Under the pieces are notes generated by a model. The model worked only from the letters and a program-made list of their open reading frames with translations, searched no databases and was not told the DNA's origin. A stretch of DNA of 34,063 nt from Bacteroidetes bacterium CG12_big_fil_rev_8_21_14_0_65_60_17 (GTDB lineage: Bacteria; Bacteroidota; Rhodothermia; Rhodothermales; UBA10348). Position numbers and translations under genes: made by a program. Every line of letters begins with the position of its first letter. Position 1 is the stretch's first letter. Below are positions 1 through 34,063 of the stretch, piece after piece. The DNA is taken from positions 26,497-60,559 of the forward strand of contig PCUY01000040.1 in the NCBI GenBank assembly GCA_002787815.1, read 5' to 3'.

Positions 1-356
1 AGGCACTGGGAGATACGGCCGCCACGCCGCCCACGGACGACAGAAAGCCGGATGAGCCCGCTGCGACGCTGGCCACGATGCTCGGCGCGGCTGCGGACCG
101 TCTCGATGCGGCCGACCGCGTCGAAACGGAGGTGGCCGACCACCTGGAAAAGGTATCAAAAGACCTGGCTTCCTGGCGGGCGCGTGAGCGGACGCGCCTG
201 CTGGCCGACCTGTCGGTCGGCCAGCGGCCCGTCATGGACGCCGATCGGGAGCTGGGCCGGATTGCGTGGCTCGACCGTGTCGGCTATCATGCATGGAGGG
301 CGGCATCGCACCTGGCCGCCTGGGACCATCCGAACAGTACAACTGCCGCCGAGTAA
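1..356 (+). CDS. C-terminal end of an unrecognised helical protein (5' partial)
   Basis: An open frame enters from the left edge (first full codon at base 3) and stops with TAA at 354-356, giving about 117 residues of a protein whose start lies outside the window. The visible part begins with a Pro/Thr/Asp-rich linker and continues as a charged, Leu/Ala-rich stretch (many Glu, Asp, Arg in heptad-like spacing) that looks alpha-helical, possibly coiled coil. No signal peptide or catalytic motif is visible in this part. It ends 12 bases before the amidohydrolase start and its stop overlaps that gene's AAGGAG ribosome site, so the two are probably cotranscribed. I do not recognise the family; the upstream sequence would be needed to name it. 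Confidence 0.65.
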   Translation, partial: ALGDTAATPPTDDRKPDEPAATLATMLGAAADRLDAADRVETEVADHLEKVSKDLASWRARERTRLLADLSVGQRPVMDADRELGRIAWLDRVGYHAWRAASHLAAWDHPNSTTAAE

Positions 357-368
357 GGAGAGCAGCCC

Positions 369-2246
369 ATGTTTCACACACACGCCCCCATTCAAGTTTG
401 CGCCCAGATACGCCGAACAGCATTCTTGGAGCCATTTCTGGCTACCGTCGCCCTGACCATGTTTTTCCTGGCAGGCGGCGCGCAGGCGCAGTCCGCACCC
501 GCCGACCTGGTTGTGCAAAACGCCCGCGTCTGGACCGTCCATGCCGATCAGCCCTGGGCCGAAGCCTTCGCCGTTCGCGATGGCCGCTTCATTGCCGTCG
601 GGTCGAACACTGACATGGACGCGCTGCGCGGCCCGCGCACCGAGACCATCAATGCCGAGGGCGCCTTCATCACCCCCGGCTTCAACGACAACCACGTGCA
701 TTTCGAGGCCACCGGCCGGCTCCTCTTCGGCCTGAACCTGCTCGACGTCTCGGACGAAGCCAGCTTCCGCTCGCGCATTGCCGAGGTGCACGACCGCTAT
801 CCCGACGGAACGTGGATCACGGGCGGTGACTGGTCCGCCTACGAGGAGTGGAACGCGAACGATGTGGCCCGGGCCGGACGCCAGGTGGATCCGGACGATC
901 CCTACGGCAACCTGTTCACGCCCCATCGCAGCATGGTAGACGACATCACAGGCGTTCGCCCCGTGCTCGTCCGCCGGTTCGACCGCAAGGTCTATTTCGC
1001 CAACGGAGCCGCGCTGGCCATTGCAGGTATTGACCGCCGCTCGCCCGACCCCGACGGCATCCGCGTCGACCGCCGTGAAGACGGTACCCCGACCGGTGTG
1101 CTTTACAACCCCGTGGCGCAGGACGTCGCATCTACCCTGCTTGTACGCGACAATGTCATCCGGCTCTTTGGTCCGCTCATTGACGCACCGACGCGCGCGC
1201 AGCGCACGGAAGAAACCCGCCGGGCCTGGGCGCAGATGGCGCGTGTCGGCATGACCAGTTACTCGGATGTCACCAGCAGTCCTGTTTACGTGGACATTTA
1301 CCGCGAGCTGCGCGAGAAGGGCGAAATGACGGCCCGCGTGCGGTACCGTCCGCCTCTCGACCGCTGGCAGTCCATGGCTGATCTCGGCATTCGCATAGGC
1401 TTCGGCGACGAGTGGATCCGTTTTGGCGCGGTCAAAGCCTGGATTGATGGCATCATGGGAAACAGCAGCGCGCGATTCTATGAACCGTACACGCATAACC
1501 CGTCGAGTCGGGGCATCTGGCGCGACATCATGTTTCCGTTCGAGCGCTCACCCGACGACCCCGAAGAAATGCAGAGCCGGCTCGAACGCCTTGCGCTCGA
1601 GGCCGATGCCAACGGAATCCAACTCACAGTGCATGCCATCGGGGATGAAGCCAATGGCTACCTGCTCGACATGCTCGAGCGGATCACGGCCAAAAACGGT
1701 TCCTGGGACCGCCGCTTCCGCCTCGTACACGCCCAGGTCATGCAACCGGAGGACATTGCGCGGGCCGGTCGGCTCAACGTGGTGCCCGAGGTGCAACCGT
1801 TCCATGCATCGGACGACATGCGTTGGATGGAAGAGCGCATTGGGCATGAGCGCTCGCGGGGCGCGTACGCCTTCCGAAGCATGCTCAATGCAGGCATGGT
1901 GCTCAGTTTCGGGTCGGACTCTCCGGGCACGAACGCATCGCGCTATTTCCTGAATCCCATGCTGGGCATCTACGCCGCAGTGACGCGGAAAACGCTCAGC
2001 GGCGAACCCGTCGAGGGGTGGTTTCCGGAGGAACGCATTTCAGCGGAGGAGGCCATCCACGCCTACACGATGGGAACGGCCTACGCCGCGTTCGAGGAGG
2101 ACCTCAAGGGATCCATCGAAGTGGGCAAACTTGCCGATTTTGTCGTACTCTCAGACAATCTGATCGAGATGGATCCGGATGGCATCAAGGATGTCACCGT
2201 ACTACGCACGGTCGTCGGAGGCCGCACCGTCTGGCTCGAGCGTTGA
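369..2246 (+). CDS. Exported YtcJ-type amidohydrolase (Amidohydrolase_3)
   Basis: This 625-residue metal-dependent hydrolase belongs to the amidohydrolase_3/YtcJ family, whose members hydrolyse amide or related C-N bonds; the substrate is not predictable. A hydrophobic stretch ending near AQAQS (about residue 41) looks like a signal peptide, although the n-region before it is long. Family marks are in order: the beta-strand-1 metal motif NDNHVHF (H109, H111), a lysine in VKAWIDG (K356, possible bridging residue), HAIGD (H422), LVHAQ (H454), GSDSP (D517), and the closing MGTAYA...GSIEVGKLADFVVL segment that forms the small beta domain. An AAGGAG site 8 bases before ATG supports the start. It follows the upstream partial gene by 12 bases. 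Family assignment is secure; substrate and export are inferred. Confidence 0.93.
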   Translation: MFHTHAPIQVCAQIRRTAFLEPFLATVALTMFFLAGGAQAQSAPADLVVQNARVWTVHADQPWAEAFAVRDGRFIAVGSNTDMDALRGPRTETINAEGAFITPGFNDNHVHFEATGRLLFGLNLLDVSDEASFRSRIAEVHDRYPDGTWITGGDWSAYEEWNANDVARAGRQVDPDDPYGNLFTPHRSMVDDITGVRPVLVRRFDRKVYFANGAALAIAGIDRRSPDPDGIRVDRREDGTPTGVLYNPVAQDVASTLLVRDNVIRLFGPLIDAPTRAQRTEETRRAWAQMARVGMTSYSDVTSSPVYVDIYRELREKGEMTARVRYRPPLDRWQSMADLGIRIGFGDEWIRFGAVKAWIDGIMGNSSARFYEPYTHNPSSRGIWRDIMFPFERSPDDPEEMQSRLERLALEADANGIQLTVHAIGDEANGYLLDMLERITAKNGSWDRRFRLVHAQVMQPEDIARAGRLNVVPEVQPFHASDDMRWMEERIGHERSRGAYAFRSMLNAGMVLSFGSDSPGTNASRYFLNPMLGIYAAVTRKTLSGEPVEGWFPEERISAEEAIHAYTMGTAYAAFEEDLKGSIEVGKLADFVVLSDNLIEMDPDGIKDVTVLRTVVGGRTVWLER

Positions 2247-2318
2247 CCCTACGGCAGCAGCCACCCATCACTGCCGGAATCCACACCACTTTTCACCGAC
2301 CGTATACTGAAACATACC

Positions 2319-3320
2319 ATGATTACTGCCTGGGCCGCCCAAGAAGCCGGAGGACCTCTCACACCGTTTGAATACGATCCCGGTCCCCTGGGAACGCATG
2401 ACGTCGAACTCGATGTGCTCTACTGTGGTATTTGCCACAGCGATCTGAGTGTCGTAAACAATGAATGGGGTTTTACACAATACCCTGTTGTCGGCGGCCA
2501 TGAAGTCGTAGGGCGCGTGCGCGAGACCGGCGTCGAGGTCACGCACCTTTCCAAAGGACAGACGGTCGGTCTTGGCTGGCACGCTGGCTACTGCAATACG
2601 TGTCTGTCCTGCCAGTCGGGCGACCACAACCTGTGCCAGACAGCCCAAGCCACCATCATTGGCCATCATGGCGGATTCGCCGACCGTGTCCGCGCACAGG
2701 CCGCGAGCGTGTTTCCCATTCCAGACGGCCTCAATCCGCTCAAGATGGGTCCCATGTTCTGTGGCGGTATCACCGTCTTCAACCCCCTGGTGCAGTACAA
2801 CATTTCGCCGCTCGCCCGCACCGCCGTCGTCGGCATTGGCGGCCTTGGCCACCTGGCCCTCCAGTTTCTGAATGCCTGGGGATGCCACGTTACGGCATTT
2901 ACGTCGACGCCTGAAAAGGAGGAAGAAGCGCTCCGCCTCGGCGCCCATGCCACGCTCAATTCGCGCGACGAGAAGGCCCTCGAACGCGCGGCCGGGCAGT
3001 TCGACCTGATTATTTCAACAGTGAATGTCACGCTCGACTGGAATGCCTACATAGGAACGCTCGCTCCGAAGGGCCGCCTGCACATGGTGGGCGCGGCGCT
3101 CGAGCCCATGGACGTGGCCACTTTCGGCCTCATCGGCGCGCAGCGCACCATCTCGGGTTCACCCGTCGGTAGCCCGGCCACCATCCGCCGCATGCTGGAT
3201 TTCGCCGAGCGGCATGACATTGCGCCTGTCGTTGAAACGTTCGACATGAAGGACATCAACGTCGCTTTTGACCACCTCAAATCGGGCGATGCCCGCTACC
3301 GGATTGTGCTCAGGAACTGA
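2319..3320 (+). CDS. ahr: Zinc-dependent, Ahr/YjgB-like NADPH aldehyde reductase (alcohol dehydrogenase)
   Basis: A 333-residue medium-chain zinc alcohol dehydrogenase. It resembles E. coli Ahr (YjgB), a broad NADPH-dependent aldehyde reductase, along its whole length (recalled similarity, not a search). The catalytic zinc ligands are visible as C39 in CGICHSD, H61-E62 in GGHEVVG and C148 in MFCGG; the structural zinc lobe has C92, C95, C98 and C106. The Rossmann glycine motif GIGGLG is at 172-177. The Ahr-like INSERT-free segment NNEWGFTQYP follows the catalytic Cys. No signal peptide, so cytosolic, unlike its neighbours. It begins 72 bases after the amidohydrolase; a TATACT hexamer at 2303-2308 lies just upstream but without a clear -35. 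The physiological aldehyde is unknown; another CAD-family alcohol dehydrogenase is the alternative. Confidence 0.92.
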   Translation: MITAWAAQEAGGPLTPFEYDPGPLGTHDVELDVLYCGICHSDLSVVNNEWGFTQYPVVGGHEVVGRVRETGVEVTHLSKGQTVGLGWHAGYCNTCLSCQSGDHNLCQTAQATIIGHHGGFADRVRAQAASVFPIPDGLNPLKMGPMFCGGITVFNPLVQYNISPLARTAVVGIGGLGHLALQFLNAWGCHVTAFTSTPEKEEEALRLGAHATLNSRDEKALERAAGQFDLIISTVNVTLDWNAYIGTLAPKGRLHMVGAALEPMDVATFGLIGAQRTISGSPVGSPATIRRMLDFAERHDIAPVVETFDMKDINVAFDHLKSGDARYRIVLRN

Positions 3321-3331
3321 CCCGTAATACC

Positions 3332-4741
3332 ATGACCCGTCTCCCGCTGTCCGTGACCGTGCTGACCCTGGCCATGCTGGTCGCCGCGTGCCAGCCAACA
3401 GGAATGGAGCCACCCGCTGCATTCCCCGGCCCACCCCTTCCCACAGGCGCTGAAACCGGACCCTCGGTCACCGTCCCGGAACTGGAAGCCCGCCGCAGCG
3501 CCCTCATGGAAGCCCTGCCCGACGCCCTGGTCCTGCTTCCTGCAGAGCCCTCGGCCAAGACCATGGAGCAGCCTGGCTGGATACAGCATCCGTCCTTTTT
3601 CTACTTCACGGGACTGCTCGAGGGAACGAACGCTGTTCTTCTGGTAGATGCGCCGCGCAGTGAGTCCGTGCTCTTTGTCGGACCCGTGCCCAGCGCCTTC
3701 GGCGCGCCGGCATCGGACGTGGCCCTGCCGGCCGATGCCTCACTCGCAGGCAGGACAGGCGTGGACCGCGTCCTCCCCTGGGACGAGTTCGTACCATACG
3801 TCACGCAGCGCCTCACGGCCGGCGCCACGCTCCACCTCGATGCCGCCCGGCGACCCGTGCCTTCAGGCTCCCCGCCCGGCATGCCCCCACTCACCGATGC
3901 AGCCAACATCTGGCGCCACGCGGTCGAGACGGCCTTTCCTGGCGCCGAGATCCACAGCGCTGCCGACGCCATTGCCGCACTGCGATGGAAAAAGTCTCCC
4001 CACGAGCAGGAACAGATCCGCCGCAATGCCATCTATTCGGCGCGTGCGCTCATGGCTGGCATGCGGGCCGTTCGCGCCGGCCTCCCCGAACGCCACGCTG
4101 AAGCCGCCGTCGTCGCCGCCTGCCTGGAGGCCGGCGCGAACGGCCCGTCCTTCTGGCCCTGGATGCAGTCCGGTCCCAATGCCCATTTTGGACGCCTCGC
4201 AAACTCATTCCACGTATATGACAACCTCAACCGCACCATGCAGGCCGGAGAACTGCTGCGCGCCGACGTCGGCTGCATGGCCGGCGGGTACGGCGGCGAC
4301 GTGGGACGGACCGTACCGGTATCGGGCCGCTTCGAGGGAGAACAGGCCTTCATCTGGGACCGGCTCGTGGAAGCCTACCATACCGGGATCCATGCCATGG
4401 CCGACGGTGTGCCATTGGATGCGGTCCGCGCCGCATCCACAGGATATCTGGAAGAGGCGATAACGAGCGGTCGGTTCACGACCCCGACCGAAGGTGACAT
4501 CCTGCGTGCCATGGCGTCGGACATCAACTGGCATATCCACAGCATTGGCGTTGAGAGCGCTGAGCCGAATACCGATGTGCTGGTCGACGGCACGGTCATT
4601 GCCTACGAGCCCATGTTCGTCTGGGGAGACCATGCCTATTATCTGGAAGACATGATCCTGGTTACCGGCGCCAGAGCAGACGTACTGACCGCCCACGTGC
4701 CGGCAACCGCCGCTGAAATGGCGGCCTTTCTGAATCCATGA
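3332..4741 (+). CDS. M24 family (Xaa-Pro) aminopeptidase-like lipoprotein
   Basis: A 469-residue protein with a creatinase N-terminal-like domain and a C-terminal 'pita-bread' M24 domain, the fold of Xaa-Pro aminopeptidases/dipeptidases that cleave before proline using two metal ions. All five metal ligands are readable: D312 (RADVG), D323 (GGDVGRT), H403 (HSIGVE), E426 (AYEPM) and E439 (LEDM). The N-terminus carries a lipoprotein signal peptide with the lipobox LVAAC (C20), so the enzyme is probably membrane-anchored outside the cytoplasm, which is unusual because most M24B enzymes are cytosolic. It starts 11 bases after the alcohol dehydrogenase and its stop overlaps the next start (ATGA). 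It could act on prolyl peptides; a non-peptide M24 substrate cannot be excluded. Confidence 0.92.
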   Translation: MTRLPLSVTVLTLAMLVAACQPTGMEPPAAFPGPPLPTGAETGPSVTVPELEARRSALMEALPDALVLLPAEPSAKTMEQPGWIQHPSFFYFTGLLEGTNAVLLVDAPRSESVLFVGPVPSAFGAPASDVALPADASLAGRTGVDRVLPWDEFVPYVTQRLTAGATLHLDAARRPVPSGSPPGMPPLTDAANIWRHAVETAFPGAEIHSAADAIAALRWKKSPHEQEQIRRNAIYSARALMAGMRAVRAGLPERHAEAAVVAACLEAGANGPSFWPWMQSGPNAHFGRLANSFHVYDNLNRTMQAGELLRADVGCMAGGYGGDVGRTVPVSGRFEGEQAFIWDRLVEAYHTGIHAMADGVPLDAVRAASTGYLEEAITSGRFTTPTEGDILRAMASDINWHIHSIGVESAEPNTDVLVDGTVIAYEPMFVWGDHAYYLEDMILVTGARADVLTAHVPATAAEMAAFLNP

Positions 4742-5457
4742 AAACCTGTTCCTCGCACATTTCTGGCTGCTGCGCCTTGTTTTGGGCCCTCATTCTGTTC
4801 GTCGCCGCCGGGTGCGCCGATCCGGAACAACCGAACTCGTCCAACGACCGCGCGAACCGGGAGGAAGCGCGTGCTCCTGCAGCTGCCGTATCCAATCCGG
4901 CCGCGGCGTATGAACAGATGGAAAGTACGCTGCTTGCCGCGCACGAAATCCGGTTTTCCTATCACATTACGTCGGAAGGCGTCTTTCCCGCCAATCTGCG
5001 GGGAGACGTGCGTATTTCGTCCGAAGGGCACGCGGAAATGACGGGGAGCGGCACGTTCGGTCGCGACTCCGTCCGCGTCATGCTCCTATCGGACGGCACG
5101 TCCATGGAGTTCGGCCGCAACCGGGATACGCTGGAACTGCTCACACCGACCCACCTCAACGACGCGCTCATTGTCGGCCTCACGCGTATGGGGCTTCTCC
5201 ATAACCTGGCCCGCCTCGTGGCAGGTGCTCCTCCGGACCGGGCCGAGGAGGGCGTTCGTGACTGGGTGCAAGTCGGCGCATTCAGCGCCGATCCCGCCGG
5301 AGTGGCCTTCGATATAACCGTGGCCGGTGAGCCGGCCGGCGCCGCCAAGATTAGCCTCTCCGCCGACGGCCTGCCCACGGTTCGCCGCCAGTTGGTATCT
5401 TTCCCGGAAGGACAAATGCGTGTTACTGAGCGTTATTCGAATTTCTCGGTCCGATGA
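4738..5457 (+). CDS. LolA-like lipoprotein of unknown function
   Basis: A 239-residue predicted lipoprotein: hydrophobic signal followed by the lipobox VAAGC with C26, then a low-complexity linker of Asn, Arg and Ala. The body has alternating beta-strand segments (HEIRFSYHITSEG, NLRGDVRISSEGHAEMTG, DSVRVMLLSDG) and a final part with AFDITVAGEPAGAAKISLS, a pattern like the open beta-barrel of LolA/LolB/DUF2092-type lipid carriers. This is fold-level resemblance only, not a confident family call. The gene overlaps the M24 peptidase by ATGA and is overlapped the same way by the next gene, so translation is likely coupled through all of them. Confidence 0.85.
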   Translation: MKTCSSHISGCCALFWALILFVAAGCADPEQPNSSNDRANREEARAPAAAVSNPAAAYEQMESTLLAAHEIRFSYHITSEGVFPANLRGDVRISSEGHAEMTGSGTFGRDSVRVMLLSDGTSMEFGRNRDTLELLTPTHLNDALIVGLTRMGLLHNLARLVAGAPPDRAEEGVRDWVQVGAFSADPAGVAFDITVAGEPAGAAKISLSADGLPTVRRQLVSFPEGQMRVTERYSNFSVR

Positions 5458-5825
5458 GCACGACCCTCAAATTCAAACTCCCGGATCTCCACGCCGGTTT
5501 AACGGAGGTCAGAGGTGCCGCCTGGTTCGAGGATGAATTCCTGGTGCTCGAAATTGAAACCGCCCTGATGGGAGAGTTCAGCAAAGAGCACAAGACCGTC
5601 AAAATAGAGCCTTCAGCCCTGGCTTCCATCGGCTTCGAGCGGCATATGCTACGTGATCGGATCATACTGAGACCGAAAAAACGGGACCTGCTCGATGCCG
5701 TTCCCGGCAATCATCTCGGTGAACTTGTCCTCAGGACCAAACGAAAAGACCGCTCCCATGCAGAGGAGTTCGTCGTAGAGCTCCGCGCCAGACAACGTGC
5801 ACCCAAAGAATCGGACCCGTCATGA
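5454..5825 (+). CDS. Small hypothetical protein (123 aa), translationally coupled
   Basis: A small cytosolic-looking protein with no signal peptide and no cysteine. Its predicted content is mostly beta strands (FEDEFLVLEIETA, HKTVKIEPSALASIGFE, DRIILRPKK, LGELVLRTKRKD, EEFVVELRAR), which resembles a PH-like or small beta-barrel domain, but I do not recognise the family. Both ends share ATGA overlaps with neighbours, the lipoprotein upstream and the propeller lipoprotein downstream, and the codon use matches theirs, so it is very likely a real gene. A cytosolic product lodged between two lipoprotein genes is the odd point; it may regulate or assist them, which is inference. Confidence 0.82.
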   Translation: MSTTLKFKLPDLHAGLTEVRGAAWFEDEFLVLEIETALMGEFSKEHKTVKIEPSALASIGFERHMLRDRIILRPKKRDLLDAVPGNHLGELVLRTKRKDRSHAEEFVVELRARQRAPKESDPS

Positions 5826-6862
5826 AATCACCCTATTCCACACACGTTCTCGCTATAACACTTCTGCTCCTGTTGGTCGCCGGCTGTGGCGGCCAGGATA
5901 CATCCAATGCGCCCGATGACGCTGATGAAACCGCGTCCAACGCCCAGCTCGTGATTGAGGAATGGACCGTCGAATGGGAAAATTCCCGACCCCGCGACCC
6001 GTACGTGGCTCCTGACGGCCGCGTCTGGTTCTGCGGTCAGCGCGACGGATACCTGGCCGTACTCGACCCGGAAACAGGCGAGACAACCCGGTTCGACCTC
6101 GGCGAAGGTGCCGGTCCCCACAACCTGATCGTGGATGCGGACGGCATGGTATGGTACGCCGGCAACCGCCGCGCCCATATTGGCAGGCTCGACCCGGCAA
6201 CAGGCGACGTAACGACATTCGATATGCCGGTACCGGAAGCCCGCGATCCCCACACGCTCGTGTGGGCGCCCGATGGCAACATCTGGTTCACACTGCAGGG
6301 ATCCAACATGGTGGGCCATTTGAATACGGAAACGGGCGAGGTGGAGCTCATGTCCGCACCGACGGACAGATCCCGGCCTTACGGAATCTGGATGGACTCC
6401 CAGGGAACGCCCTGGGTTGCCCTTTTCGGAACGAACAGGATTGCCCACGTGGATACCGAAGCCATGGAACTCGTGGAATTTGAGCTTCCGAATGAGGACG
6501 CGCGCCCCCGCCGCCTCGTGGTCACGTCCGATGACCGTGTGTGGGTGGGAGACTATACCCGCGGCTATCTCGGCGCGTACAACCCGGCCGACGGATCCTA
6601 TGAGGAGTGGGCCATGCCGTCCGCAGAAAAGTCCCGCCCGTACGCGATGGAAGTGGACAGCGAAGACCGCGTCTGGTTCGTTGAGACGGGCGTCCAGCCC
6701 AACCTCTTCACCGCGTTCAACACGGCTACGGAGACATTTGAGCACGCCACCCCGGTGCCCAGTGGTGGCGGCACGGTCCGCCACATGTACCGCGACCCGG
6801 CGGCCGGTGCCATCTGGTTCGGAACCGATGCAAACACGGTGGGGCGTGCACTGCTCCCGTAA
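5822..6862 (+). CDS. Vgb-like/NHL beta-propeller lipoprotein
   Basis: A 346-residue lipoprotein (lipobox LVAGC, C22) made of repeated propeller blades. Each blade carries the pattern (P)DG-x-x-WF or a variant: PDGRVWFCGQ, ADGMVWYAGN, PDGNIWFTLQ, SQGTPWVALF, SDDRVWVGDY, SEDRVWFVET and GAIWFGT, followed by an I/L-G-x-L-D/N-P strand. This is the virginiamycin B lyase (streptogramin lyase)/NHL-type fold, usually seven blades. The His-and-Glu arrangement expected for streptogramin lyase chemistry is not obvious: the corresponding blades read RPRRLVV and WVGDYT. I therefore call it a propeller with unknown ligand and not an antibiotic resistance enzyme. It is the last gene of the coupled run and stops 18 bases before the convergent membrane-protein gene. 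Confidence 0.88.
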   Translation: MKSPYSTHVLAITLLLLLVAGCGGQDTSNAPDDADETASNAQLVIEEWTVEWENSRPRDPYVAPDGRVWFCGQRDGYLAVLDPETGETTRFDLGEGAGPHNLIVDADGMVWYAGNRRAHIGRLDPATGDVTTFDMPVPEARDPHTLVWAPDGNIWFTLQGSNMVGHLNTETGEVELMSAPTDRSRPYGIWMDSQGTPWVALFGTNRIAHVDTEAMELVEFELPNEDARPRRLVVTSDDRVWVGDYTRGYLGAYNPADGSYEEWAMPSAEKSRPYAMEVDSEDRVWFVETGVQPNLFTAFNTATETFEHATPVPSGGGTVRHMYRDPAAGAIWFGTDANTVGRALLP

Positions 6863-6880
6863 AAATTGTAACAATAATAG

Positions 6881-7297
6881 TTACATTAAATCCAGGGCTG
6901 CCACGGCTGTCCAGAGGCCTGTGCGCCACCAGTTTGTCTGTATGAGCCGCTCTATCATGTACGAGCTGTATCCCGTTGTGCCCAGCGCGCGATGGCAGGG
7001 TACGCTCACGAATGCCGTGACCAGCCATGCGGCCATGATGAGCAGCAGCGAGAGCGATTGCACAGCGAACGGCCCCGACATGAGACCATGCTCGAGCAGC
7101 ACGCCGCGCCAGGCCACGACATGGAACGTCGCCTGGAACAGCATCAGCGGCCCCACAATGTACCCCATGCGCTGCGTGTAGGCAGCATGCCAGAACGCGA
7201 AGCCCTCGACGCGTTGCGTCCGGAACGACGGATAGATGATGATCTGCACCAGCCAGATCAATACGGCCATTCCGGCATCGAGCATGGCAGTCAGCAT
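6881..7297 (-). CDS. Small integral membrane protein, DUF1772-like
   Basis: A 138-residue protein with about four hydrophobic helices (MAVLIWLVQIIIYPSF, IVGPLMLFQATFHVVAW, SLSLLLIMAAWLVTAFVSV, and a C-terminal TGLWTAVAALDL). Short conserved-looking pieces such as QIIIYPSF and VSVPCHRALG with a trailing LIQTNWWRTG match what I recall of small bacterial membrane proteins of the DUF1772/anthrone-oxygenase-like type; the assignment is tentative. The start at 7297 is chosen over an ATG at 7372 because a perfect GGAGG lies six bases upstream and the longer version would overlap the divergent gene. It is convergent with the propeller lipoprotein and divergent from the S33 lipoprotein. Confidence 0.8.
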   Translation of the reverse strand: MLTAMLDAGMAVLIWLVQIIIYPSFRTQRVEGFAFWHAAYTQRMGYIVGPLMLFQATFHVVAWRGVLLEHGLMSGPFAVQSLSLLLIMAAWLVTAFVSVPCHRALGTTGYSSYMIERLIQTNWWRTGLWTAVAALDLM

Positions 7298-7303
7298 GAG
7301 CGT

Positions 7304-7308
7304 CCTCC
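7304..7308 (-). promoter_or_regulatory. Ribosome binding site deciding the start at 7297
   Basis: On the minus strand GGAGG sits six bases before ATG at 7297. This strong site selects the 138-residue form of the membrane protein over a 25-residue N-terminal extension. Confidence 0.75.
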
Positions 7309-7317
7309 GGAAGTATG

Positions 7318-7344
7318 TTGCATGAGTTCGGACCCCGATATTAT
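7318..7344 (+). promoter_or_regulatory. Weak candidate promoter for the S33 lipoprotein operon
   Basis: TTGCAT (7318-7323) and TATTAT (7339-7344) are separated by 15 bases, shorter than the preferred 17. It lies in the divergent gap upstream of the S33 lipoprotein. The same TTGC...TATTAT pattern appears at two other likely promoters in this window, which is the main support. Confidence 0.25.
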
Positions 7345-7427
7345 GCATCGTCATACACGTGCCACGACACATCGATCCGGTGCGCCGTTGTACATTGGAA
7401 TTCCGTCACACAGCAGCCATTTTGGAT

Positions 7428-8402
7428 ATGACCATGTTCTTGCAGCGAACCCCGGTTTATTTCACACTGCTTCTCGTGGTCGTTCTCGCACCGTCATGCG
7501 GTGCTCCCGTCCCGGCTCCCGACTCGAGAAGTGGCTACGTGGACGTCGAGCATGGACGCATTTTCTACGAGATGCATCACGCCGAGGCCCCCGGCACGCC
7601 GCTTGTCATGATCCACGGCGGCCCGGGATCCACAAGCTGCTATTTCGGCCTCCTGGACGAACTGATTACCGATCGGCCGGTCATCCGCTATGACCAGCTC
7701 GGAACGGGCCTGTCCGACCGGCCGGCCACGACCTCCTATTGGCATCTTGAACACTTCGTATCCGAAATAGACGCCCTTCGCGATGCACTCGACCTCGACG
7801 AGGTTCACCTCCTCGGCTCCTCCTGGGGCGGTGCCGTAGCCGCCGAATATGCCCTCACCACCCCGGCGCTCGGCCTCAAGTCGCTCATTCTGGCCGGCCC
7901 ACTGCTCAGCACGCCCCGCTGGCTGGAAGATGCCACATCCCTCATCGGCGAGCTTCCTGAAGATCTGCAAGCGGTTATCCGGAAGCACGAGGCCGCGGGC
8001 ACGTTCGACAATCCCGAGTACCTGGCGGCCACGGACTCCTTCTATGCCCGGTTCCTGTATCACCAGCAACCGCCCCGCGACGTGCCCGAATGCGATGGCG
8101 TGAGCGGCAATACCGATATGTACGAAGCCATGTGGGGACCGAGCGAGTTCACCGCAACCGGTACGCTGCTCGACTACGACCGGACCGGGGTACTCGATGA
8201 CATCCGGGTCCCGACCCTTCTGATTGCCGGCGAATTCGACGAAGCCCGCCCCGAAACCATGCATGAATTCGCCGCTCTCATTCCCGATGCCCGCGTCGAG
8301 GTTCTGGACGATGCCGGCCATGTCTCCATGGTCGACCAGCCCATAGCATTCGCACATGCCGTAACGCGCTTTCTCGCGCGCATCGAGCCACAGCAGCCGT
8401 AG
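7428..8402 (+). CDS. S33 proline iminopeptidase-like alpha/beta hydrolase lipoprotein
   Basis: A 324-residue alpha/beta-hydrolase with the features of proline iminopeptidase/tricorn-interacting-factor-like S33 enzymes: oxyanion-side motif HGGPGS (H63 onward), nucleophile elbow GSSWGG (S132), acid in GEFDEARP (D271) and histidine in DAGHVSM (H298). These enzymes remove N-terminal residues, typically proline, from small peptides. The N-terminus is a signal peptide with lipobox-like LAPSC (C24), so it is probably a surface or periplasmic lipoprotein. ATG at 7428 (or 7434) puts the signal peptide at the very N-terminus; ATG-like upstream extension to 7359 is possible but would precede it with a charged stretch. 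The next gene starts 24 bases downstream. Substrate is inferred from the family only. Confidence 0.9.
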   Translation: MTMFLQRTPVYFTLLLVVVLAPSCGAPVPAPDSRSGYVDVEHGRIFYEMHHAEAPGTPLVMIHGGPGSTSCYFGLLDELITDRPVIRYDQLGTGLSDRPATTSYWHLEHFVSEIDALRDALDLDEVHLLGSSWGGAVAAEYALTTPALGLKSLILAGPLLSTPRWLEDATSLIGELPEDLQAVIRKHEAAGTFDNPEYLAATDSFYARFLYHQQPPRDVPECDGVSGNTDMYEAMWGPSEFTATGTLLDYDRTGVLDDIRVPTLLIAGEFDEARPETMHEFAALIPDARVEVLDDAGHVSMVDQPIAFAHAVTRFLARIEPQQP

Positions 8403-8426
8403 TATCCAAACCAACCACCACAAGCC

Positions 8427-9446
8427 ATGTATCGTTTCCTCCTTGTCACCTGTATGACAGCGACGCTGCTTTCTGTAGATGCGGCCGCCCAGGCCCAGCG
8501 CCCCGCTGACGCTCCCAAGCGACCCGTAGCTACCTATTCCATCGTAGCCTATGACTCTGAAACGGGGCAACTCGGCGTGGCCGTCCAGTCCCACTGGTTC
8601 TCCGTCGGCCCCATCGTTCCTTTTGTCGAACCCGGTGTGGGCGCGGTCGCGACGCAGTCGTTTGTCGACTCGCGCTATGGCCCGCTCGGTCTTGAACTCA
8701 TGCGCACGGGACGCACAGCAGAGGAGGCCTTGGCCGCGCTTGTCTCGACCGACACGGGCGAGGCTGTCCGGCAGGTAGCCATGGTCGATGCATCGGGCCG
8801 CGTTGCCGCCCATACGGGGAGCCTGGCTGTCCAGGCCGCCGGGCATCACGTGGGAGACGGCTACTCCGTCCAGGCCAACATGATGGAACACGATACCGTC
8901 TGGCCGGCCATGGCCAACGCATTCGAAACGACCACAGGCGACCTCGCTGACCGCATGTTGGCCGCTCTCGAAGCGGCGCAGGCCGAGGGCGGGGATATCC
9001 GGGGCAAGCAGTCGGCCGCGCTCATTGTGGCCCGGGCCGAGGGCACGGGACTCCCATGGCAGGACCGGCTCTTCGATCTACGCATTGACGACCACCCGGA
9101 GCCCATTGCCGAGCTTCGTCGTCTTGTCCGCATGCAACGCGCCTACAATGCCATGAATGCAGGAGATGCCTTTGTCACGGCCGGAGACATGGCCGCCGCG
9201 CTTGACGCGTACGACATGGCCATGTCCCTGCTTCCCGATGAGGCCACCAACGGGGAGGCGCCATTCTGGGTCGGCATCACACTGGTCGGCAATGGTGATG
9301 TGGACGAAGCCATACCCTACCTCAAACGCGCGCAGGCGCAGGATGAGCGGTGGGCCGAGCTTGTGACCAGGCTTCCCCTGTCACAGCTGCTGCCGGATGA
9401 CGACGCGCTTATAGAGCGACTCGTACACGAAATGACCACCAGATAA
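8427..9446 (+). CDS. Exported DUF1028 family protein with helical C-terminal extension
   Basis: A 339-residue protein. Residues 1 to about 23 form a signal peptide ending in AAAQAQ. The next approximately 200 residues match the DUF1028 family: TYSIVAYDSETGQLG, VAVQSHWFSVG, GAVATQSFVDSRYGPLG, the GYSVQANMM block and GGDIRGKQSAALIV. The family is widespread and, to my knowledge, lacks an established activity, although it is thought to resemble Ntn-hydrolases. The last approximately 110 residues are helical, with alternating Ala/Leu-rich helices like tetratricopeptide repeats (DAFVTAGDMAAALDAYDMA, VDEAIPYLKRAQAQ). It lies between the S33 lipoprotein and the DUF427 gene with short gaps (24 and 11 bases), so an operon is likely. 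Confidence 0.9.
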   Translation: MYRFLLVTCMTATLLSVDAAAQAQRPADAPKRPVATYSIVAYDSETGQLGVAVQSHWFSVGPIVPFVEPGVGAVATQSFVDSRYGPLGLELMRTGRTAEEALAALVSTDTGEAVRQVAMVDASGRVAAHTGSLAVQAAGHHVGDGYSVQANMMEHDTVWPAMANAFETTTGDLADRMLAALEAAQAEGGDIRGKQSAALIVARAEGTGLPWQDRLFDLRIDDHPEPIAELRRLVRMQRAYNAMNAGDAFVTAGDMAAALDAYDMAMSLLPDEATNGEAPFWVGITLVGNGDVDEAIPYLKRAQAQDERWAELVTRLPLSQLLPDDDALIERLVHEMTTR

Positions 9447-9457
9447 TACCCGAGCCC

Positions 9458-9874
9458 ATGTCTGACGACAATCCCATGTTGACCCGACGCAAGGAAAGCC
9501 CGGCCGGCGCAGGCCACTGGCATATCACCGAGCTCTATCCCCACACCATACGCGTACGGATAGGCGACGTGGTTGTCGCCGAGACAGATGCCGCCCTCAT
9601 TCTGAAAGAAGTAGGGCGAACGGTCTATAACCCGTCTTTTTACATTCCCGTGCGCGACACGCGGATGGAACTCGTCGAAAAAGAGGATGGATTCACGACA
9701 GCCTGTCCCATCAAAGGGGAAGCCACCTACTTCCACTACGCAGGAAACGGTGAGAGGATTGAATGGGCAGCGTGGGCATACGAGGATCCGCTTCCGTATT
9801 CCGACATGTTGAGAGGGCACGTTGGATTTGACCAGCGGTGGGCTACCCTCGAGATCGTGGCGCGAAAGGCATAA
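9458..9874 (+). CDS. DUF427 domain protein
   Basis: A 138-residue cytosolic protein matching the DUF427 (NTP_transf_9) family: HTIRVRIGDVVVAETDAAL near the N-terminus, a YIPVRDTRMEL strand, then CPIKGEATYFHY and the typical WAYEDPLPYSDMLRGHVGF ending. The molecular role of this family is not established; it folds as a small beta structure. It starts 11 bases after the DUF1028 gene and is probably the last solid gene of that operon. Its stop overlaps a following ATG (TAATG). Confidence 0.92.
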   Translation: MSDDNPMLTRRKESPAGAGHWHITELYPHTIRVRIGDVVVAETDAALILKEVGRTVYNPSFYIPVRDTRMELVEKEDGFTTACPIKGEATYFHYAGNGERIEWAAWAYEDPLPYSDMLRGHVGFDQRWATLEIVARKA

Positions 9875-10053
9875 TGGTTGATCTGGAACGGGTCCTCGCG
9901 GAAGCTCGTCCCGTACTGGCCCCCGACACGCGCGTCCACGAAACGGGCATACCCTGGAAAGATCCCATTGTGCAAAACTTTCTATTGCCGACACGGAGTA
10001 CGGTTTGGTATTATGAAATCATAACCAACCCACTACTTTCATGTCTGCCATAA
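9874..10053 (+). CDS. Possible small reading frame or gene remnant (59 aa)
   Basis: ATG at 9874 overlaps the DUF427 stop (TAATG), a classic coupling arrangement, and the first about 30 codons have codon use like real genes here. The second half runs through AT-rich sequence containing the candidate promoter of the TonB receptor and ends 13 bases inside that gene. The protein matches nothing I know. It may be a truncated remnant, a small coupled protein, or chance. Evidence is weak. Confidence 0.25.
   Translation: MVDLERVLAEARPVLAPDTRVHETGIPWKDPIVQNFLLPTRSTVWYYEIITNPLLSCLP
9985..10014 (+). promoter_or_regulatory. Candidate promoter of the TonB-dependent receptor
   Basis: TTGCCG (9985-9990), an 18-base spacer and TATTAT (10009-10014), the latter preceded by TGG as in an extended -10. 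A start about seven bases downstream would give a leader of roughly 20 bases before ATG at 10041. It resembles a sigma70-type promoter, not the Bacteroidetes TAnnTTTG type. Confidence 0.45.
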
Positions 10054-13000
10054 GGTTTACAGGGTTATTCCTGTTCGCGTCCACCCTGCTGATGCTTGTT
10101 CCATCCTCCGCCACCGCCCAGGGCGTCACGACGGCTGCCCTGAGTGGCCTTGTATCGGATGCCAGCGGTACCACGCTTCCCGGTGCCAACGTATCGGCTG
10201 TCCATGTGCCGAGTGGCACGACGTATGGGACGGCTGCGCGCACGTCGGGCACGTTCAACATCCCCAACATGCGCGTGGGTGGCCCCTACACCATCACCGT
10301 CTCGTTTGTTGGGTACCGAACGCGCGAAATCCGGGACGTCTATCTCAACCTCGCGCAGGATCTGCAGCTGAACATCACGCTGGAAGAAGAGGTATTGGAG
10401 GGGCAGGAAATTGTTGTCGTGGCCGATAACAACGCGGTCATGGACGGCAATCGACAGGGCGCCACAACCGTCGTATCTCCCGAACAGGTCGCCCTCATGC
10501 CGACCATCAAGCGTTCGACACGGGATCTGACGCGGCTCGACCCTCGTAGCGACGGCAACCTCAGCTTCGGTGGCAAGAACTGGCTTTTCAACAACATCTC
10601 GCTCGATGGATCCTATTTCAACAATCCGTTCGGCCTCGATGCCCCGGAGCCGGGTGGCCAGTCCAATGCGCAACCCGTTCCGTTCGATGCCATTGAGCAG
10701 GTCCAGGTATCCGTAGCACCGTTCGACGTCCGGGAAGGCGGATTCACAGGCGTTGGTATCAACCAGGTCACCAAGAGCGGTACCAATGAATTCAAAGGAA
10801 GCGCATATCTGTTCACGCGCAATGAGGACTTCGTGGGAAATAAAGTCAACAAGGACAAGGTATTCGAAAATCCAGACCTGTCGTTCGCCCAGTACGGGGC
10901 ATCGGTGGGTGGTCCCATCATCAAGAACAAGCTGTTCTTTTTCGTGAACGGGGAAATAGAGCGCCGGGAAGATCCCGGTACCAATTTCCGGGCCCGGGAA
11001 GGCGCACTCGGTGCCGGGGAATCACGGGTGGAAGCCAGCGTCATGCAGGCCATCAGTGACCGCATGCGCAACGTGTATGGTTATGACACGGGTGCTTTCC
11101 AGGACTACAAGCACGACACGGACAACGAGAAGCTGCTCGCCAAACTGAACTGGAACATCAATGACCGTCATACGGCCTCGCTCCGGTACAATTATATGGA
11201 TGCATCGCGTGAGCAGGGTCCCCACCCCTTCGTGCTCTCGTTTGCGGGAACCGGGCGGGGTCCGAACGAGAGCAGTCTGCCGTTCGAAAACTCGGGGTAC
11301 CGGATTACGAACAACCTACACTCGGTGGCTTTTGAACTGAACAGCCGCTCGACCAGTTGGGCAAACCGTTTCTTTGCCAGTTACAACCGGTTCAGGGATC
11401 ATCGCGAACCGTTCTCGACCGATTTCCCTACGATCGAATTGGCTGAAGGAGGCGTGACTTACACGACGATCGGACACGAGCCCTTCTCCATCCACAACAT
11501 CCTGGACCAGGACGTGTGGCAGTTCACCAACAACTTCAGCTACTTCCGCGAACGGCACGTCTATACCGTGGGCGCCACCTTCGAGTCGTTCAGCTTCTTC
11601 AACTCCTTCAATATTTTCCGGCACGGGCTGTTCGGCCTGCCTTTTGCCCAGACGACCCTGTTCTCGCTCGATCAGTTCTTCGACGTGACGGATCCGAACA
11701 GCCCCAACTTCATCGACTTCAACAGCATGGTGGGCAGCGGCCCGTTCAAGGGTGAAGAGATTGATCTGGGGCAACTGTCCGTATACGCCCAGGATGAGTT
11801 CATTGTCAACAGTAAACTCAATCTGAGCTATGGCCTGCGGGTTGATATCCCCATGTACTTCACCGATCCCGTGGCCAACCCGTTCTCTACAGGGTTGAGC
11901 CTGCTCGATGAGGATGATCGGCCCGAGACCATTGACCAGGCGGATCTGGCGGGTGCCACGCCCCTGTTTTCACCCCGCATCGGATTCAATTATGATGTTT
12001 TCGGCGACCGGTCCCTCCAACTGCGGGGCGGCACAGGTATTTTCACGGGCCGGATTCCATTCGTATGGGTAGGCAATGTGATTTCGAATCCAGGGTTCAA
12101 CCCGAACCTTTTCCCGGCGTCCAACGACCTGATAGTGACGCGCGAGGGCGAAAGCACCGATCCGACGAGCCTTACGGGCGGCCGCGAGGAGGACTCTGTC
12201 CTGCAACAGTCCTTTGACCTTAATGCCATGACCGATGACTTCAAATGGCCGCAGGTCTGGACGGTCAACCTCGGTGCGGACGGTTGGCTACCGCACGATG
12301 TCCTTGGCTCCATCGAGTTCATCTACAGCAAGGACATCAACTCCATCTTCGTACGGAACGCCGACCTCAAGGCACCGTCCCGGTTCCTTGCGGACGGCCG
12401 GCCCTACTACGGCGGCTTCGGTTTCAATGAGCTCAACGAGGCCTTCCCGTTCGAGGGTGCCGGCGTGTACGTCATTGACAACGACACGAAAGGGTACAAC
12501 TACTCGGTCACAGGTACGCTGCGCAAGCAATTCCTGGACAATATCAACACGAGCCTGGCCTACACTTTCCTCAAGGCCAAAAACCTGTTCAAGTCGACGG
12601 AAATTGCGTCCGTCCTGTTCTCGGAAAGCCCAATCCAGGGAGATCCCAATCGCCCTGAACTGGCCAATTCGGAATTCGGAAACAGACATCGCATTGTTGG
12701 CAACGCCACCTACACCCACGACTGGTCCAACGGCTTCCAGACCCATTTCGGTGTATTTCTGGAAATTGCGGAAGGAAATACGTTCCTCGGCGGAGGCGGA
12801 AACCGGTACTCCTTCACGTACTCGGGTGACGTAAATGGCGACGGCTTCGCTGGCAATGACCTGATTTACATCCCGCGCTCTACGTCAGATCGCAGTGAAA
12901 TCCGCTTCGATGCAACGGGGGGAATCAGTGCGGAAGCCCAGGCGGCTGCATTTGACGCCTTCATTGAACAGGACGAATACCTCCGCGAAAACCGGGGTGA

Positions 13001-13325
13001 GATCGCCGAGCGGTTTGGTGCCATCAATCCGTGGTACAGCAATGTGGATGTGCGTGTCATGCAGGACTTCGTCTTCAACCGCAGTGGAAAGGAACAGCGC
13101 GTCCAGGTCAGCCTTGACATCCTGAACGTGGGCAATTTCCTGAACAGCGAATGGGGTGTCCGAAAAGTCGCCGACCCCCGTGCCACATCCCCGCTTGAAC
13201 TGTCACGTTTTGACGACGACGGCGAACCGGTATTCACGTTCAGCGGCGCGCGTAAAACGTTCGTGGATGACGTGAGCCTGTTGTCCCGCTGGCAGATGCA
13301 ACTCGGTGTCCGCTACATCTTCTGA
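10041..13325 (+). CDS. TonB-dependent receptor with N-terminal carboxypeptidase-like domain (Oar/SusC-like)
   Basis: A 1094-residue outer membrane receptor. A signal peptide (about residues 1-27, ending ATAQG) is followed by a carboxypeptidase-regulatory-like beta-sandwich (about 30-110: ALSGLVSDASGTTLPGANV ... GTFNIPNMRVGGPYTITVSFVGY), then a plug domain (about 130-250, including IEQVQVSVAPFDVREGGFTG and GINQVTKSGTNEFKGS) and a long 22-strand-type barrel with repeated aromatic-flanked strands. It ends in LGVRYIF with a terminal Phe, as outer membrane barrels do. The architecture resembles Oar-like receptors of Bacteroidota/Rhodothermota, which import large substrates in an energy-coupled way. 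No SusD partner is present, and the ligand cannot be predicted. Its own promoter is likely. It is followed by a convergent gene. Confidence 0.95.
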   Translation: MSAIRFTGLFLFASTLLMLVPSSATAQGVTTAALSGLVSDASGTTLPGANVSAVHVPSGTTYGTAARTSGTFNIPNMRVGGPYTITVSFVGYRTREIRDVYLNLAQDLQLNITLEEEVLEGQEIVVVADNNAVMDGNRQGATTVVSPEQVALMPTIKRSTRDLTRLDPRSDGNLSFGGKNWLFNNISLDGSYFNNPFGLDAPEPGGQSNAQPVPFDAIEQVQVSVAPFDVREGGFTGVGINQVTKSGTNEFKGSAYLFTRNEDFVGNKVNKDKVFENPDLSFAQYGASVGGPIIKNKLFFFVNGEIERREDPGTNFRAREGALGAGESRVEASVMQAISDRMRNVYGYDTGAFQDYKHDTDNEKLLAKLNWNINDRHTASLRYNYMDASREQGPHPFVLSFAGTGRGPNESSLPFENSGYRITNNLHSVAFELNSRSTSWANRFFASYNRFRDHREPFSTDFPTIELAEGGVTYTTIGHEPFSIHNILDQDVWQFTNNFSYFRERHVYTVGATFESFSFFNSFNIFRHGLFGLPFAQTTLFSLDQFFDVTDPNSPNFIDFNSMVGSGPFKGEEIDLGQLSVYAQDEFIVNSKLNLSYGLRVDIPMYFTDPVANPFSTGLSLLDEDDRPETIDQADLAGATPLFSPRIGFNYDVFGDRSLQLRGGTGIFTGRIPFVWVGNVISNPGFNPNLFPASNDLIVTREGESTDPTSLTGGREEDSVLQQSFDLNAMTDDFKWPQVWTVNLGADGWLPHDVLGSIEFIYSKDINSIFVRNADLKAPSRFLADGRPYYGGFGFNELNEAFPFEGAGVYVIDNDTKGYNYSVTGTLRKQFLDNINTSLAYTFLKAKNLFKSTEIASVLFSESPIQGDPNRPELANSEFGNRHRIVGNATYTHDWSNGFQTHFGVFLEIAEGNTFLGGGGNRYSFTYSGDVNGDGFAGNDLIYIPRSTSDRSEIRFDATGGISAEAQAAAFDAFIEQDEYLRENRGEIAERFGAINPWYSNVDVRVMQDFVFNRSGKEQRVQVSLDILNVGNFLNSEWGVRKVADPRATSPLELSRFDDDGEPVFTFSGARKTFVDDVSLLSRWQMQLGVRYIF

Positions 13326-13414
13326 TCATACGCCCATTGACTGCTCGTTCCACGATCGCCTGGAGCACCATGCGGTTCGTGAGGACGTCGTCCTTCTTGT
13401 CGTACAGGATGGGA

Positions 13415-13438
13415 GAGGGTGATGCGGACATCACCCTC
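13415..13438. terminator. Ten-base-pair hairpin between convergent genes
   Basis: GAGGGTGATG (13415-13424), loop CGGA, CATCACCCTC (13429-13438) form a perfect stem in the gap between the TonB receptor and the leftward anchor-B gene. No T-run follows on either strand, so it is a stem that could help termination or mRNA end protection, not a classic intrinsic terminator. Confidence 0.4.
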
Positions 13439-13527
13439 CGGGCAGATCAGGTTCTGACTGTCAACGGGACTCTATAAGTGTGTTGAAGAACCAGCATACG
13501 GGTGTGTGACGGGTTTTCAAGGGACTT

Positions 13528-15921
13528 CTACAGGTCCTGCTCCTGCTTGCGAAGCAGGAAGAGCCCTTCGCCCCGGCTTGTGACCGGAATGATGCCGCTT
13601 TCAAAATAGGGATAGCTGCTCCATGCGCCGCCGAAGCCCGGCTCGTCCACGCCGAATGGGACGGTATCGAAGTAGCCGATTTCAACGGGATTCAGAGGAT
13701 CTGAAATGTCCAGGACGCGCAGTCCTGCCTGGTAATTCGCCTGGTACATCAGGTTGCCCTTGATGTAGAGATTATGGTCGCTTGCCGCTACGTCCGATGT
13801 GTACTCGGACACGAGCAGTGGATCGTCCAGATCGGCTACGTCCCATATGAGCGTACGCGTTCCCTCAACGAGGTTGTTGAGTTCATCGAGCTCGTCGTTC
13901 ATGTAGAAGTAGCGATGATCGTCCGTCAGCCATCCCTGGTGCGTGTAGGCCAGGAGCGGATATTTCGTATTCACGATCGTGACAGGGCTCTGCTTGTCCG
14001 TGACGTCCGCAATCACAAACGACGATCCATTCGAGTTGAAGCAGATTTCGCGTCCCTGGTAGTCGGCATCGGGTCCCCGGTAGACAACGCACTGGGAATC
14101 GTGGGTGCCTCCGGTCTCGGTGGCTGAAAAACAACCGGCAAAAACCGGGTTGGCTGGGTCGGAGAGGTCCAGCATGTGGAGCTGCCCCTGGCAGGTCTCT
14201 CCGCCGCTGCGGTTGCCGACAGCATACCCGAAGCCGGACTCTTCGTTAATCACGAAATTATGCGTCGAGGCCACACCACCGTACCAGTTGGTTTCCATGA
14301 ACGTGACGGGCATGTCCTCCGGCTTCACGTCGCGCAGCTGACGCAGGTCAAAAACCTGGACGCCGTGGTGCTCTGCACCGTCCGCCACGACGTAGGCATG
14401 ATCCCGATACACCTTTACGTCGCGCCACCCACTGCCGGGCGAGGTGGCTGTCTTCGGAAGCTCACCCACGTAGACCGGATTGTTGGGATTGGAGATATCC
14501 ACGAAAGCCACGCCCTCGGTTCGCCCCGCGAGCACCCATTCCTTTCCGGTCATATTATCGGTCCACCCCCAGATATCCGTCATGCCAACCCCGCGCTGCG
14601 AGGCCAGGTCCTTGATGGGAAGAAACGCCACAAGATCCACACCTTCACACGCGAAAGCGCCCGCTCCGCCGTCTTCACAACGGACGTCACGGCCCGTTAC
14701 CGCCTCAAAATGTCCTACTTCGCTGTCCAGGATATCTGTTGCCACCCAGCGACCAGACGCGGCGCTGCGCTCAAAAACAGTTGAAATGCCGGCTTCAAAA
14801 TCCGCTGTGGGAGACCCGATAACGGCCACATCACCCGCCAGTGCAAGACCCACACCGAATCCCGGAGACTGGCGCTCACCGGGCGCCTCGATCATCCTGA
14901 AGTCAGGCTCGGCCGAAAAACGCGTTGCAAAGACAACGCCGCGCCGCGTACCGACCAGAACGTCAGTATCGGACACCGCCAGGGAAGCTCCGAATCCGGC
15001 CATGCGGAAACCCTCTGTTTCAGGGGCCGACGCTCGCGCCATTTCGACCCAGTTATTGTAGCCATCGTACACGAAGACCCCACCGCCCCCGGCCAGAAGC
15101 GGAGCACCCGCGATAAGATGCGCCTGGTGCATGGCCAGACTCGTACCCAGGCCCGCAGGGCCCGGTGCGCCGTCAGGCGTCATGCGCGCCTCCAGTACAG
15201 CCGATCCATCGGCCGCCACACGGTAGGCATAAACGGCGCCCGAACGCTCGTCGGCACCCGGTGCTCCCACGACGAGGATGTCGCCGCGGGCCGCCACGGA
15301 AAACCCGAAGCCGTCGCCCGGCACCGCATCATCCGGGCGCAGTATGGACGACTCGCGCCACGAGCCATCGGCACCGGGCACGAAGACGTGCACCTGCCCG
15401 TCATTTTTCTCTGCGTTGAATGCATTCACCGCAGCAAATGCCGGCGAAAGCGCCACATTCTGCGTCCGAGATCCGGCGCGTGCAAACGCGCCGCCGAACT
15501 CGGCCCCCTCCGGCAACGTGGAGGGGCGCAGTGCAGCCACAGCAGTCCAGTTCCCGGCCGCATCCAGACCATACACATGCACTACCGACAGCCCGGGGGC
15601 GCCGATCAACAGTGTTTCTCCTTCCAGGGCCATGGTGCGCCCAAAATCATCGCCAATAGTCCCGTCAGGCGCCATAATGCGGGCCGTATTTGTCCACGAT
15701 CCATCCTCGCCCAGCCGGAATTCATATACCGATCCGGCTGGCTCATCGCCGCGCGGCCACCCCATGGGCGCGGATCCTACGAAAATGCGCGTACCATCGG
15801 TCACAGACACGCCGCCAAACCCAAGGCCTGTTGCCTGTGCCGCCGCTGGCGTAGCTTGACGAAGCGTCATGGGTAACAACAAGAGTGCACTCATCAACAG
15901 GAGCAGGGACGTTCTATGCAT
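13528..15921 (-). CDS. Exported choice-of-anchor B family protein with two propeller domains
   Basis: A 797-residue secreted protein. From the ATG at 15921 it opens with a clean signal peptide (MHRTSLLLLMSALLLL ... ATPAAAQA). The N-terminal half holds repeats of the form DxFG-x-x-x-A/V...LLIGAP/VVGAPG, i.e. FG-GAP-like blades. The C-terminal half, after VLAGRTEGVAFVDISNPNN, holds LVIVD-type repeats (D-[IL]-S-[DN]-P-x-N-P-V ... G) and ends in GIIPVTSRGEGLFLL, the signature of choice-of-anchor B proteins. Such proteins are surface-exposed; their ligands are unknown. The frame stays open upstream to 16746, and an ATG at 15963 is an alternative start; I prefer 15921 because the signal peptide then begins directly. 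No strong ribosome site is visible for either. Confidence 0.9.
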   Translation of the reverse strand: MHRTSLLLLMSALLLLPMTLRQATPAAAQATGLGFGGVSVTDGTRIFVGSAPMGWPRGDEPAGSVYEFRLGEDGSWTNTARIMAPDGTIGDDFGRTMALEGETLLIGAPGLSVVHVYGLDAAGNWTAVAALRPSTLPEGAEFGGAFARAGSRTQNVALSPAFAAVNAFNAEKNDGQVHVFVPGADGSWRESSILRPDDAVPGDGFGFSVAARGDILVVGAPGADERSGAVYAYRVAADGSAVLEARMTPDGAPGPAGLGTSLAMHQAHLIAGAPLLAGGGGVFVYDGYNNWVEMARASAPETEGFRMAGFGASLAVSDTDVLVGTRRGVVFATRFSAEPDFRMIEAPGERQSPGFGVGLALAGDVAVIGSPTADFEAGISTVFERSAASGRWVATDILDSEVGHFEAVTGRDVRCEDGGAGAFACEGVDLVAFLPIKDLASQRGVGMTDIWGWTDNMTGKEWVLAGRTEGVAFVDISNPNNPVYVGELPKTATSPGSGWRDVKVYRDHAYVVADGAEHHGVQVFDLRQLRDVKPEDMPVTFMETNWYGGVASTHNFVINEESGFGYAVGNRSGGETCQGQLHMLDLSDPANPVFAGCFSATETGGTHDSQCVVYRGPDADYQGREICFNSNGSSFVIADVTDKQSPVTIVNTKYPLLAYTHQGWLTDDHRYFYMNDELDELNNLVEGTRTLIWDVADLDDPLLVSEYTSDVAASDHNLYIKGNLMYQANYQAGLRVLDISDPLNPVEIGYFDTVPFGVDEPGFGGAWSSYPYFESGIIPVTSRGEGLFLLRKQEQDL

Positions 15922-16599
15922 GGCAGAAAAAGAAAGGTGGTTTCGGGAAATGGAGTCGAACATACCCTGTCCGGTCGGTTCCGGTTCTCCGGCCATGGAC
16001 GAATTCACTGGTGGGCTCCGCGTGGCGCGCTGTATGCCTCCCTCTTGCTGGTATTCGGGGCCACGGGACTTGGCTCGATCAGCGCATCCGGGTCGCCCCA
16101 GACGCAGGCGCAGAACCGGTTCTCGGCGGGTGTGGAGACAGATGCCCTGCCGCTGGCAACAGGTGGTTACCTCGCCGCAGCCTGGATGGGCACACCCCGC
16201 GTCCAGGTCCGCGCACTCGCCGCGCGCGTCCACATTCCGGACCTGGCCCGCCCCGACGCCTTTGACCGGCAGGAAATTGACGCTGTGGCCGTCCTGATTG
16301 ACGTGCATCCACTCGGCGCCTCGTCCCCGTGGTGGGTGGCCGGTGGTCTCGTGCATTGGGACGGGCGCATTCGCGATGCATCTACCCGGATTTCTTCGGA
16401 CTATGACGTCTGGCTCGTCAACGGCAGTGCCGGCTGGCATCGGGACGTGTGGAAGAACCTGTACGTCCGGCCCTGGGCCGGTCTCAGCCTGCGCGCAGGA
16501 GGCGATCGCGACATCCGCGTCGGCAATGCCACATACGATCCCCGCCTCCTGAATCCTGAACTCTCCGTGAAGATGGGTTGGCGGTTCACGCGGGAATAG
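15916..16599 (+). CDS. Putative outer membrane beta-barrel protein, unknown function
   Basis: A 227-residue protein whose ATG at 15916 overlaps the divergent gene by six bases. The first about 35 residues are basic and polar; a hydrophobic segment follows (GALYASLLLVFGATGLGSI), then ASGSPQTQAQ, consistent with a signal peptide with a long n-region. The rest is rich in amphipathic strands (FSAGVETDALPLATGGYLAAAW, VQVRALAARVHI, WWVAGGLVHWDG, YDVWLVNGSAGWH, LYVRPWAGLSLRAGG, ELSVKMGWRF), typical of a small outer membrane barrel. I do not recognise the family. A shorter start is possible but no in-frame ATG lies nearer the hydrophobic stretch. AGGAG lies 12 bases upstream, a weak spacing. Confidence 0.7.
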   Translation: MHGRKRKVVSGNGVEHTLSGRFRFSGHGRIHWWAPRGALYASLLLVFGATGLGSISASGSPQTQAQNRFSAGVETDALPLATGGYLAAAWMGTPRVQVRALAARVHIPDLARPDAFDRQEIDAVAVLIDVHPLGASSPWWVAGGLVHWDGRIRDASTRISSDYDVWLVNGSAGWHRDVWKNLYVRPWAGLSLRAGGDRDIRVGNATYDPRLLNPELSVKMGWRFTRE

Positions 16600-16634
16600 C
16601 GTAGGTTTGGCCGGCAAACCAAACAGAAGACGCC

Positions 16635-18188
<1,554 letters not shown>

Positions 18189-18327
18189 ACGGCTTCAACG
18201 GCCTTTCAGGGCGCCCGGACAGGGCCTGCAAATCCAAAAAAAACGTGAACAATGGCCTGGCCGGGATCTGATTGCCACCAACAAGGTTTCCCGCTCTCAT
18301 CCCTACCCCATTGAGATATACAATATC

Positions 18328-18819
18328 ATGTTCAAGAACCTGTCAGTCTACGCTCTGTTTTTTGCCGCGCTTCTCGTTACCGGTTGTGGTGGCGGTGGTG
18401 AGCAGGCGGAATCTGCCGCCCCGGCACAGGAAGAAGCTGTAGCCGTGGAGGGCATTGTCGTCGAAGCCAATGACCAGCTCCAGTTCAGTATCAATGAGTT
18501 CACCGTAGCCGCGGGTGAAGAAGTCACCGTCACGCTGCACAACGTGGGTACCCTTCCAAAGGAAACGTTCGGCCACAACTTCGTGATTCTGACGGCCGGT
18601 ACCGACCTTGAGGCGTTCGCCACCGCGGCCATGGGCAATGCGGACAATGAATACCTTCCGACCGACCTCTCGAGTGTGATTGCCCATACGTCGCTCCTTG
18701 GACCGGACGAAACGGACACCATTACGTTCACCGCTCCCACCGAACCCGGCCAGTATGAGTACCTGTGTACCTTCCCGGGTCACTACGGCACCATGCGCGG
18801 CGTCATGATCGTGGAATAA
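18328..18819 (+). CDS. Azurin-like blue copper lipoprotein
   Basis: A 163-residue cupredoxin. A lipoprotein signal ends in LVTGC (C20), followed by a Gly/Ala/Glu-rich tether and the azurin beta-sandwich. All type-1 copper ligands are readable: H83 in FGHNFV, C147 in YLCTFPGH, H152 and M156 in the C-x4-H-x3-M loop, the spacing of azurins. Azurins shuttle electrons to terminal oxidases, nitrite reductases or cytochrome c peroxidases; here the lipid anchor probably holds it at a membrane. The start at ATG 18328 is chosen over an upstream extension to 18151 because the signal peptide begins there. No respiratory enzyme gene is adjacent. A strong terminator follows. Confidence 0.93.
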   Translation: MFKNLSVYALFFAALLVTGCGGGGEQAESAAPAQEEAVAVEGIVVEANDQLQFSINEFTVAAGEEVTVTLHNVGTLPKETFGHNFVILTAGTDLEAFATAAMGNADNEYLPTDLSSVIAHTSLLGPDETDTITFTAPTEPGQYEYLCTFPGHYGTMRGVMIVE

Positions 18820-18868
18820 TCCCGACACGCAACGGCGCCCTTCGAGCGTCGTTGTCATGGATTCATGC

Positions 18869-18904
18869 AAAGAAGGGGGCGTCCGTTCGGACGCCCCCTT
18901 CTTT
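18869..18904 (+). terminator. Strong intrinsic terminator after the azurin gene
   Basis: A 16-base-pair stem (18869-18884 with 18889-18904), GC core GGGGGCGTCC/GGACGCCCCC, four-base loop GTTC, A/T ends, and a short T-rich exit (CTTTTG). It would work mainly rightward, closing the transporter-azurin region. Confidence 0.85.
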
Positions 18905-19060
18905 TGTTCGGGAACAGGCATCTGCCACGACCGAATGTCGTGTCAAGATCGTGTGGACGTTGGAATGAACGGAATCTGAGCACCGTCTAACGATTACATA
19001 ATACATTCATTTCTACGTTTTGAGCGTTTTTGCTCCTGCACTTCAATCCAATTCACGTTC

Positions 19061-20449
19061 ATGATGCCATTATTGCGCCTGTGCGGAACGGCCGTATTCG
19101 CCGTCGTTCTTCTTGTCGGATGCGGCTCCGACTCGAAATCAACATCCGGCGCGGGTGGTGCTCCCCCACGGGCCCAGGGAGGACCGCAGCCGACCGCTGT
19201 TGAGGTAGTACAGGCACGTGTGGGTTCGTTGCCACTTCAGGAGCGCATGTCGGGCATTGTACGTGCCGACAACCAGGTCACCGTTTTTTCGGAAATATCG
19301 GCGCCGGTCGAGCGGGTTGCCGTTCGGAATGGCGATCGGGTTAAGCGCGGCGATGCACTCGTTTATCTGCGCGATCAGCAGTTCCAGGATCAACTTCGCC
19401 AGGCCGAAGCCCAACTGCAAATCAACGAGGCCGATGCGGGACGAACCCAAGCGGCTCTCAATGAAGCAAATGCCTCCTACAAACGCGTCCAGGAACTGGT
19501 GTCCAAAGGACTGCAGAGCCAGCAACAACTTGAAATGGCTGAATCGAATCGTGCCTCTGCACAGGCCGCCCACGAGCAGGCTCAGGCGCGTATAGCGCAA
19601 GCCGAGGCGACAGTGCAGGAGCGCCGGGAAGCCTTACGACGTACGATTGTAAGGGCCCCATTCGGAGGGCTGGTCGGCCAGAGGGGCGTCGAACCCGGGA
19701 TGCGGATCGATCCATCCACTCCCCTCTTCATGATCGGCGATTTTGAAACGGTCAGAGTTGAAGTCTCGGTTATAGATAACATGATGGGCAACATAGAGCC
19801 GGGCCAAACCGCCATGATCATCATGGAGAACAGACCCGATACGGTCATCGCGGCACAGGTCTCCCGGATCTCCCCGTTTCTGGAAGCGGGCAGTTTCAGC
19901 GCAGCCGCTGAAATTGACGTGCCAAATCCGGGCGGCGTTCTCCGGCCGGGCATGTTTGTGGCGGTCGATGTGGCCTACGGCGAAAGCGAGCAGGCGACAC
20001 TCGTGCCGGAAAGCGCGCTCTTCGAGCATCCGACGTCGGGCAAAATGGGTGTTTACATTGCCCCATCCCTGGCGCAGGAAACGCCCGTACGAGAGCCTGA
20101 TGAGTATGAATCGGACAACCCGCCACCACTCACCGAGCCTACTCCCGTGAGCTTCATACCAGTCGACATTCTTGCCCGGGGCCGTGGTGTAGCTGGTGTG
20201 AGCGGCATATCGCTCGGCGATTGGGTGGTTACCATTGGCCAGGATATGCTTGCGATCCGAACCGGGTCCGATCTGGTGGCACGAGCGCGTCCGGTCACGT
20301 GGCCGAGGGTCGCATTACTCCAGGATATGCAGGACCAGGATCTGCTCATCGAGTTCATGGAAAAGCAGCAGCGCATGGCCGACAGCATTGCCTCGGAACG
20401 TGACCGCGAGGCATCATCTTCGTCATCCTCTTCTTCCACCGCACAGTAA
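19061..20449 (+). CDS. RND efflux periplasmic adaptor lipoprotein
   Basis: A 462-residue membrane fusion protein. A lipobox (LLVGC, C21) follows a short signal; ATG at 19061 or 19064 are both possible. Then come the barrel-sandwich halves around a long coiled-coil hairpin (about residues 105-190, Gln/Ala/Glu-rich heptads such as QAEAQLQINEADAG and ASAQAAHEQAQARIAQAEA), APFGGLVGQRGVEPG, and the beta-barrel domain. It links an inner-membrane RND pump to an outer-membrane channel. The C-terminus ends in a run of eight serines followed by TAQ, with acidic and basic residues before it, and there is an unusual acidic loop near residues 340-360 rich in Glu, Asp and Pro. It stops nine bases before the permease, so the pair is an operon. 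Confidence 0.93.
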   Translation: MMPLLRLCGTAVFAVVLLVGCGSDSKSTSGAGGAPPRAQGGPQPTAVEVVQARVGSLPLQERMSGIVRADNQVTVFSEISAPVERVAVRNGDRVKRGDALVYLRDQQFQDQLRQAEAQLQINEADAGRTQAALNEANASYKRVQELVSKGLQSQQQLEMAESNRASAQAAHEQAQARIAQAEATVQERREALRRTIVRAPFGGLVGQRGVEPGMRIDPSTPLFMIGDFETVRVEVSVIDNMMGNIEPGQTAMIIMENRPDTVIAAQVSRISPFLEAGSFSAAAEIDVPNPGGVLRPGMFVAVDVAYGESEQATLVPESALFEHPTSGKMGVYIAPSLAQETPVREPDEYESDNPPPLTEPTPVSFIPVDILARGRGVAGVSGISLGDWVVTIGQDMLAIRTGSDLVARARPVTWPRVALLQDMQDQDLLIEFMEKQQRMADSIASERDREASSSSSSSSTAQ

Positions 20450-20458
20450 CAGATACCC

Positions 20459-23400
20459 ATGGGAAGCCTGACAAATCTGTCCATCCGCCGTCCCGTTGCG
20501 ACGGCCATGTTCTATCTGGTCGTTATTACGGTGGGAGCTGCGGGCTTCACGTATCTGCCGGTTGACCTGCTTCCTCCCATCGAGGTATCGCGCCTGACCG
20601 TCTGGGCATCCTATCCGAATGTGGGCCCGGAAGAAATCGAGCAGATTGTGACGGACCCCATTGAAAACGCCATTGCTGGCGTCCCGAATGTTGAACGCGT
20701 CACGTCCCGCTCGTCCGAGGGCTCGGCCTGGGTCACCCTTGAATTCGTGCAGGGCACGAATACGGACGAGGCCGCCAACGACATCCGGGGTGCGCTCGAC
20801 CGTATCCGGGACAACCTGCCACCGGAGGTGCCGCCTCCCGGTATATGGAAATTCGACCCCAATAATATCTCCGTGGTTACGCTGGCCGTCGAGTCCACGA
20901 TGCCGCTCGATCAAGTGACGCAGGCCATTGAGCGCGAATATTCGCAGCGATTCGAGCAGATTCCGGGCGTGGGCACGATTGAACTTCGTGGAGGCGTTCA
21001 GCGGGAAATCAGGATCGAACTTGAGCGGGACAGGCTTCTGGCAACGGGGCTCACGCCAGCCGATATCCAGCAGGCGCTGACCAGTCAGAACGTCAAGTTG
21101 CCGGGCGGCAACGTGAAGGAAGGCGTAAAAGATCTCTATGTCCGCTCAACAGGTGAATTCACGTCCGTCGACCAGATTGCAAGTACCGTCATCCGCTACG
21201 TCGGAGAGCGGCCGGTCCGCGTCCGGGATGTAGCCAATGTGGTCGACGGGTTTTCGGACATTGATCGCATGTCGGAGCTCAATGGCATCCCCGTGCTTCG
21301 GCTTGACATCCAGAAGCAGAGTGGCGCCAATACGGTCGAGGTGGCGGACAATGTGATGAAGGAAATCCAGCGCATCCACGCCGAGCAGAAAGAAATGCGC
21401 TTCCACGTGATCAGTGACCAGAGCACATTCATCCGCCAGAGCATTGACAACGTCCAGAATTCGGCATTCTGGGGCGGCCTGCTGGCTATTTTTGTTCTCT
21501 ATCTCTTCCTGCGCAACGGTTCGTCCACGTTCATCATTGCACTGGCCATTCCTATTTCGGTGATTGCCACCTTTGGCCTCATGTTCTTTGGTGGGATGAC
21601 ACTCAACCAGATGACCTTCGGTGGACTCGCCCTTGGGATAGGGCTCATGGTGGACAACGCCATCGTGGTGCTTGAGAATATTGTAAGGCATCGAGAGGAG
21701 CACAAAATGCCGCTACTTGAAGCGGCCCGCACGGGTGCCAGGGAGGTGATTGGCGCCATCGTGGCATCGACGCTGACCACGACGGTTATCTTTGTCCCAC
21801 TCGTTTTCATGAAAACGACGACGGGTGATCTTTTCCAGGCGCTTGCCATTGTAATCGTGTTCTCACTGGCCGCGTCACTGCTGGTTGCCATGACGCTCGT
21901 TCCTGTTCTCGCCTCGCGTTTTCTTACGGCCGGTGACGGATCGGCCAAGCGCGACAAGCGCTCGGCCTTCCAGCGCATGTTCCTTCGCCTTGAAAACTGG
22001 TATTCCGGCTCGCTCGGTAGCGTTGTTCGCAGCCGCAAGGTGGTATTTTCCGTTACTCTGGTGCTTGTTGCAGCCAGTTTCCTGGTGCTCCCGACCATTC
22101 CTGTGGAATTGGCTCCGCCCACCGATGCCGACGAAATCGACATCAGGCTGGACATGGCGGAGGGCACCAACATTTCGGTCGTCAAAACGTACCTCGATGA
22201 GCTTGAACGAAACGTAAAACCACTGCTTCCGATGGGTGAGGTAATGGATGTGGCAACGGAAGTGCGTTGGGGTAATGCATCCATTGAAGTCCGGCTGAAA
22301 CCGGCTGGAGAGCGTACCATAGATCCGGATGAGCTGGCAGATCACCTGCGCTCCAACCTGGAGGGAACTATTCCGGGAGCCCAGCTTCGCGTCAGTGCGC
22401 AATCGGGGCTCTGGATACTGCGACGCCTGTTCAGTTCAGGTGGGGGCACGGAAGCCATCCAGGTAGAAGTGCGTGGTTACAACCTGGACGTGGCCGACAA
22501 CCTGAGTCGCCAGATCCGTGATCGCCTGGAGCGCGTCGACGGCGTGGCGGGTGTCCGGATGAGCCGCCGGGAAGGACGCCCTGAAGAGAACATGATTTTC
22601 GACCGGGAAAAAATTGCCAATCTGGGCCTTACCGTACAGCAGGTAGGTCGCGCGGTACAGACCAGTGTGGGCGGCAGTCGCGCCGGATCGTTTCGCGTCG
22701 ATGGAGATGAATTTCCCATCATGGTCCGGTTGCGGCCCCAGGATCGCTTGGGTGTGCAGGATCTGGACGATATCGGCGTACGCACGCCTGCCGGAGAGGT
22801 CATTCCCGTCTCGGCACTCATCGTGCGGGACCGCTCGAGAGCTCCAACGACCATACAGCGTGTTGACGGGCAGCGCGTGACCTATGTCACCGCCAATCTG
22901 GAAGAGGGCGTACCGCTCGGGGAGGCCGTAAAGAAAATCCAGGCGAGTCTTGTCGACATGTCCTTCCCGGATGGCTACACGGCGACCATTGGCGGCGAAT
23001 ATGAAGAGCAGCAGCGCGCGCAGGGAGACTTCCTGTTGGCCATCCTGCTGGCACTGGCTCTCATCTACATGGTGATGGCAGGCCAGTTCGAACGGTTCCT
23101 CGATCCCCTGATCGTGATGTTTGCCGTTCCGGTGGCCATCGTGGGTGTCGTGCCGACACTGGTGCTCACCGGAACGAGCCTCAACATGCAGAGCATCATG
23201 GGGGTCGTCATGCTGGTGGGCATTGTGGTCAACAATGCCATCGTACTCGTCGACTATATCAACCTGCTCCGGCGAGAGAAAGACATGGAACTGGTGCCGG
23301 CCGTTGTCGAAGCAGGGCGCCTGCGCCTGCGCCCCATCCTGATGACAACGATGACCACGATCCTCGGACTGTTCCCGCTCGCGCTCGGCATAGGTGCCGG

Positions 23401-23587
23401 CGCGGAAATCCAGGCATCGCTTGCACGCGTCGTGATTGGCGGTCTTGCGGCATCTACCCTCGTAACGCTGGTGCTCATTCCAACGGTGTACGTCTACACG
23501 CATGAACTGCTGGACCGGGGGCGCGCATGGGTGGCGAGCAGAAAAGCAGCGTCGCAGCAACCGGCACCGGCGGCAGCAACGAGCTGA
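20459..23587 (+). CDS. RND family efflux permease (HAE1/AcrB-like)
   Basis: A 1042-residue inner-membrane pump with the internal duplication of RND proteins: a short N-terminal helix after [11 protein letters not shown], a porter loop ([20 protein letters not shown]), a block of helices, a second porter loop and a second block. Helix 4 reads [13 protein letters not shown] (D399-N400), where AcrB has two aspartates, and helix 10 reads [13 protein letters not shown], where AcrB has a lysine. This variant proton-relay arrangement is known in several RND subgroups. The porter motif [15 protein letters not shown] is also present. It is coupled to the adaptor upstream; no TolC-like channel gene is in view. 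Export of lipophilic compounds or metals is possible, though the absence of metal-type motifs favours HAE. Confidence 0.95.
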
Positions 23588-23649
23588 CCGGGCAAATGCG
23601 ACCGAAAACGGACGCGATCGAAAACGGACGCCAAATCGGGTACCTATGA

Positions 23650-23685
23650 AAAAGGGGGGCGGGCCTTGCGGCCCGCCCCCCTTTT
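23650..23685. terminator. Bidirectional intrinsic terminator
   Basis: A 16-base-pair stem (23650-23665 with 23670-23685): AAAAGGGGGGCGGGCC, loop TTGC, mirror arm ending TTTT. It sits between the RND permease and the convergent RRM gene, and A on one side and T on the other let it serve both directions. Confidence 0.85.
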
Positions 23686-23704
23686 CGTCATGTCGTAAAA
23701 CCGA

Positions 23705-24010
23705 TTACCAACGGTTTCCGCCACCGCGGTTTCCACCACCACCACCACCGCCTTCGCGACGCGGGGGACGGTCGTTTGCTTCATTCACGCGGAGTGGGCG
23801 TCCATTGACCTCGGAGCCGTCGAGCGCGTCCACAGCGTCGTCAGCAGCTGCATCCTCCTCCATTTCCACGAAACCGAATCCACGGGAACGTCCCGTGTCT
23901 CGATCCTGGATGACTTTGGCAGATGCCACCGCACCGTACTGTGCGAACATTTCTTCGAGCTGCTGATCATCAACGCCCCAGGGCAGGTTGCCCACAAAAA
24001 GCTTTTTCAT
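23705..24010 (-). CDS. Small RRM-domain RNA-binding protein with glycine-rich tail
   Basis: A 101-residue single-RRM protein. RNP-2 reads LFVGNL (residues 4-9) and RNP-1 reads RGFGFVEM (43-50), the two RNA-contacting strands, and the C-terminal about 20 residues are a Gly/Arg/Asn tail (GGGGGGGNRGGGNRW). It resembles the glycine-rich, cold-inducible RNA-binding proteins of cyanobacteria and Bacteroidota. AAGGA five bases before ATG at 24010 supports the start. A GGGCC-TCATG-GGCCC dyad at 24022-24036 lies in its leader, 12 to 26 bases upstream, and may fold in the mRNA. It probably acts on mRNA structure or stability; the target is unknown. Confidence 0.93.
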   Translation of the reverse strand: MKKLFVGNLPWGVDDQQLEEMFAQYGAVASAKVIQDRDTGRSRGFGFVEMEEDAAADDAVDALDGSEVNGRPLRVNEANDRPPRREGGGGGGGNRGGGNRW

Positions 24011-24254
24011 ATCGGTCCTTGGGGCCTCATGGGCCCTTGTTTATCTTACAGGGTTCGAACATTCCATTGTTCAGCCTCAGGCCTCTTGTGGCATCGGAAC
24101 GTACCTGCGTCAGACAACAGAAGGAGCCAACTGGGGAGCGCGACGAGCCGCGGGGACTGCGGCGTGGATATGGAAATCTCTGCCAATATACGTACAGCCG
24201 ACACGAATCACGCAAGGGTACGCTGAATTACTTGTCATTTCGTACTATTCGATC

Positions 24255-25748
24255 ATGAATACACACCACATCCCGGTCCTCGGCCTGGTCCCGATTGCAC
24301 TTCTCCTGGCCCTTACCACCCCCGCTTCCCGCGCCCAGACCCACCCCCCGGCCGACAGCGCCTGGTCTGCCAGCGCAAGTACCACGATCAATGGTCAGAC
24401 CGTGGAATACACGCGTGAATTTGGTTTTCAACCGGTCTTTGGCGAGGAAGGGCAGGCGATTGCCGCCCTCCAGTACACGTATTACAGGCGCACGGACGAC
24501 GGCCCCACACCGAGTCGACCACTTATCGTATCGTTCAACGGCGGTCCCGGTTCGGCCTCTCTCTGGATGCACATCGGCTACACCTCCCCCGTCCAACTCA
24601 ATATTGACCCGGAAGGACTCCCCACGCAGCCCTATGGTGTGCACGACAACCCACATTCCATTCTGGACGTAGCCGATATCGTGTACGTCAACCCGGTCAA
24701 CACCGGGTTCAGCCGTGCCCTCCCCGGCGTGGATGACGAACAGTTCTTCGGTGTCGATGCCGACATCCGCTACCTTGCTGAATGGATCCACACGTTCGTA
24801 TCGCGCAAGGACCGCTGGACATCACCCAAGTATCTGATCGGTGAATCCTATGGTACCACCCGCGTCTCGGGTCTCGCCGCGCAGCTCCAGAACCGGCACT
24901 GGATGTTCCTGAACGGCGTCATACTGGTATCGCCGACAGGGCTCGGCGTGGACCGTGATGGCCCGGTCCGGGATGCCCTCTATGCGCCCTACTACGCCGC
25001 CACGGCGTGGTATCACGGACAATTGGATGCCGACCTCCAAGAGCGGGACCTCGACGATCTGCTCCCGGAAGTGGAGGAGTGGACCATTTCGACACTCGTT
25101 CCCGCCCTGACACGCGGTGGCGCGCTGCCCGCGGCCGAGCGCAGACGTATCGCCGACACGCTCGCGCGCTACGCCGGACTGGACGCCGGGACCGTCCTTG
25201 AGCATAATCTACGTCTACCAACGTCCTTCTTCTGGAAGGAGCTCCTGCGAGACGAGGGGTTGACAATAGGACGCCTCGACTCCCGATACCGCGGCACGGA
25301 CCGACAGGATGCCGGTGTTCGCTACGACCACGACCCGGCGCTCACCGCGTGGAATCACGCGTTCGCGCCGGCCATCAACCACTACCTGCGCGAAGTGGTC
25401 GGCTTCAGGACCGACCTGCAGTACAACCTGTTCGGCCCGGTATCGCCGTGGGACCGAACGTCTGATCAGACGGGCGAAAACCTGCGCGATGCCATGGCCC
25501 GCAATCCGTACCTGCACGTGCTCGTGCAGTCCGGCTACTTTGATGGTGGCACGGACTACTTCAATGCCAAATACACAATGTGGAACCTCGATCCGGGTGG
25601 TCGACTGCAGAACCGCATGGCATTCATCGGATACCGGAGTGGACACATGATGTATCTGCGCGAGGAGGATCTGGCAACCTCGAACGAGGATATCCGCACC
25701 TTCATCCGCACATCTCTCGAAGCGGCGCGCATCCCGGCCGGGTACTGA
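24255..25748 (+). CDS. Secreted serine carboxypeptidase (peptidase S10)
   Basis: A 497-residue S10 family peptidase. The N-terminus is a signal peptide (MNTHHIPVLGLVPIALLLAL ending ASRAQ). Family marks in order: SFNGGPGSASLW (oxyanion region), DVADIVYVNPVNTGFS, the nucleophile elbow GESYG (S198), SGYFDGGTD with D430 as probable acid, and SGHMMYL with H464. Carboxypeptidases of this clan trim C-terminal residues from peptides at acidic pH; bacterial ones are often secreted. The ATG at 24255 is chosen over an extension to 23988, which would read through the promoter region of the divergent RRM gene and delay the signal peptide. It is followed by a convergent hydroxylase gene after a 42-base gap. 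Confidence 0.93.
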   Translation: MNTHHIPVLGLVPIALLLALTTPASRAQTHPPADSAWSASASTTINGQTVEYTREFGFQPVFGEEGQAIAALQYTYYRRTDDGPTPSRPLIVSFNGGPGSASLWMHIGYTSPVQLNIDPEGLPTQPYGVHDNPHSILDVADIVYVNPVNTGFSRALPGVDDEQFFGVDADIRYLAEWIHTFVSRKDRWTSPKYLIGESYGTTRVSGLAAQLQNRHWMFLNGVILVSPTGLGVDRDGPVRDALYAPYYAATAWYHGQLDADLQERDLDDLLPEVEEWTISTLVPALTRGGALPAAERRRIADTLARYAGLDAGTVLEHNLRLPTSFFWKELLRDEGLTIGRLDSRYRGTDRQDAGVRYDHDPALTAWNHAFAPAINHYLREVVGFRTDLQYNLFGPVSPWDRTSDQTGENLRDAMARNPYLHVLVQSGYFDGGTDYFNAKYTMWNLDPGGRLQNRMAFIGYRSGHMMYLREEDLATSNEDIRTFIRTSLEAARIPAGY

Positions 25749-25790
25749 CAGGACGTGCGGCGCCGGAGTTGCCCGCTCCAGGTCCTGCCG

Positions 25791-27008
25791 CTACGACCTG
25801 CGCGCGATCACGGCCAGAAACCAGATGAGGCTTGCGGCGGCCGCCGCCGATACCCCTGTGCCGAAGGGGGCGGCCAGCCAGCCCCCACCCTGCAGCCACC
25901 ATGCAGCCGCGGCAATGGACACCAGGCGCAGCACCTCCAGGAGCCAGATGCCGCGCCGCTGCGATTCGAAAAACACGCCGAAAGCGACGGTCGTCGTCAT
26001 GATCCAGGCGGCAAGCGCCACCTTGACAACCATCGGAAAGGTCGAAAACCCGAACAGGTAAAAGGCCACGATCCCCATGGCCATGAAAAACTGCACGCCG
26101 ACGTACACGGTCATCGCGGACGACGCCGGATGCGCGTCATATTTGGCATATTCCTCGGGCACCGGCCGCGGTGCGTCGTATCCCCCCAGATAGTCCGGGC
26201 GCCAGCCCGGCCGGCCGAAAAGCATGCGCGCGGCATCACGCATGGAGCGCGCGCAGCGCACCTCGCGGAACAGGTCCAGGTAATGGGCCACATTGGCATA
26301 GACCGGATTCCAGCTTTCCAGCGGACGCGTAATGCCGTAATGAGGCCGCTCCTCCTCCTCTTGGAACGTGCCGAAGAGCCTGTCCCACACGATGAACACA
26401 CCCGCATAATTGCGGTCAATGTACTTGGGATCGCGGCCGTGGTGCACGCGGTGGTGGGACGGCGTGTTCATGACGCGCTCGAGCGGGCCGAGTCGACCAA
26501 TGTGCTCCGTGTGGATCCAGAACTGGTAAAGCAGGTTGATACCGCCCACGAAGAGGAACTGGACGGGTGAAAACCCGAGCACGGCCAGCGGCAGGTAGAA
26601 CGGCATGCTCCAGATGAAAGCCGTCGAGCTCTGACGAAGCGCCGTCGACAGATTGAAATCCTCCGACTGGTGGTGCACGACGTGCCCGCCCCAGAAGAGG
26701 CTGATTTCGTGGGCCATCCGGTGGCTCCAGTAGTAGCACAGGTCCCAAAGCACGAAAAGCGCCGCGAAAGTCAGCCATGTCGGGTCGAGCGTCACGAGGC
26801 GCGCATGCTCGTAGACGAGCGTATAGATACCCACCTTCACGACGTAGGTGAAGGTGCCGGTGAGCTGATCGAGCGCGCCCAGGTTGATGTTCGTTACGGC
26901 ATCGTTGAGCCGATACGTCTGGCGGCCGGAGAACGCTTCGTAGATGAGCTCGGCACCCATGAGCGTGAAATAGACCGGGATGGCCAGGATGACGGGGTTC
27001 AGATCCAT
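25791..27008 (-). CDS. Fatty acid hydroxylase/sterol desaturase family protein (AGMO/TMEM195-like)
   Basis: A 405-residue integral membrane di-iron-type enzyme. The eight-histidine signature is readable: HRMAH (H96-H100), HVVHH (H109-H113), HTEH (H166-H169) and HHRVHH (H185-H190). The N-terminal segment LNDAVTNINLGALDQLTG and the LWDLCYYWSHRMAHE context are those of the TMEM195/alkylglycerol monooxygenase-like branch. The first helices lie near residues 5-20, 52-66 and 80-95; a further group of helices occurs after residue 300. GGAG five bases before ATG at 27008 supports the start. It is divergent from the PLP decarboxylase with only 41 bases between start codons. It probably oxidises a lipid or isoprenoid chain in the membrane; the substrate is unknown. 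Confidence 0.93.
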   Translation of the reverse strand: MDLNPVILAIPVYFTLMGAELIYEAFSGRQTYRLNDAVTNINLGALDQLTGTFTYVVKVGIYTLVYEHARLVTLDPTWLTFAALFVLWDLCYYWSHRMAHEISLFWGGHVVHHQSEDFNLSTALRQSSTAFIWSMPFYLPLAVLGFSPVQFLFVGGINLLYQFWIHTEHIGRLGPLERVMNTPSHHRVHHGRDPKYIDRNYAGVFIVWDRLFGTFQEEEERPHYGITRPLESWNPVYANVAHYLDLFREVRCARSMRDAARMLFGRPGWRPDYLGGYDAPRPVPEEYAKYDAHPASSAMTVYVGVQFFMAMGIVAFYLFGFSTFPMVVKVALAAWIMTTTVAFGVFFESQRRGIWLLEVLRLVSIAAAAWWLQGGGWLAAPFGTGVSAAAAASLIWFLAVIARRS

Positions 27009-27049
27009 ATTCTCCGCGCGTTCAAGCGCTCGCGCGTATTTTGGTGGGT

Positions 27050-28501
27050 ATGAAAACACGACATGATACGGACCTCCTGGAACAGGAACTGGAACGACTG
27101 GAGCCGCTGGCCCGCAAGCTCGAGACGCCCGCGGCCGACCGGAATCGCCGCCTGGAGGCCGTCCACGCGTACGCATCCGACTATCTGGATGCGCAGGGTG
27201 CGGCGCCGGCCTACACCCGCAGCCCGGATCTGTCGGCAGGCCTGTTGGACACGCCCATTTCGGAAACCGGTGCCGGGCTCGACGCGGCACTCGACGTGCT
27301 CGATCGGTACGTGGATCACGAGGGACTCAATACCACCTCGGGCCGGTTTACGGGATACGTCCCGGGCGGCGGTGTATACGAATCGGCGCTCGGCGACTAC
27401 CTGGCGGCGGTCACGAACCGGTATGCCGGCGTGTTTTTCGCCAGCCCCGGCGCCGTGCGCATGGAAAATCAACTCGTCCGCTGGATGGCCGGTCTGGTGG
27501 GCTTTCCAGCCGAGGCGGGCGGATACCTGTCGGCAGGTGGCAGCCTGGCCAATCTGACGGCGGTGGTGACGGCGCGGGATGTACACGGAATCGAAGCCGG
27601 GGCCGTACCCCGCGCCGTCGTCTACCTCAGCGACCACGCACATCACTGCGTGGACAAGGCCCTCCGTGTGGCGGGCCTGGGGCGCGCTGTGCTGCGCCGT
27701 GTACCGGTGGACGAAGCCTGGCGCATGGATGCCGGTGCGCTCGCGAGCGCCATCGAAGACGATCTGGATGATGGCCTTATGCCCTGGCTCGTCGTTGCCA
27801 GTGCCGGCACCACCAACACGGGCAGCGTGGATCCGCTTGCAGATATTGCCGACGTGGCCGACCGGCACGGCCTCTGGTTCCATGTAGATGCGGCGTACGG
27901 CGGCTTTTTCCTCCTTACAGAGACCGGTAAAAACCGGCTCCGCGGTATTGAAAGGGCCCATTCAGTCGTGATGGATCCGCACAAAACCCTCTTCCTGCCC
28001 TATGGCTCCGGCGCACTGATTGTGCGCGACGGCGCACTCATCAGGCAATCCCACCTCTCGGATGCCAGCTACATGCAGGATGCCCGCGCCGCCGACGGCG
28101 AGTGGTCTCCCGCGCACATGTCGCCCGAGCTCACCAAACATTTCCGGGGCCTGCGGATGTGGCTTCCGCTCCAGGTGCACGGCGTTGCCCCGTTCCGCGA
28201 TGCCCTCGACGAGAAGCTGGTGCTTGCCCGCTGGGCATGGGAGCGGCTCCGCGCATCGGACCGGTTCGAAGTCGGCCCGAAGCCCGACCTGACGGTCGTG
28301 ACCTTTCGCCTCAGGGGCAGCGACGAGGCAAACCGCCGCCTGCTCGAAGCCGTTCACCAGGACGGGCGCGTGTTCTTCAGCTCAACGGTCATCGATGGGC
28401 GGTTTACGCTGCGCCTGGCCATTGTCAGCTTCCGCTCGCATCTCGACGACATCCGCCTCACGCTCGACGTGCTCGAGGAACTGGCTGCCTCCCATGATTG
28501 A
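27050..28501 (+). CDS. PLP-dependent group II amino acid decarboxylase
   Basis: A 483-residue pyridoxal-phosphate enzyme of the aromatic-L-amino-acid/glutamate decarboxylase type (group II). The PLP lysine is K312 in DPHKTLF; the ring-holding pair is H278-V-D280 in FHVDAAYGG. Upstream are SAGGSLANLTAVVTAR and an N-terminal activity-loop region (GRFTGYVPGGGVYESALGDY). The substrate is not certain: aromatic amino acids, DABA and glutamate are all used by relatives. ATG at 27050 is chosen over TTG at 27041. A GGTGGG lies directly upstream but too close for a good ribosome site. It overlaps the phosphatase gene by eight bases and diverges from the hydroxylase. Confidence 0.9.
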   Translation: MKTRHDTDLLEQELERLEPLARKLETPAADRNRRLEAVHAYASDYLDAQGAAPAYTRSPDLSAGLLDTPISETGAGLDAALDVLDRYVDHEGLNTTSGRFTGYVPGGGVYESALGDYLAAVTNRYAGVFFASPGAVRMENQLVRWMAGLVGFPAEAGGYLSAGGSLANLTAVVTARDVHGIEAGAVPRAVVYLSDHAHHCVDKALRVAGLGRAVLRRVPVDEAWRMDAGALASAIEDDLDDGLMPWLVVASAGTTNTGSVDPLADIADVADRHGLWFHVDAAYGGFFLLTETGKNRLRGIERAHSVVMDPHKTLFLPYGSGALIVRDGALIRQSHLSDASYMQDARAADGEWSPAHMSPELTKHFRGLRMWLPLQVHGVAPFRDALDEKLVLARWAWERLRASDRFEVGPKPDLTVVTFRLRGSDEANRRLLEAVHQDGRVFFSSTVIDGRFTLRLAIVSFRSHLDDIRLTLDVLEELAASHD

Positions 28502-29291
28502 ATTCGCCCTTGAACTGGCCCGCCGCGCCGAGGCCGACATCCTGCCGCGCTTCCGCAACACGGACGTTTTCACGAAGGCCGACGGTACGGTCGTGACCGA
28601 AGCCGACCGCGCCGCCGAGCGCCTCATGCGCGCCCTGATTGCAGAAGAATTCCCGGACGATGCCATACTCGGCGAAGAGTACGGCGCGCAGGCAGGCACA
28701 TCCGGCCGCCGCTGGATCCTCGATCCCATTGACGGCACGGCCGCCTTCACGCTCGGACTGCCCACATTCGGCACGCTCATCGCGCTCGAAGAAGAAGGCG
28801 AGGCCCGGCTCGGCGTTATCCACCTGCCCGCCCTCGGCGAAACCGTCTACGCTGCGCGCGGCATGGGCTGCTGGCACCGCAACGATCAGGGCCAGGCGCA
28901 CGAAATCCGGGTAGATGCGTCGGCCGCGGCCCTCCGGGATGCGTACGTGTCCTCGACAGGGGTCTACCGGACGCACATCCAGCCCCTCAAGGCCGACGAC
29001 CCCATGGATCTGGGCGCCGTCATCCGCCGCGCCGCCCGCTTCCGCTTCGTGGGCGACTGCGTGCAGCACGCCCTCGTGGCTCGTGGCGTCATCCACGCCG
29101 CCATCGATACCGAAATGCATCCGTGGGACAACGCCGCCATCATTCCCTGCGTACTTGAGGCAGGCGGGGCCGTCGCATCCACACGGGGAAAAACAGACAA
29201 CCTGGTAGATGCGCCCGATCTTGTAACGGCCTCAAGCCCCGCGCTTCTGCAGGAAATCGTAGCTACTTTATACAACGAGGAATCGCGTTAA
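28494..29291 (+). CDS. Inositol monophosphatase family phosphatase (HisN/SuhB-like)
   Basis: A 265-residue Mg-dependent phosphomonoesterase of the IMPase superfamily. The metal-binding set is present: GEEYG (E61-E62), LDPIDGT (D77, D80) and WDNAA (W211-D212). The substrate may be histidinol phosphate, myo-inositol phosphate, or a nucleotide-like phosphate. Members of this subfamily with the GEE-Y-G motif are often annotated as histidinol-phosphatase, but no his genes are near. The start codon lies in the end of the decarboxylase gene (8-base overlap), implying coupled translation. It stops 51 bases before the convergent MarR gene. Confidence 0.92.
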   Translation: MIEFALELARRAEADILPRFRNTDVFTKADGTVVTEADRAAERLMRALIAEEFPDDAILGEEYGAQAGTSGRRWILDPIDGTAAFTLGLPTFGTLIALEEEGEARLGVIHLPALGETVYAARGMGCWHRNDQGQAHEIRVDASAAALRDAYVSSTGVYRTHIQPLKADDPMDLGAVIRRAARFRFVGDCVQHALVARGVIHAAIDTEMHPWDNAAIIPCVLEAGGAVASTRGKTDNLVDAPDLVTASSPALLQEIVATLYNEESR

Positions 29292-29342
29292 CCGCACCAC
29301 CGCCCCCGGTATCATCGAGACACGTTGGCAACATGACGTTAC

Positions 29343-29972
29343 TCACTCCTCGGCCATGCCGACCGGCTCCCACTCCGGGCAGTCCAGCCGGTAATCGCCC
29401 GGGCCGAGTGGCTCTGACAACAGGAGGCACCGCGCGGTAGAGCGGTCCCCTTCACGGGCAAAGTGGGTGCAGATCGGGCACATCCGGGCGACTGCCACCT
29501 GCCCGTCCACGTGCAGGCCCGACACGAAACAAAGCAGCGACTCCGCCAGTGCATCCAGATCCGTTGCCGGCATGGCTCCGAGAATACGTTCATACGGTGC
29601 AGACCACGTGGCCAGATCGTTGTAAACGTTTCTTCCGTTCGCGGTGAGACGCAGGACACGGGCGCGGGCATCATCGGCGGACTTCTTCTTGTCCAGAAGA
29701 CCTTTCCTGACGAGCGAGTTCACCGCATCGCTCACGGTCGGCACCGTCAGATCAAAGTACCGTGCCAGGACAGACAGACGCGACTCCGACGCTTCATGCG
29801 TAGCTACGTGAATGAGAAGGCGAGACTGGATGGGACTCAACCCGGCATTCCCAGCCGCCTCACGAGTGGATGTCAGTATGATGTGGCCAATCCGTTCCAG
29901 CGCGGCCAAGATCTTGGCAGGACGATTCTTCGCCTGTCTCCGGGGATCCAATACGTGTTCTGCTCTGGTCAT
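29343..29972 (-). CDS. MarR-family regulator with a cysteine-rich C-terminal tail
   Basis: A 209-residue winged-helix repressor-type protein. Residues about 45-115 form the MarR DNA-binding unit (LSPIQSRLLIHVATHE, recognition helix TVPTVSDAVNSLVRKG, wing KKSADDARARVLRLT). After the dimer helices comes a tail with C148, C165, C168, H170, C182 and C198, including CPICTH, a spacing that suits zinc, iron-sulfur or redox-thiol chemistry. This tail is longer than in common MarR proteins of about 145 residues. It is divergent from the secreted-protein/DUF2024 pair with an 82-base gap bearing two dyads, so it probably controls both itself and that pair. Ligand or oxidant sensing is inferred, not shown. 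Confidence 0.88.
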   Translation of the reverse strand: MTRAEHVLDPRRQAKNRPAKILAALERIGHIILTSTREAAGNAGLSPIQSRLLIHVATHEASESRLSVLARYFDLTVPTVSDAVNSLVRKGLLDKKKSADDARARVLRLTANGRNVYNDLATWSAPYERILGAMPATDLDALAESLLCFVSGLHVDGQVAVARMCPICTHFAREGDRSTARCLLLSEPLGPGDYRLDCPEWEPVGMAEE

Positions 29973-29984
29973 GATTATATTATT

Positions 29985-29993
29985 AGGACTCCT
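29985..29993. promoter_or_regulatory. Operator-like dyad 1 near the MarR gene
   Basis: AGGACTCCT is a nine-base interrupted palindrome (AGGA-N-TCCT) lying 13 bases upstream of the MarR start codon and directly next to the -35 of the rightward promoter. With its neighbouring bases it makes a 12-base arm (29982-29993) that is exactly repeated in inverted orientation at 30024-30035. Confidence 0.6.
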
Positions 29994-30021
29994 TTGCTTT
30001 TATGATGGGACGTCGTATTAT
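29994..30021 (+). promoter_or_regulatory. Candidate promoter for the secreted protein-DUF2024 pair
   Basis: TTGCTT (29994-29999), 16-base spacer, TATTAT (30016-30021). The predicted start falls at about 30028, in the centre of dyad 2, and dyad 1 abuts the -35, so a bound repressor would cover both ends of the promoter. Confidence 0.5.
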
Positions 30022-30023
30022 TG

Positions 30024-30032
30024 AGGAGTCCT
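30024..30032. promoter_or_regulatory. Operator-like dyad 2 over the predicted transcription start
   Basis: AGGAGTCCT (AGGA-N-TCCT) with its flank forms a 12-base arm (30024-30035) that is the exact reverse complement of 29982-29993. Dyad centres are 39 bases apart. It lies 22 bases before the secreted-protein start. Confidence 0.6.
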
Positions 30033-30054
30033 AATCATAAACCTCGGTACTTCC

Positions 30055-30813
30055 ATGCTCCCCTGCCGTTCCCGATTCGCTCCTGCGCCGCATTTGCCAT
30101 GGCTTGCGCTTCTCGCACTGACAATGATCAGTGTCCCTGCCGCCGCACAGCAGACCGATGGCGGCGCGCCCGCCGCTACGAACGACCTTGATATTACTGC
30201 TGCCCACGTCGAGATCCTGCATGAACTCGAACTGGCGGTTTTTGAAATCTCCGTAGAAGGCCGAGCCGGCCACACCATACCCGAAGCCGCCGGGCAACTC
30301 GACGGAGCTCCGGTTCTCGGGTATGTTTTTCCTACTACGCTCAAACCGGAGGACGTCGGATTCGCACCCGGAGACGGCATTGTCGCCCTGGCGGCGACAT
30401 CACATCCCGATTTTGACGACACCCCTCTCTGGGATGAAGGCGCAAATGGAGTGTATGACGACGATGGACGGATTTTCCACTCACACTGGGTAGTCCTCGT
30501 GCCCGATGATCGTGTTGCTGGCGGCCTGTCCGTCAAAGCGACGCAGAACGTCGAATCCGACCTGCCACCCACAGCTCCCGGCATGCCCATGTACCTCGAT
30601 TCACCTGGATTCCAGGTCGTCTTGCGCGACGGGTTGCTCAAAATTATTGTACCTCTGTTCCGAATGTCGAACAGAACCGACTTCCAGTTCGATGCCGTAT
30701 CGGCCTACATGCGCGTCAATACGTCACAGCCAGACGCCCCCATGCTGGGAGTCTTCAAGGTTTACAGCGTGCTCTCATCCGATCTCAGCCTTCCCTACAC
30801 CGTCGATCAGTAA
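30055..30813 (+). CDS. Secreted protein of unknown function, in the MarR divergon
   Basis: A 252-residue exported protein. An N-terminal basic segment and hydrophobic run (LPWLALLALTMISV, cleavage after PAAAQ) form a signal peptide. The mature body, of about 220 residues, has a beta-rich appearance with well-formed blocks: GAPVLGYVFPTTLKPEDVGF, ATSHPDFDDTPLWDEG, DGRIFHSHWVVLVPDDR, GMPMYLDSPGFQVV and a closing VFKVYSVLSSDLSLPYTV. Its mature part has no cysteine. The repeated Asp-rich and His-Ser-His pieces could bind a metal. I do not recognise a named domain. It lies 22 bases before DUF2024 and next to the operator-like dyads, so it is the likely regulated target of the MarR protein. Confidence 0.85.
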   Translation: MLPCRSRFAPAPHLPWLALLALTMISVPAAAQQTDGGAPAATNDLDITAAHVEILHELELAVFEISVEGRAGHTIPEAAGQLDGAPVLGYVFPTTLKPEDVGFAPGDGIVALAATSHPDFDDTPLWDEGANGVYDDDGRIFHSHWVVLVPDDRVAGGLSVKATQNVESDLPPTAPGMPMYLDSPGFQVVLRDGLLKIIVPLFRMSNRTDFQFDAVSAYMRVNTSQPDAPMLGVFKVYSVLSSDLSLPYTVDQ

Positions 30814-30835
30814 CACAAGGCAGGAGTAAAACACC

Positions 30836-31096
30836 ATGAAAATCGCCGTCTGGGACACCTGTGTACCCCGCTCGGACAACGGTCACACCATGCATTTCGA
30901 CATCCTCGTTCCCGATGGAACGCCGTTCCCGGAGGTTCAACGATATGGCCGGGAATACCTGGCAACGAAGGGCCAGTGTGGACAGCCCCTCACCACAAGC
31001 GAATGCCAGTATTGCCACTCCGAGTCGGCATCCGCTTCCGCAGAAACGGACATCAGGGCCTCCGGATATGCCATCATTGAAATGGAGAATTGCTGA
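30836..31096 (+). CDS. DUF2024 family small protein
   Basis: An 86-residue cytosolic protein matching DUF2024: it opens MKIAVWDTCVPR, continues GHTMHFDILVPDG, has YGREYLATKGQCGQPLT and ends YAIIEMENC. It has five cysteines: C9, C48, C57, C60 and the terminal C86; C57-x2-C60-H61 suggests a metal or thiol site. I know of no established function for the family. An AGGAG site nine bases upstream of ATG supports the start. It follows the secreted-protein gene by 22 bases and is probably cotranscribed under MarR control. Confidence 0.93.
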   Translation: MKIAVWDTCVPRSDNGHTMHFDILVPDGTPFPEVQRYGREYLATKGQCGQPLTTSECQYCHSESASASAETDIRASGYAIIEMENC

Positions 31097-31264
31097 CACG
31101 TGGCTGTGGCAACGCCTCAAGACGACGCGCGTGTGAGCAGGTCGAAAAGGCAGAAATGAAATCGCCAAAAGAGCCAGTGATTTCCGAACTTGGGGAGGAA
31201 CCTCCGGGAAGCTCATATAGCGCACGACCGGCTCCTTGACTCTGAACAGCCTTATTTGCTAATC

Positions 31265-32593
31265 ATGTCCACACGCCGCCAGTTTCTCCGCCGCACCGGC
31301 CTCGCCACAGCCGCCCTCGCCCTTCCTCTCGGTCCGGCAAGCCGCCCCGGGTCACCGCTCCGTACGCCGCTCCGTACGCCGCCCGCCGCAGCACCACTTC
31401 TGCCCGCTCCGGGCCGCGCACCCGGTGAAGACTTCTGGGAAGATGTTGCGGCCCGGTATGAAACCACCGACCGGATCACGAACCTGGAAGGCGGCTACTG
31501 GGGCATGATGGCCGCGCCAGTGCTTGACGCGTTCCAGCGCCACACGGCCCGGGTCAACCGGGAGAATTCGTTCTACGCCCGCACGCAGTTCAATCGCGAT
31601 GCAGAGGCCGTGCGGGAGCGCGTAGCCGCCCTGCTCGACGTTGCCCCGGGGGAAATCGCCTTCTCCCGGAACGCCACCGAGGCCCTGCAGGCCCTGATTG
31701 GACAGTACAACAGGCTCGAGACCGGCGAGACGGTCATGTATGCCGACCTGGACTACCCTGCCATGCAGCATGCCATGAACGCGCTCGCCGCCCGGCGCCG
31801 GGCCGAAGTGGCGACACTCGTCATCCCCGAGCCTGCCGAATCTGCCGGGCAGATTGTGGATGCGTACGCCGAGGCCTTCGACGCGCATCCGCGCACGCGG
31901 CTCCTTCTGGTCACGCACGCCAACAACAAGACCGGACTCATCCACCCTGTTGGCGACATCACGGCGCTGGCGCGCGCCCGCGGCATTGATGTGATTGTCG
32001 ATGCCGCGCACTCCTGGGGCCACGTACCCTTTGACGTGGCCGGATTCGGCGCGGACTACGTGGGCATGAATCTGCACAAATGGATGGGCGCGCCACTCGG
32101 TATCGGTGCCATGTATATCCGTGCGGCAGGCCTTGCCGCCATTGACCGGGCCCACGGGGACACGGGCAGCCTTGACGCCATTGACAGCCGCCTGCACACG
32201 GGCACCACGAACTTTGCAACCACACTCACGGTCAATGATGCCCTGGACTTCCAGCAGTCCGTGGGGTTTGAGAACAAATACGCCCGCGTTCGGCACCTGC
32301 GCGACCTCTGGGTGCGCGAGGCCCGCACCATGGACGGCGTCGACATCCTCACGCCCGATGATCCGGACCTCGTGGGCGCCATTACCAGCTTCCGCCTGCA
32401 TGGCCGGACATCGGGCGAGGAAAACCGTGCCCTGGTTCGGACCCTTGCCGAAGAATACGGCATTTTCACTGTCGCCCGGACGGGCATTGCCGGCGGCGAT
32501 TGCATCCGCGTCACTCCCGCGCTCTACAACCTGCCACCGGATCTCGAAAAACTGGTCGCGGCGTTGCGCGACCTGGCGGCGAAGCGTGGCTGA
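31265..32593 (+). CDS. Tat-signal class V PLP aminotransferase-fold enzyme (isopenicillin N epimerase-like)
   Basis: A 442-residue PLP enzyme of the aminotransferase class V/cysteine desulfurase fold, closest in style to CefD-like 'isopenicillin N epimerase' relatives. The PLP lysine is K272 in NLHKWMG; VDAAHSWG holds the ring aspartate; SRNATEALQ and GTTNFAT are family blocks. The N-terminus begins MSTRRQFLRRTGLATAALALP, cut here to its key elements: twin arginines (R4-R5), F7-L8, then a hydrophobic run, a Tat export signal. The start at 31265 is chosen because this signal begins there. A Pro/Arg-rich linker with a 12-base tandem repeat follows. The substrate is unknown. A preceding 168-base gap separates it from DUF2024. 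Confidence 0.9.
   Translation: MSTRRQFLRRTGLATAALALPLGPASRPGSPLRTPLRTPPAAAPLLPAPGRAPGEDFWEDVAARYETTDRITNLEGGYWGMMAAPVLDAFQRHTARVNRENSFYARTQFNRDAEAVRERVAALLDVAPGEIAFSRNATEALQALIGQYNRLETGETVMYADLDYPAMQHAMNALAARRRAEVATLVIPEPAESAGQIVDAYAEAFDAHPRTRLLLVTHANNKTGLIHPVGDITALARARGIDVIVDAAHSWGHVPFDVAGFGADYVGMNLHKWMGAPLGIGAMYIRAAGLAAIDRAHGDTGSLDAIDSRLHTGTTNFATTLTVNDALDFQQSVGFENKYARVRHLRDLWVREARTMDGVDILTPDDPDLVGAITSFRLHGRTSGEENRALVRTLAEEYGIFTVARTGIAGGDCIRVTPALYNLPPDLEKLVAALRDLAAKRG
31356..31379 (+). repeat. Tandem 12-base repeat in the linker of the Tat-signal PLP enzyme
   Basis: CGCTCCGTACGC occurs twice back to back (31356-31367 and 31368-31379), encoding a repeated LRTP. It lies between signal peptide and catalytic domain, where length changes should be tolerated. 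Confidence 0.85.
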
Positions 32594-32613
32594 CGAACAC
32601 ATTGGAAAACTGC

Positions 32614-33036
32614 ATGATCGGATCCCCCTTTTCACAGACATTCCCCGTTCCTGATGACACGATAGATGCGAACGGGCACGTCAACAACGTAGCCTACGTG
32701 GGCTGGATGCAGGACGTGGCCATTGCCCACTCCGATTCCACCGGGGCCACGCGCGCCGCGTTCGAGGAAGGCGGCACGTGGGTTGTTCGCGAGCACGTCA
32801 TTGAGTACCTGCGCCCGCTGCTGCCCGGCACCACAGTCCGTGTAGATACCTGGATTGACGATGCCGAGGGTGTGCGCTCCACACGCCGCTACGTCTTCAA
32901 GGACGCGGCTTCGGGCCGCGAAGTCGTGCGCGGCCGGACACTGTGGGTCTTCCTCGACACGACCTCCGGCCGGCCGCGCGCCATCCCCGACCGCGTCATA
33001 TACGCCTTTACCGGCAGCGACGGAGGCCGTAGCTGA
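32614..33036 (+). CDS. Hotdog-fold acyl-CoA/ACP thioesterase (4HBT family)
   Basis: A 140-residue single hotdog thioesterase. The signature DANGHVNNVAYVGWMQD holds the conserved D18, H22 and N24-N25 and introduces the long central helix. The rest follows with WVVREHVIEYLRPL, VRVDTWIDD and VRSTRRYVFKD strands. These enzymes hydrolyse fatty acyl or 4-hydroxybenzoyl thioesters as a housekeeping or quality function in the cytosol. ATG at 32614 is chosen because the hotdog domain begins right after it; the frame is open upstream into the previous gene. It lies 20 bases after the PLP enzyme, so the two may share an mRNA. Confidence 0.92.
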   Translation: MIGSPFSQTFPVPDDTIDANGHVNNVAYVGWMQDVAIAHSDSTGATRAAFEEGGTWVVREHVIEYLRPLLPGTTVRVDTWIDDAEGVRSTRRYVFKDAASGREVVRGRTLWVFLDTTSGRPRAIPDRVIYAFTGSDGGRS

Positions 33037-33076
33037 TGCCCGCATCCGGAGGAACGCGGGCTTCGTGATTTGGAAT

Positions 33077-33099
33077 TTGTGCCACAAGCTGTGGCACAA
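33077..33099. terminator. Ten-base-pair perfect hairpin between convergent genes
   Basis: TTGTGCCACA (33077-33086), loop AGC, TGTGGCACAA (33090-33099). It sits between the thioesterase and the leftward toxin gene. No T-run follows on either strand, so termination is possible but not certain; a protein-binding dyad is the alternative. Confidence 0.45.
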
Positions 33100-33117
33100 T
33101 CGGTCGAATTGCCTCCG

Positions 33118-33639
33118 TCAACTCTCGTTGAAAAGCTTCTGAATGGTTCTCATGGGCAGATATAGATGCAATCTGTCGTCCGCCAATTCCTGAAAACCGT
33201 ACTGCCCGTAGAATCTTTTTGCATCGTCTGTTTTCGCGTCCACCTCAACCGCCGCTATACCGATCTCCTCAGCCAGCAGGAGCGACCGTCTCAGAGCGTC
33301 CATCAACAGCAACGCTCCAATCCCCGATCCACGAGCATCAACGCTGGTCGCCAGGCGCCCGAGCCTGACGACGGGAACCGGATAACGGGGCAGCTTCCTG
33401 GCTTCCTGCTCCGCCAAGTTCGAATAGGAGATTTCCCCATTGGAAATGCAGTAGTAACCCAAAATGAATGTGCTGCCAGGATGTACCGCCACGTATGTGA
33501 CACTGATTCCTTTTCGTGCATTCTGCGTGGCATAGCGCTTCAGGAACACATTCAGATCGTCAATTCCACAGTCGAACGAATCTTTTTGATGTGCTTTACC
33601 CAGGCGAACAATCCGAATGTTTCCCGGACCAGCGCCCAT
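33118..33639 (-). CDS. GNAT acetyltransferase toxin (TacT-like)
   Basis: A 173-residue GNAT protein. It carries the TacT-type N-terminal motif FDCGIDDLNVFLKRYA (about 22-37), the acetyl-CoA loop in RGSGIG (R103-G108) within LGRLATSVDARGSG, and AKRFYGQYGF (Y144 as probable catalytic tyrosine region). TacT-like toxins acetylate the amino group of charged aminoacyl-tRNA and so stop translation. The gene directly follows the DUF1778 antitoxin with one base between stop and start, as in known pairs, which strongly supports the call. The target tRNA is not predictable. Confidence 0.93.
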   Translation of the reverse strand: MGAGPGNIRIVRLGKAHQKDSFDCGIDDLNVFLKRYATQNARKGISVTYVAVHPGSTFILGYYCISNGEISYSNLAEQEARKLPRYPVPVVRLGRLATSVDARGSGIGALLLMDALRRSLLLAEEIGIAAVEVDAKTDDAKRFYGQYGFQELADDRLHLYLPMRTIQKLFNES

Positions 33640-33640
33640 G

Positions 33641-33955
33641 CTACCCGGAAATCCTCCTCCGGTACTGTCTCAAAGCGTCGGACAGTTTGGCATTCGGTTC
33701 CGTATCGTCCCGAAGCATGTCGTTGAATTTTTCCCAATCTCCCAGAGTGAGCTCTGTTGACTTGTGTTCTCTGATAATCCTGGCTGACCTGTCAAGCAAT
33801 GTCGACAGAACGTATGAGGTCAATGACTCACCTGACAAGGCAGCGGCCTTCTCTATCAGGGATTTTTGGGATTCCGTCGACCTCAGATCGAGTCGTGCCT
33901 TCTTCGGGGAGTCATCGCGCGTGGCATGATCCGGATGAGTAGACGCAGTTGACAT
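33641..33955 (-). CDS. DUF1778 antitoxin (TacA-like, ribbon-helix-helix)
   Basis: A 104-residue DUF1778 protein. The ribbon-helix-helix DNA-binding unit is about residues 19-55 (ARLDLRSTESQKSLIEKAAALSG, a start strand then two helices, given here in part), followed by SLTSYVLSTLLDRSARIIREH and a disordered, charged C-terminal tail that in TacA wraps the toxin (LTLGDWEKFNDMLRDD). It is encoded before the GNAT toxin with a one-base gap, so it probably neutralises the toxin and represses the operon through the nearby inverted repeat. Confidence 0.93.
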   Translation of the reverse strand: MSTASTHPDHATRDDSPKKARLDLRSTESQKSLIEKAAALSGESLTSYVLSTLLDRSARIIREHKSTELTLGDWEKFNDMLRDDTEPNAKLSDALRQYRRRISG

Positions 33956-33972
33956 GATAGTTTTGGGTATTT

Positions 33973-33991
33973 GTACGGATATGAACCGTAC
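33973..33991. promoter_or_regulatory. Inverted repeat upstream of the toxin-antitoxin genes, likely operator
   Basis: GTACGG (33973-33978), seven-base spacer, CCGTAC (33986-33991). It lies 18 to 36 bases upstream of the antitoxin start, a normal place for a ribbon-helix-helix antitoxin to bind and autoregulate. Confidence 0.55.
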
Positions 33992-34063
33992 GCATTGAAT
34001 GTTACGTCCACGTCGATGTTTCTGTGGAAGAAATCATCGACCTGAAGTCAACTCCCAGGCATC

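Follow-up and report, generated by a model that had tools for sequence, protein, structure and literature searches.

The locus described here raises the question of whether a MarR-type regulator with a cysteine-bearing tail controls the two genes that face it, and to which signal such a regulator might respond. The locus is found in a stretch of 34,063 nt from a Rhodothermales (Bacteroidota) genome, the whole of which is referred to as the window. A preliminary description, made from the sequence alone, had proposed a divergent three-gene cluster, in which the tail would read metal or redox state and control a secreted protein and a DUF2024 protein. ORF positions and Pfam matches place all three genes as described, and the motif residues that had been named in MarR and DUF2024 are all present in the window proteins. 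The genes are:

29343-29972, minus strand: predicted Cys4-tailed MarR-family repressor, 209 aa (Pfam MarR_2, 5.4e-12; also HTH_27 and MarR)
30055-30813, plus strand: secreted beta-sandwich protein, 252 aa (signal peptide at about residues 1-31)
30836-31096, plus strand: DUF2024 protein, 86 aa (PF09630, 2.6e-27)

The starts of the divergent MarR and secreted-protein genes are 82 bp apart, and the gap between them has a G+C content of 38%, compared with 61% in the window. A promoter scan of this control region gave no more than was found in shuffled sequences. The DUF2024 gene is 22 bp 3′ of the secreted-protein gene, has its own AGGAG ribosome site, and is part of the same operon. Directly 3′ of DUF2024 is a class-V aminotransferase gene with a Tat signal (31265-32593, plus strand), which was not seen to recur at other loci. 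Further downstream (33118-33955, minus strand), a GNAT acetyltransferase and a TacA1-like antitoxin (PF08681, 5.5e-20) form a TacAT-type toxin-antitoxin pair, with a G+C content (52%) below that of the window.

The secreted protein had been described as belonging to no recognised family, and Pfam and NCBIfam scans bear this out: no family was found for it, and none of 50 members has a Pfam match. By these scans it is an undescribed family. Residues H117, D119, D121, D122, D127, E128, H142, H144 and D182 are invariant across the 50 sequences. The AF2 model has a pLDDT of 86.7, and a Foldseek search with it gave nothing below E 0.2. The best match of a further structure comparison, the ethylbenzene dehydrogenase gamma subunit (2ivf_C; 150 residues, Z 7.2), falls in a range that the tool rates as common and was not used as evidence.

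The DUF2024 protein matches PF09630 with 95 bits over the entire profile (1-81 of 81), and is related to the solved chain 2hfq_A (E 6e-13). Like PF09630 and PDB 2hfq it is full-length, with conserved H20, C57-x2-C60-H61 and C86. The thiol motif proposed earlier is thus retained for C57, C60, H61 and C86, but not for C9 and C48, which are not conserved across homologues. The window member differs from the DUF2024 family as known in its placement in an apparent Cys4-MarR regulon. Thaumarchaea oxidise ammonia and encounter NO and hydroxylamine. An archaeal survey (PMC6393860) lists DUF2024 for 29/30 thaumarchaeal genomes.

An alignment of three relatives of the secreted protein was used to search a genome collection and found 154 places, from which 80 loci were fetched. 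These span Bacteroidota, Gemmatimonadota, Cyanobacteria, Acidobacteriota, Myxococcota, Actinobacteria, Verrucomicrobia and Alphaproteobacteria. Although the loci were found via the secreted protein alone, 74 of the 80 carry Cys4-MarR genes (76 genes, forming one cluster), mostly directly beside the secreted gene or within its operon; in Alphaproteobacteria the two are usually divergent. In Moorena bouillonii (L016), a block of mini-thioredoxin, secreted protein and MarR is tandemly repeated on one contig. A set of 198 genomes from the window's phylum includes 17 with MarR-Cys4, 13 with DUF2024 and 6 with the secreted protein. MarR and DUF2024 are common to 10 genomes (10/17 of those with MarR; hypergeometric p 2.5e-10), MarR and the secreted protein to 5 (p 1.5e-5), and the secreted protein and DUF2024 to 5 (p 3.1e-6), all of these p-values being optimistic as the genomes are related. 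MarR and DUF2024 are neighbours, about 1 kb or less apart, in 10/10 genomes that hold both. Thus the three genes associate far above chance, both in the 80 loci and in the 198 genomes, as the preliminary description would lead one to expect.

The unit is nonetheless modular, and the secreted protein and DUF2024 are each found with MarR without the other. Operons of mini-thioredoxin, DUF2024 and MarR without the secreted gene are present in L173, L174 and L176-L178. Genome G217 carries the secreted gene but gave no match to MarR, and the operator is also missing near the gene there. In the window's own family MarR is found in 0/26 other genomes, and a close MarR is present in 2/33 genomes of the rest of the order. 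This rarity in the window's own group suggests that the unit was acquired by lateral transfer; several relatives are plasmid-borne.

Matching dyads had been noted in the gap between the divergent genes. They are real, and correspond to two copies of a conserved palindromic operator. The 16-nt inverted repeat (29978-29993 / 30024-30039) is more aptly seen as a pair of operator copies, both of them palindromes in their own right. The operator copies, and the helix predicted to read them, are:

29984-29994: operator copy 1, TAGGACTCCTT (core AGGACTCCT, 29985-29993), 12 bp upstream of the MarR start
30023-30033: operator copy 2, GAGGAGTCCTA (core AGGAGTCCT, 30024-30032), 32 bp upstream of the secreted-protein start
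29706-29744, minus strand: recognition helix of MarR, residues 77-89, with specificity residue D82

The centres of the two copies are 39 bp apart, each copy is one mismatch from TAGGANTCCTA, and the pair is set clearly apart from every other partial match in its own genome. The AGGA-N-TCCT palindrome is also found upstream of homologous operons. With up to one mismatch, TTAGGANTCCTAA has 31 matches in 14.6 kb upstream of core genes, compared with 5 in 357 kb elsewhere, and this AGGA-type operator is used by the window and most other phyla. The counterpart in Alphaproteobacteria, TA(G/T)CGA-N-TCG(A/C)TA, is enriched about 700-fold between the MarR and secreted-protein genes; TAKCGANTCGMTA (up to one mismatch) has 72 matches in 10.0 kb of MarR/secreted intergenic DNA, compared with 5 in 612 kb outside these regions at the same loci. 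It is present in 43/50 divergent intergenic regions, where copies commonly come in pairs at a distance of 28 bp (so in 29 neighbouring pairs). About 10% of the homologous loci are without a recognisable operator.

The operator type tracks residue 82 of the recognition helix. This residue is Asp or Glu in 47/49 homologues with AGGA-type operators (AGGANTCCT) and Gln in 44/44 homologues with TAKCGA-type operators (TAKCGANTCGMTA). Shared ancestry contributes to this split, which is still strong sequence evidence, and because of it the window MarR almost certainly binds the AGGA-type operator. Operator binding and the assignment of regulated genes are strongly supported by these sequence comparisons. 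Of the sensor-effector unit proposed earlier, MarR control of the secreted protein and DUF2024 is backed by the conserved operator and by the covariation of helix and operator, whereas a fixed trio of genes is not found. By these comparisons the regulon is local. When the operator was searched for in the window's own genome and in six from Alphaproteobacteria, good sites lay at the MarR/secreted locus; a wider regulon was rejected, other operator matches being roughly no more frequent than with a reversed-pattern control. Two further perfect sites in G184 are inside an ORF or downstream of genes, and not at promoters.

Protoglobin or cytochrome P460 can replace the secreted protein and DUF2024 beside MarR and the operator. 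The operator is found upstream of protoglobin in L172, L179, L180 and L181, and upstream of cytochrome P460 in L182, L183 and the Thermus loci L090 and L196. The secreted gene and DUF2024 are absent from all of these except L179, in which two protoglobins accompany DUF2024, and in L034 protoglobin is found together with both DUF2024 and the secreted gene. In G127, P460 is on a different contig from MarR and has a perfect operator 39 bp upstream. No operator within 2 mismatches was found at protoglobin and P460 genes sampled in eight MarR-free genomes. In the 198 genomes, 5 of 14 protoglobin matches are within 2 kb of one of the 17 Cys4-MarR genes. The neighbours that recur in the 80 loci are MOSC (22), a TlpA/AhpC-like redoxin (16), mini-thioredoxin (14) and the tyrosine-coordinated heme protein HTHP (11); MOSC and mini-thioredoxin could indicate sulfur or thiol chemistry. 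Genes near MarR in annotated plasmids encode NnrS, hemerythrin, truncated haemoglobin, Rrf2, cbb3 oxidase, catalase, Hmp and thiol peroxidase, and peroxidase-related enzymes are also among the neighbours of MarR loci.

The MarR protein itself has an ordinary core, with 46.1 bits to PF12802 (cut-off 27) and 26.8 to PF01047 (cut-off 24.6). Its AF2 model (pLDDT 91.5) has the MarR fold, with Z 13-15 to MepR, ST1710 and FabT (Z 15.0 across 137 residues for MepR). It falls short of the AdcR/ZitR zinc subfamily NF038251 (24.9 bits, cut-off 175) and of the OhrR peroxide regulators NF052638 (19.0 bits, cut-off 200), and Pfam and NCBIfam scans give MarR-type and other winged-helix families, with no Rrf2 domain. 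MarR regulators with sensing cysteines are known. The solved MarR structures cover about residues 9-160 of the window protein and leave uncovered the following feature:

29379-29480, minus strand: Cys4 tail, C165-x2-C168-x13-C182-x15-C198, a putative metal or Fe-S site

All four cysteines are Cys in 103/103 homologues from many phyla, in a set for which most loci were collected via the secreted protein and the later ones via a profile that includes the tail. In an alignment of 52 MarR proteins just eight columns show no variation, half of them being C165, C168, C182 and C198. The last spacing is 15 in 77/77 matched tails. H170, also listed as a motif residue in the preliminary description, did not hold up in the same way, being H in 57 of the 103 homologues, Y in 23, F in 22 and Q in 1. 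A sensor role for the Cys4 tail is plausible.

Taken with the operator and its targets, the tail points to a dedicated MarR stress switch, local and probably autoregulated, in which a repressor with a Cys4-held cofactor would be released from DNA by reactive species to turn on a detoxification operon; we consider this the probable reading. A MarR dimer very probably binds both AGGANTCCT palindromes in the gap that separates the divergent promoters. When bound it would, by the precedent of other MarR proteins, keep MarR, the secreted protein and DUF2024 low, so that MarR would act as repressor of the operon and of its own gene. The four cysteines, being invariant, may be ligands of a metal or of a [4Fe-4S]/[2Fe-2S] cluster. 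Exposure to reactive nitrogen species (NO, hydroxylamine, nitroxyl) or to a related oxidant would destroy or alter this site, upon which the repressor would leave the DNA and a small detoxification or repair operon would be made. Its output would depend on lineage, and could comprise the secreted protein, DUF2024, mini-thioredoxin, TlpA-like redoxin, HTHP heme protein, protoglobin or cytochrome P460; for the secreted protein and DUF2024 a role in detoxification or repair is thus suggested. Reactive nitrogen is preferred as the signal in view of the repeated presence of protoglobin, P460, NnrS, hemerythrin and globins; catalase, HTHP, thiol peroxidase and redoxin are also found as neighbours, and these fit peroxide as well as reactive nitrogen. 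MarR may therefore be released by reactive nitrogen or by reactive oxygen species.

An alternative is that the Cys4 tail binds zinc solely to stabilise the dimer, and that MarR responds to a small molecule bound in the pocket typical of its family. A CxxC and two further cysteines with bulky hydrophobics are a common structural-zinc pattern, and one tail weakly matches the double zinc ribbon PF18912 (E 0.0066). The tail is also ordered in the AF2 model (block pLDDT 84-94 to residue 200), on an ordinary MarR core. However the invariance of all four cysteines, with just four other invariant columns, and the redox- and heme-rich target set better fit sensing, and zinc and sensing are compatible, as in redox zinc switches. 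We regard a purely structural zinc as somewhat unlikely.

The neighbours bear in addition on a metal-free thiol or peroxide sensor, whose tail cysteines would form disulfides under oxidative stress by a logic like that of OhrR or MgrA. The redoxin (16 loci), mini-thioredoxin (14) and HTHP (11), with catalase, thiol peroxidase and peroxidase-related enzymes nearby, are in keeping with it, but cytochrome P460, protoglobin, NnrS and hemerythrin indicate nitrogen species, and a disulfide switch would need less than four invariant cysteines and a constant x15 spacing, which makes such a sensor unlikely. The use of protoglobin and P460 as substitutes points to reactive nitrogen or redox stress rather than to metal homeostasis. 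A unit in which the tail senses free metal, and the His/Asp-rich secreted protein and DUF2024 bind it, is very improbable: conserved His and Asp in the former, C-x2-C-H and the label 'metal-binding' in the archaeal survey (PMC6393860) for the latter, and ArsR- and MerT-like genes beside the pair in L006 (by eye) would agree with it, but no metal transporter, chaperone or efflux gene is recurrent across loci, and the genes that substitute for the secreted protein and DUF2024 encode heme and redox proteins.

For the preferred stress switch, the kind of cofactor was pursued through sequence comparison of the tail. The best PDB sequence match of the tail profile is PioC, a HiPIP, with a non-significant E of 0.77. 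The tail spacing C-x2-C-x11..16-C-x15-C resembles the C-x2-C-x13..16-C-x11..15-C of aligned HiPIPs, with an aromatic residue soon after CxxC. When HiPIP segments (sequences checked against PDB or Pfam) were scored against the tail profile, 0 to 16 of 400 Cys-fixed shuffles (0-4%) reached their score; five other cysteine modules gave no score. However hhalign of tail and HiPIP gives a probability of 10%, and PF01355 (HiPIP), which does match true HiPIPs, has no match in 20 tails at E up to 1. Unlike PF01355 members and PioC, the MarR tail lies in the cytoplasm as an extension of a DNA-binding protein. A HiPIP-like cluster in the tail is a lead, and not a result. It is a doubtful but specific proposal that MarR with a HiPIP-like [4Fe-4S] tail is a new iron-sulfur sensor class for nitric oxide or hydroxylamine stress. 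Under its control would be protoglobin, cytochrome P460, DUF2024 and a new secreted family, the last of which would itself handle reactive nitrogen outside the cytoplasm.

The winged-helix core, divergent genes and palindromic operator are shared with MepR, FabT, HpaR, OhrR and AdcR/ZitR. The Cys4-MarR proteins differ from these in their AGGA-N-TCCT or TAKCGA-N-TCGMTA operator pairs, in a distinct set of partner genes, and in an invariant C-terminal Cys4 tail to which the matched solved MarR structures do not extend. The suggested logic, a cysteine-held cofactor disrupted by NO and NO-handling targets, is similar to that of NsrR of the Rrf2 family, and Rrf2 genes lie nearby in some plasmid MarR loci; however the window MarR is of a different protein family and its cofactor is putative. 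In titles and abstracts, no paper was found that joins MarR with protoglobin, thioredoxin and operon, no relevant one that joins MarR with HiPIP or P460, and none with an invariant C-terminal Cys4 module together with such an operator pair and target set; DUF2024 is named in one paper. DUF2024 and the secreted beta-sandwich protein, both of them families whose function is unknown, thereby gain a regulator family, an operator and a hypothesis of function, and the data suggest that one lineage of MarR proteins gained a cysteine-held cofactor with which to sense redox or nitrogen stress. The Cys4-MarR gene is carried by Thermus thermophilus HB27 (TT_RS10585) and Phaeobacter inhibens DSM 17395, which makes the link directly testable.

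Several homologous loci have further genes beside MarR. In an order-level relative (L006:2297-3324), an ArsR-type regulator and a MerT/heavy-metal-domain-like protein adjoin the MarR/secreted pair, as seen by eye. A cyanobacterium (L029) has an alternative oxidase (PF01786; L029:7854-8543) and a DUF4331 protein (L029:6727-7806) 3′ of the secreted gene. On a Nostoc plasmid (L094:4971-8778), Cys4-MarR is beside an AurF-like diiron oxygenase, a glutamine amidotransferase and a globin, with two perfect operators at 4263 and 4925. The gene pair resembles dnfA/dnfC of Dirammox, but a direct identity with Dirammox was rejected, as DnfR of Alcaligenes is MocR-like (PMC9478400) and the regulator here is a MarR. 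Spirosoma/Hymenobacter-type operons have a small protein of about 90 aa directly before MarR (L034:6829-7095, L091:4731-4997, L092:4697-4984); one member checked has no Pfam match, and some end in a Cys pair.
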